In this document: positions 1 to 64,000 of the stretch, piece after piece
How positions within the stretch are numbered: the stretch's first letter is position 1
Layout: each line of letters begins with the position of its first letter
NCBI GenBank assembly: GCA_019454045.1
Contig: SKCR01023354.1
Span: 1-64,000, forward strand
DNA: 64,000 nucleotides
Reading direction: 5' to 3'
Source: Zanthoxylum bungeanum
Lineage: Eukaryota; Streptophyta; Magnoliopsida; Sapindales; Rutaceae
The notes under the pieces: model-generated
Database searches by the model: none
What the model was told of the DNA's origin: nothing
Seen by the model: the letters and a program-made list of their open reading frames with translations, nothing else
Position numbers and translations under genes: made by a program

Positions 1-1377
1 CCGATCTAGTACAAAAAATCTCCATGATTCAACACATCCGCAATTGACAAAGCTTGACTTGGCAACAAAACCAATGCCAATTTTGGATCTTGAGTAAGAA
101 TCACTCAACGGAAGGAAAAAAAATTTCGCTTAATATTTATTTGTGGGTTTTTCACGTAATTGGAACCAATTAATTATCTTTGTTGCGGTCTCATCATCAT
201 ACACCCTAAGCATGCTTCTAAAACATCATAAGGCGAGAAAAGTAAATTAATAGTGATATGCGGATGGATATATAACAACTTGTTCCTAGAACAAATCACT
301 CACTTTCCTCTCCCCGGCTAGCACTTTTCTATTCTACCCAATTAACATATACAATTATAGAAACCTCATTGCAATGAGGGGAATTAGGTGAGAAGAGAAT
401 ACAAAGAGATAATAAGAGACAAGGCTGGACACGCATGTCCAATTTATAAATTCCAAATTTACAATAATTTCTAAAATTACCATTTCCCTTCATTATCCAT
501 CCGATATACACTATTCATTCAACACATCCCATTTATTCATTCAAGGCATGTTATACAACCAATCTAATCCAATTAATTAGTCTTTAATTACATGATCATC
601 CAATGTTCAAACAACGGTTTGATTTTGCGCGAGTCCAACTCGTTTGAGAATAAGTACATAAAGTAGGAATTCATGAATTATATCGAACTACTCGTTAAAT
701 CCATTTAAGTTGTATTCAATACTAATCCAATTATTTAATTCCAAATTAAATATTTACACTTTTAATGCGCTTTAATGATTTAGATTCTAAATCTAATCAT
801 ATCGGGTCTCAAAGCCCAACCAAGCCCATTATGCCCAAATATATAGTTTTAAGCCCAATTCAAAATTAAGCCCAATTAATCCAATTTTTAAAATTCCAAA
901 TTTTATCACTTAATTAATTAAAGTGTAATGTTATGATTAATCCTTAAATCAATATTTCCAAAACATCAAATTAATCCATTAATCATACTTTTATCTTAAA
1001 TACATGTCCAACATTATTTAAACAAAAAATCAAGTCCCCAACATGCCTCTTTACATTCGGCCAAGTAGTAAAATTTTACCGATTTCGTTTTCAATCCAAT
1101 CGAATTACAAATCGTCATTTTATGTTCGTTTAAAGTCATCCAATGATCTTACAAACAACAAAATACCAAGTCCAATGCATAGGGTAGTATTCGGCCAAGC
1201 CTACTTTGGGGGGAAAAATTAATCCAATTTATTTTTCATGAAATTGATAATGTATAATATCAAGTAACATACATTTAAGCATATTTAATCAAACAATTTC
1301 AACAAATCATGCTTCAATCAATTTCCCCCAAATTTTACCCTAATATTTTTCATTCTCATTAAGCTCAATGATACCAT
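1..1377 (-). mobile_element. Leader region of a Ty1/copia element (cut by window start)
   Basis: This is the untranslated internal leader of the 2-kb-LTR copia family, read on the minus strand and running off the left window edge. It abuts the LTR that starts at 1378. The plus-strand sequence ATACCATTG at the junction is the reverse complement of the start of a tRNA-Met-type primer site. It matches the leaders at 14896-17052, 26970-28813 and 52000-53974. No coding frame of note is seen; the short frames at 329-511 and 1340-1531 are chance. Positions 1-100 hold a degraded copy of the leader segment with the antisense ORF described at 52212. Confidence 0.8.
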
Positions 1378-3161
1378 TGTTGGTGTTTCTAAAACATGTC
1401 CCAAGATCATATAAGCATGTTAACAAGAATGAATAAAGATGAAGAGTGGCGGAAACACACTTACATCGATCGGTTTGTGGATCCGTTGAACAACGAAAAT
1501 TTCTCCTTTGTGCAGTGAAGGATTCGGCCAAGGTGGAAGGTGGAGCTCCACGCTTTGTTTGATCCTTCCAAGCTCAAGAATTAGTTTCCCATAACACCTT
1601 TGTATGATCCCTTGATGGTGCTAGCCTTGTATGTGATTTAATGTTCCAAACATACACAATTTCTTCAAGTTTTTTGCAACAAAAACTGAAAATGTAGAGA
1701 GCTGTGAAACCTCACAGTTTCGGTCATGAGGAGAAGGAGAGTGAGTGATGATTTTGATTTCAAAAATCAATTTATATTTGTGTCAAAATAATTGTCAAAA
1801 CATATACCAAACCTTTGGTAGGTATATGACACAAATCCATCACCATTCCTTGCCTGTGAGTGTTGTACACACCATCACCAAAACCCATCACACAAAAGTG
1901 AATTTAATGACAAGTGATGTGATAGTTGATGTGATATGTTGGCCCCCACTCGATTCCAAATGCGAGTGGGCCCGCAAACACTCCTGGGCTCGGGTTCGAT
2001 AATTCCGAATTAGCGAACTTCCGTCGCGACGTTAATTAAATCAAATTTCTCGATCTTCAAATAGTACTTTATCCAAGATAAAGTCTCTCCGCAATTAATC
2101 CAAGATTAATTGAGTTCGAATCATACGTCATCGGTGAATCTTCGGGAAGCGACCCAAGAGATCTCTAGATATGTTGGCAGTAAATCCGGTCGTCGGTTTA
2201 TCCGAACACGTACGCACCAAGTACTACGTTTTTACCGATTTACGAGACAAGATTGGCTTCTAGCAAAGCGTCATGCCTACCCAATTCTCTAGAAATATTC
2301 TTACTGGAATATAAGATCTTTGTCAGGCGTAGTATACCGTAGTATAGTGTATAGCGATCCAGTATCGAATGATCACGTGTAAGGCCTGGGGCTGGAATAT
2401 TGTCTGCCCCGTACGAAGCACATATCAGATGTCAATCAACTAGTCTCTTTGAATCGGATAATCCTGACCTTGTCATATTATCCCGACGGTTGCAACCTTT
2501 ATAGAGATCAAGTTCTATATCCCTTCGCGATCGTCATCTCCATATGTCTGAAGTGATACTTCCATCTCGACATCACACCCAATACACTACGATTCTCAAT
2601 AAGCCCGGTTGAGGCGTACACAGAACCTGTTACAGCCCTGGACAACCAAAACCAAAGTTTACCGATTGTCGCAAGTATTAGCGATGCAAGTCTCAGGTTA
2701 AGACCAAATATATCTACCCTTAAGCGGACTCCTATAGACACATATACATACTACCAATGGGATTCCGCGGGGTCTATCCAGAGCGAAGCTGTTTTCCGTA
2801 CCATCGGTAAAACACAACCTCCTATCGCACTTGCATAAGTATCCAATACTTAAATATATGAGAACTATGCCGTTATGTCTTCATAACGCGCACAAGTGCA
2901 ATACTAGTCTATTCTGCATTATCGATGTCCAGTCTCGATAACACTACGACTAGGGATATTTAATGATTAAACCTTTCTGGATTGATACTGTCTCATATCA
3001 TCTCAATCCGGAACTAATCATATGGACTTTTACCATTTGAATATAAAAGTAAATGAATTACTAAACGGTAAAAAGCAATTTCATTACTACATAGATAACT
3101 TTGTATAAAAAACACAATGTCTTTTACAAACAGTGACGCTATGGGTCATAACTGTCCAACA
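1378..3161 (-). repeat. 5' LTR of copia family, insertion 1
   Basis: On the plus strand it begins TGTTGGTGTTTC and ends CTGTCCAACA, so the ends are TG...CA with TGTTGG/CCAACA inverted termini. Its primer-site side is on the left, which makes it the 5' LTR of a minus-strand element. Its length is 1784 bp against about 2.0 kb in sister copies. It contains the AT-rich series of small dyads and the conserved central block seen in all copies. The partner LTR is outside the window. Confidence 0.85.
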
Positions 3162-3530
3162 AGGCCCACATCATCAGTTGCAGTTCTGGGATGCGTCCCA
3201 GGGTCGAGGCCTACTGCATCACTCGCCGAGAATGACGCTCCGGGAATGGAGCACGGGTTGAGGCCCACATCATCAGTTACAGTTCGGGATGCGTCCTAGG
3301 GTCGAGGCCCACTGCATCACTCGCCGAGAATGGCACTCCGGGAATGGAGCATGGGTTGAGGTCCACGTAATCAGTTGTAGTTCCGGGATGCGTCCCAGGG
3401 TCGAGGTCCACTGCATCACTCACCGGGAATGGCGCTCCAGGAATGGAGCACGGGTTGATGCCCATATCATTAGTTGCAGTTCCGGGATGCATCCCAGGGT
3501 CGAGGCCCACTACATCATCAGCACAGTTCG
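3162..3530. repeat. 98-bp tandem repeat, about 3.8 copies
   Basis: Units start at about 3162, 3260, 3358 and 3457, a period of 98-99 bp. Each unit contains CCCACATCATCAGTTGCAG, a GGGATGCGTCCCAGGGTCGAG segment variant, and GGAATGGAGCACGGGTTGA. The GC content is far above the surroundings. The purine tract AAAGTGGGGGCGAC near 3711-3724 downstream resembles a gypsy polypurine tract. The array may therefore be the 3' untranslated repeat region of an old Tat-type gypsy element, though I could not define an LTR after it. Short ORFs on both strands here come from the repeat. Confidence 0.8.
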
Positions 3531-4028
3531 GGAATAAAGCCCACATTCGGTGGTTCGGGAACAAAGCCCAGGGGTCGAAACACCTCGCCACCATATCAAC
3601 TCAGTTCGAAGCAACATGCAAGTCAAGTGGCAGCTGGCGAGCCAGGTAAGTGAAAATGCATTGCATAACTTTGATAGGATTGTCATTGTCACACACTGCA
3701 CAAGCCCATCAAAGTGGGGGCGACTTTAGGCACTACATTTTTGCATATAAGTCCCGATGATGAGTCTCGTACGGAGGCACTCCTCTTTAAGTTTTGGAAG
3801 TCGCGGGAAACAGACGTCGGAAGGGAAAAGTCAGAAATCAATATCTTGTTGGATTTAATTCGTTTGCTTAGCATCGGGTTTGCTCGTTAGATCTCTGTTT
3901 TAAAATTTATCCTCGGCCCAAACCCCCACAAAGCCACACACCAAGCCCATACACCACCAAGCCACACACCAAGCCCACCAAAAGAGCCCAACTACACGCC
4001 CAAAAGGACCTAATTCACGCCCATCCCC
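3531..4028. other. Unassigned spacer with C/A-rich tract
   Basis: No gene is recognised. It holds a purine-rich tract near 3711-3724, and then a strand-asymmetric C/A-rich tract at about 3913-4025 with almost no G. The phrase AAGCCACACACCAAGCCCA occurs twice in that tract. The minus-strand frame through it (3900-4277) is low-complexity and not credible as a protein. Confidence 0.5.
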
Positions 4029-6014
4029 TGTTGGGTTTCTACGCTCTAACCGGGATCGATTTAAGCAAAGAAACCATGTGCAAATGCAGCAAGGAAGTTG
4101 CAGAATACTTACAATGATCGGTTGAACGATGCGACGAAGAAAAATCTTTTCCTCCAAGGTGATAAAGCTCTCGGCAGTGGGCAGAAATTTGGCCTCCAAA
4201 TTTTCGGTCATCACCTCCAAGTGTGCTCCATTGATGCTCCAAGCTCCAAGCTTCTCAAATGGTGATTCCAAGCTCACAAGTTGGTTTCCCTATCACCTTA
4301 GGATGACTCCTTTGTGTGCTAGCACTCATGATTTTGCAACAAAATCTTCACTTTGTTTCTCCTTTGTTCACAGCAGTAGCAGAAAAATAGAAGAAGAAAT
4401 GTGGTCCAAGACCGTGAGAGAGAGGAGGGAAATGGCTCAAAACCGTGTGTATTGAAGAGATAGAGTGATGAATTAATTGGTTTGTGTATCTAATACACAA
4501 TATTGATTTTCCAAAATCAATTAATTGATTTACCAAATTCAAAATTGGTAAGTGGCATTAAAGCCAACCAACTACTTCCATCAATCACTCAAATGACAAG
4601 TTGTCACATCACTCAAAGTGACAAGTGATTTGACGCTTGATGTGACTAATGATTTGACGCTTGATGTGACTTGTGGGCCGCACTTAAATTCGCAATACGA
4701 GTGTGCCCGCAAACACTCCCGGGCTCGGGTTCACTAATTCCAAATTAACGAATTTTCCGTAGCGTCGTAATTAAATAATTATGCCTAGCAAAATTACTAT
4801 TCACGTCGCTAACGAATTAATTCTAAATTAACTCGTTCGCCCGAATTAAAATCTAATTTCAATTTCGCGTCGAAATCCAATTTTGTATAATATATCGAAT
4901 ATATTATTTTATCGATTAATTCCAAATTAATCGTTCTCTCTCTTTAATTAATATTTTATCCCATATAAAATATCTCCGTAATTAATTCCAAATTAATTTT
5001 CTCTCTCATCATTAATTAATCCCAGATTAATAAAGTGCGAGTCATACGTAATCGGTGAATCTTCGGGAAGCTACCTATGAGATCCCCGGATATGTTGGCA
5101 GTAAATCCGGTCGTCGGACTATCCGAACATGTATGTACCTAGTACTACGGTTTTACCGATTTACAAGACAAGGTTGGCTTCTAGCAAAACGCCATGCCTA
5201 CCCAATTCTCCAGAAATATCCTTACATGAATAAGTGATCTATATCAGGCGTAGTATACGTAGTATTGCGTATTTCGATCCAGTATCGGATGTCACGTGCA
5301 AGGCCTGGGGCTGGAAATGTTTCTGCCCCATACGAAGCACATATCGGATCTCTGGTAACTAGTCTATATAATCGGATAAACATGACCTAGTCATTTTATC
5401 CCGATTACTGCAGTACATAAGAGAACCAGTTCCGTATCCTACGTGATCATCATCTCCACTATGACTGGAGTGATACTTCCATCTAGACATCACACCCAAT
5501 ACACTACGATTCTCAATATACCCAGAAGAGGCGTACACAGAACCTGTTAAAGCCCTGGACGACCAAAACCAAAGCGTATTGATTCCATAGACACATAGTC
5601 ATACTACCAATGGAATTCTGAGGGGTCTATCCAGAGTGAAGCTGTTTTTCGTACCATCGGTAAAACACAACCTCCTATTACACTTGCATGAGTATCCTAT
5701 ACCCAAATATATGATAAATATGCCGTTATGCCCTCACAACGCGCACAAGTGTAATACTAGTCTATTATGCATTATCGATGTCCAATCTCGATAATACTAC
5801 GACTAGGGATATTTAATGATTAAACCTTCGTTGATTGATACTGTCTCATATCTTATCAATCCGGAACTAATCATATGGACCTTCTATCATTTATACATCT
5901 TGGTGATCTAATCACAAATGATAAAAGAGCAATTTCCTTTGTCACATAGTTAATTTGTACAACAACACCATGATCTTTACAAATAGTGATGCTATGGGTC
6001 ATAACTGTCCAACA
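4029..6014 (-). repeat. 3' LTR of copia family, insertion 2
   Basis: On the plus strand it runs from TGTTGGGTTTCTACG to CTGTCCAACA, 1986 bp. It is followed on the right by ATCTCCCACTTGGC, the reverse complement of the family polypurine tract (GCCAAGTGGGAGAT). It is therefore the 3' LTR of a minus-strand element whose internal part continues at 6015-6194 and, past a nested gypsy element, at 12597-12867. Part of the central conserved block is deleted near 5580. Confidence 0.85.
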
Positions 6015-6194
6015 ATCTCCCACTTGGCACATATCCAATCACTCAAGTTTCCTACACCCGAACTATGTACGGTTCGCTCAAATTTCTACTGAGAAAATGC
6101 TTTCGTCAGCGGATTTGTAAGGTTATCACCTGATGCGATTTATTCGACAATCACATCGCCACGATGTATGATCCGAACGAATCAGATGAATATT
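6015..6194 (-). mobile_element. 3' internal end of copia insertion 2 (left part)
   Basis: This holds the polypurine tract and the last part of the degenerate pol region. It is closely similar to 22945-23120 and 48156-48330. It is interrupted at 6194/6195 by the gypsy element and resumes at 12592. The last five bases, ATATT (6190-6194), are the left copy of that element's target-site duplication. Confidence 0.85.
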
Positions 6195-7917
6195 TGATGA
6201 GCGGAAAATATATCAATATTTACCGCCCCTTTAACTTAATATTTTATTTAGTTTCTCGAGTTTGATGAACGTTTTGATGTGTTTTAGTTTATTTTGCAGA
6301 TAAAATAATATCGGGTCTCAATGAAATCATTTAGGATGAAATATGGGTCAAATAAGGGCAATTATTGGACTTGATATTTTAATTTTGGAGATTGGAAACT
6401 TGAAAGGGCGTTTTGACGAAGTGAAGTTTTGGAAATTCCAATTTTGCGCATCTTTCATATTTTGGGCATAACTTTTTACTCAGATATCAGATTGAGATGA
6501 TTCAAGTTCCAGATTAAAGAAGACTCAAAGATCTACAACTTTGAAAGACAAAGTAATTTCGAATTCTGAAGATTTCATGCCCGAAATTGATGAACCAGCC
6601 AGAAGTGTGTGTGTGTAATTATTAAAGTCACTTTCAATCATTTTCAAAGCAAAAAAATAAATTAATAATAAAAATAAAAATTATCAAATCATCACCAAAC
6701 ATGATAGAGATTAGTGGAGCAATTAATAATGGATTTGGTGGAGCAATTAGTGGAGCAATTAGTGGAGCAATTAGTGGAGCAATTAATAATTGATTTGGTG
6801 GATGATTTGATGGAGGCAAAATTTTGCCTATAAATACCAAGCCATTTCATTTGTAAAATTCATACTTTCTTCTAAGGAATTCCTTAAGAATACTAAGAAG
6901 ATTGTATCTTGTTTGTTTATTTATAGCTTTTAATAATTAATTTCCGCTTTCGCACTTTCTTTTCTTTACTGTTCAGTTTTTACTTTCCGCAATTTACTTT
7001 TATGCACAGTACTTTTCTTTCTTTAATTTTCAGCAATTTACTTTTCAGCAATTTACTTTTCAGCAATTTACTTTCAGCATTTACTTTTCAGCAATTTACT
7101 TTTCAGCTTTTACTTTATGTCTTTTACTTTTCAGCATTTTTATTTTATGTCTTTTATTTTTAAGTTTTTACTAGCCCTAGTTATGTGTTAGTTATCTGGG
7201 GTTGTGATGAATTCTAATATCACCGGTTTATAAGGGGTTATTTTATAGTTTGGGTAATTTAAAGGTTTACTTATTAAGTCTTAAGCTTAATGCTTCTTGT
7301 TGTCTGATCACCAATAAGATTGATGTGGTAAATCTAAAATGAACTAGACATAGGGATTTTAGGTTTCAGCCTTAGACTTAATAGCCCACGATCTTCCTTG
7401 AGGATAGATAACCCTTTAATAGATTTCCTTACAGGATAGACATATACCTGTCAGGCGGGGGTAAGCCATAATTGGAACTTAAACTTAATGAATCCAGATA
7501 ATTTGGTTGACATAGACATATGGTTCAATTGGGTTAAACTGGGTATTTGCGTCTGACCATCGACATAGGCTTTTGCATAATTTAGTGTTCCAGGTTAGTA
7601 AACTGATTTATTACACAAACATAAAATAATCACTTCATCTTTTAAAAGATATTAGAATGATTCACAACCCTAGATCTTTGTGTCTTTTATTTTCCTTAGT
7701 ATTTTCTTTTATCTTTTTATTTATTATTTATTTAGCAAATCTACAATCAACCAAATCAATCAAGCAATCATTCTTTCTCCCTCAATTAGATATCTGTAAA
7801 TAAATAGATTCAATAATTAATAACAATAGTAGGAATTAAGTCCTCGTGGGATCGATATTTTTATACTACTTGAACGGTACGTGCGCTTGCGTTATACGTG
7901 TTGTTTTACGCCGGTCA
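6195..7917 (+). repeat. 5' LTR of the LOG-carrying gypsy element
   Basis: It starts TGATGAGCGGAAAATAT and ends TTTACGCCGGTCA, 1723 bp. It contains a minisatellite of the GGAGCAATTAGT type (about 6716-6790) and a TATA-like CTATAAATA at 6828-6837. It also holds an 18-19 bp repeat of the TTTTCAGCAATTTACT type around 7030-7140. It is twice as long as its 3' partner, which lacks about 840-870 bp just after the TATA-like site. Confidence 0.9.
6828..6837 (+). promoter_or_regulatory. Putative TATA box in the gypsy 5' LTR
   Basis: CTATAAATAC lies in the LTR about 635 bp from its start, after the GGAGCAATTAGT minisatellite. The same motif is kept in the 3' LTR at about 12359-12368, just before its deletion point. 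If active it would drive plus-strand transcription through gag and the LOG sequence. No transcription evidence is visible in the sequence. Confidence 0.5.
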
Positions 7918-7923
7918 AGTTTT

Positions 7924-7940
7924 TGGCGCCGTTGCCGGGG
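7924..7940 (+). other. Primer-binding site, tRNA-Asp type
   Basis: TGGCGCCGTTGCCGGGG begins seven bases after the LTR end. It is complementary to the 3' end, including CCA, of plant tRNA-Asp(GTC). It marks the plus-strand orientation and agrees with an Athila/Tat-like gypsy origin. Confidence 0.85.
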
Positions 7941-8048
7941 ACTTATATTTCTTGAGTTATTAATTTTGAAGCTATCTAATTTACTTGTATCTAATTTTCT
8001 TTATCTGTAATTTTTATTTCTTTATTGTATTTTCAGGTGATTGAAAAA

Positions 8049-9245
8049 ATGGAACATTATTGGGAGATTGAGAGATTACGAGCTTTACAAGAAGATACAC
8101 CCCACATCTGGGAGCAACAGTCCGGTTTTCTGAGGCCTGTTGTCCAGCCCAACAATTATCACTGGATGCCAGAACCAAGCAATACCACATTTGCTCAATA
8201 GAACGAAATGGGTAGATGTGAGATATGTGACGGTAACCACCCAAGTAATTATTGCGAGTACAACTACAATCCAGGGTGGCAGAGCTATCAAAATCCTTCA
8301 TGGTACGAAGAACCATCATATTTTCCATCTTATCCACCATCCACCTATGATTTTTATCAAGAACCAGAATAATCAGAGGAAGAATCATTGGTTGACATGC
8401 TCAAAGATTGGTTCCAGAAACGGGACGAAAAGTTGGATACAATGCTTGAAACATGCCAGAATCAATTTGAAAGTATTCAGAGACAATCAGCATCAATTCA
8501 GAGAATGACAGATCAAATGAGACAATTCACAGAAAACCAAAACTACATACCTCAAGAATCAATTTCAGATGACACTGATAAAGCCTTCAAATACCAATCA
8601 TTTCACAATGACACTTCAACAGAGGAGGAGGCTGAGCAGTATCAACAACCAGAGGTATCAGTTCAGGAGCTCGAACCGGCAAAGTCTCGATTTGATTTTT
8701 ATTATTCTGACTCTGATGAGGATGAAGCTGATCTATTTGTACCAACTGCACCAACAACGGAGGATCAAACTTTCAATCCTCAAAATGAAGATCTTGGAGA
8801 TTCCATTGCACAAATGTTTGAAGAAGATCTACTTGAGCCAATCATTTCACTCAGATCAGAGGATGAAGACCTAATGTCAGACACATCTTTTCATCCTCAG
8901 GTGGAGCAAGAAGAAGAGCAAATGAAGGAGCAAATGTCTGACCTTATTGAAAATCCAGAGCATTCAGGAGAAACATCGCTGTTTTGGGGAGTACAAATTA
9001 AAGATATCAACCAGAAGCTTGACAGAATGGAACTCCCATTCCAAGTCAAGCACCATACGAGACCTCCTGATTTTCTTTCTTTCTTTGCAGGAACCACTGG
9101 AGTAACAAGGAGCAAAAAGGTGGCACGAGCACTGAATGAGACAAAACTCTTTTTGCCACTTTACCGTTGGAAAAGACCCTTCAAAAGCAACGCTCACGGG
9201 ATTGTCTTTAATCGGACATCCAAAACGACATTGAAACCTCCTTAA
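8049..9245 (+). pseudogene. gag-like ORF with two in-frame stops
   Basis: A single frame of about 398 codons starts at ATG 8049 and is broken by TAG at 8199 and TAA at 8370. The segment from 8388 to 9245 is open (285 codons, entered by TTG). Between the stops lies CEICDGNHPSNYC, a CX2CX3HX4C zinc knuckle like those of Athila-type Gag. The rest is rich in Glu, Asp and Gln with heptad-like stretches (DKLDTMLETCQNQFESIQ-type), so coiled coil is likely. No protease or polymerase motifs follow. Identification as gag rests on the knuckle, the position after the primer site and the element type. Gag is the structural protein that packages element RNA; this copy cannot make it full length without readthrough. 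Confidence 0.7.
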
Positions 9246-9751
9246 TAGATGAATTTCAGTCACGTCTGGCTGAAGACGAAAAATTTAGCGCTAGCAGGGA
9301 GGCAACCCATGCAATTTGTTGTAATTTGTTTTCATATTTTGTGTGAACTTTTTAATTTTGTGTGTTATTTTTGTAGGGAAAGGCACAAACGAAGCATTTT
9401 AAGACATAATGAATTGTGTTTGGCAATCAAAAATGAGAAACAATTCATTAGCGATGGCTGAGTAAGGAATGAAATCTTGAGACACATCCTAATGGATTTA
9501 TATACCAACGAGTGGCGTATTGTGTACACAATTCCGTTGCCTTAATTATTGCTTTGATTCGCTTTTCTATGTAATTATCTTTATTTTCGTAGACATGATC
9601 CATACTTTTTGACCTTTCACGATCTCTTTTGTTGTTTAGCTAACAATCGTCCTTTGGAAGATATTAGTGCTATTATTACTCGCCCTTTTTCAGGTACTAT
9701 AAATTCAGCCCGTCATTGCACATTTGAAGGCATCCAGAGTTGAAAAAAAAA
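9246..9751 (+). other. Spacer between gag and the LOG sequence
   Basis: It contains GGGAGGCAACCCA at about 9297-9309, a motif I associate with the region after the coding part of Athila/Tat-type elements. A plus-strand frame at 9249-9461 is not recognised. The stretch just before the LOG start (about 9690-9751) ends in an A-run and could be the captured 5' untranslated region. Confidence 0.5.
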
Positions 9752-10407
9752 ATGGAAGCCACTTCAAGAAGACGAGTTGAAAACATCTGCGTGTTTTGCG
9801 GTGGTAGTAGTGTGGTACTAAGCCACAATACATAGAAGCAGCACAGGAATTGGGTCGAGTCTTAGCTGCAAGGAATATGCACTTAATATATGGCGGAGGA
9901 AATCTTGGACTTATAGGGATCGTTTCAAAGGCTGTACAGGAAGGAGGCAGTCATGTTTTGGGAATCATCCCAAAACCCTTGGCAGAGGCAAATCTTATTG
10001 GATCATCAAACGGAGAGGAACTGATCGTGCCAGGTATGTCTGAACGACTGGTAGAAATGATTAACCGTGCTGATGCTTTTATCGCTTTGCCAAGTGGCTT
10101 GGGTACATTGGAGGAAATTTTTATAGTTCTATCTTGGGCGAACCTGAACATACACCAGAAACCACTTGGACTGTTTAATGTTGATGGATTTTATGATTTT
10201 CTTTGTGTGTTTCTTGATGATGCCCGAAGAAATGGGTTCGTGTCAAAACCTATGAAAGAACTCCTCTTCACTGCCAGAACTGCTCCGGATCTAATAGACC
10301 AACTCATAACCTATGAACCACAAGTTGACCCTATCCTTTCAAAGATAAATTGGTCCGAGGACGATCGTGGTAAGAGGCGTCGAATTAATCTGGATCTTAA
10401 CCTTTAA
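9752..10407 (+). pseudogene. Captured LOG-like cytokinin riboside 5'-monophosphate phosphoribohydrolase
   Basis: LOG enzymes release the active cytokinin base from its riboside monophosphate in the cytosol. The frame begins at ATG 9752 (ENICVFCGGSS, the usual LOG N-terminus), is frameshifted between about 9805 and 9820, then stays open from KPQYIEAAQELGR to the stop at 10405-10407. The part 9850-10407 alone encodes 185 residues. Visible family motifs are YGGGNLGLIG, GIIPKPL, RADAFIALP and PSGLGTLEEIF. The last corresponds to the PGGxGTxxE active-site signature with the first Gly changed to Ser but the Glu kept. The total of about 218 codons fits the family (about 210-220). There are no introns, whereas plant LOG genes have several, so an mRNA origin is likely. 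The tail has GKRRR followed by LDLNL. It lies in the same orientation as the element, between gag and the polypurine tract. LOG-family identity is firm; activity is doubtful. Confidence 0.9.
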
Positions 10408-11733
10408 TTTCCTGTAGAATTTCAGCTAACCAGGTATTATTTTCTAAACTCTTCTTCTACTGTTTAAAACATTGGGGACAATGTCTCATTTAGGTTTGGG
10501 GGAGGGAATTAGTTGATCAGTACCTTGTTTTTAGTTTGTGTGTTGTTTTTATTTTTAGTCCAAAATTTTTCGAAAAATACAAAAAAATAAAAAAATAAAA
10601 ATTTTCAAAAATTACAAAAATATATATATTTTTTTTATGTTTTTTGTTTTGACTAAAAATGTGAAATTGGTAAGAGATAGCTGAGTAAGGAGTTTCTACT
10701 CCTGAGACGTATCTCAAGCCTATTTTCGAAATAAGTTAATTGTTGTTTATTTCCTTTAGAATTATTTAATTTGTGAATTCTCCATAAAACGGACTAAAAT
10801 GGATCTTCATATGCAGTTGACAGATATTATCAACATATATAGTAACATACGGACATGAGCTAAAATTGAAAAGTTTGTAAATTCAGTGCTCTAGTTTAAT
10901 TGGAGGAAGCATCTTAAAAAAATGATGGAGTGAGTAAAAAAAAAAAAAAAAATCCGAGATCCGGGTTATTAAGTCTGTAAGGGTGTTTTAACACCTAGTG
11001 CCCTAAAACCAACTGGTTTGGGAGTCACTGGCCCAAAGCTCGTTACATGGATCGAAGATGCTGCAAAAATATATATATTTGAAGCCTGAGTAATTAAGTC
11101 CGTAGGGGTGTCTTAACACCTGGTGCCCTAAAACCAACTGGTTTGGGAGCCACCGACCCAACACTCGCTACATAGACGGAATTTATTGTATATAAATAAA
11201 AAATAGAAAAAAAAATCAAAGAAAAAATCAGAAAAATGAAAAATTATTCCATTGCTGCAAAAAGGTGTTAAATCTGATAGAACTTTAGGACAAAAATATT
11301 ACTCTCTTATCAACTGCACTTATGACTGTTGTGGGAAAAAATGAGTTGTTTAATATTTTGTTGGCTGTGTATATGGAGAATGGTAAAAATAATCGGAGAA
11401 TCTACTTATTCAGTAATTTAGAAAGAAACAAAACAACTAGTAACTTGGAGTAGAAGTTTCACCTGATTAATCACTAACTTCTCTTTTCTCTTGTCTTTTT
11501 GCTTTTGTGTGCATTAGTTTTAACTAACTTTTTACTTTTGTAAAAATGTTTGTGGGTATCATTGCTGTAAGCCCTCACGAGACTACAACTCGTCCACTAA
11601 GGACACCTAGGGGTTTAAAGGCTTGTTGCATATGCTAAATGCAACCGTGATCCCTACGAAAGTGGCTTAGTTTAATTTTATTTTTATTTTTTTGTTTTGC
11701 TCGAGGACTAGCAAGATTTTAGTTTTGGGGGTG
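10408..11733 (+). other. 3' untranslated region of the gypsy element
   Basis: This non-coding stretch has AACATTGGGGACAATG (about 10468-10483) followed by GGTTTGGGGGAGGG, known to me from Athila/Tat-type 3' regions. It also has several A-rich tracts and a diverged direct repeat (listed separately). It ends in the purine tract AGTTTTGGGGGTG at about 11721-11733, directly before the 3' LTR, as expected for the polypurine tract that primes plus-strand DNA synthesis. Confidence 0.75.
10961..11180 (+). repeat. Diverged direct repeat, about 92-97 bp twice
   Basis: Copies at about 10961-11052 and 11084-11180 share TAATTAAGTC/TATTAAGTC, a GGTGTNTTAACACC dyad, GTGCCCTAAAACCAACTGG and TTTGGGAG. They are separated by an A/T-rich spacer. 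The dyad could form a small hairpin. This kind of motif recurs in the 3' region of Athila-like elements as far as I recall. Confidence 0.75.
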
Positions 11734-12591
11734 TGATGAGCGGAAAACATATCAATATTTACCGCCCCTTTAACTTAATATTTTATTTAGTTTCTCGAGT
11801 TTGATGAACGTTTTGATGTGTTTTAGTTTATTTTGCAGATAAAATAATATCGGATCTCAATGAAATCATTTAGGATGAAATATGGGTCAAATAAGGGCAA
11901 TTATTGGACTTGATATTTTAATTTTGGAGATTGGAAACTTGAAAGGGCGTTTTGACGAAGTGCAGTTTTGGAAATTCCAATTTTGCGCATCTTTCGTATT
12001 TTTGGCATAACTTTTTACTCAGATATCAGATTGAGATGATTCAAGTTTCAGATTAAAGAAGACTCAAAGATCTACAACTTTGAAAGACAAAGTAATTTCG
12101 AATTCTGAAGATTTCATGCCCGAAATTGATGAACCAGCCAGAAGTGTGTAGTGTGTAATTATTAAAGTCACTTTCAATCATTTTCAAAGAAAAAAATAAA
12201 TTAATAAATAAATAATAAAAATTATCAAATCATCACCAAACATGATAAGAGATTAGTGGAGCAATTAATAATGGATTTGGAGGAGCAATTAGTGGAGCAA
12301 TTAGTGGAGCAATTAATAATTGATTTGGTGGATGATTTGATGGAGGCAAAATCTTGCCTATAAATACCAAGCCATTTTCTTTTGTCTTTTATTTATTTAT
12401 TTATTTAGCAAATCTACAATCAACCAAATCAATCAAGCAATCATTCTCTTCTCCCTTAATTAGATATCTGTAAATAAATAGATTCAATAATTAATAACAA
12501 CAGTAGGAATTAAGTCCTCGTGGGATCGATATTTTTATACTACTTAAACGATACGTGCGCTTGCGTTATACGTGTGTGTTTACGCCGGTCA
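11734..12591 (+). repeat. 3' LTR of the LOG-carrying gypsy element, internally deleted
   Basis: It starts TGATGAGCGGAAAACAT and ends TTTACGCCGGTCA, 858 bp. It aligns with the 5' LTR at both ends but jumps from the sequence after the TATA-like site (AAGCCATTTTC) to the T-rich part near the end (TTTATTTAGCAAATC). This removes about 840-870 bp. It also has fewer GGAGCAATTAGT repeats than the 5' LTR. Confidence 0.9.
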
Positions 12592-12596
12592 ATATT

Positions 12597-12867
12597 TGAA
12601 GTATATATCTTGATCTTTGATGAGACCATTAATTCTTTAGCCTGTGTTATAGCCTAGCTCAGCTCCTAACAGAACTATTCCTAATCTTATTAGGATTATT
12701 ATCGATCCAAAAGGCTTCTATTGCTGCCTCAGCCGCATCAATAATCCACTTTTATTGTTTATACGGTAACAATATCTTGCTTGGAAGATTTCCAGCTCAC
12801 TGTTTCGTTATTCAAACTGTATATTACCTTTATTATGACTTATAGTCATTTTTATCGGTTAGGAAAC
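12597..12867 (-). mobile_element. Degenerate RNase H region of copia insertion 2 (right part)
   Basis: This continues 6015-6194 after the gypsy insertion. It matches 23120-23390 and 48340-48600, the 3' end of the broken pol of this family. The segment around 12645-12670 carries the same small deletion as those copies, which removes the part encoding the CDN motif of RNase H. It is cut at 12867/12868 by a plus-strand copy of the same family. Confidence 0.8.
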
Positions 12868-14895
12868 TGTTGGAAAATTATGACCCATAGTGTCACTATT
12901 TGTACAGATCATGGTGTTGTTGTACAAATTAACTATGTGACAAAGGAGATTGCACTCTTATCATTTGTGATTAGATCACCTAGATGTATAAATGATGAGA
13001 GGTCCTTATGATTTGTTCCTGGATTAAGAATGATATGAGACAGTATCAATCCACGACGGATAAATCATTAAATATCCCTAGTCAGAGTATTATCGAGATT
13101 GGACATCGATAAATACGAAAAAGACTAGTATTACACTTGTGCGCGTTGTGAGGGCATAACGACATAGTTCTCATATATTTGGGTATAGGATACTCATGCA
13201 AGTGTAATAGGAGGTTGTGTTTTACCGATGGTACGGGAAACAACTTCGCTCTGGATAGACCCCCTCGGAATTCCATTGGTAGTATGACTATGTGTCTATG
13301 GAAGTACGAAATCAGGGTAGGTGTATTTGGTCTTAACCTGAGACTTGCACCGCTAATGCTTGCGACAATCAATATACTTTGGTTGCGGTCGTCCAGGGCT
13401 TTAACAGGTTCTGTGTACGCCTATGCTGGGTATATTGAGAATCGTAGTGTGTTGGGTGTGATGTCAAGAAGGAAGTGTCACTCCAGTCATATGGAGATGA
13501 TGGTCACGTAGGATACGGTACTAGTACTCTTAAGTAGTGCAGTCATCGGGATAAAATGACAAGGTCATCTTTATCCGATATAGAGACTAGTTACCAAACA
13601 TCTGATATGTGCTTCGTACGGGGCAGACACAATTCCAACGACAGGCCTAGCACGTGATCATCCGATACTGGATCGACATACACAATACTACGTATACTAC
13701 GCCTGATATAGATCCTTACATTCCTGTAAGGATATTTCTGGAGAATTGGGTAGGCATGGCGTTTTGCTAGAAGCCAACCTTGTCTTGTAAATCGGTACAA
13801 ACGTAGAACTAGGTACTTACGTGTTCGGATAGTGCGAAGACCGAATTTATTGCCAACATATCCGGGGATCTCATGGGTCGCTTCCCAAAGATTCACCGAT
13901 GACGTATGACTCGCACTTTAATTAATCTGAGAGAGAAAATTAATCTGGATTAATTGCGGAGATATTTTATCTGGGATAAAATATCATTTAAAGAGAGATA
14001 ACGATTAATTTGGAATTAATCGATAAATTAATATATTTGATATATTATACGAAATTAGATTTCGACACGGAATTAAAATTAGATTTTAATTCGGGCGAAC
14101 GAGTTAATTTAGAATTAATTCATTAGCGACGTGAATAGTGATTTCGCTAGGTAAAATCATTTAATTACGTCGCAACAGATAATTCGTTAATTTGGAATTA
14201 ACGAACCCGAGCCCGAGATTATTTGCGAGCGCATTCGCATTTCGAATTCGAGTGCGGCACGCAAGTCAAATCAAGCGTCAAATTGCTAGTCGTATCTAGC
14301 GTCACGTCATCCGTCAATCAAGTGATAGATGTCTTTCACTTTGAGTGATTGACGCCAGTCACTATTCATTGATTGATGGATTGATGGAGTGATGTGTGTG
14401 GTTGGCAAGCATTTATGGCTTGATTTTTTGAAAAAATCAAAAGTGGTATATGTTAATTGATTTTTGGAAATCAATTAGTCAACACACAAACAACTCTCTC
14501 TTTCTATCATCTCTCTCTCTCTCGCCCATGTAGGGCTCTTTTCTCACTGGTTTTGGCAGTTCACTGCCATGAGCCAAGAGGAAAAGGGAAGCTTAGAGTC
14601 GCGATTTTGTGGCAAAATCGGGAGTGCTAGCACACTACGAAGTCATGCGAAGGTGATAGGGAATTACACCCATGAGCCGGGAATCATTTGACAAAGCTTG
14701 GAGCTTGACGAAGATGATCAAACCATGGCCGAAAATCAGTGAGCTGTGACAGTCCACTGCCGAGCAGAAAATCAGATTTTGTTGCCTCGCGCGTCGCTCA
14801 ACCGATCGATATAAGTATTCCGCAACTTCGTTGATTTGTATTTGCACTTGTTTCATGCTTGTTTAATGATCTTGGGACCTTAGCAAACACCAACA
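12868..14895 (+). repeat. 5' LTR of copia family, insertion 3
   Basis: It runs from TGTTGGAAAATTATGACCC to GCAAACACCAACA, 2028 bp, in plus orientation. It is followed directly by ATGGTATCAAAGC, the primer site. It contains the conserved central block (sense frame at 13179-13511) and the AT-rich dyad series at about 13920-14210. Left flank is GAAAC; the far end of the element is not in the window, so the duplication cannot be tested. Confidence 0.88.
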
Positions 14896-14896
14896 A

Positions 14897-14908
14897 TGGT
14901 ATCAAAGC
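14897..14908 (+). other. Primer-binding site, tRNA-Met type
   Basis: TGGTATCAAAGC lies one base after the LTR and differs by one base from TGGTATCAGAGC, the usual plant copia site complementary to initiator tRNA-Met. The same site is seen in reverse next to the 5' LTRs at 1378 and 28814, and in a more diverged form at 53975. Confidence 0.85.
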
Positions 14909-16428
14909 AAGCTTGAGCATGAAAATGATTAGGGCTTAAAATTTGGGTAAAATTGTGTTTGAGCATGATTTATGAAATTGGATGAATGAATATGTTTAAA
15001 TATGTTTTAATTAAGGATTGATTAGATCAATTTGAAGAAATTATGATTGGATCATTTTTTCCCCAAATTTTTGTGTTGGCCGAATGGTTGGAAGCCCTCA
15101 TTGTCTTGGAATTTTTTGATTTTTTGTTCATTGGATGAATTGGAATCATTCGGGAATGTTGATTTAATGTAGATTGTGGATTTAATTGGATTGAAACCGA
15201 ATCAGACACAAATTGCCCAAATTGTCGAGAATGAAATAGCATGTAATTGGGTTTGATTTTTGATGAAATGTGTTGGACATGTTTTGTTGTTAATAAGCAT
15301 GATTAATTAGGCTAATTGATGTTTTAGAAATGTTAATTGGATAATTAATTATGTGATGCACTTTGTTTAATTAAATTATGAAATTGGATTTTTATGGTTT
15401 AATTAAATTGAGCTTAAAATTTGATTTGGGCTTATTGGGCTTGGTTGTACTAAGTTGGGTTTAGGCAAAATCGGTTGGATCCAATTGGGCCCAAAACAGC
15501 TTCCATAAAGCCCAAATGCGACTAATGGACCTTTAAAATTTAATTGGGCCTAATGGGCCAAAATTGATTTCTGGGCTTATGGGGTAATTCCCGGATTGGA
15601 CTTTGGTTATTGGGTTCGATCCGAGTTGACCAAAAGTCCACGCCTTAAAGAAATTAATTAAAAGCTCATTAGACTTTAATTAAATTAACATTGGACGTTA
15701 ATCGGGCTTTGAGACCCGTAACGATTAAATTTGGAATTTAAGTCGTAAATGTTTATTAATAAAGTGTGGTATTTAATTTGGAATTAAATAGTGAATTAGA
15801 ATTAAATACAAATTGAATTGGATTTAATTTTTTAGTTTAATTTAATTCAAGAATTCGTACTTTGAGTGCTTATTCGCAAAACGAGTTTGACTCGAGCAAA
15901 ATCAAATCGTTGTTTGAACATTGGATGGTCATTAATTATCAGATTAATTAATTTGATTAGATTGATTGATAACATGCTTGTGTGAATACATGGTTGCGAT
16001 GCATGAATAATGTATATCGGATGGATATTAGATGGGTGGGGTAATTTTAGAAATTGTTGTAATAAATTTGATTTATTAATTGGACCTGCGTGTCCAGCCT
16101 TATCACCTCCTTATTCTTTGTATTCTCTTCTCACCTATTCCCCTCAATGTAAATGAGGTTTCTTTAGAAGTGTAGTGTAACGGGTAGAAGTAAATACTTG
16201 TGCTAGCGGGAGAGAGAAATGAAGAGATTTGATCTAGGATCAATGTGTAAAGTATCCATCCGCATATCATTATTATTTTACATACGCGCTTTATTATGTG
16301 TTTAGAATGCATTTTTAAGGGTGTATGATGATGAGACCTTAACAAAGATAATAAATTGGTTGCCAATTTGCACTCGAAAAACCATCGCAAAATATTAAGC
16401 GTTTTTCCTTCCATTGAGTGATTCTCAC

Positions 16429-16632
16429 TCAAGATCCGAGACTGGCATTGGCTTGTTGGCCAAAGTCAAGGCCTTTGTCCGTCGAGGATGTGTTTGAATC
16501 ATGAAGGCTTTGTTCCATATTGGTGTCTTGTCCAAGTTGTGGTTTGTTGGCCAAAGTCAAGACCACTTCTTGTCCATCGACATTGATTATGAAGCTTTCC
16601 ATGGTCAATGGGTCGCGCTTAACTGGGATCAC
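16429..16632 (-). other. Antisense ORF conserved in copia leaders (copy 1)
   Basis: This frame of 67 codons begins MIPVKRDPLTMESF and ends GQQANASLGS. It is antisense to the element. Nearly the same frame is open at 27080-27283 and 52212-52415. I recognise no domain. It may be a captured sequence, a by-product of a conserved RNA structure, or chance. Expression is unknown. Confidence 0.4.
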
Positions 16633-17052
16633 TAAGTTTGTTGTGTCAAAGCCAAGGCTTAGTTGATTCAGAGGAAAAATGTTAGGTAATACATTGGATG
16701 TATTGGCATATATAAGATATATGTTTCGGACTTGGATGTCCCCCTACTGGATCTAGGAATTGGATTGGATCCAATTGATCTTAGAGATCTACCTAGTTAA
16801 TTATCATACAATTTGTTGGCCAAAGTCAAGATTGTGTGATATTTAACGGGATCCTAGCCCACTAGGAAACACGGTTCCCGAGTACTCGACAGAGGGTTAG
16901 AGGCTCGCCGAAAAATAGTGGGAGGCAAGAATTGAATTTGCAATATTCATTTAATTACTTGCCATACGCGCTCAACAAAAATATCATTCGTCAAATAAAT
17001 TAAATGTTAGTTGGACTAATATTTAAACGTTGTTTTAATTAATAGCTGGACT

Positions 17053-19042
17053 TGTTAGTGTTCCTAGAACATGCCAAGGACCTAATAAGCAAGAAAAGGT
17101 GTTCATAAATTCATTATAAGTTGCGAAATTACTTACATTGAATGGATTTGAGCTTTTAAAATTTTTGAGAAGAAGATCTCCAAGATCATTCCTTTGTGTT
17201 GATTCCAAACTTTGAGTTGTGAATGAAGATCTCCAAGATCCAACCTTTGTGTTGATTCCAAGCTTTGAGTTGTTTCCCTATCACCTTTGTTGATTCCTTG
17301 AAGTGCTAGCTAACTTGATTTTGCCACAAAATCAAAGAGAGAATATGAAGAAGCTCACGCCCAAAGCCATGTGTGCTAGGGTTTGTGTTTTGTGAGATGT
17401 GTTTCCAAATGAGAGAGATAGATGCCTTTTGGTAAAAACCAATTTATCTTTTTCACCTACACAAGGTGGTTGGGTAAATGGTTTCACCAAAACCATTCCA
17501 AGGTGGTTGGAAAGTGGATGGTTTGGCATAAATGCCAACTACCCTCCCAACTACCACATGTGAAGTGGGCCCCACATTTGAATTAAAAATTCAAATGTCT
17601 CTACGAATATTTACCGCGGCTCGGATCCGTTTAATCCGATTAAACGAACTTTCGTCGCTAAATAATTAAATCTAATTTAATTAAATAAAGATGCCTCGCA
17701 AATATATTACGAAATTCGTTTACGAATTAATTCTAAATTAATTCGTTCGTTCGTATTAAAGTCCGACTTTAATTTCGCAATGAAATCCAATTCATATTAA
17801 TATATCCGATATATTAATTTTAGCCCATACGAAAAAATTAAATAGAAAAATCAAATTTAACTATTAAATTTTTTTTACCGATTAATTCCAAATTAATCGC
17901 GTTCTCTCTCTTCCGAATACATTTAATACCAGATTAAATAAAGCTTCGATTAATCCCAGATTAATTTTCTCTCTCTTAATTAATCTGAGATTAATTCTAA
18001 TCGATTCAACTGTCATCGGTGAATCTTTGGGAAGCGACCCAAGAGATCTCTGGATATGTTGGTAGTAAATCCGGTTATTGGACTATCCGATAAAGTGAGT
18101 ACCTCGTACCACGTGCTTACCGATTTAAAAGACATGGTTGGCTTCTAGCAAAGCACCGTGCCTACCCAATTCTCCAGAAATATTCTTACTGGAATATATA
18201 ATCTATGTCAGACGTAGTATACGTAATATTGTGTATAGCGATCCAGTATCAGATGTCACATGGAAGGCCTGGGGCTGGAATAGTGTCTGACCCGTACGAA
18301 GCACATATCGGATATCAAGCAACTAGTCTCTTTGAATCGGATAATCATGACTTTGTCATATTATCCCGATGGTTGCAACACAATAGAGAACTAGTTCTGA
18401 ATCCCTGCGTGATCATCATCTCCATATGTCTGAAGTGATACTTCCATCTTGACATCACATCCAATACACTACGATTCTCAATAAACCCAATAGAGGCGTA
18501 CACAGAACCTGTTAAAGCCCTGGACGACCAAAACCAAAGTTTACTGATTGTCGCAAGTACTAGCGATTCAAGTCTCAGGTTAAGACCAAATACACCTACC
18601 CTGAAGCGGACTCCCATAGACACATATACATACTTCCAATGGGATTCCGTGGGGTCTATCCAGAGCGAAGCTGTTTTCCATACCATCGGTAAAACACAAC
18701 CTCCTATCGCACTTGCATAAGTATCCAATACTTAAATAAATAAGAACTATGCCGTTATGCCCTCATAACGCGCACAAGTGCAATACTAGTCTATTCCGCA
18801 TTATCGATGTCCAATCTCGATAATACTACGACTAGGGATATTTAATGATTAAACCTTTATGGATTGATACTGTCTCATATCATCTCAATCCGGAACTAAT
18901 CATAAAGACTTTTACCATTTATATATCAAAGAAAATAAATTACAAAACGGTAAAAGGCATTTTCATTACGAAATAGTTAATTTTGTACAAAAACACAATG
19001 TCTTTTACAAATAGTGATGCTATGGGTCATAATTGTCTAACA
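17053..19042 (-). repeat. 3' LTR of copia family, insertion 4
   Basis: On the plus strand it runs from TGTTAGTGTTCCTAG to AATTGTCTAACA, 1990 bp. It is followed by ATCTCCCACTTGGC, the reversed polypurine tract. Its left flank GGACT (17048-17052) is leader sequence of insertion 3, so it landed in that element. It is more diverged from the other LTRs than they are from each other, and uses TGTTAG/CTAACA termini. Confidence 0.85.
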
Positions 19043-19113
19043 ATCTCCCACTTGGCCTAAAGCCAGTCACTCAAGCATCTAATACCTGAACTATGTATAT
19101 GTCTCTCAAACTT

Positions 19114-20151
19114 TTACTGTGAAATAGCTTTTGTCAGCGGATCTGCAATGTTGTCATCTGATGCGACCTTCTCGATCTTCACATCGCCACGATGTATGAT
19201 CTCACGAATCAGATGGAAACGTCGAAGAACATCCTTGGATCGTTGATGATACCGCGGTTCCTTAGCGTGCGCTATAGCCCCGTTATTGTCACAATATAAT
19301 GGAATAGGCTCATCTGCTAACAGGACTACTCCTAATCCAATTAGGAATTTACGGATCCAAACTACCTCTTTTGCTGCTTCAGCTGCAGCAATATACTCAA
19401 CTTCTATTGTTGAATCAGCAACAGTCTCTTGCTTGGAAGATTTCCAGCTTACTGCTCCGTTGTTCAAACAAAATATGTACCCGGATTGTGACTTAGAGTC
19501 GTCTTTATCGGTTTGGAAACTTGCATCGGTATACCCAGTTACCTCAAGTTCTCCATCTCCATAAACTAAGAAAGCATCTTTAGTTCGTCTAAGATACTTA
19601 AGGATGTTCTTAACCGCCATCCAGTGACCATCACCTAGATCGGCCTGATAGCGACTACACATGCTCAAAGCATACGAGACATCAGGTCGCGTACATATCA
19701 TGGCATACATGATCGATCCGACTGCCGAGGCGAATGGTATCCGACTCATGCTGTTTCTCTCATTTTGAGTTTTAGGACACATGTCCTTAGATAGAGTGAT
19801 ACCATGTGATACTGGTAACAGTCCCCTCTTGGACTGATCCATGTTGAATCTTTTCAACACTTTGTCAATGTACGTGCTCTGGGAGAGTCCAAACAGCTTT
19901 CTAGATCTATCCCGGTAGATCTTTATTCCTAAAATATAGGCTGCTTCTCCCAGATCTTTCATGAAGAATTTTAATGAAAGCCAAGCTTTCACCGATGTTA
20001 ACATGGGAATGTCATTGCCCATAAGCAATACATCATCAACATAAAGGACAATAAAAGTCAGTGCTCTCCCACTAACCTTTTTATATACACAAGGATCATA
20101 TTCGTTTTGAATGAAATCATATTCTTTCATGATCTCATCAAAACATTGGTG
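19114..20151 (-). pseudogene. Copia reverse transcriptase-RNase H, 5'-truncated but open
   Basis: This is the C-terminal part of a Ty1/copia polyprotein, about 345 codons without a stop. It shows the reverse transcriptase core YVDDVLLMG, DLGEAAYILGIKIYRDRS and the PDVSYALSMCSRY segment. RNase H features follow: GYTDASFQ, SGYIFCLNNGAVSWKSSKQ, EVEYIAAAEAAKEVVW, PLYCDNNGAIA and NIADPLTKA at the end. The sequence resembles the Angela/TAR-Tork side of the superfamily, an assignment from memory. The upstream polymerase, integrase and Gag are lost at the junction near 20151, where GC-rich hAT-like DNA begins, so no complete protein can be made. It is the only member of its family here with open pol. 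Confidence 0.92.
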
Positions 20152-21091
20152 GCGGCCCGCCATTCGAGGCAGACTTCCTTGAGGCGGGCGTCTCGATCGG
20201 AAAATCGAAAAAAATTAAAATCATAATATCAGCATAATAAAAACATCAACAATCCAAAATACATTCATATATCCATCATTCATAGTATGTTCAAAAAACA
20301 ATTGATAACTAATCCCTAAATAAGCTATCATTTGTGTCTAGCGGCATGAAACTTGGGTCAAAATCCCTCTCATCAAAATCAGTTCTTAGTTCTCACAATT
20401 AAATAGCAACTACAAGTCTACAAAACAATTGCAAACTTAAAGAAACCTACCAACTACAACTCCAACTCAACACATCAATTGAAAACATACTCTGTCTAGC
20501 AACTACAACAACAACTCCAATTCTTACCTAGCAACTACAACTCCAATTCTCAGTTCTCACCTTCTCTGCCTTGGTTGTTTTAGAGAGAAAACAGACAGAA
20601 GCCTATCAAGCAGCAACTATCTAATTCAAAACCTAATTCAAAACAGATTCAGAGAGACGAGCAGGGAAAAAGATTGAGACAAATAAGAAACCTAATACCC
20701 AAATCAAAAACCCTAATACTCACTGATTTCCCAGGAAACAAATAAGAAACCTAATACCTAAATAAAAAACCCTAATACTCACTGCTTCTCATAAAAAACC
20801 CTAATACCCAACATACCAGAAAATTTAAATCAAGGAAAGATCGTTAAGCGATGAGAGAGAGAGCAGAAATGATCGACGATAGAGAAAGAGCATAAACGAT
20901 CGACGAGAGAGAGAGCAGAAAATTTGCTTATTTTTTTTATATTGAAATCGAAACAACGACGTTTTAGGGCTCCAAAACGTCATAGTTTCGATTTAAAAAA
21001 TTTAAAAAAAAAAATCCCTGCGAGTGAGGCGGTCTCCTAGCGTAAGAAGCGGCCAAATTGAAGAAACCGCAAGAAGCGGCCGCCTCAACGC
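20152..21091. mobile_element. hAT-like non-autonomous element remnant, left part
   Basis: It begins with GC-rich GGCGGCCCGCC and later has GCGGCCGCCTC near 21075-21087. In between is an AT-rich stretch of about 800 bp with no gene. It is interrupted at 21091/21092 by the complete copia element (duplication AACGC). It continues at 30807-30872, ending in a GTTTTTTAAAACACTA terminus like the hAT-like ends at 39587. No left terminal repeat or 8-bp duplication was found, so the left border is uncertain. Confidence 0.5.
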
Positions 21092-22944
21092 TGTTGGGTT
21101 TCTAGGTTTGTCCCCAAGATCGATTCAAGAATAGAAACATGTGTGAATACTCAAAAGAAGTATGGCGGAATCATACTTACATTGATCGGCTTTTGCGATG
21201 CGAGGAACAACAAAATCTTCAAGCTTTTCCTCCATGAAGCTCACGGTTTTTTGCCTCCATTTTGTGCTCAATTTGCTCGGCCAAGCTCCAAGCTTGGGTG
21301 TGCATTCCATGCCCATGGGTGGGTTTCCCTATCACCTTCGTAAGACTCCTAATGTGTGCTAGAACTTGGAAAAATTTGCCGCAAATCTTTCCCTATTCAT
21401 CTTCTTCTTTCTCGGCAATTACAGAAATTTGGAGAAGAAAATGGCCCAAGGCCGAGAGATGAGAAAGAGAGTGAGAAGAGATTGTGTTTTTGTGTGTTTT
21501 GTACCTAATACACAAAATGAAAGTCAAATACCAAAAATAATAAAAGAAATGGTAAATGTCTTTCAAGCCATCACATAAGTGTGTTGCACACTCAACCATC
21601 AACCAACAACTTCCATCACAATAAAGTGATAAAGTTGACTAGTGATGTGACGCTTGATGTGACATGTGGGCCCCACTTGATTCGAAATGCGAGTGGGCCC
21701 GCAAACACTCCCTGGCTCGGGTTCGCTAATTCCGAATTAACGAACTTTCTTTTGCGACGTAATTAAATCAAATTTAATTAAATAATTATACCTAGCATAA
21801 TTACTATTAACGTCGCTAACGAATTAATTCTAAATTTACTCGTTCGCTCGAATTAAAATCTAATTTTAATTCCGCGTCGAAATCTAATTTCGTATAATAT
21901 ATCGAATATATTATTTTATCGATTAATTCCAAATTAATCGTTCTCTCTCTTTAAATAATATTTTATTCCAGATAAAATATCTCCGTAATTAATCCTAGAT
22001 TAATTTTCTCTCTCTTAGAATTAATCCCAGATTAATAAAGTGCGAGTCATACGTCATCGGTGAATCTTCGGTAAGCGACCCATGAGATCCCCGGATATGT
22101 TGGCAGTAAATCCGGTCGTCGGACTATCCGAACACGTACGTACCTAGTACTACGTTTTTACCGATTTACAAGACATGGTTGGTTCTAGCAAAGCACCGTG
22201 CCTACCCAATTCTCCAGAAATATTCTTAAAGGAATATGTTATCTATATCAGGCGTAGTATACATAGTATTGCGTATTACGATCCAGTATCAGATGTCACG
22301 TGCTAGGTCTGTGGCTGAAATTGTGTCTGCCCCGTACGAAGCACATATCGGATCTCTGGTAACTAGTCTCTATAATCGGATAATCATAACCTAGTCATAT
22401 TATCCCGATAGCTGCAGCATAAAAGAGCACAAGTTCCGTATCCTACGTGATCATCATCTCCACTATGACTGGAGTGATACTTCCATCTTGACATCACACC
22501 CAATACACTACGATTCTCAATAGACACATAGTCATACTACCAATGGAATTCTGAGGGGTCTATCCAGAGCGAAGCTGTTCTCGTACCATCGGTAAACACA
22601 ACCTCATATTACACTTGCATGAGTATCCAATACCCAAATATATGAGAACTATGCTGTTATGCTCCCACAACGCGCACAAGTGTAATACTAGTCTTTTACG
22701 CATTATCGATGTCCGATCTCGATAATACTCTGACTAGGGATATTTAGTGATTAAACCTTCGTGGATTGATACTGTCTCATATCATCTCAATCCGGAACTA
22801 ATCATAAGGACCTTTTATCATTTATACATCTTGGTAATCTAATTACAAATGATAAAAAACAATTTCCTTTGTCACATAGTTAATTTGTACAACAACACCA
22901 AGATTTGTACAAATAGTGATGCTATAGGTCATAATTGTCCAACA
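21092..22944 (-). repeat. 3' LTR of copia insertion 5
   Basis: It runs TGTTGGGTTTCTAGG to AATTGTCCAACA on the plus strand, 1853 bp. It lacks about 130 bp of the central conserved block (junction near 22520) that the 5' partner retains at about 30241-30376. Confidence 0.9.
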
Positions 22945-25900
22945 ATCTCCCACTTAGCCTATAGCTAATCACTCAAGTGTCCTACACCCGAACTATGTAC
23001 GGTTCGCTCAAACTTCTGCTGAGGAAAGGCTTTCGTCAGCGGATTTGCAGTGTTTTCATCTGATGCGATTTATTCGATCATCATATCGCCATGATGTATG
23101 ATCCGAACGAATCAGATGAATATTTGAAGTATATATCTGGATCGTTGATGAGACCATTAATTCTTTAGCCTGTGATGTAGCCTAGCTCAGCTGCTAACAG
23201 AACTACTCCTAATCTAATTAGGATTATTATCGATCCAAAAGGCTTCTATTGCTACCTCAGCTGCAGTAATATTCTACTTTTGTTGTTTATTCGGTAACAA
23301 TATCTTGCTTGGAAGATTTCCAGCTCACTGTTCCGTTATTCAAACTGTATAGTACCTTTGTTACGACTTATAGTCATTTTTATCGGTTAGGAAACTTGCA
23401 ACGGTGAACCCAGTCACTTCAAGTTCTCTTTCTCCATAGTATAAGAAAGCATCCTTAGTTCATCTAAGATACTAAAGGATGTTCTTAACATCAATCCAGT
23501 GACTATCACTTGGATTGGCCTGATTGTGACTCCATATGCTCAAAGCATATGAGACACCAGGTCGCGTACATTTATTTCAATGTACAAGTTCTCGAAGAGT
23601 ATTAAAAACTTTAAATCTATCCCAGTAGATCTTTATTCCTAGAATAAAGGTTGTTTCTCCCAAGAATTCTATGGAGAATTTTCATGAAAGCCAAGCTTTC
23701 ACCGATTGTATTATGGGAATATCATTTCCAAGAAATGACATATCATCATTTTTAGGATATTCATTGTCAGTGCGCTCCCACTAACCTCCTTATATACACA
23801 AGAATCATTTTCGTTTTGAATTAAATCATATACCATTATGATTACATCAAAACAATTGTTCCAAGAACGCTATGCTTGCTTCAATCCATAAATGGATCGA
23901 ATTAACTCGCAAATCTTGTTTGCTCGTTTTGGTACTACAAAACCGTCATGATGTTATAAACATCCTCCAAAAGGTTTCCGTTAAGGAAAGCGGTTTTGGC
24001 ATTCAGCTGCCATATTTCATGAATGAAACATGCAGCATCAGCAAGCATTATCCAAATGGATTTAACCATGGCAACAGTTAAAATGTTTCGTCATAATCGA
24101 CACAATGTTGATAACGATACCTTTTCGCTACAAGCCTAGCTTAGTACATGGGTTTGTTGCCTTCCATGTATGTCTTTCTTGAAGACTTATATAGTACCAA
24201 TAGACACAATACCTTCCGGTACATCAACCAATATCCAAACTTGGTTGGTTTACATGGAATCCATTTCGAACTTCATGGCACTTTGCCATAATAGGGAGTC
24301 GATACCTTGTATCACTTCCTCATACGAAGTCAGTTCGTATTCCTCAATAAGATTGACATCTTTATGAGGTGAGATCAGAAACCCATACCTCCCAGGTTGT
24401 TTTCTGACTCTCTCCGACTTTCGCGGTTCTTGTGTATTGAAGATTATTGGTATAGTTTCATCCTTGATGAACTATTTGAGTTCCATTAAGGAATCGCTAC
24501 CTGGAATAGTATTACTTCGATTTTCATCGAGTTTTACTTTCCTCCCACTTACCACTACATATAGGTATTCCTCTTAGGAAAACCGCATGGCGAGCAACAA
24601 TTACATTGTTCTCTTGTGAGATGTATAAGTACTATACTTTGGTTATCGTTAGGATAACCCACAACTTAGGCACTTATCCGATTTGGGTTCTAGTTTGGTA
24701 TCATCCAAACATATGCCTAGCATTCCCAAATCTTCAGGAATGAGAAAACCCAGTTTCTTTCCTGTTCATATCTAATATGAAGTCTGTCAAACAGATTTTC
24801 ATGGAACCTTATTCAAAATAAGTTTTGCACTGTTTAATGCGTATCATATGAAGGAAATGGTAGCTCAGAGCGACTCATGATTAACCTTATCATGTCCAAC
24901 AAAATTTGATTTCTCTGTTCGGACACACCGTCAAACTGAGGTGTTCCGGGAGCAGTCCACTATGAAAGAATACTATACTCTTTCAGGTATTCGAGAAACT
25001 TATTGCTTAAGTATTTTCCACCATGGTCTAACCGTGACGGTATAATACTTTAGCCGGTCTTTCTGTCTACTTCGTGTCGAAACTCTAAAAGTTTCCGATT
25101 TGTGTTTCAAAAGAAACACATAACCATAACGCGATGCCACATCCGTAAAGGTCACGAAACATTCATATCAACCTTTAGCCTAGCTTGACATGGGCCCACT
25201 TACGTCATTATGAACGAGGGCTAACAGATCGATGACATTTGCACTTTTACCAAGTAAAAGGCACTTTAGGCACTTTGCCTAATAAACTAGATTCGTAGAC
25301 TTTATTTGAATAGAATCAAATCCGTCTTAGTATCCACTCTTCAAAAGTGTGGATATACGAGTCTTGTTTAATTGTGTCCCAGACAACAATGCCACAAATA
25401 AGTCTTATCTGATCAAATCAGTTTGAGCTATTTGTTTGTCATTTTATACGTTTGAGATTCATATATATTCAAAATATAAATATTGTTATTCACATCTAAT
25501 GTGTTTATCTCAATATCATCTTTATAAAATAAAACACTTTAGTGTTCTAGAATATAAAGGTATACCCGCAACGGGTTAAACCCTGATATAGAGATAATGT
25601 TTCTAGTCAAACTAGTTACATTCTAACAGTTTCCTAATTTAAGTACACACCCGAAGGGTAGTTCCTAAACTTAGGTTTCTACGGTTAAAACAGCGGCTTT
25701 CGTCCCGTTTCTGATTTGTAGATAAATCTCATCTGAAGTCAGTATCCTGCTCTCAGCAGATTCTACACATCAGCACATATTTATGTACACATTTAGTATC
25801 TAAAATCCAATTTTAATACTAGTAGTGAACATGTTGATGACAAACATATTTGAAGTCGGAGCCTTGCCCGTCTTCAATTCCTTTATGTCTGCCTTGTCCA

Positions 25901-26700
25901 TACGGCAGTCACGCTTCTAGTGACCCCGTTTGCCACAATTAAGGCAGACATCTTGGGATATGTCCTTTGTCTTCCAGAATATTATAATGACTTTGCCTTT
26001 GCCCCATTTCCACACCCTTGAAGCCTTTGGCCAAGCCTTGGCCATCTGGGATGTCAAAATAAGATGCGTCTTGCGCTCCTTGCCCTATTGCAAACTCTGG
26101 CTTTGTCTCATTGAGTATAGCCATTAACTCTCCAAGAGTTTTCTATTGCAATTTGTACTTCTAAGATCTAAGGATAGATCTATGAAGATCCTTCAATTTC
26201 AATATCATACTATAAGGATCTAATCATTAGTTCTAACTAAGAAATTAAGGAGTCTTTGCGGCAAGCATAACAGATTAAGCACTAAAGTTATCATCACATG
26301 AATATTCCAAATATCATGTTCTACTATTTGCTCAACTTCGGGCTTAGGCTCGAGATGTCACTCTATCAAATAAAGTAACTTCTCGGTTTCCAGGACTATC
26401 CTGAGATTTTATTCCCAATCTGAAAATTAAAGCCGTTTAAAAACATTTTCACCCAGGATTATGTTTTAAACATTAATCTTTCATTTATTCTTGATTGCTA
26501 TAGTCCAACTATCCAATCAACGATTTTAGGTATTATTTATTATAATGATTACTATAGTCTAACTATATAATCAACTATAATTTTATTGGTTAATTCAAAT
26601 ATATTGATTACTATAATCCAATTATATAATCAACTATAATTGAAGTAGTTTGAATACAGTCCAACTGTTTAATTTAAAACAACAATTAAATATTAGTCCA
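22945..26700 (-). pseudogene. Degenerate copia gag-pol of insertion 5
   Basis: Read on the minus strand, this keeps recognisable pieces in order but no long frame. A Gag zinc knuckle lies at 25905-25946 (CX2CX4HX4C, with a TAG stop right after the His at 25920-25922). An integrase-like segment lies around 24950-25260, and polymerase/RNase H remnants at 22990-23850. Against the intact pol at 19114-20151 it lacks about 165 bp of reverse transcriptase (junction near 23571-23585). It also lacks about 25 bp encoding the RNase H CDN motif (near 23171-23195). Both losses are shared with insertion 7. Small indels are frequent. Confidence 0.8.
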
Positions 26701-28813
26701 ACTAATAAATAATTACATATTGACGAAAAATTGAAATGAGCGCGTATGGCAAGTAACTAAACGGATATTGCAAATTTAATATTTGCCTCCCACTATTTTT
26801 CGGCGAGCCTCTAACCCTCTGTGGAGTACTCGGGAAACCTTGTTTCCTAGTGGGCTAGGATCCCGTTAAATAACACACAATCTTGACTTTGGCTAACAAA
26901 TTGTATGATAATTAACTAGGTCGATCTCTAAGATCAATTGGATCCCATCCAATTCCTAGATCCAGTAGGTGGACATCCAAGTCCGAAACATATATCTTAT
27001 ATATGCCAATATATCCAATATATTCCCTAACCTTTTTCCTCTGAATCAACTAAGCATTGGCTTTGGCACAACAAACTTAGTGATCCCAGTTAAGCGGAAC
27101 CCATTGACTTTGGAAAGCTTCGTAATCGATGTCGATGGACAAGAAGTGATCTTGACTTTGGCCAACAAATCACAACTTGGACAAGACACCGATATGGAAC
27201 AAAGCCTTCATGATTCAAACACATCCGTGATGGACAAAGGTCTTGACTTTGGCCAACAAACCAGTGCCAATCTTGGATCTTGAGTAAGAATCACTCAATG
27301 GAAGGAATAACGCTTAATATGTGTTAAGGGTTTTTTCGCGTAAATTGGCAACCAATTTATTATCTTTGTTAAGGTCTCATCATCATACACCCTTAAACAT
27401 GCATTCTAAAAACATAATAAGGCGCGTATAAATAAAATAATAATGATATGTGATGGATACTTAACACATTGTTCCTAGAACAAATCTCTCATTTTCCTCT
27501 CTCCCGCTAGCACAAATATTACTTCTATCCGATTACATAACACTTCTAAAGAAACCTCATTTACATTGAGGGGAATAGGTGGGAAGAGAAATACAAAGAG
27601 TCAAGAGGTAATAGGCTGGACACGCAGGTCCAATTTAATAAATTCTAAATTTATTACAAAAATTTCCAAAATTATCCATCTGATATACATTATTCATACA
27701 TCGCATCCATGTATTCACACAAAGCATGTTATCAATCAATCTAATCTAATTAATCAATCTGAAATTAATGACCATCCAATGTTCAAACAAAGATTTGATT
27801 TTGCGCGAGTCAAACTCGTTTAAGAATAAGTACTCAAAGTACGAATTCTCGAATTATATTAAACTACAACATTAAATCCAATTTAATTTATATTTAATAC
27901 TAATTCTATATTTAATAATAAATTTAATAATTACGCTTTTTAATGTGCCTTTACGACTTAGATTCTAAATCTAATCGTTACGGGTCTCAAAGCCCGATTA
28001 ACATCCAATGTCAATTTAATTAAAGTCCAATAGGCTTTTAATTAATTTCATAAGGCATGGACTTTTGGTCAATATGGGTCAAACCCAAATACCAAAGCCC
28101 ATTTAAGGAATCACCCTTATTTGCCAAGAAACCAATTTAGGCCCATTAGACCCAATTAAAATTAAAGGTCCATTAAGTCATATTTGGACTTTATTGATAT
28201 GGTTGTGGGCCCAATTGGATCCAACCAATTAGCCTAAACCAAACTTGGCCCAACCAAGCCCATTAAGCCCAATTACAACTTAACAAGCCCAATTCCAAAT
28301 TTGGCCCAATTAATTAAATTACCAAAATTCCAAATTTCATAATTTAATTAACCTAAAGTGTATGCCATAATTAATTAACCAAATTAATATTTCCAAAACA
28401 TCAATTTACACAATTAATTATGCTTATCATCATCAACTTATGTCCAACACAATTGAATCAAAAAATCATATCATTTTACATGCTACAAGTCACGGCATTT
28501 AGGATTTTTCATGTCCGATTCCGAATTCAATCCAATTAAGTCCTAAATCAACATTTCCCTAATGATTTCAACTCATCCAATTATCAAAATCTAAAAATTC
28601 CATGACATTAGGGCACCTCCAAGTTTCGGCTAAGCCTATGATTTGGGGAAAAATTGATCCAATCAATTTTTCACAAAATTGATCACAAACAACTCCGAGT
28701 CATCCATATACAAGCATGCTCAAACAAGTAATTTAGTCAAAACATGCTCAAATCCAATTTACCCAAATTTGACCCTAAGTATATTTCATGCTTAAAATGG
28801 CTCAAGATACCAT
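26701..28813 (-). mobile_element. Leader region of copia insertion 5
   Basis: This non-coding leader of about 2.1 kb lies between primer site and gag. The motif CTTGACTTTGGCCAACAAA (plus strand) occurs at 26882, 27151 and 27242 with spacing 269 and 91, as in the other copies. A plus-strand, antisense frame spans 26969-27283. The rest is AT-rich without other features. Confidence 0.8.
26969..27283 (+). other. Antisense ORF conserved in copia leaders (copy 2)
   Basis: This 104-codon plus-strand frame lies in a minus-strand element. Its last 65 residues match the antisense frames at 16429 and 52212 (PVKRNPLTLESF, VDGQEVILTLANK, LGS end). The first part is an extension with no recognised domain. 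It is of unknown significance. Confidence 0.4.
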
Positions 28814-30801
28814 TGTTGGGTTTCTAGGTTAGTCCCCAAGATCGATTCAAGCATAGAAACTTGTGTGAATACTCAAAAGAAGTATGGCGGAATCATACTT
28901 ACATTGATCGGCTTTTGCGATGCGAGGAACAACAAAATCTTCAAGCTTTTCCTCCATGAAGCTCACGGTTTTTGGCCTCCATTTTGTGCTCCATTTGCTC
29001 GGCCAAGCTCCAAGCTTGGGTGTGCATTCCATGCCCATGGGTGGGTTTCCCTATCACCTTCGTAAGACTCTTAATGTGTGCTAGCACTCGGAAAAATTTG
29101 CCGCAAATCTTTCCCTATTCATCTTCTTCTTTCTCGGCAATTGCAGAAATTTGGAGAAGAAAATGGCCCAAGGCCGAGAGATGAGAAAGAGAGTGAGAAG
29201 AGATTGTGTTTTTGTGTGTTGTGTATCTAATACACAAAATGAAAGTCAAATACCAAAAATAATAAAAGAAATGGTAAATGTCTTTCAAGCCATCACATAA
29301 GTGTGTTGCACACTCAACCATTAACCAACAACTTCCATCACAATAAAGTGATAAAGTTGACTAGTGATGTGACGCTTGATGTGACATGTGGGCCCCACTT
29401 GATTCGAAATGCGAGTGGGCCCGCAAACACTCCCGGGCTCGGGTTCGCTAATTCCGAATTAACGAATTTTCTGTTGCGACGTAATTAAATCAAATTTAAT
29501 TAAATAATTATGCCTAGCATAATTACTATTCACGTCGCTAACGAATTAATTCTAAATTAACTCGTTCGCTCGAATTAAAATCTAATTTTAATTCCGCGTC
29601 GAAATTTAATTTCGTATAATATATCGAATATATTATTTTATCGATTAATTCCAAATTAATCGTTCTCTCTCTTTAAATAATATTTTATTCCAGATAAAAT
29701 ATCTCCGTAATTAATCCTAGATTAATTTTCTCTCTTAGAATTAATCCCTGATTAATAAAGTGCGAGTCATACGTTATCGGTGAATCTTCGGGAAGCGACC
29801 CATGAGATCCCCGGATATGTTGGCAGTAAATCCGGTCGTCGGACTATCCGAACACGTACGTACCTAGTACTACGTTTTTACCGATTTACAAGACATGGTT
29901 GGCTTCTAGCAAAACACCGTGCCTACCCAATTCTCCATAAATATTCTTAAAGGAATATGTGATCTATATCATGCGTAGTATACGTAGTATTGCGTATTAC
30001 GATCCAGTATCGGATGTCACGTGCTAGGCTTGGTGCTGGAATTGTGTCTGCCACGTACGAAGCACATATCGGATCTCTGGTAACTAGTCTCTATAATCGG
30101 ATAATCATGACCTAGTCATATTATCCCGATAGCTGCAGCATAAAAGAGCACCAGTTCTGTATCCTACGTGATCATCATCACCAATATGACTGGAGTGATA
30201 CTTCCATCTTGACATCACACCCAATACACTACGATTCTCAATATACCCAGAAGAGGCGTACAAAGAACCTGTTAAAGCCCTGGACGACCAAAACCAAAGT
30301 CTATTGATTGTCGCAAGTATTAGCGGGGCAAGTCTCAGGTTAAGACCAAATACACCTACCCTGATTCGGACTTCCATAGACACATAGTCATACTACCAAT
30401 GGAATTCCGAGGGGTCTATCCAGAGCGAAACTGTTCCCGTACCATCGGTAAACACAACCTCCTATTACACTTGCATGAGTATCAAATACCCAAATATATG
30501 AGAACTATGTCGTTATGCTCCCACAATGCTCACAAGTGTAATACCAGTCTTTTACGCATTATCGATGTCCAATCTCGATAATACTCTGACTAGGGATATT
30601 TAATGATTAAACCTTCGTGGATTAATATTGTCTCATATCATCTCAATCCGGAACTAATCATAAGGACCTTTTATCATTTATACATCTTGGTAATCTAATT
30701 ACAAATGATAAAAGAGCAATTTCATTTGTCACGTAGTTAATTTGTACAACAACACCATGATCTGTACAAATAGTGATGCTATGTGTCATAATTGTCCAAC
30801 A
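28814..30801 (-). repeat. 5' LTR of copia insertion 5
   Basis: It runs TGTTGGGTTTCTAGG to AATTGTCCAACA on the plus strand, 1988 bp. It is a good reference copy of the family LTR: ten short dyads at about 29443-29756, the conserved sense frame at 30105-30383, and TG...CA ends. Confidence 0.9.
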
Positions 30802-30806
30802 AACGC

Positions 30807-30872
30807 GCCGTCGCCGCGAGGCGGTGACGCGGCGCCATGAGGCGGCCGCCTCAGCCGTTTTTTAAAACACTA
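30807..30872. mobile_element. hAT-like element remnant, right end
   Basis: GC-rich sequence with GAGGCGGCCGCCTC is followed by GTTTTTTAAAACACTA, which resembles the TIR of the hAT-like element at 39587 (CAGTGTTTTAAAA when reversed). It is the continuation of 20152-21091 after the copia insertion. To its right begins a second copia family. Confidence 0.55.
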
Positions 30873-30877
30873 GTATT

Positions 30878-31829
30878 TTGCAGCTGAAAACACACATATT
30901 TAATCATTTCCATACTAAATATTTGGGACAACTCAAGTATTTTCTCGGCATAGAAGTAGCTCAGTCTAATATTGGTGTAGCCATTTCCCAAAGAAAGTAT
31001 GTCTTAGACATTCTTCAGGACACTTGCATGTTAGATTGCATACTTGTTGACACGCCCATGGATCCAAATGTTAAACTCTTACCAAAATAGGGGAGTCATT
31101 TGAGAATCCCGAGGAATACAGGAAACTAGTCAGATAGCTGTTGAATGATCCTGGACGATATAGAAGGTTAGCTGGGAAGCTGAATTATCTTACAATTACT
31201 CGACCAGATATTTCATTTGCAATAAGTGTGCTTAGCCAGTTCCTGCCAACTCCTTGCGAGAGTCATTGGGAGGTTGTTATACATATTCTCATATATATTA
31301 AAAGGGCACCAGACAATGATTGTTATATGAAGATAAGTGACATACTCAGGTAATTGGGTATTCTGACGCAGACTATGCATGTTCTCCCTCAGATAGACAC
31401 TCTACTATAGGATATTGTATTTTAATTGGAGGTAATCTAATATCTTGGAAGAGTAAGAAATAAGATGTCGTCGCCAGATCCAGTGCAGAAGCATAATATC
31501 GAGCTATGGCTTTAGCAACATGTGAGTTGGTATGGTTAAAGAAGTTGTTACATGAATTAAAGTTTGGAGGTGGGACGCAAATGAAGCTAATTAGTGATAA
31601 TCAAAAAACACTTCATATTGCATCTAACCCTGTGTTTCATAAGAGGACCAAACAAATAGAGGTGCATTGTCACTTTATCAAGGAGAAAATTTTATCTGGA
31701 TGCATAGTGACTAGTTTTATCAATTCGGAATGTCAATTAGCGGACATCCTTACCAAGTCTCTTCAAGGTCCTCGTATTGACTTTATTTGTAACAAGATTG
31801 GTGCATATAATTTATATGCTCCAGCTTGA
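30878..31829 (+). pseudogene. Second copia family: RT/RNase H C-terminal remnant
   Basis: This is the C-terminal part of a different Ty1/copia polyprotein. It shows LGQLKYFLGIEVAQS, YRRLAGKLNYLTITRPDISF, then RNase H pieces ending DNQKTLHIASNPVFHKRTK and LADILTKSLQGPRI. It is split by stops and frameshifts into frames 30878-31090, 31141-31353 and 31506-31829. The polymerase catalytic YxDD part and everything upstream are missing. The stop at 31827-31829 directly precedes the polypurine tract GAGGGGGAG (31828-31836) and the LTR. Confidence 0.9.
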
Positions 31830-31836
31830 GGGGGAG

Positions 31837-32028
31837 TGTTAGAATTAGGAAAATATCTTTAGAGTTATGGCAAGATCTATGAGATTTGATTATGTAATTA
31901 TGGGTGGAATCATGTAATTAAGGGTAGATCTAATTTCCTTTTCTAGAGTAGTCTAATGGCTATATAAAGCCCAAGCTTGTACAATATTCATTAAATTCAA
32001 TAATAAGAGGATTTCCTCTAATTTCACA
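31837..32028 (+). repeat. 3' LTR of the second copia family
   Basis: It begins TGTTAGAATTAGG right after the polypurine tract and ends about TTTCACA, roughly 192 bp. A TATA-like CTATATAAAG lies at about 31961-31970. The end is estimated from the TG...CA rule because the 5' LTR is not in the window. SE intron sequence follows, so this element's 3' end is fused to the truncated SE locus. Confidence 0.7.
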
Positions 32029-32173
32029 GGATCAATTGTTTGATTTCCTTTTTCCTTCTTATCCACAAGGGGGAAAATAATTCCCTTTTCCTTGAATTGC
32101 TTAATCTGAATTTAGCAATTGTTTGCGCAAATTATTCTCATGTGTCATGTATTGCTGTCTTTTGGTGCTTTAG

Positions 32174-32298
32174 ATTTGGCTATGATTATGGTGGTGGATA
32201 TGAACGGGAGATTGGGGGCAAGCCTGGCTATGGTGATGAAAAACCTCATGGTCGGTATGTTGGTTGGTCGTCTGGTGGCAATCAAATCGGTCCATCTG
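32174..32298 (+). pseudogene. SE: SERRATE-like exon (RG-rich N-terminal part)
   Basis: The acceptor TTTAG precedes 32174 and the donor GTAAGT follows at 32299. It encodes FGYDYGGGYEREIGGKPGYG and HGRYVGWSSGG-type sequence that matches the Gly-rich N-terminal segment of plant SERRATE before the SYKQFIQEL domain. Upstream exons, including the start codon, are absent; the copia 3' LTR lies just upstream. SE pairs with DCL1 and HYL1 in nuclear miRNA processing and acts in splicing. This exon alone is intact. Confidence 0.87.
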
Positions 32299-32834
32299 GT
32301 AAGTGCTCAACTGCTTCTGAACTGCTACACTTCTAAGGATTATGATATATTTTGGCCGTGTTGGAATAGATTTAACCAAGTAATTTGTCAAATAGTTAGC
32401 AAAATATGCAATGAATATGTTTTGCATTTGAGTCTTCAGTATCATTATATATTCTCATTTACACTGGTGATGTTCTACATGCATTTCTCCCTACCCTTCG
32501 CCAGATGAACCCCAATTAGGAGATTTTATGTGAAAAGGGAAAAAAAATTGAAATACTTGTTTGTGGGGTTGCTTTATTGCTTGAAGTACTTTTATGCAAA
32601 AAAAAAAAAAATAAAAATAAAAATTGCCGCCATCTATAGTGACATTATATTTTAATGGCCAAAGCAGCATGTATTTTATACTTAGTTTGACCTTTGTCAG
32701 CACTCAGAGAGCAATCGAAAAAGAAGGTGCCCTAATGTAGGAAACGTGTGTTTTATACAAGGACCAAACTTTCATAGAACAATTCTGGGGTTTACTGTGC
32801 GCCTTTGTTTATGAATTTTTTAATACACGTTATG

Positions 32835-33597
32835 TAGACCTGGCCACGGTTTTGGTTCGGAATCGAAACCGAACCGGATGGAATTGTAAGGTTACGGTTC
32901 CATCCGGTTCCTGTTCCAAAATCGAAACCGAATTGAAACCCATTTCCGTTCAGTTACGGTTCCACATAATTTGGAACCGTCACCTTAAGGTTCGGTCCGG
33001 TTCCGGTTCGGTTCGGTTCAGTTCGGAATCGAAACCAAACCAACTTTTTTATTTTTTCCCCTAAAAAATAAGGAACCAAATCGAAACCGAACCGATTTTT
33101 CCTGTTCGGTTCCGGTTTAGGTCTGGTAGGGATGGCAAAATCCGGACCCGGGTAAATATTCTCGGGTCCGGACCCGGGTAGACCCGGTCCGGACTCGATT
33201 ACCTGGATTCTTTTTTTTTTTTTTTAAAAAAAAATTTTAATTGTATTTTTTTATATTTATATTTGTATTTTGTCAATTTTATTAGTTTTATTTCAATTCT
33301 TTTAATTTTTTTTATTAAATTTTATTATTTATATATATATATATGCATAATATTTTATATTTTTTATTAAAATCTAATTTATTTATTTTTTTTATTATTA
33401 TTTTTTTATTTTTTCCGGACCCGGGTCCGAATCTTTTTGCCATCCCTAAGGTCTGGTTCTACGGTTCCAAAAATCCGGAACCGTAACCGAACCAGTTTTG
33501 AACCGGTTCAACCGGTTCGGTTATGGTTCCAGCTTCTTGGAATCGTAGAACCGGATGGTTCGGTTTATAGAACCAAACAGAACCATGGCCAGGTCTA
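32835..33597. mobile_element. hAT-like MITE, outer
   Basis: The termini are inverted: TAGACCTGGCCACGGTT at the left and the reverse complement of TAGACCTGGCCATGGTT at the right. Flanks are ACGTTATG (32827-32834) and ACGGTATG (33598-33605), an 8-bp duplication with one mismatch, which fits the hAT superfamily. The interior is rich in GGTTCGG/CCGAACC repeats and encodes nothing. It carries a second MITE. Confidence 0.85.
33127..33448. mobile_element. hAT-like MITE, inner (nested)
   Basis: This element of 322 bp has inverted ends TAGGGATGGCAAAA and TTTTTGCCATCCCTA, subterminal CCGGACCCGGGT repeats and a T/A-rich centre. A perfect 8-bp duplication AGGTCTGG flanks it (33119-33126 and 33449-33456). 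It inserted in the outer MITE. Confidence 0.9.
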
Positions 33598-34084
33598 ACG
33601 GTATGCTCATGATAGAATCCCACATATTTTCATTTTTTCTATTCTTCTTGAACTTTCTTAGCTTATTGAGCGACTCCTTTCCACATATGGGTTTGTCAAA
33701 TTATACTTGTGTTAGTAATATACTTAAATTGGACCTAAATGGGAATATTTATTGGATATGTCAGCACTTATAACGTAATGAGATCTTTGACAAGGAGCAT
33801 TTTTCTTGGGTTTTCAACTGAAATTACTTTTGCTATCTGGTGCAACATACACCATTTTCATTTGGAGATGGTGCTAAAACTTATTGCTGCATGCTTCAAT
33901 GTGGAGTGTTTTTTGTAAATATCAACTTACATAAATTGTCTATGAGACATTCTAAAGTCAGATGGTTTAGCCGTTTAGGAAGCCATCATTAGTGGTATCG
34001 TCTCGAAATGTAAATAAATAATTTTCTATGTAACAGTATGTCTTTTGTTCTAGTAAAACTTATTGGGTTCAATAACTTTGGTAG

Positions 34085-34142
34085 AGTGGGAATCAGGTCG
34101 TGGTGGTTATGGTGATGCTTCCAACACAAGAAGTAACCAAAG
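34085..34142 (+). pseudogene. SE: SERRATE-like exon 2
   Basis: Acceptor GGTAG precedes and donor GTTAGC follows. With the split codon from the previous exon it encodes EWESGRGGYGDASNTRSNQR, which matches the ESGRGGYGDASN segment of SE directly before the conserved KQFIQEL domain. Reading phase agrees on both sides. Confidence 0.87.
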
Positions 34143-34671
34143 GTTAGCACTTAGCATTCCATGATGTGTGATGTACTTTAATTTTCAGTGAAGTTGGATT
34201 TATTCTCATCTGATTGTTACTGCATGATTTTTGTTCATTGTAATGTTTTTTCAATTCATTTAAATCCTTGTTTGAATACATAAATATTAATTTTGTTTGG
34301 TTTGCCATATTGTTTTCAAGGTATCTTATCTGTCTGGAGGGAGGGTGATGGGAAATCTTGTTAGCTAATTGAAAGTTAATACAAGTAGGGAGTAGGTTGC
34401 GATTGGAACTAAAATTATGGAGAGCTAGTTGAATGAAAATGAACAGTTATCTTAGTAGGTAATACACCTGCACAGGCACATTTGTACTCACATGCAGCAT
34501 ACTTCCATCATTGTGTTTTTTTCAAGGAAAAGACCATGAATTTTAGTTTTCCCAAACAAATTATACTTCATACTGTCAAATCACTGGCATTGTTTACATT
34601 TGGTTGTAGTTGTACGTATACTGTGTAGTATTTCTGCAGGGTTGTTTTTTATACATAAGTGGACAGGTGTT

Positions 34672-34974
34672 TGATAGAGCCCAAAAATCCTCAAAACAAT
34701 CACACAAGAAATCATACCAAAAACAGAAGATAAAGTTGTATTTTAATTTATAAAATTAAACTGAAATACAAAAATAGTTGAAGGTGAAACAATTCCACCA
34801 GTCCTTGCTCAACTTGAGGTGTTGGCAACCTCCCCAGGATTTCCCCTCCCCATTCCCAATTTCCAATTCATAATTCAACAAAATGATAGCATCCCCCTAA
34901 AATCAATTATTCATTCTTATTTATATTTGAACCCTAATGACTAAAATGACCAATTTAACCCTTGGGTCCTAACA
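34672..34974 (-). repeat. 3' LTR of the gypsy-derived element
   Basis: It is 303 bp, nearly identical to 38789-39092. The purine tract on its right side marks it as the 3' LTR. Confidence 0.9.
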
Positions 34975-35003
34975 TTATTCCCCCCTTTAAAAACATGTTG
35001 CCC

Positions 35004-35696
35004 TCAACGTGGGAGCGCGGATATGACTATCGCCTCAAAGGATATCCCAGGGTTGAACGACATTGTCCTGATGAAGTCCCAAGCTTCCTCCAGATACTCA
35101 ACGAATTCAGCCAATTGATAAGAGTGCATAATAATCCTTTGCAGAACCGATCCGAAGACAACAAATCCACCAACAAAACCGAAAAATTGCACAACTGACA
35201 CCTCCAATTTCTTCTCCTGATGAATAACAAACGGTTCCGGTGCATTGTCTTTCTCCAACAATTCCCAAAGTTGCAATGGTCTTTCCCCTTTAGCATGCTC
35301 TTGTTTCTTTAACAATTCCGTCGCCTTAGGAGCGCGATCCTCCTCCTCAACGGCTACAGATTCCACTACTTCAAGTTCTTCACCCTTCACCTCATTACAT
35401 TCAGCTTTATTACTTGCTTCACTCTCATCCATGGGGACAGAATCCCCGTCATCAACATAATCAACCGACTTAGTTTCACATACATGCCTCGGATGGAATC
35501 GCTCATCACATCTAAAATAAATCCCCTTATCACGTCGAAACTGAAAGTCAACCGCAGGAAGTTGCTTGAATTTTCCCGATCGACCGTTTGGAAGGTTCTC
35601 AGATTTTTTCCCAATGTTCTCCACAAGCGGTGGTAGGCCAATACTTGCCTCTTGAAGTGAGGTGGTGGCATCTGATCCTTTTATCATCTTCTGCAT
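35004..35696 (-). pseudogene. Gag C-terminal region with altered zinc knuckle
   Basis: The frame of 230 codons contains GIYFRCDERFHPRHVC, which resembles the knuckle of chromovirus-type gypsy Gag (usually G[LI]CFRCDEK[FW]xPGHxC). The first Cys is a Tyr here, so zinc binding is likely lost. An acidic, Glu-rich segment follows. After about 35200 the sequence no longer resembles protease or polymerase. It lies downstream of the Gag fragment at 35863-36114, out of one continuous frame. Confidence 0.7.
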
Positions 35697-35862
35697 CTTC
35701 TCATCAACATTGAGTCAAACTTTTTCCAAGGATCTTCCTCAACTCTATCCAAACTTCTCACATCTGACTGGTACACCGAATCCCTTACGGCTCGAGATCT
35801 TTCAGGCTTACGTGAATTGATCCTTCTCTATTTTCTGAATTCCGCCAATCTGTCCAATTCCG

Positions 35863-36114
35863 CTAGTTTCTCTCTTCCGCCTTTAGAGCTATTTTTTTGA
35901 CCCCTTCAAGATCAATCACCCTCAAGTACTGTAAACCATCTCGAACCTCAGATTGCAACTCATACAACAATCCATTAATGAAAATGCCCGGCAAATGGTA
36001 CTCGGATATGTAAGACATTGATCCCACCACACAATCGAACCTGTCAATATAGTCACAGATAGAACCCTCTTGTTGTATGTTATCCAATTCGTACGAACTC
36101 CCAACATTCCTCAT
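35863..36114 (-). pseudogene. Gag (retrotrans_gag-like) fragment
   Basis: The 83 codons show the typical gypsy Gag pattern: QQEGSICDYIDRFD, then LPGIFINGLLYELQSEVR and a terminal basic helix. This corresponds to the capsid-domain signature 'xxYIxxFxxL...FLxGLxxxIxxxV'. It is flanked by stops on both sides and continues in sense with the knuckle-bearing frame to its left. Confidence 0.75.
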
Positions 36115-36605
36115 TTTTTTAACAAACAGTAGGCTCAGGGGCTAAAATTAAAGAACTTGAATTTTTCTGGGCCAAATCACAAAAATCAGAAACTTTAGGG
36201 GTGAAAATGTAAATAACCTGCCGGTGGCCGGAAACGCAAAGGGGTGGTCAAATCTGAAAGATTAGAACGTGCTGAGTGCGTTGTTGGCGGCTGCGACGTC
36301 AGAAGCTTGCCGTAGGCGGTGGATCGACGCGAAGAAGGTCGCGACTGTTGGAGCTGTTTCTGGCATTTTCTGGCATACATACGTCGATCGGCGGTGACAG
36401 CAAGCTGGGTGAAGTTTTCGGCGTGAGAGGGGTGTGATGGTGGCTTGGTCGATGGCGTACGGTGGCTGAGGGGTGACGATCGCGAAACGCGCAGCTGATT
36501 GGCGCTGAGATGCGGTGGTTCTATGACGTCTTGGCGTCGGCGATGGTGAGGATCAGGTCGCCGGCGTCGTCTGAGTACAGTGGGTGTCACGACCGACGAT
36601 GAGGG
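36115..36605 (-). other. 5' internal part of the gypsy-derived element
   Basis: This holds GC-richer sequence with an Arg/Ser/Pro-rich minus-strand frame (36195-36590) that I do not recognise. It may be the Gag N-terminus or leader. The solo LTR insertion at 36606 (duplication GAGGG) separates it from 38662-38788, which reaches the primer site. Confidence 0.4.
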
Positions 36606-38656
36606 TGTTGGTTTCTATTAAGGTCCCAAGATCAATAACAAGCAATGAAAACAAGTGTGAATACATTCAAAGGAGGTGCGGAAAACTCACAATGATCGGT
36701 TGGGTGCGACGAAGAACAAAAACGTTCTGCCCTTGGGTGAAGCTCGGCAGTGACAGTGGCTCAGCAGTGGACTGCACGACAGTGGGTGGTTTTCCTCCTC
36801 CAAGAATCGGCCATGGGTGATCCTCCATGGAAGCTCCAAGCTCCAAGCTTCACAAGGTGATTCCAAGCTCATGAAATCAATTCCCTATCACCTTGGTATG
36901 GCTCCTATGTGTGCTAGCACCCAAGAAATTTGCCATAAATTTCTTTAGCTTCTCCAACATCACTCGGTCAAAACCAGAAACAGAAGAGAGGAAACGTGAG
37001 AGAGAATAAGGCTTTTTGGCTCCAAAACGTGAAACCGAGAGAGAGAGGAAGTAAAAAAGTGTAAATGGGTTTTATAATTTCCAAAATTATTTAACCATTT
37101 ACCATTTCTTTATTTCAACAAATCAAGCATTAAATGATTTCAATCATCTCACATCAACTCACATCAAGTTGTCAACTTGTCACATCACTCAAAGTGACGC
37201 TTGATTTGACGCTTGATGTGACTAATGATTTGACCCTTGATTTGACTTGCGTGCCGCACTCGAATTCGAAATGCGAATGCGCTCGCAAATATTCCCGTGC
37301 TCGGGTTCGCTAATTCCAAATTAACGAATTTTCCGTTGCGACGTAATTAAACGATTACGCCTAGCGAAATCACTATTCACGTTGCAAACGAATTAATTCT
37401 AAATTAACTCGTTCGCCCGAATTAAAATCTAATTTTAATTCCGCGTCGAAATCCAATTTCGTATAATATATCAAATATATTATTTTATCGATTAATTCCA
37501 AATTAATCGTTCTCTCTTTAATTGATATTTTATCCCAGATAAAATATCTCCGCAATTAATCCCAGATTAATTTTCTCTCTCATTAAATTAATCCCAGATT
37601 AATTAAAGTGCGAGTCATACGTCATCGGTGAATCTTTGGGAAACGACCCATGAGATCCCCGGATATGTTGGCAGTAAATACGGTCGTCGGACTATCCGAA
37701 CACGTAAGTACCTAGTACTACGTTTGTACCGATTTACAAGACAAGGTTGGCTTCTAGCAAAGCGCCATGCCTACCCAATTCTCCAGAAACATGCTTACAG
37801 GAATAAGCGATCTATATCAGGCATAGTATACGTAGTATTGCGTATTTCTGTCCAGTATCAGATGATCACGTGCTAGGTCTGGGGCTGGAATTGTGTCTGC
37901 CCCGGACGAAACACATGTCGGATGTCTGGTAACTAGTCTCTATAATCGGATAAACATGACTTTGTCATTTTATCTCGATAGCTGCAGCATTTAAGCGAAC
38001 CAGTCCCGTATCCTACGTGACCATCATCTCCATATGACTGGCGTGACACTTCCGTCTTGACATTACACCCAACACACTACGATTCTCAATATACCCAGCA
38101 TTGGCGTACACAAAACCTGTTAAAGCCCTGGACGACCGCAACCAAAATATATTGATTGTCGCAAGTATTAGCGGTGCAAGTCTCAGGTTAAGACCAAATA
38201 CACCTACCCTGATTTCGGACTTCCCTAGACACATAGTCATACTACCAATGGAATTCCGAGGGGGTCTATCCAGAGCGAAGCTGTTTCCCGTACCATCGGT
38301 AAAACACAACCTCCTATTACACTTGCAAGAGTATCATATACCCAAATATATGAGAACTATGTCGTTGTGCCCTCACAACGCGCACAAGTGTAATACTAGT
38401 CTTTTACGTATTTATCGATGTCCAATCTCGATAATACTCTGACTAGGGATATTTAATGATTTGTCCTTCGTGGACTGATACTGTCTCATATCATTCTCAG
38501 TCTAGGAACAAATCACAAGGACCTCTCATCATTTATACATCTAGGTGATCTAATCACAAATGATAAGAGTGCAATATCCTTTGTAACATAGTTAATTTGT
38601 ACAATAACACCATGATCTGTACAAATAGTGACGCTATGGGTCATAATTGTCCAACA
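36606..38656 (-). repeat. Solo LTR of the 2-kb copia family, insertion 6
   Basis: It runs from TGTTGGTTTCTATTAAG to AATTGTCCAACA, 2051 bp, flanked by a perfect duplication GAGGG (36601-36605 and 38657-38661). There is no internal sequence. This is the expected product of recombination between the two LTRs of one element. It retains the conserved sense frame (38013-38309) and the dyad series (about 37300-37605). Confidence 0.95.
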
Positions 38657-38788
38657 GAGGGTGGCTGTGGAGGTGGTGGTGGGTGGCAGCAGTCGAAGTT
38701 AGGGTTAGGGTTTGCTGTTTTTTTTTTCTTATTCTATGAGCCAATAATAATCACCACAGATCCAAGGAACAATCGCTCTGATACCGAT

Positions 38789-39092
38789 TGATAGAGCCCC
38801 AAAAATCCTCAAAACAATCACACAAGAAATCACACCAAAAACAAAAGATAAATTTGTATTTTAATTGATAAAACTAAACTGAAATACAAAAATAGTTGAA
38901 GGTGAAACAATTCCACCAGCCCTTGCTCAACTTGAGGTGTTGGAAACCTCCCTAGGGTTTCCCCTCCCTATTCCCAATTCCCAATTCCCAATTCAACAAA
39001 ATGATAGCATCCCCCTAAAATCAATTATTCATTTTTATTTATATTTGAACCCTAATGACTAAAATGACCAATTTAACCCTTGGGTCCTAACA
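38789..39092 (-). repeat. 5' LTR of the gypsy-derived element
   Basis: 304 bp, TGATAGAGCCCCAAAAATC to GGTCCTAACA on the plus strand. The reversed primer site (CTGATACC within 38773-38785) adjoins its left side. Confidence 0.9.
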
Positions 39093-39097
39093 GTGTT

Positions 39098-39586
39098 CAC
39101 TCTTTTATTTTTCGTTTTCCCTCTTATATTGACCCGTGAAAACAAAAAATTTATGAGGTTCACCTCGAATAATTTTGTGCTTTTTAAACTGTTAGGTAGT
39201 TGAAAATCAGTTTTCTTTGTGAGATGAATTTGTTCCTGATGGATGATTTGCAATCAGGACTTCTTACGCGGTAGAATTAACAGTTACTTGAAAGTTAAAA
39301 TTTTAGGTTTAGCACTAATGAGCTTGCAATTGAAACAAATGATTTAGCTAGTAACAAAGGATAATATGGCTGGGTTTAAAAGCTTCGTAATTACAGAAAG
39401 ATGTCAATCAATGTAGTTAGAGAAGACTTGCAACTTCAGCGTGAACATGAACCATTTCAATGCTATCTATGGCGTGGAGTGGAACAGCAAAAGCTGCTAC
39501 CAATCTCTTATTAGTGTTTAAGGCTTTTTTTGTGATAAGCTCATTTTCTGTCCCAAGTGGACTTTTATCCATCTCTTTATTGTTGC
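39098..39586 (+). other. SE intron remnant
   Basis: This AT-rich sequence between the gypsy-derived element and the hAT-like element has no recognisable gene or repeat. It ends with ATTGTTGC (39579-39586), the left copy of the hAT-like duplication. Confidence 0.6.
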
Positions 39587-40775
39587 CAGTGTTTTAAAAA
39601 AGGGCCTTGGCGGCTGCCTAGACACCCGCCTAGACGCTTGCTTAGACCCCCACCAAGGCGCTTGGCGGTGCCATGCCGTATCAATTTCGGGCAAAACGGG
39701 TTCTAGGCGTTGCTTCTCGGAAAAACTTAGATCTATGGCAAACAATTGCTTCGATCGGGGATGGGTGATGCGGCTGCAACGGCTGGCAGTTTCTGATCAT
39801 GGACGACTGACACATGTGTTGAATGGTCACCGAATACAGTGGCATGTGGACTACACGCACCGTTAGCCGCCGTCGGCGGCCTAAAACCCCCAAACCCAAA
39901 TTTCCTAACTCTAAACCTAAATTACCTCAATTTGTTAAATCCAAACCCTAATTAATATCAATTGCCATAAACAAATCCTAATTGAACTCAATTTGCCAAA
40001 TTATAATCCTAAATCTAATTGAACCTGAATTTTCAAACACAAATAAAAAAAATTAATTTTAAAAATTAAAACTGCCTAGTGCCACCTAGCTCGTCCGTCT
40101 AGGCGCCGCCTAGAAGTCAGCTTCCTGTTAGGCCCTGTGTAGCAGCCTCAAGGTCTGTATTTAATGTTAGATGAGATGATACACCAAAAGAGCATAACTA
40201 TGGTAAATAACAGAGCAGTTGAAAATAACATAAGGAAATTGATAGTCTTCTAACTTTTCATTAAGGGGAGATTACAAAGCTCAAAATGAAGAACAAGAAG
40301 AAACAAGATGAAGAAATAGTAACTCTCCTCTAACCAGCCATTGCTGGGAGATCTAATTACAGAGAAAACAAGAAAATCTCCAAACACCCAAGGCCACTGC
40401 CTGGTAGAGAATTTTCCCACACAAAGAACCCAAGTTTTTCCAAAATCCCAGCTGCTTTCAAACGTAACAAATATCAAATATATGTTCCCCAACACAAACA
40501 TGCACTCATCATGATCTTTAACAAATTCTACACGTCAGCCTTCCCTCCAACTTCGGTGGTCCCCATTTGTGCATCACAGCTGGTCCCCATCTATGCATCA
40601 CCTGCCCTTTTATTGTCCATACCCTAGCTGACCTATAGACATCTCTCAATTGGGCTGAGACTTCTTACTTGCTACCAAGTTCAATAATGGGCTTGCCTGT
40701 TGTCCGCACTTGGTCCCTAACATTGCCTCCCTCGAGAAGAAAGGACTTGTCCTCAAGTCCAGATTTAAGATATTC

Positions 40776-41750
40776 TCATTCCCCGATCATAAATGACATT
40801 ACCCACCTATGTACATTAACAGTTTCCCTCACCCGATAATATTCCTCTAAAGGTACATCATAATCGAAGCTATTAGCCACGAAACTACAAAGAGCCCTGC
40901 TGCCCAATTTAATTCCTCCGGGATACACATAATGATTGATGAATGAACCCATGCTTTGAATGAATACTGAAACTGAGAAAGTGAAGTCCCATGCTGACTT
41001 ATGAGGTTCAACACTACCAACCCTAAATTTTGTCCCCATTCCTGATTTATAAATCTGGTTTAGAAAACAGCCCCCACAGTAAATTCCATTGTCGGTGCTA
41101 ACCGTATTTTTCTTACCCAACACGGATGGGCTCGAGTATGTGGGACTATGAAACTGTATAATCCCAACTAAAAGCATTTCTTTTACTATCCTCTTCATTT
41201 CCTCTTGAAATACTTCCTTGAAACTATCCAACAACAATTTGAGTTCCTTTTGTTGTTCCTTACCGAAGTCTTCCTCTTTCCACCAGTTGGACTTGCAAAG
41301 TATAACATATGTATCAGAAATAACCTCATGAAAACAGATGGTATTTGGCAAATGCAGTTGAATGAAGTCACCAATTATTTCCCTCATCTGATGCTTCCCC
41401 AAGTCTTCTCTGAACCAACACTTATAACTCAGTATTTTCAATGAATTTGGAACTGCCTTTGGCTCTGAATTATTTTTGTCTGCTCTTGGGCCTGACTTAG
41501 TAGTATTTTCTCTAAGTAGCACTATGAATTTCATGAACAGTGGGCGTGAGGTTCCCCCAATCAAACATGCAGACAACTCTCGCTCAGTGTTAACAAAATC
41601 TTCAATTATCAGAATTTCTCTAGTTCCCATAACTTCTCCATCTTCCCCTTCAGCCTCGTCAGGCTCTACTTCGATTAAATTGATGTCTCTCAAATCCTTC
41701 ACCGCATATTGATGCAGGGAAGTGTATATTCGTACATAATTGAAGTACAA
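40776..41750 (-). pseudogene. Unrecognised ORF with a gypsy polymerase-like patch
   Basis: This is an open minus-strand frame of 324 codons. Around residues 175-210 it reads EEMKRIVKEMLLVGIIQFHS followed by PTYSSPSVLGKKN. This resembles the start of the gypsy reverse transcriptase domain (xxEMLxxGIIxPSxSPYSSPVxLVKKK). After that the similarity ends: no YxDD or other polymerase motif follows. The N-terminal half contains acidic segments and FxxFIVLLRE but no domain I can name. It appears to be a truncated or recombined gag-pol that can no longer encode a polymerase. Confidence 0.55.
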
Positions 41751-41834
41751 CCCTTGATAGAACCGATTGCGGCTAACTCGAAAACTGTTCTCACCATTGC
41801 TGCGTCTTTGGTTGCCCCCTCTAGTTGCGAAAAT

Positions 41835-41946
41835 TATATTATGTGCCGGATGTATATGTCATCTCTCTCATAGTAGGCGGGTCCCACAACTGTGTGGGGC
41901 CCGCCTGCTGTGAGAGAGATGGCATATACACCCGGCACATAATATA
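41835..41946. repeat. Hairpin-forming 112-bp inverted repeat (mini-MITE)
   Basis: Two arms of about 54 nt (from TATATTATGTGCCGG on the left to its inverse at the right) flank a loop of about four bases. The few mismatches between arms all look like transitions (A/G or T/C). It lies inside the LTR element and breaks its coding frame. The duplication could be TA, which would suggest a Tc1/mariner-like origin, but the AT-rich ends leave this open. Confidence 0.8.
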
Positions 41947-42797
41947 CCACCTCCTCTGGTTGACCTTGATGGTGAGAGATTCCCTAGGGTTACACTTGAC
42001 TTTCCCAAATCAAACCTAACCAAAGGTTTGCCTTCATTGGGCCGGAATCGTCTCATCTTAACCACACTAGCCCCAAAAATTTGTGGCCCATTAGCGAGCC
42101 CCATAATCTTGTCTGCCGCTTTAGGTATCGGGGCCAAATTTGGATTTTGTGTGTGTCTCAATCCTGGCCATCTTCCCTCCCCCAACCATACTGACCTCTG
42201 GATTTCGGTGTCTGGTAATTCCTCCTCTAACGGCAGCTCCATCCTCATCAACGTTTTCCTCAAGTCAATGTCCTCATCTTCGAGGCGTTTGTTCTCCTTA
42301 CCAGTAGTCAACTTCTTGTCCTTGCTCTGTAGATAATTTACTTGGTCCAGAGCTTCAACTGTTTCATCATCTCTGGTATTCTTCACAACAACATATTTTG
42401 ATAGAGGCTTCATCGAGACACCATCTCTTTTGTTCTCCTGAAACCCCGCTCTCTGAAGTGGCAAGTAAGCTATGGACCTCTGGTTATTGGGTTTCTCTTC
42501 GGTTTCAACAGCCTTTGCAAGTTCCAGGGAGCCAGGTGACCCTTCCTCAGGAGTCAGGCTCTGCCCATTCATCCATGCCAACATGCAGTTCTTGAGCTCA
42601 ACCCAAGCATCAAGTTTTTGGTTTATGACTTCCACAGTCTCCAACTGTTGCCTGATTTTGGCTATATCACGCCCTATGATTTGCACTTGGGACGAGAGCA
42701 GTCCAACATTCTTTCGTATTCCTCTCACCGCCCCTTCAATCTGCTTTGAGCTTATTTCCAGGTTATCACGTCTTGTTTCCAACCTCATTGCAGCCAT
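41868..42797 (-). pseudogene. Gag-like N-terminal ORF
   Basis: This 309-codon minus-strand frame begins just inside the element, 36 bp from the right LTR, at MAAMRLETRRDNLEISSKQ. The first 80 residues are helical and heptad-like (coiled coil), as in the N-terminus of many plant gypsy Gag proteins. The middle is charged and the last part has an SxxSRSTRGG stretch. The final 30 or so residues are translated from the inserted 112-bp hairpin (41835-41946), so the original frame was broken there. No zinc knuckle is present. Confidence 0.6.
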
Positions 42798-43473
42798 AAT
42801 CCCCTTAGTCGAATCCGGCAGGTCGGACCAATTGTTAGGCCCTGTGTAGCAGCCTCAAGGTCTGTATTTAATGTTAGATGAGATGATACACCAAAAGAGC
42901 ACAACTATGGTAAATAACAGAGCAGTTGAAAATAACATAAGGAAATTGATATTCTTCTAACTTTTCATTAAGGGGAGATTACAAAGCTCAAAATGAAGAA
43001 CAAGAAGAAACAAGATGAAGAAATAGTAACTCTCCTCTAACCAGCCATTGCTGGGAGATCTAATTACAGAGAAAACAAGAAAATCTCCAAACACCTAAGG
43101 CCACTGCCTGGTAGAGAATTTTCCCACACAAAGAACCCAAGTTTTTCCAAAATCTCAGCTGCTTTCAAACGTAACAAATATCAAATATATATTCCCCAAC
43201 ACAAACATGCACTCATCATGATCTTTAACAAACTCTACACGTCAGCCTTCCCTCCAACTTCGGTGGTCCCCATTTGTGCATCACAGCTGGTCCCCATCTA
43301 TGCATCACCTGCCCTTTTATTGTCCATACCCTAGCTGACCTATAGGCATCTCTCAATTGGGCTGAGACTTCTTACTTGCTACCAAGTTCAATAATGGGCT
43401 TGCCTGTTGTCCGCACTTGGTCCCTAACACTTCCCCACCATACGTTTAGCGCTTAGTGTTTTTTAGAACATTG

Positions 43474-44039
43474 ATTGTTGCAGATCCTCGATTAGAGCTG
43501 TATTGGAATGCCAGTAATTTGAGTATTCAGATTTACTTGGTACCCAAACTTTCTTTCAAACAACATAAAATTTGGTTGACATTTTTTCTTAGAGACTTGC
43601 ATACATCCTAGTAGTGTTGCATTAACAGCTCTGAGTGTCCAATGTAGCCTGGGGAGATACACACTTTTTGCAACAAGAGGTCCCTACTTTCTTGTAATTT
43701 CTGCATTTCCTTGAAATTGCATTTTGTTTAGTCTCAAAATAGAGACAGTAATTCGAAGAACAATTTAATGTTTATACAATTTCTGAATTCTAAGAAGGAT
43801 ATCAACCGTCTCTATAACTGTGGTTGCTGAATATAAGAGAAAGTGAGAGAAGAAAATATGGAAAAGTTATCAGTTTGGTCCAATTTGCTTTACTACTCAT
43901 TTTCCATTTTTCTTTTGTTCTCTCTCTTCGTCCCCAACTTTTCTTTTTGTGTTTTGACGTTAACGAAGGTGACATTCTATTCAATATTGAAGCTTCATTT
44001 ATTGTTCTTAATAATATGACATCAATTAAATTCTTTCAG
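43474..44039 (+). other. SE intron remnant, 3' part
   Basis: Ordinary AT-rich intron sequence ending in TTCTTTCAG at 44031-44039. The duplication ATTGTTGC opens it. No other feature is seen. Confidence 0.7.
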
Positions 44040-44114
44040 GGAAGGCTTGAAGTCATACAAGCAATTCATTCAGGAGCTTGATGATGATATACTGCCAGCT
44101 GAAGTAGAGTGCAG
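44040..44114 (+). pseudogene. SE: SERRATE-like exon 3
   Basis: With the split codon it encodes REGLKSYKQFIQELDDDIL and PAEVECR, matching the strongly conserved SYKQFIQELEDDILPxEAExR start of the SE core. Acceptor TTTCAG and donor GTACAG border it. It is intact. Confidence 0.9.
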
Positions 44115-44222
44115 GTACAGAGTGGGGACTATTTCATCGTTCCAGAGTTTGATTATGCTGCATACTTGTGACCTGCAGTTTCAAAATTATAATAGTAATA
44201 AAGCTGGCCCTTGATTTTATAG

Positions 44223-44297
44223 GTACCAAGAATACAAGTCGGAGTATATTTCTGCTCAGAAGAAAGTCTTTTTTAATGGTCATAAAGATGAGGAATG
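44223..44297 (+). pseudogene. SE: SERRATE-like exon 4
   Basis: It encodes RYQEYKSEYISAQKKVFFN and GHKDEEW in phase with the previous exon, matching RYQEYKSEYIxxQKRxFFxxHKxExW of plant SE. The intron before it (44115-44222) is short. The donor GTACTT is acceptable. Confidence 0.9.
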
Positions 44298-44373
44298 GTA
44301 CTTCTCTTCTTTCATTTTATTCCTGCTTTGTTGTTTACTTCATTGTTCTTATTAAACGTGCTTGTGTTTGTAG

Positions 44374-44420
44374 GTTAAAAGAAAAATATCATCCAACTAA
44401 TTTCTTGCTGTCATAGAGAG
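44374..44420 (+). pseudogene. SE: SERRATE-like exon 5, frameshifted
   Basis: It encodes LKEKYHPTNFLLS and then TAG at 44414-44416. In SE the sequence continues VIERR; those bases (ATAGAGAGG) are present but one base out of frame, so a single-base deletion near 44411 is likely. A GTGAGA donor follows. Confidence 0.87.
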
Positions 44421-44581
44421 GTGAGATCCACCACTTATCAGATCTGTGGTATATATTAAAATGAAAATATACTGACAAAGTTTTTTGCTTCCACATGCAA
44501 TTGCCTCAAACTTTGCTTCGACTAATCTTGCTAATAATTTTGTAATTACCTCTCCTCTAGCTTTTATTATTATGATATTGA

Positions 44582-44834
44582 GTCGAGATCCCTTGGAAAT
44601 AATGACTGCTAAGGATAAGATTGATGCCTCTGCTGTTGATGCTCTGGATCCCTTTATCCGAAAGATTAGGGATGAAAAATATGGCTGGTAGTATGGTTGT
44701 GGAGCCAAAGGTTGCACAAAGCTTTTTCATGCATCTGAGTTTGTGCACAAGCATCTTAAACTCAAACACCCAGAACTTGTGATGGAGCTCACCTCCAATG
44801 TGCGGGAAGAGCTGTATTTCCAGAACTACATGAA
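44582..44834 (+). pseudogene. SE: SERRATE-like C2H2 zinc-finger exon with nonsense codon
   Basis: It encodes RDPLEIMTAKDKIDASAVDA, then PFIRKIRDEKYGW, a TAG stop at 44689-44691 where SE has Lys, then YGCGAKGCTKLFHASEFVHK and HLKLKHPEL to ELYFQNYM. The zinc-finger Cys and His residues are all present. The 163 bp between this and the previous exon do not encode the SE segment that should lie here (well over 150 residues in Arabidopsis). Several exons have therefore been deleted. A GTAAGT donor follows. Confidence 0.92.
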
Positions 44835-44922
44835 GTAAGTTTCTTTCCGTTTTGATTGCCTGTTGGTTTTCTATGTATGATGGTTCTTAAGATTTATCAC
44901 AACATTTTAATGTCATTTACAG

Positions 44923-44971
44923 TGATCCTGATGCACCTGGTGGGACACCTGTTATGCAGAAACCCATGGCG
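44923..44971 (+). pseudogene. SE: SERRATE-like exon after the zinc finger
   Basis: It encodes NDPDAPGGTPVMQKPMA, matching NDPNAPGGxPxMQ of SE. Acceptor TTTACAG and donor GTATGA border it and phases agree. Confidence 0.88.
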
Positions 44972-45801
44972 GTATGATTTATCTAATTATACATTTATAC
45001 TAGTCAATTATACATGAGTCAATGTGTTGCTATAAATGAAAATATTGATTTGACTTAATATATATCATCAAAAACTAATTGGTCACCGCATAAAACCAAG
45101 CTTTGTTTACTTCCCTGAGAGCTGTATGTAACTAGAAATAGCCAGCCAGTTTGGCAATGGTTAACACAGGTCACAGGGCTGAAATTATCAGACTAGGTTT
45201 ATATGGTATGTAAAAAGAGTAACTCAACCTTTATAGTATATTTGCTAGATTATCCATCATAAATCTTCGTATGTGCTGGTTTTAGTAAAGCATTTTTTGT
45301 CGCATCGCCATCTTTTATAAGGCATGTGAAATTTGTATTATTCCTCACCTTTTGACGATGTTGTTCATCCCAACCTTGGTTTATTATTGTCTCATTTTGG
45401 CCATTTATCCATGAGCTGTGTAGGTTGCAGTTGAAAATATTTATTTTGCATTTGCTGTAGCAGTTAGGTGTATCTATGAATTACATGGTATGTGCTTAGA
45501 CTGAAAGCGCACACAAATATTTGTTCACTTGTTCTGATCATATGCCCAAAGGTTGTGCACATTAGTTTCTGTTGGTTTAAGCTGCAACTTGAATTCCCTA
45601 ACTTATTGAACCTGACACAAACTAAAATAACAGAAAATTAGAAAAGAAAATCACATTCTCCTACTGAAAAATCTACAATGCCATCATAGATATCATATTT
45701 TATGCCGTTTATGTTATTACAGGGCTTTCATTCGTTATGCTCAAAAACTTTTATTTTTATGTGTGTGTATGTATGTATGTATATTTTTTTTTCCTTTGCA
45801 G
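44972..45801 (+). other. SE intron
   Basis: AT-rich intron of about 830 bp, ending in a long T-run and TTTGCAG. It has a TATG microsatellite near 45765-45780. No insertion is recognised. Confidence 0.75.
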
Positions 45802-46077
45802 AAGGGCAGGCCATTGAGATGCAAACTAGGTTCAGACAACCGATTGAAAGATGAATGTGGTAACCATAGAGAAGGTGACTATCGGGCTAATGGCAGTGAT
45901 AGATCTGATAATGCACAGTCAAGTGATTTTCCATCCAATGATGATGGTGCTGATGGGGCAAATCGTGATAAATCAATGTTTGATACTCTTCGAGGGCAAG
46001 GCATGCATTTGTGTTGCTCCTTCTTTTCCGTCAGCTATACCTCCTCCTCGAGTATTGATGCCTGTTTCTGGTGCTGG
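45802..46077 (+). pseudogene. SE: SERRATE-like C-terminal exon, frameshifted
   Basis: It encodes KGRPLRCKLGSDNRLKDECG, an Asp/Asn-rich stretch, and MFDTLRGQGMH. It then shifts frame at about 46004-46008 so that the SE continuation APSFPSAIPPPRVLMPVSGA is read in another frame. This matches the C-terminal region of SE (RPxRRKL, FDxxRGQG, PxPxxLMPVPGAG). A GTAGGT donor follows. The next intron carries the copia element at 46103; the last SE exon is not found before the window end. Confidence 0.9.
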
Positions 46078-46102
46078 GTAGGTCAACAGTTGGTGCAAAT
46101 TT

Positions 46103-48155
46103 TGTTGGAGTTTCTACGGCCCCAAGGATCGAATACAAAGCAAGAAATACATGTGAATACATACGAGGGAGTTGCGGAATACTCACATCGATCGGTTGAG
46201 CGACGCGCGAGGCAACAAAAATTATTTTCTGCCTCCATGGTGCATTCGGCAGTGAGCAGTTCTGCCTTCCTCCATTTTCGGCTTCAATCATCTTCATCAA
46301 GCTCCAAGCTTTGTGATTTGATTCCAAGCTCATGGGTGGACTACCCTATCACCTTCACATGACTTCATAGTGTGCTAGCACTCCCGAATTTTGCCACAAA
46401 ATTGCGACTTTTTGCTTCCCTTCTCTCTCAGCAGTAAGCCAAAACCAGTGAAGAAATTTTTAGCCCCTTGGGCGTGTGTGAGGAGGAAGAAAGAGAGGAG
46501 AGAGAGATGATAAAATGTGTTGTTGTGTTTTAAGTATATCTAATACACTTTATCCATTTTCAAAAAACAAATAAATGAATTACCAAATATTTGGCTTTCC
46601 AAAAGTCAAATAATCAAATCCAACAACCATTCCAACAACTACCATCAAGTCACATCAATCAATCAATCAATTATCACATCACTCAAAGTGACATGATTTG
46701 ACGCTTGATGTGACTAGCGATTTGACGCTTGATTTGACTTGCGTGCTGCACTCGAATTCGAAATGCGAATGCGCTCGCAAACAATCCCGGGCTCGGGTTC
46801 GCTAATTCCAAATTAATGAATTTTCCGTTGCGACACAATTAAATGATTATGCCTAGCGAAATCACTATTCACGTCGCTAACGAATTAATTCTAAATTAAC
46901 TCGTTCGCCCGAATTAAAATCTAATTTTAATTCCGCGTAGAAATCCAATTTTGTATAATATATCTAATATATTATTTTATCGATTAATTCCAAATTAATC
47001 GTTTTCTCTCTTTAATTGATATTTTATTCCAGATAAAATATCTCCGTAATTAATCCCAGATTAATTTTCTCTCTCATCTTATTAATCCCAGATTAATTAA
47101 AAGTGCGAGTCATACGTAATCGGTGAATCTTTAGGAAGCGACCCATGAGATCCCCGGATATGTTAGCAGTAAATTCGGTCGTCGGACTATCCGAACACGT
47201 AAGTACCTAGTACTACGTTTGTACCGATTTACAAGACAAGGTTGGCTTCTAGCAAAGCGTCATGCCTACCCAATTCTCCAGAAATATCCTTAGAGGAATA
47301 AAGGATCTATATCAGGCGTAGTATACGTAGTATTGCGTATTTCGATCCAGTATCAGATGATCACATGCAAGGCCTGGGGATGGTACAGTGTCTGCCCCGT
47401 ACGAAGCATATATCGGATTACGAGCAACTAGTCTCTTTATTATCGGATAATCATGACTAAGTCATATTATCCCGACGGTTGCAACATTTTTAGAGAACCA
47501 GTTCTGTATCCCTACGCGATCATCATCTCCATATGACTGGAGTGATACTTCTGTCTTGACATCACACCCAACACACTACGATTCTCGATATACCCAGAAG
47601 AGGCGTACACAGAAACCGGTTAAAGCCCTGGACGACCAAAACCAAAGTATATTGATTGTCGCAAGTATTAGCGGTGCAAGTCTCAGGTTAAGACCAAATA
47701 CACCTACCCTGATTTCGGATTTCCATAGACATATAATCATACTACCAATGAAATTCTGAGGGGGTCTATCCAGAGCGAAGCTGTTTCCTGACCATCGGTA
47801 AAACACAACCTCCTATTACACTTGCATGAGTATCATATACCCAAATATATGAGAATTATGCCGCTGTGCCCTCACAACGCGCACAAGTGTAATACTAGTC
47901 TTTTACGTATTTATCGATGTCCAATCTCGATAATACTCTGACTATGGATATTTAATGATTTATCCTTCGTGGACTGATACTGTCTCATATCATTCTCAAT
48001 CCAGGAACAAATCATAAGGACCTCCTATCATTTATATATCTTGGTGATCTAATCATAAATGATAAGAGTGCAATCTCCTTTGTCACATAGTTAATTTGTA
48101 CAACAACACCATGATCTGTACAAATAGTGACGCTATGGGTCATAATTGTCCAACA
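46103..48155 (-). repeat. 3' LTR of copia insertion 7
   Basis: It runs TGTTGGAGTTTCTACGG to AATTGTCCAACA, 2053 bp. The reversed polypurine tract ATCTCCCACTTGGC follows. It is very similar to 53975-55970, including the TACGGCCCCAAGGATCG start. Confidence 0.92.
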
Positions 48156-51100
48156 ATCTCCCACTTGGCCTATAGCCAGTCACTCGAGTGTCTTACACCC
48201 GAACTATGTACGGTTGGCTCAAACTGCTGAGAAAAGGCTTTCGTCAGCGGATTTGCATGATTATCGTCTGATGCAATTTATACGATCATCACATCGCCAC
48301 GATGTATGATCCGAACGAATCAGATGAATAGTCGAAATATGTATTTGGATCGTTGATGAGACCATTAATTATTTAGCCTGTGCTGACGCCTAGCTCAGCT
48401 GCTAACAGAACTAAATCTAATCTAATTAGATTTATTATCGACCCAAATGGCTTCTATTGCTGCCTCAGCTGCAGTAATAACCCGCATTTGTTGTTTATTC
48501 GGTAACAGTATCTTGCTTGGAAGATTTCCAGCTCACTGTTCCGTTATTCAAACTATGTAGTACCGTTTGCGACTTATAGTCGTTTAATCGGTTTAGGAAA
48601 CTTGCTACAGTGATCCCAGTCACTTCAAGTTCTCTTTCTCCACAGATTAAGACAACATCCTTAGATCTCTAAGATACTAAGTATGTTCTTAACTTCAATC
48701 CAGTGACTATCACTTGGATTGATCTGTTTGTGAATCCATATGCTCAAAGCGTATGAGACACCGAGTCGCGTACATTTTTCAATGTATGATTTATCGGAGA
48801 GTTTCAACAACTTTTAGATCTATCCCAGTAGATCTTTATTCCTAGAATAAAAGTTGTTTCTCACAAGAATTTTATAGAGAATTTTCTCGAAAGCCAAGCT
48901 TTCACCGATAATTTTATGGGAATATCATTTCAAAGAAATGACATATTATCATTATTATATAGGACAGCCACTGTCAGTGCGCTCCCACTAACCCTCTTAT
49001 ATACACAAGAATCATTTCGTTTTGAATTAAATCATAAACCATTATGATTACATCAAAACGATAATTCTAAGAACCTAATGCTTGCTTCAATCCAAACATG
49101 GATCGAATAACCTGCAAACCTTGTTTGCTAGTTTTGGTACGACAAAATCGTCAGGATGTTGTAAACATCCTCCAAATGGTTTCCTTTTCAGGAAAGCGAT
49201 TTTGCCATTCAGCTGACATATTTCATGAATGAAACACGCAACATCAGCAAGCTTTATCCAAATGGATTTACCGTGGCAACAGGTAAAAGGTTAAATCGTA
49301 ATCAACACAATGTTGATAACGATACCTTTCCGCTAAAAGCCTAGCTTTATACGTTGGTATGTTGCCATCCATGTATGTCTTCCTTGAAGACTTATAAAGT
49401 ACCAATAGGCACAATGTCTTGCGGTACATCAACTAGTATACAAACTTGGTTGATATACATGGAATCCATTTCGGACTCATGACACTTTGCCATAATAGGG
49501 AGTCGATACCTTGTATCACTTCCTCATACGTAGTCAGTTGGTATTTCTCAAAAGATTGACATCATTACGAGGTGAGATCAGAAACCCATACCCCAGGTTG
49601 TTTTCTGATTCTCTCTGACATACGCGGTTCTTGTGTATTCGAAGATTAATGGTATAGTTTCATCATTGATGAACTATTTGTGTTCCATTAAGGATTCGAT
49701 GCTTGGAATAGTATTACTCCGATTTTCATCGAGTTTTACTATCCTCCCACTTACCACTGCATATCGGTATTCCTCTTAGGAAAACCGCATGGTGAACAAC
49801 AATCTAATTGTTCTCAAGTGAGTTGTATAAGTACTATACTTTGGTATCCCTATGATAACCTACAATTGGCACTTATCCAATTTGGGTTTTAGTTTGGTAT
49901 CATCCAAACATATGCCTAGCATACCCAAATTATCAGGAATGAGAAACCCAGTTTCTTTCCTGTTCATATCTAATATGAATTCTGTCAAACATATTTTTAT
50001 GGAACCTTATTCTAAATAAGTTCTGCACTGTTTATATGTATCCGTTGAAGGAAATGGTAGCTCAGAGCGACTCATGATTAGCCTTATCATGTCTAACATA
50101 ATTCAGTTAGTCACTGTTCTGACACACCGTCAAACTGAGGTGTTCCGGGAGGAGTCCTCATTGAAAGAATACTATACTCTTTCAAGTACATTAGAAACTT
50201 ATTGCTTAAGTATTTTCATCATGGTCTAACCTTGACGACTTAATACTTTAGCCGATCTATTTGTCTATTTCGTGTCGAAACTGTAAAAGTTTCCGATTTG
50301 TGTTTCAAAAGAAACACATAACCATAACGCGATGCCACATCCGTAAAGGTCACGAAATATTCATATCCACTTCTAGCCCAGCTAGATATGGGCCCACTTG
50401 CTTCACTATGAACTAGGGCTAACAGATCGGTGGCATTTCCATTTTTACCAAGTAAAGGTGTTTTAGGCACATTACCCAATAAACTAGATTCGTAGACTTT
50501 ATTTGAATGGAATCAAAACAGTCATAGTACCTACTCTTCAAAAGTGTGGATATACGATTCTTGTTTAGATTGTGTCCCAGACAACAATGCCACAATTAAG
50601 TCTCTTCTGATCAAATCAGTTTGAGCTATTTGTTTGTCATGTTATACGTTTGAGATTTATTTATATTCAAAATATAAATTCTGTTATTCACATCTAATGT
50701 GTATATCTCAATATCATCTTTATAAAATAAAACACTTTAGTGTTCTAGAATATAAAGGTTCACCCGCAGCGGGTTAAACACTGATATAGAGATAATGTAT
50801 CCAGTCAAACTAGTTACATTATAACAGTTTCCAAATTTAGGTACACACCAGAGGGTAGTTCCTAAAATTAGGTTTCTACGGTTAAAACAGCGACTTTCGT
50901 CCCGTTTCCAATTCGCAGATTAATCTCAATTGATGTCAGTATCCTGCTCATAGCAGATTCTGAACATCAATGCATATTTATGTATCACACTAAGTATTTA
51001 AAATCCAATTTCAATACTAGTCATGAACATAATTATGACAAACATATTTGAAGTTAGAGCCTTGCTCGTCTTCAATTCCTTCATGTCTGCTTTATCCAAA

Positions 51101-51870
51101 CGGCAGTCACGCTTCTGCGATCCCGTTTGCCACAATTAGGCAGACATTTTGGGATATGTCCTTTATCTTCCCAGAAGATTATATTGATATTTCCTTTGCC
51201 CTTTTTCACATTCCAGTAGCCTTTGGCCTAGCCTCGGGTTTCTAGAATATCGAAGTGAAGTGCGCCTTGTGCTACTTGCCTCATTGCAAACTTTGATTTT
51301 GTCTCATTGAGAATAGTCATTAACTCTCCAAGAGTTATATATTGGAATTTAGTACTTCTAAAAATCTAAGTATAGATTTATGAAGATCCTTCAATTTCAT
51401 TATCATACTTTAAGGATCTAACCCTTAGTTCTGACAAAGAAATTAAGGAGTCTACTGCGACAAACTTAATGGATTAAGCACTAAAGTTATCATTACATAA
51501 ATCTTCCAAAGATTATGCTCTACTATTTGCTTAACTCCGGGCTTAGGCATAATATGTTATTTTATCAAATAAATTAACTTATTATTTCTAGGACCATCCT
51601 GAAATTTTATTCCCAATTTGAAAATTAAACCGTTTAAATACATTTTCCCTAGGATTATGTTTTAAATGTCAATATTTCAATTTTATCTTGATTCTCATAG
51701 TCCAACTATTTAATCAACGATTTAGGTACTATTTATTATAATGATTATTATAGTCAAACTATTTAATCAATTATAATTTATTTGTTTGAATATAGTCCAA
51801 CTATTTTAAAACAACAATTTAAATATTAGTCCAACTAACATTTAATTTATTTGATGAATGATATTGTTTG
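48156..51870 (-). pseudogene. Degenerate copia gag-pol of insertion 7
   Basis: Read on the minus strand, the best piece is 50240-50479, which has TDLLALVHSEASGP and GYEYFVTFTDVASRYGYVF, the start of the copia integrase core. A frameshifted Gag zinc knuckle lies near 51105-51150. RNase H and polymerase remnants occupy 48200-49000, with the roughly 165-bp loss at about 48770-48785 and the roughly 25-bp loss at about 48385-48405, both also present in insertion 5. No protein could be made from it. Confidence 0.82.
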
Positions 51871-53974
51871 AGCGCGTATGGCAAGTAATTAAACGAATAT
51901 TGCAAATTCAATTCTTGCCTCCCACTATTTTTCGGCGAGCCTCTAACCCTCTGTCGAGTACTCGGGAAATCGTGTTTCCTAGCGGGCTAGGATCCCGTTA
52001 AATATCACACAAACTTGACTTTGGCCAACAAATTGTATGATAATTAACTAGGTAGATCTCTAAGATCAATTGGATCCAATCCCATTCCTAGATCCAGTAG
52101 GGGGACATCCAAGTCCGAAACATATATCTTATATATGCCAATATATCCAATATATTACCTAACATTTTTCCTCTGAATCAACTAAGCATTGGCTTTGTTA
52201 CAATAAACTTAGTGATCCCAGTTAAACCCGACCCATTGACCATGGAAAGCTTCGTAATCAATGTCGATGGACAAGAAGTGGTCTTGACTTTGGCCAACAA
52301 ACCACAACTTGGACAAGACACCAATATGGAACAAAGCTCTCGTGATTCAAACACATCCTCGACGGACAAAGGCCTTGACTTTGGCCAACAAACCAATGCC
52401 AGTCTCGGATCTTGAGTGAGAATCACTCAATGGAAGGAAAAAACGCTTAAAATGATGTGAGGGTTTTTCGCGTGCAAATTGGCAAGCAATTTATTATCTT
52501 TGTTAAGGTCTCATCATCATACACCCTTAAACATGCATTCTAAACACATAATAAAGCGCGTATAAATAAAGTAATAATGATATGTGGATGGATACTTTAC
52601 ACATTGATCCTAGATCAAATCTCTCCCTTTATCTCTCTCGCTAGCACAAATATTTCTTCGACCCGTTACAATACACTTCTAAAGAAACCTCATTTACATT
52701 GAGGGGAATAGGTGAGAAGAGAATACAAAGAATAAGGAGGTAATAAGGCTGGACACGCAGGTCCAATTAATAAATTCCAAATTTATTACAACAATTTCTA
52801 AAATTGCCCTACCCATCTAATATCCATCCGATATACATTATTCATGCATCGCAACCATGTATTCACACAAGCATGTTATCAATCAATCTAATCAAATTAA
52901 TTAATCTGATAATTAGTGACCATCCAATGTTCAAACAACGATTTGATTTTGCTCGAGTCAAACTCGTTTTGCGAATAAGTACTCAAAGTACGAATTCTCG
53001 AATTAAATTAAACTATATAATTAAATCCAATTCAATTTGTATTTAATTCTAATTCGCTATTTAATTCCAAATTAAATACTACACTTTATTAGTGAACCTT
53101 TACGACTTAAATTCCAAATTTAATCGTTACGGGTCTCAAAGCCCGATTAACGTCCAACGTTAATTTAATTAAAGTCCAATGGGCTTTTAATTAATTTCTT
53201 TAAGGCGTGGACTTTTGGTCAACTCAGGTCAAACCCAATAACCAAAGTCCAATAATTACCCCATAAGCCCAGAAATCAATTTTGGCCCATTAGGCCCAAT
53301 TAAACTTTAAAGGTCCATTAGTCGCATTTGGGCTTTATGGAGGCGGTTTTGGGCCCAATTGGATCCAACCAATTTTGTCTAAACCCAACTTAGTACAACC
53401 AAGCCCAATAAGCCAAATAACAACTTTAAAAGTCCAATTTCCAAAATTAGGCCCAATATAATTAAATTACAAATTCCAAATTCCCAATTTAATTACCAAA
53501 ATGTATAGCATTATTAATCACCCAAATCAATATTTCCAAAACATCAAATTAGCCTAATTAATCATGCTCATTTACATTAAATCATGTCCAACACAATGTA
53601 ACAAAAATCAAACCCAAACATGCTATATATATGTCTCGGCTTTAGGGTTTTTTATGTCAAATTGAAAATCCAATCCAATTGAATCTTTAATCAACATTGA
53701 ATCAACATTCCCAACATGATTCTAACTCATCCAATGAATCAAAAAATCAAAATTCCAAGACATCAAAATAGGGCATCACATTCGGCCAAGCCTCATCACA
53801 TTTTGGGCAAATTTATTCCAAACAAAATTTGATCAAATTGATCCAATCAATCTTCAATTAAAACAAATTTAAGCATACTAATTCATCCAATTTCATCAAA
53901 TCATGCTCAAAAACATTTTACACAAATTTTAAGCCCTAATCAAACTTCATGCTTTTCAATCGCTCTAGTACCAT
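51871..53974 (-). mobile_element. Leader region of copia insertion 7
   Basis: This is the leader between the primer site (next to 53975; TGGTACTAGAGCG on the minus strand, a diverged site) and the gag remnant. Motif CTTGACTTTGGCCAACAAA occurs at 52014, 52283 and 52374. Otherwise it is AT-rich and non-coding. Confidence 0.8.
52212..52415 (+). other. Antisense ORF conserved in copia leaders (copy 3)
   Basis: This 67-codon frame starts MIPVKPDPLTMESFVINVDG and ends ASLGS. It is the same length as, and nearly identical to, the frame at 16429-16632 and the end of the frame at 26969-27283. Upstream codons are also open back to about 52155. It is antisense to the element and has no recognised domain. 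Confidence 0.4.
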
Positions 53975-55970
53975 TGTTGGAGTTTCTACGGCCCCAAGGA
54001 TCGAATACAAAGTAAGAAATACATGTGAATACATACGAGGGAGTTGCAGAATACTCACATCGATCGGTTGAGCGACGCGCGAGGCAACAAAAATTATTTT
54101 TTGCCTCCATGGTGCATTCGGCAGTGAGCAGTTCTGCCTTCCTCCATTTTCGGCTTCAATCATCTTCATCAAGCTCCAAGCTTTGTGATTTGATTCCAAG
54201 CTCATGGGTGGACTTCCCTATCACCTTCGCATGACTTCGTAGTGTGCTAGCACTCCCGATTTTGCCACAAAATCGTGACTTTTTGCTTCCCTTCTCTCTC
54301 GGCAATAAGCCAAAACCAGTGAAGAAATTTTTAGCCTCTTGTGCGTGTGAGAGGAGGAAGAAAGAGAGGAGAGAGAGATGATAAAATGTGTTGTTGTGTT
54401 TTAAGTGTATCTAATACACTTTATCCATTTTCAAAAAACAAATAAATGAATTACCAAATATTTGGCTTTCCAAAAGTCAAATAATCAAATCCAACAACCA
54501 TTCCAACAACTGCCATCAAGTCACATCAATCAATCAATCAATTGTCACATCACTCAAAGTGACATGATTTGACGCTTGATGTGACTAGCGATTTGACGCT
54601 TGATTTGACTTACGTGCCGCACTCGAATTCGAAATGCTAATGCGCTCGCAAACAATCCCGGGCTCGGGTTCGCTAATTCCAAATTAACGAATTTTTTGTT
54701 GCGACGCAATTAAATGATTATGCCTAGCGAAATCACTATTCACGTCGCTAACGAATTAATTCTAAATTAACTCATTCGCCCGAATTAAAATCTAATTTTA
54801 ATTCCGCGTAGAAATCCAATTTCGTATAAAATATCTAATATATTATATTATCGATTAATTCCAAATTAATCGATTTCTCTCTTTAATTGATATTTTATTC
54901 CAGATAAAATATCTCCGCAATTAATCCCAGATTAATTCTCTCTCTCATCTTATTAATCCCAGATTAATTAAAAGTGCGAGTCATACGTCATCGGTGAATC
55001 TTTGGGAAGCGACCCATGAGATCCCCGGATATGTTGGCAGTAAATTCGGTCGTCGGACTATCCGAACACGTAAGTACCTAGTACTACGTTTATACCGATT
55101 TACAAGACATGGTTGGCTTCTAGCAAAGCGTCATGCCTACCTAATTCTCCAGAAATATCCTTACAGGAATAAAAGATCTATATCAGGCGTAGTATACGTA
55201 GTATTGCGTATTTCGATCCAGTATTGGATGATCACATGCAAGGCCTGGGGCTGGTACAATGTCTTTCCCGTACGAAGCATATATCGGATTACGATCAACT
55301 AGTCTCTTTATTATCGGATAATCATGACCAAGTCATATTATCCCGACGGTTGCAACATTTTTAGATAACCAGAATCTGTATCCCTACGCGATCATCATCT
55401 CCATATGACTGGAGTGATACTTCCTTCTTGACATCACACCCAACACACTACGATTCTCGATATACCCAGAAGAGGCGTACACAGAAATCGGTTAAAGCCC
55501 TGGACGACCAAAACCAAAGTATATTGATTGTCGCAAGCATTAGCGGTGCAAGTCTCAGGTTAAGACCAAATACACCTACCCTGATTTCGGACTTCCATAG
55601 ACACATAGTCATACTACCAATGGAATTCTGAGGGGGTCTATCTAGAGCGAAGCTGTTTCCCGTACCATCGGTAAAACACAACCTCCTATTACACTTGCAT
55701 GAGTATCATATACCCAAATATATGAGAACTATGTCGTTGTGCCCTCACAACGCGCACAAGTGTAATACTAGTCTTTTACGTATTTATCGATGTCCAATCT
55801 CGATAATACTCTGACTAGGGATATTTAATGATTTATCCTTCGTGGACTGATACTGTCTCATATCATTTTCAATCCAGGAACAAATCATAAGGACCTCCTA
55901 TCATTTATATATCTTGGTGATCTAATCACAAATGATAAGAGTGCAATCTCATTTGTCACATAATTAATTT
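53975..55970 (-). repeat. 5' LTR of copia insertion 7, cut by nested insertion
   Basis: It starts TGTTGGAGTTTCTACGG and ends abruptly at CATAATTAATTT, where the family continues with about 60 more bases. The gypsy LTR TGTTGACGG begins at the next base. Confidence 0.9.
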
Positions 55971-56730
55971 TGTTGACGGTGGATTTTGGTCTCTGGGCAA
56001 TATTGAAATATTTACTCCCGAGACAATCCTCCCTCAATAGTGAATTTGTTTGGTTATGGGGGAACCAAAAGCAAACTTAGCAAAAGACAGATAAATACGC
56101 CAATCGACAAAGAGATTTAACGTGGTTCGGCGGATCGGGTCCAACCTACGTCCACAGGCACAGAACGGGTGATAGTTTTTTTACTGAAATATGCTTGCTC
56201 TCCTATCTCTTGTGTTTACAAGTCTGATCGTAATGATCTCGATCTTGATTCTGATGCTCATTCTGCTCTCAACTCTCAATGCTCTCAACTCCTTTTCCTT
56301 ATGCACACTCTACCCTTATATTTATAATAGTGTAGAAATCAGATTCCTTCTCCTATAAGAATTTCCTAGTTGAAACAATTTCCTTTTCCCATAAGGATTC
56401 CTAATTGAAACTATATTCACTTCTTATACCCTATTAGAATTAGATAACTTATCTCCTTATCCAATAGGATAATTTATCTCTGGAACATATCTCGATATCT
56501 GGTCGGTCTTCATGAGGTCGGTCATGATAGTCATTTGAACTGAGAATGCTGATGTCGATCTGATAATGCCCGGTCATCCGATCTCAAGTGGTCGGGTTAC
56601 CGTTCATAAGTGCTCCGCCCCAAACTCGTGTGGTCGGGTCGGTATTAGTGGTCTCGATCGAGAAAGGAATTACATTTTTACCCCCTGTCGTGCTGCTTAA
56701 ATATCATAGTGCTTAAAAACACCATCAACA
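55971..56730 (-). repeat. LTR A of the tandem gypsy array
   Basis: 760 bp, TGTTGACGGTGG to ACACCATCAACA. It contains GGTCGGTCTTCATGAGGTCG and related TGGTCGGG motifs. It is almost identical to 58876-59635. It cuts the 5' LTR of copia insertion 7. Confidence 0.92.
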
Positions 56731-56979
56731 TCTATCCCCTAGTTCTCGGTAACAACGAGTTTGTGAGTTGATGTCGGGAACTATAAAAAAAGATGGTGTG
56801 CTGATGAATCCGTCGGTGGTCACTCCAGGAACCGCAGAGAAAAATGCCTTGGCTGCAAATCTGGTCCTTCCTGTCACCTTCATGTGCTAAGTCAACGAGG
56901 ATCATGATATCTACCCGTGGAGAAAATGCTTTGCCCTTATGCTTATGAAGATCGACTCGGTGGGATGTTACCCGACCCC

Positions 56980-57720
56980 GAGCTGAGAAGAGCATTTGGA
57001 TCTGGGGGAATGTCCCCTCCCCAGACCAATAGAGGGCCGACCATGGGGGAGATGCTCTGATCCCATGCCGATGATAAGTCTCTCGGTGGGACGTATCCCG
57101 ACCCCGAGCTGAAGAAAGACTTGGCTTTGGGGGAATATTACATCCCCAGTCCAAAAAAGCCGACTCGGTGGGACGTAACCCGACCCCGAGCTAAAAGAAA
57201 GACTTGGCTCTGGGGGAATGTTACATCCCTAGTCCAAAGAAGCCGACTCGGTGGGACGTAACCCGACCCCGAGCTAAAAGAAAGACTTGGCTCTGGGGGA
57301 ATGTTACATCCACAGACCAATAGAGGGTCGACCATGGGGGAGATGCTCCGATCCCATGCCGATGATAAGTCTCTCGGTGGGACGTATCCCGACCCCGAGC
57401 TAAAGAAAGACTTGGCTCTGGGGGAATGTTACATCCCCAGTCCAAAGAAGCCGACTCGGTGGGACGTAATCCGACCCCGAGCTAAAAGAAAGACTTGGCT
57501 TTGGGGGAATGTTACATCCCCAGTCCAAAGAAGCCGACTCGGTGGGACGTAACCCGACCCCGAGCTGAAAGAAAGACTTGGCTCTGGGGGAATGTTACAT
57601 CCCCAATCCAAAGAAGCCAACTCGGTGGGACGTAACCCGACCCCGAGCTGAAAGAACAAGTGGCCTCGGTGGAACGAAGTCCAGCCCCGAGCCGAATAAA
57701 CAAGCGGCCTCGCCGGAACG
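56980..57720. repeat. 83-bp repeats with a variant unit (array 1)
   Basis: Units of 83 bp, with phases at about 57160, 57243, 57450, 57533 and 57616, contain GCCGACTCGGTGGGACGTAA, CCCGACCCCGAGCT and CTTGGCTCTGGGGGAATG. A 124-bp variant unit with ACCATGGGGGAGATGCTC interrupts twice. Two further units of about 50 bp (GGCCTCGGTGGAACGAAG type) lead into the 44-bp array. Long frames on either strand are repeat artefacts. Confidence 0.85.
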
Positions 57721-57734
57721 AAATCCATCCCCGA

Positions 57735-58356
57735 GCCGAAAAGAGACATCGGTCTCGGTGGTACAAGAGCAGACCCGAGCCGGAAAGAGACATCGATCTC
57801 GGCGGTACAAGAGCAGACCCGAGCTGGAAAGAGACATCGGTCTCGGCGGTACAAGAGCAGACCCGAGCCGGAAAGAGACATCGGTCTTGGCGGTACAAGA
57901 GCAGACTCGAGCCGGAAAGAGACATCGGTCTCGGCGGTATAAGAGCAGACCCGAGCCGGAAAGAGACATCGGTCTCGGCGGTACAAGAGCAGACCCGAGC
58001 CGGAAAGACACATCGGTCTCGGCGGTACAAGAGAAGACCCGAGCCGGAAAGAGACATCAGTCTCGGCGGTACAAGAGCAGACCCGAGCCGGAAAGAAACA
58101 TCGGTCTCGGCGGTACAAGAGCAGACCCGAGCCGGAAGGAGACATCGGTCTCGGTGGTACAAGAGCAGAACCGAGCCGGAAAGACACATCGGTCTCGGCG
58201 GTACAAGAGCAGACCCGAGCCGGAGAGAGACATCGGTCTCGGCGGTACAAGAGCAGACCCGAGCCGGAAAGAGACATCGGTCTCGGCGGTACAAGAGCAG
58301 ACCCGATCCGGAAAGAAACATTGGTCTCGGTGGTACAAGAGCAGACCCGAGCCGTA
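57735..58356. repeat. 44-bp tandem array, about 14 copies (array 1)
   Basis: Period is exactly 44 bp (CATC at 57747, 57791, 57835 and on). Each unit holds GGTCTCGGCGGTACAAGAGC followed by AGACCCGAGCCGGAAAGAGA. Copies differ by single bases. Because 44 is not a multiple of 3 and the unit lacks stops in most frames, it yields overlapping long frames on both strands. Confidence 0.95.
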
Positions 58357-58558
58357 AAATAAATATCAAAACCATTGTGTGGGCCATAACAAACAAGCAT
58401 AATCAAATGTCAAACTAAGACAGAAGAGGTCTTACTCACCTTTTTGGGATCTGTTGCCTTTCTTGCAACTCTACAAGGGTCACTATAAGCGAGGCTCTTC
58501 TTAATACATCCTCTCTGCATCTCAGCATTCCACGCATCCGACCGGATGACTTCCACTA

Positions 58559-58860
58559 TCAACTTTGGTCGACCTCAAAAATCGAATGGTCTATGTACAC
58601 ACTGAGATAGCCTTCTTTCACCAAGTCTTCCACCTGCTCCTGCAGGTCTCTACACTCATTTATAACATGTCCCCTTACGTTATGGTAGATACAGTATGCC
58701 CTACTATTTCCCTCCTCAATCGGGAACCTCCTCAAATTAGGCTCGGCCAACAGACCTTTATCTTGGATTTCCCGAACTATCAAGTGAAATCCCTGACGAT
58801 CGGTGATTTCCATCTTCTGCCATCGTCTTACTACGCGAGCTGCTTTTTGTTGAGTTCCCC
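58559..58860 (-). pseudogene. Tat-type Gag 3' fragment (copy 1)
   Basis: The minus-strand frame includes SRAYCIYHNVRGHVINECRD and LQEQVEDLVKEGYL. This resembles the CX3HX4HX4C region followed by LKxQIExLIRxGxL found near the end of Tat/Ogre-type Gag. It lies directly after the primer site, so the N-terminal part of gag is deleted. The long frame continues to 58942 through the LTR, which is not coding. Confidence 0.75.
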
Positions 58861-58875
58861 ACAGACGGCGCCAAC

Positions 58876-59635
58876 TGTTGACGGTGGATTTTGGTCTCAG
58901 GGTAATATTGGAATATTTACTCCCGAGATAATCCTCCCTCAATAGTGAATTTGTTTGGTTATGGGGGAACCAAAAGCAAACTTAGCAAAAGACAGATAAA
59001 TACGCCAATCGACAAAGAGATTTAACGTGGTTCGGCGGATCGGGTCCAACCTACGTCCACAGGCACAGAACGGGTGATAGTTTTTTTACTGAAATATGCT
59101 TGCTCTCATATCTCTTGTGTTTACAAGTCTGATCGTAATGATCTTGATCTTGATTCTGATGCTCATTCTGCTCTCAACTCTCAATGCTCTCAACTCATTT
59201 TCCTTATGCACACTCTACCCTTATATTTATAATAGTGTAGAAATCAGATTCCTTCTCCTACAAGAATTTCCTATTTGAAACAATTTCCTTTTCCCATAAG
59301 GATTCCTAATTGAAACTATATTCACTTCTTATACCCTATTAGAATAGGATAACTTATCTCCTTATCCAATAGGATAACTTATCTCTGGAACATATCTCGA
59401 TATCTGGTCGGTCTTCATGAGGTCGGTCATGATAGTCATTTGAACTAAGAATGTTGATGTCGATCTGATAATGCCCGGTCATCCGATCTCAAGTGGTCGG
59501 GTTACCGTTCATAAGTGCTCGGCCCCAACCTCGTGTGGTCGGGTCGGTATTAGTGGTCTCGATCGAGAAAGGAATTACATTTTTACCCCCTGTCGTGCTG
59601 CTTAAATATCATAGTGCTTAAAAACACCATCAACA
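58876..59635 (-). repeat. LTR B of the tandem gypsy array (shared)
   Basis: 760 bp, same ends as LTR A. A reversed primer site (ACAGACGGCGCCAAC) adjoins its left side and a reversed purine tract (TCTATCCCCTAGTT) its right side. It therefore serves as 5' LTR of one unit and 3' LTR of the next. Confidence 0.92.
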
Positions 59636-59866
59636 TCTATCCCCTAGTTCTCGGTATCAACGAGTTTGCGAGTTGATGCCGGGAACTATAAAAAAAGATG
59701 GTGTGCCGATGAATCCGTCGGTGGTCACTCCAGGAACCGCAGAGAAAAATGCCTTGGCTGTAAATCTGGTCCTTCCTGCCACCTTCATGTGCTAAGTCAA
59801 CGAGGATCCCGATATCTACCCGTGGAGAAAATACTTTGCCCTTATACTGATGATGATCGACTCGGT

Positions 59867-60500
59867 GGGACGTAACCCGACCCCCAGACCAATAGAGAGC
59901 CGACCATGGGGGAGATGCTCCGATCCCATGCCGATGATAAGTCTCTCGGTGGGACGTATCCCGACCCCGAGCTGAAGAAAGACTTGGCTCTAGGGGAATA
60001 TTACATCCCCAGTCCAAAGAAGCCGACTCGGTGGGACATAACCCGACCCCGAGCTAAAAGAAAGACTTGGCTCTGGGGGAATGTTACATCCCTAGTCCAA
60101 AGAAGCCGACTCGGTGAGACGTAACCCGACCCCGAGCTAAAAGAAAGACTTGGCTCTGGGGGAATGTTACATCCCCAGACCAATAGAGGGTCGACCATGG
60201 GGGAGATGCTCCGATCCCATGCCGATGATAAGTCTCTCGGTGGGACGTATCCCGACCCCGAGCTAAAGAAAGACTTGGCTCTGGAGGAATATTACATCCC
60301 CAGTCCAAAGAAGCCGACTCGGTGGGACGTAACCTGACCCCGAGCTAAAAGAAAGACTTGGCTCTGGGGGAATGTTACATCCCCAGTCCAAAGAAGCCGA
60401 CTTGGTGGGACGTAACCCGACCCCGAGCTAAAAGAAAGACTTGGCTCTGGGGGAATGTTACATCCCCAGTCCAAAGAAGCCGACTCGGTAGGACGTAACC
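59867..60500. repeat. 83-bp repeats with a variant unit (array 2)
   Basis: This is the second copy of the 83-bp/124-bp repeat region, in the same order as 56980-57720 but with a different unit count. It begins with a fused, shortened unit near 59867. Confidence 0.85.
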
Positions 60501-60597
60501 CGACCGCGAGCTGAAAGAACAAGTGGCCTCGGTGGAACGAAGTCCAGCCCCGAATCGAATAAACAAGCGGCCTCGGCGGAACGAAATCTAGCCCCGA

Positions 60598-61133
60598 GCC
60601 GAAAAGAGACATCGGTCTCGGCGGTACAAGAGCAGACCCGAGCCGGAAAGAGACATCAATCTCGGCGGTACAAGGGCAGACCCGAGCCGGAAAGAGACAT
60701 CAGTCTCGGCGGTACAAGAGCAGACCCGAGCCGGAAAGAGACATTGGTCTCGGCGGTACAAGAGCAGACTCGAGCCGGAAAGAGACATCGGTCTCGGTGG
60801 TAGAAGAGCAGACCCGAGCCGGAAAGAGACATCGGTCTCGGCGGTACAAGAGCAGACCTGAGCCGGAAAGAAACATCGGTCTCGGCGGTACAAGAGCAGA
60901 CCTGAGCCGGAAGGAGACATCGGTCTTGGCGGTACAAGAGCAGACCCGAGCCGGAAAGACACATCGGTCTCGGAGGTACAAGAGCAGACCCGAGCCAGAG
61001 AGAGACATCGGTCTCGGCGGTACAAGAGCAGACCCGAGCCGGAAAGAGACATCGGTCTCGGCGGTACAAGAGCAGACCCGAGCCGAAAAGAAACATCGGT
61101 CTCGGCGGTATAAGAGCACACCCGAGCCGTAAA
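60598..61133. repeat. 44-bp tandem array, about 12 copies (array 2)
   Basis: Same 44-bp unit as array 1 with about two fewer copies, so the array length varies between the two internal regions of one tandem structure. Confidence 0.95.
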
Positions 61134-61333
61134 AAAAATATTAAAACCATTGTGTGGGTCCTAACAAACAAGCATAATCAAATGTCAAACTAAGACAGAA
61201 GAGGTCTTACTCACCTTTTTGGGATCCGTTGCCTTTCTTGCAACTCTACAAGGGTCACTATAAGAGAGGCTCTTCTTAATACATCCTCTCTGCATCTCAG
61301 TATTCCACGCATCCGACCGGATGACTTCCGCTA

Positions 61334-61635
61334 TCAACTTTGGTCGACCTCAAAAATCGAATGGTCTATGTACACACTGAGATAGCCTTCTTTCACCAAG
61401 TCTTCCACCTGCTCCTGCAGGTCTCTGCACTCATTTATGGCATGTCCCCTTACGTTATGGTAGATACAATATGCCCTACTATTTCCCTCCTCAATCGGGA
61501 ACCTCCTCAAATTAGGCTCGGCCAAAAGACCATTATCCTGGATTTCCCGAACTATCAAGTGAAATCCCTGACGATCGGTGATTTCCATCTTCTGCCATCG
61601 TCTTACTACGCGAGCTGCTTTTTGTTGAGTTCCCC
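61334..61635 (-). pseudogene. Tat-type Gag 3' fragment (copy 2)
   Basis: It is nearly identical to 58559-58860, with the same C/H pattern (YCIYHNVRGHAINECRD). It adjoins a primer site with one change (ACAGACGGCGGCAAC at 61636-61650). The same deletion of the gag N-terminus is present, so it predates the tandem duplication. Confidence 0.75.
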
Positions 61636-61650
61636 ACAGACGGCGGCAAC

Positions 61651-61998
61651 TGTTGACGGTGGATTTTGGTCTCAGGGCAATATTGGAATATTTACTCCCG
61701 AGACAATCCTCCCTCAATAGTGAATTTATTTGGTTATGGGGGAACCAAAAGCAAACTTAGCAAAAGACAGATAAATACGCCAATCGACAAAGAGATTTAA
61801 TGTTGTTCGGCGGATCGGGTCCAACCTACGTCCACAGGCACAGAACGGGTGATAGTTTTTTTTACTGAAATATGCTTTCTCTCCTATCTCTTGTGTTTAC
61901 AAGTCTAATCGTAATGATCTTGATCTTGATTCTGATGCTCATTCTGCTCTCAATTCTCAATGCTCTCAACTCCTTTTCCTTATGCACACTCTACCCTT
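61651..61998 (-). repeat. LTR C, truncated
   Basis: This is the first 348 bp of the LTR, ending at CACTCTACCCTTCT, where LTRs A and B continue with ATATTTATAATAG. The join to the Athila-like fragment at 61999 is not a normal element end, so a deletion or rearrangement happened here. Confidence 0.88.
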
Positions 61999-62710
61999 CT
62001 ATTGAAGAACAAAAAGATAAGCATCTTTAAAAAGAGTGGGCAAAAACAAACCTGATTGTAGGACTTTGGCTGCAGTTTTGTTTCCGCTGAAGTGTCTGTC
62101 ATATGGTGATGAATGACGGTGCTGGAAAACACTGTTGACCTCCTCTTGTGGAACACACCGTCTCAATAATTGATCAGCACACCCTTTTGAATAGGTACGG
62201 CTCATCCCAGACATAGTGCTTGACTTCTTTGAAGAATTTCTTCCGTTGCTTAGTTGTCCATTCCAACGGCCATTTTCCTGACACAATGTAGTTGACATAG
62301 TCAGCATACCAAGGGGCATCTTGTTGTCTCATGGCAAACAGCTGTTCATCTGGAAAAGTTTCTTTGATTGACAGATCTTTACCAGCTGTTTCTCCATTCT
62401 CGAGCCTCGATAGATGATCTGCCATTTGGTTTTCTGTCCCTTTCCTGTCTCGAATATCGACGTCAAATTCTTGCAGAATGATCTGTGTAGACCACCACTT
62501 TAGGACCCAGCAGATAGGATCAGAATTTGTCAAAAGCGTACACAACTGCGAGCAACTCTTTTTCAATGGTTGTGTAGTTGAGTTGAGCTTCATTCAAAGT
62601 TCTGCTGGAGTAGTAAATGGTGTGGAAAATCTTTATTTTGCGTTGTCCCAAAACTGCACCTACAGCAAAATCATTAACATCACACATTACTTCAAATGGA
62701 AGGGTCCAGT
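61999..62710 (-). pseudogene. Athila-like RNase H and integrase N-terminus fragment
   Basis: On the minus strand it reads LPFEVMCDVNDFAVGAVLGQ, TIYYSSRTLNEAQLNYTTIE, KELLAVVYAFDKF. This is the RNase H core of gypsy elements, with TTIEKELLAVVYAFDKF conserved. After it the frame is broken, and a segment between the YTDHS motif and LQEFDVDIRDRKG is missing. The end ENQMADHLSRLE, the WYADYVNYIVSGKWP segment and the start of the integrase zinc-binding part follow in another frame. It is cut at both ends, by LTR C on the left and a copia LTR on the right. Confidence 0.88.
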
Positions 62711-64000
62711 TGTTGGATAATATGACCCATAGCTTCACTATTTGTACAGATCACGGTGTTGTTGTACAAATTAACTATGTGACAAGGAAATTGCACTCTC
62801 ATCATTTGTGATTAAATCACCATAGATGTATAAATGAAGAGAGGTCCATATGATTAGTTCCTGGATTGAGATGATATGAGACAGTATCAGTCCACGAAGG
62901 ATTAATCATTAAATATCCCTAGCCGGAGTATTATCGAGACAGGACATCGATAATGCGGAATAGGCTAGTATTGCACTTGTGCGCGTTGTGAGGGCACAAC
63001 GGCATAGTTCTCATATATTTAAGTATTGGATACTTATGCAAGTGCGATAGGAGGTTGTGTTTCACCGATGGTATGGGAAACAGCTTCGCTCTGGATAGAC
63101 CCCTCGGAATCCCATTGGTATTATGACTTTGTGTCTATGGGAGGCCAAAATCAAGGTAGGTGTGTATAGTCTTAACCTGAGACTTACAATCGCTAATACT
63201 TGCGATAATCGGTAGACTTTGGTCTTGGTGGTACAGGCTTTAAACCGGTTCTGCGTACACCGCTTCTGGGTTTATCAGAGAGTCGTAGTGTATTGGGTGT
63301 GATGTCGAGACGGAAGTATCACTTCAGTCATAGTGGAGATGATGTCACTGCAGGATACGGTATTAGTCTCTTAAGTGCTGGCCGGCCATCGGGATATTAT
63401 GACAAGGTCATGTATATCCGATTATAGAGACTAGTTACCAGACATTTGACATGTGCTTCGGACGGGGTAGACACTTATCCAGCCCCAGCCCTAGCACGGA
63501 CTATCCGATATTGGGCTGATATACACAATACTACTACGTATACTACGCTTGATACAGATCTATATATTCCTGTAAGAATATTTCTGGAGAATTGGGTAGG
63601 CATGGCGCTTTGCTAGAAGCCAACCTTGTCTTGTAAATCGGTATAAACGTAGTACGAGGTACTTACGTGTTCGGATAATCCGACGACCGTATTTACTGCC
63701 AACATATCCGGATATCTCATGGGTCGCTTCCTGAAGATTCACCGATGATGTATAACTCGCACTATAATTAATCTGGGATAATTAGAAGAGAAGAGAAAAT
63801 TAATCTGGGATTAATTGCGGAGATTTTTTATCTGGGATAAATATTAATTAAAGAGAGAGAACGATTAATTTGGAATTAATCGATAAAATTAATATATTCG
63901 ATATATTAACGAAATTGGATTTCGACGCGGAATTAAAATTAGATTTTAATTCGGGCGAACGAATTAATTTAGAATTATTCGTTAGCGACGTGAATAGTGA
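62711..64000 (+). repeat. LTR of copia family, insertion 8 (cut by window end)
   Basis: It starts TGTTGGATAATATGACCC in plus orientation and includes the conserved central block and the start of the dyad series (63760-64000). Left flank CCAGT. The end is beyond the window, so whether it is a solo LTR or part of an element is unknown. Confidence 0.88.

What the first reader, a model, noticed from the sequence alone, without database searches (positions are those of the whole stretch)
9752..10407. LOG cytokinin-activation gene captured inside an LTR retrotransposon
An intronless LOG-family sequence of about 218 codons lies between gag and the polypurine tract of a TSD-flanked gypsy element, in the same orientation, where pol should be. 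The sequence shows LOG motifs (YGGGNLGLIG, PSGLGTLEEIF) and complete element borders (LTRs, tRNA-Asp primer site, purine tract, ATATT duplication). The lack of introns suggests mRNA capture. If the element family amplified with the gene, a hormone-activating enzyme would have been spread under LTR promoters. One frameshift and the Gly-to-Ser change in the signature argue that this copy is inactive.
Basis: partly seen in the sequence, partly recalled or inferred. Interest (0 to 1): 0.88.

Follow-up and report, generated by a model that had tools for sequence, protein, structure and literature searches.

The report
Hormone-enzyme gene spread by a retrotransposon
A plant jumping-gene family carries a cytokinin-activating (LOG-type) enzyme gene as a built-in accessory gene and has copied it to many places in a large plant genome; sequence comparison suggests that the enzyme, rather than the element's own gag-like protein, is what selection kept working, although the copy in this window is broken.

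Summary
An LTR element at 6195-12591 (LTRs, ATATT duplication, primer site, purine tract, an empty site elsewhere in the window) carries an intronless LOG-family gene at 9752-10407; this copy has one frameshift and a private Gly-to-Ser change. The capture is family-wide: 40 of 40 scored genomic places match nearly end to end (the window itself and 39 others at 97-98%), and 22 of 29 loci chosen by the gag-like region carry LOG at the same place. In longer relatives LOG lies after gag, a protease-like stretch, what I read as an integrase end, and a second accessory ORF related to carlavirus nucleic-acid-binding proteins; so LOG did not land in pol's slot. The capture is old: these LOGs form a clade about 50% identical to ordinary plant LOG. 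LOG in the element shows purifying selection (pN/pS 0.24), the gag-like ORF of the same 21 loci does not clearly (0.70). The proteins end in an LxLxL tail not seen in the other LOGs compared. LOG (YgdH) domains in gypsy elements of Citrus and poplar are in print, so this is a new variant of a known kind: high copy, and without reverse transcriptase in every form examined. Enzyme activity and benefit to the element are inferred.

The parts
6190..6194 (.). target-site duplication ATATT, left copy
   Evidence: empty site
6195..7917 (+). 5' LTR (TGATGAGCGG...ACGCCGGTCA), 1723 bp
   Evidence: another copy holds the full-length form (L018)
7924..7941 (+). primer binding site, TGGCGCCGTTGCCGGGGA, tRNA-Asp type (tRNA identity recalled, not computed)
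8049..9245 (+). degenerate gag-like ORF with internal stops; longest open part 8373-9245. Reading as C-terminal gag with a zinc-knuckle-like motif is by eye
   Evidence: no Pfam match over cut-off; pN/pS 0.70
9258..9377 (+). stretch matching the sequence just before ORF-X in longer relatives
   Evidence: L003, L005, L008, 80-82%
9381..10394 (+). accessory module (ORF-X remnant plus LOG): 6 of 29 sister loci stop matching at 9381; two of them (L060, L065) match again from 10394
9476..9514 (+). possible short remnant of ORF-X, LETHPNGFIYQRV
   Evidence: 46% over 13 aa, E 0.002 within 561 bases: weak
9681..9693 (+). splice-acceptor-like CGCCCTTTTTCAG (GT follows) 58 bases before the LOG ATG; the CAG is kept in all 32 rows printed, one of them the window copy
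   Evidence: function inferred
9752..10407 (+). intronless LOG-family gene, one frameshift after about codon 20, Gly-to-Ser in PGGLGTLEE; 217 codons in intact copies
10384..10404 (+). C-terminal tail INLDLNL (LxLxL motif) of LOG
11723..11733 (+). polypurine tract TTTTGGGGGTG
11734..12591 (+). 3' LTR with an 865-bp internal deletion relative to the 5' LTR
12592..12596 (.). target-site duplication ATATT, right copy
22927..23324 (.). related repeat in the same window without the element (empty site)

Best explanation
This is a decayed copy of a high-copy LTR-retrotransposon family (Ty3/gypsy, probably Athila lineage) in which a LOG gene is a long-established accessory gene, the last ORF before the 3' LTR. 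Shown: the same LTR family bounds a longer form (gag, protease-like stretch, ORF-X, LOG) and a short form (gag-like ORF, LOG); LOG sits at the same place in both; LOG coding is under purifying selection during spread whereas the gag-like ORF is not clearly so; the same class of LOG occurs in other sequence sets, and Acer has the ORF-X/LOG order. My reading, not confirmed by a profile: an integrase end lies between protease and ORF-X, so LOG is 3' of pol. Inferred: elements move with reverse transcriptase supplied in trans; LOG is made from a spliced subgenomic mRNA (a conserved acceptor-like site precedes its ATG); the protein is a nucleoside-5'-monophosphate phosphoribohydrolase that releases active cytokinin in the cell where the element is expressed, favouring dividing or meristematic cells and so the element's passage to the germ line; the C-terminal LxLxL tail adds a regulatory contact.
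For: Family-wide copies: 4650 first-look candidates for the LOG DNA; 40 scored, all 40 near full length (window 100%, 39 others 97-98%). Same position: 22 of 29 loci fetched by gag-like similarity (L040-L068; L041 differs from L040 at 3 bases) run on through LOG. Longer form: 28 of 40 scored places cover most of ORF-X through LOG without a break, one being the query. The element on C27215 has an LTR at L069:5443-7503, Retrotrans_gag (E 1.5e-20), a protease-like stretch (Asp_protease_2 E 0.003, below cut-off), ORF-X, LOG and the 3' LTR start in order. Selection: 21 of 28 loci had both genes long enough; LOG pN/pS 0.24 (95% 0.17-0.35), off-frame 0.77 and 1.76; gag-like 0.70 (0.50-1.02), off-frame 0.55 and 1.15; shared variants 32 syn:24 nonsyn in LOG against 15:57 in gag-like (p 3.8e-5); singletons 25:45 against 37:84 (p 0.52), as expected of drift after insertion. 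14 of 29 copies keep an uninterrupted 217-codon ORF (L041 dropped). R98, P113, G115, G117, T118, E120, E121 invariant in 14 aligned LOGs. Old class: branch support 100/99. Tail: LxLxL in 41 of 47 element-type proteins judged to reach the tail, 0 of 48 others.
Against: No enzyme assay or RNA evidence. The integrase-end reading has no Pfam or PDB support. No copy with reverse transcriptase plus LOG was seen: in all 4 longer loci examined (L003, L005, L008, L075) there is no room for RT between the protease-like stretch and ORF-X. At least 4 of the 40 places match through ORF-X and stop near query base 1205, so ORF-X can occur without LOG at the usual distance. NCBIfam's cytokinin-LOG equivalog cut-off (300 bits) is not reached (114-120 bits for 5 proteins of this class), but neither by the two ordinary plant LOGs tried (114, 125). 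The sample was chosen by similarity to the window copy. Selection on LOG could partly reflect recombination with longer forms. Athila placement could not be tested without RT.
Confidence: 0.77

Rival explanations
1. Passive transduplication: a host gene copy hitch-hikes in a successful element and decays neutrally; any intact frames are just young.
For: The window copy is broken, 15 of 29 copies lack the intact 217-codon frame, and singleton variants of LOG and gag-like do not differ.
Against: In-frame pN/pS 0.24 with 32:24 shared variants against a relaxed gag-like ORF in the same loci; same LOG class elsewhere and the ORF-X/LOG order in Acer.
Confidence: 0.1
2. LOG in the element has lost hormone function and acts as a nucleotide hydrolase or structural/regulatory protein for the element itself, for example through its LxLxL tail or on nucleotide pools.
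For: Divergent class (about 50% to ordinary LOG); extra conserved tail; MHxRK of ordinary LOGs reads MSxRL here; some plant LOGs act mainly as phosphohydrolases (PMC11593424, passages).
Against: The motif PGGxGTxxE and an invariant Arg and Glu are kept.
Confidence: 0.3
3. Selection acts only on LOG of an unseen autonomous form; short elements inherit fresh LOG by recombination and gain nothing from it.
For: Exchangeable module borders near w9381 and w10394; recombination among Athila elements is reported (PMC2410132, title and start of abstract in the listing only).
Against: Short forms keep gag-like and LOG together in 22 of 29 loci while only LOG stays clearly constrained.
Confidence: 0.3
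4. Recent capture of the host's own LOG mRNA by this element family.
For: Intronless, against host LOG matches that cover only residues 23/24 to 71 of the query, as exons would.
Confidence: 0.03

Closest known systems
YgdH/LOG-domain Ty3/gypsy elements of Citrus sinensis, C. clementina and Populus trichocarpa (Alvarado-Marchena 2022, PMC9289625, one results section read; it cites Steinbauerova 2011, not held)
   Same: LOG-type domain inside plant Ty3/gypsy LTR elements; the host here is placed near Sapindales species, the order of Citrus
   Different: The section read reports a domain hit in RT-based consensus elements (Populus only without their filter); here forms without RT, high copy, protein-level selection, a C-terminal tail and a second accessory ORF are described
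Phalaenopsis Ty3/gypsy elements with an AlkB-type m6A demethylase ORF (PMC9289625)
   Same: A host-type enzyme fixed as an accessory ORF of a gypsy lineage
   Different: Enzyme type and element size; the demethylase activity was assayed there, none here
Plant non-chromovirus Ty3/gypsy (Athila/Tat) elements with extra sense ORFs 3' of pol (Neumann 2019, PMC6317226; Vicient and Casacuberta 2020, PMC7264820; passages of both)
   Same: Extra ORF on the sense strand before the 3' LTR; tRNA-Asp among the primers of non-chromoviruses
   Different: The extra ORFs are a LOG and a carlavirus-NABP-like protein; lineage not testable without RT
Canonical plant LOG (Arabidopsis At2g37210, PDB 2a33)
   Same: Family profile, PGGxGTxxE motif, conserved Arg and Glu
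   Different: About 50% identity or less, no introns, C-terminal LxLxL tail, carried by a transposon
Carlavirus nucleic-acid-binding protein (Pfam Carla_C4, Viral_NABP)
   Same: ORF-X of the longer relatives passes both Pfam cut-offs
   Different: 182 aa, in a chromosomal retroelement, with homologues in several plants

Membership tests
LOG protein family (PF03641 / TIGR00730) | profile match above curated cut-off | tested here: met
   114 bits against 27; 142 against 96; intact copies 165-170 bits for TIGR00730
Cytokinin LOG equivalog (NF058542) | score above 300 bits | tested here: not met
   101 bits for the window, 114-116 for two intact copies; two ordinary plant LOGs also fail (114, 125), so the model does not discriminate here
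LOG protein family | PGGxGTxxE motif | tested here: met
   second Gly kept in 28 of 29 copies, Ser only in the window copy
LOG protein family | cytokinin phosphoribohydrolase activity | not testable with these tools
   no assay
LTR retrotransposon | paired LTRs TG...CA, TSD, PBS, PPT, empty site | tested here: met
Ty3/gypsy, Athila lineage | RT/RNaseH/INT phylogeny | tested here: inconclusive
   no RT in the window element or in the 4 longer loci examined; gag PF03732 and a sub-threshold protease match only; integrase end not confirmed
Plant Ty3/gypsy with sense extra ORF 3' of pol | extra ORF between pol end and 3' LTR, same strand | tested here: inconclusive
   LOG is the last sense ORF before the 3' LTR, after gag, a protease-like stretch and ORF-X; that the stretch before ORF-X is the end of pol is my reading
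Carlavirus-type nucleic-acid-binding protein (ORF-X of relatives) | PF01623 and PF05515 over cut-off | tested here: met
   31 against 20.9 and 29 against 23 bits; both again for P0121, P0168, P0206

The most novel reading that the evidence does not exclude
A retrotransposon lineage of plants carries a two-gene accessory module, a viral-type nucleic-acid-binding (perhaps silencing-suppressor-like) protein plus a hormone-activating LOG with an added corepressor-type LxLxL tail, and keeps LOG functional by selection even in elements that lack reverse transcriptase. LOG is thus a selfish trait by which the element changes the hormone state or chromatin of its host cell to favour its own transmission.
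Probability: 0.3. Interest if true: 0.9.

Novelty: new variant of a known kind. Interest (0 to 1): 0.65.

Why it matters
Host genes caught in plant retroelements are usually seen as passengers. Here the captured gene is the protein-coding part that selection most clearly preserves, in elements that encode no polymerase, in a high-copy family. This makes testable whether a transposon gains from steering a plant hormone, bears on how cytokinin-related genes multiply in large genomes, and warns that LOG-like hits in such genomes may be mostly transposon copies.

Tried and rejected
AlphaFold of ORF-X (24 sequences) gave mean pLDDT 55, pTM 0.30, so no fold search was run. IMG/VR scan with a LOG of this class: no relative. 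ORF-X against PDB sequences: nothing significant. The stretch I read as an integrase end: no Pfam match at E 10 for L005:3104-3652 and L075:1087-1470, only a sub-threshold LOR hit for L008:357-581, and no PDB relative. Profile PF01348, meant to find matK, gave nuclear maturase-type places; the nMAT3 search puts the host near Melia, Xanthoceras, Acer and Pistacia (86-83% among named hits; an unnamed one 89%), so Sapindales; species not settled. Steinbauerova 2011 is not held, so the older report is known only through PMC9289625. Searches for LOG or YgdH with retrotransposons listed two papers, one relevant. Searches for carlavirus proteins with retrotransposons showed none on such a protein among the titles and abstract starts listed (15 of 352; none found; 10 of 87), which is not proof of absence. 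A guess that the host is Zanthoxylum was not supported (none of the 8 listed papers holds the word). The splice acceptor is only a sequence pattern. Considered and rejected: LOG as a separate nested insertion (same place in 22 of 29 loci); LTRs of different elements (one family, one TSD).

Full report
1. Observation. The element is real and bounded. LTR5 6195-7917 and LTR3 11734-12591 begin TGATGAGCGG and end ACGCCGGTCA, with ATATT on both sides, a TGGCGCCGTTGCCGGGGA primer site and a purine tract. The flanks joined match 22927-23324 of the same window at 91% over 398 bases without gaps, an empty site in a related repeat. The LTRs differ at 59 of 845 aligned sites (K2P 0.0735), i.e. about 3-5 million years at rates recalled from the literature (1.3e-8 and 7e-9); the 3' LTR lacks 865 bp. 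LOG at 9752-10407 is a genuine family member, with a frameshift after about codon 20 and a Gly-to-Ser change not seen in 28 other copies.

2. Family-wide carriage. The window's genome (3.96 Gb, 51,709 contigs) gives 4650 first-look candidates for the 656-base LOG query; 40 were scored: the window itself and 39 others at 97-98%, nearly end to end. With an ordinary LOG protein as query there are 54,141 loose first-look candidates; of 150 scored, 145 show no stop inside the match. First-look numbers are candidates, not counts of copies, and the scored rows are the best ones. Among 29 loci fetched by similarity to the gag-like region (L040-L068; the window's own L039 left out), 22 continue through LOG, 1 breaks inside LOG (L052), and 6 stop matching at w9381 (L060, L063, L064, L065, L066, L068); L060 and L065 match again from w10394, inside the last codons of LOG, with 1.1-1.2 kb of unrelated sequence between, and the others do not within the roughly 1.4 kb held. 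L064 instead has an ORF with Pfam Transposase_32 there. So the 3' accessory module seems exchangeable at fixed borders.

3. Where LOG belongs. Loci L003, L005 and L008 carry LOG preceded by ORF-X. On contig C27215 the order is LTR (L069:5443-7503), gag with PF03732 (E 1.5e-20), a protease-like stretch (Asp_protease_2 E 0.0029 and RVP_2 E 0.0087, both below cut-off), a stretch I read from memory of Athila proteins as an integrase end, ORF-X, LOG, 3' LTR. The integrase reading has no Pfam or PDB support. In all 4 longer loci examined (L003, L005, L008, L075) the protease end runs straight into that stretch, so there is no room for RT, RNase H or an integrase core. 28 of 40 scored places hold most of ORF-X plus LOG without a break, one being the query; of the other 12, four (C24036, C1370, C32699, C45426) match through ORF-X and stop near query base 1205, i.e. 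ORF-X without LOG at the usual distance, and the rest start later or end early.

4. ORF-X. Its 182-aa homologues pass Pfam cut-offs for Carla_C4 and Viral_NABP. 328 homologues were found; named ones among the 120 listed come from Xanthoceras, Populus, Acer and Orobanche. Of 150 scored copies in this genome 122 have no stop inside the match. An Acer yangbiense protein joins an ORF-X part (82 of 163 columns identical to an Acer ORF-X) to a LOG part (83 of 193 to P0012), so the order is shared with Acer. That carlavirus proteins of this family suppress RNA silencing is recalled, not tested.

5. Age and relations. Element LOGs and intronless LOGs from metagenome contigs form one side of a branch (26 rows, support 100/99), apart from three canonical-type plant LOGs and bacterial-type LOGs; two further rows, P0072 and P0112, fall inside it; the root is a midpoint (39 of the 120 listed homologues plus 5 loci). 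That the metagenome proteins are transposon-borne is likely but untested. Two listed places reach 70% over the whole query (C2730, C42560) and were not followed.

6. Selection. In the 21 of 28 loci with both genes long enough, LOG pN/pS is 0.24 (bootstrap 0.17-0.35; shifted frames 0.77 and 1.76) and gag-like 0.70 (0.50-1.02; shifted frames 0.55 and 1.15). Shared variants are 32 synonymous to 24 nonsynonymous in LOG and 15 to 57 in gag-like (p 3.8e-5); singletons do not differ (p 0.52). With all 29 copies the LOG value is 0.225; with the 14 intact copies 0.257. Singletons reflect drift after insertion; shared variants reflect the propagating lineages. This supports that the LOG protein mattered while these elements spread. 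Caveats: sampling by similarity to the window copy, shared ancestry of copies, possible recombination with longer forms.

7. Protein. R98, P113, G115, G117, T118, E120 and E121 (P0002 numbering) are invariant in 14 aligned LOGs, the broken window copy not among them; roles of these residues are recalled. Of 72 element-type proteins 43 end in LxLxL within the last ten residues; of the 47 judged by a simple pattern to reach the tail, 41; of 48 others, 0 (the others were not tested for completeness). LxLxL as a corepressor-binding (EAR) motif is recalled; a literature search for LOG with EAR motif listed 10 of 109 papers, none on such a tail by title or abstract start.

8. Known or new. LOG-type (YgdH) domains in gypsy elements of Citrus and, without their filter, Populus are in print (PMC9289625; abstract, passages and one results section). 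The host here lies near Sapindales species by nMAT3, the order of Citrus, so this may be the same lineage. Not found in what I could read: forms without RT at high copy, selection on LOG but not clearly on gag-like, the tail, the viral-type partner and the exchangeable module.

9. Mechanism. Most likely the element makes a working LOG from a spliced mRNA (acceptor-like CAG kept in 32 of 32 rows, followed by GT in 31) and alters cytokinin in the cells where it is active; nothing beyond sequence supports the last steps.

Noticed in passing
L005:2428-2964 (-), C40897:149386-149931 and many others: A 182-aa plant retroelement protein related to carlavirus nucleic-acid-binding proteins, with 46,456 loose first-look candidates in this genome and homologues in Populus, Acer, Xanthoceras and Orobanche.
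   Followed up: partly
L064:3-587 (-): A sister element without LOG in the stretch held has a PF20167 (putative plant transposon protein) ORF at the accessory position, suggesting cassette exchange.
   Followed up: partly
window 22019, 29739, 37587, 47082, 54953 (starts): Copies of one repeat on the + strand spaced 7.7-9.5 kb apart, as in a tandem row of elements sharing LTRs.
   Followed up: no
window 57595-58466 and 60414-61241: Two blocks of a 44-bp tandem repeat giving long open frames on both strands.
   Followed up: no
window 4619-6020 and 12862-14316: The LOG element sits between two inverted copies of another repeat (arms 86-98% complementary).
   Followed up: no
L017:2265-2699 (-): A more divergent LOG fragment (50% to P0002) near an LTR of the same family, so more than one element LOG lineage may exist in this genome.
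   Followed up: no
C2730:2279-2497, C42560:158933-159151: Two places with 70% identity to Arabidopsis LOG over 73 residues without an intron, unlike both host exons and element copies.
   Followed up: no
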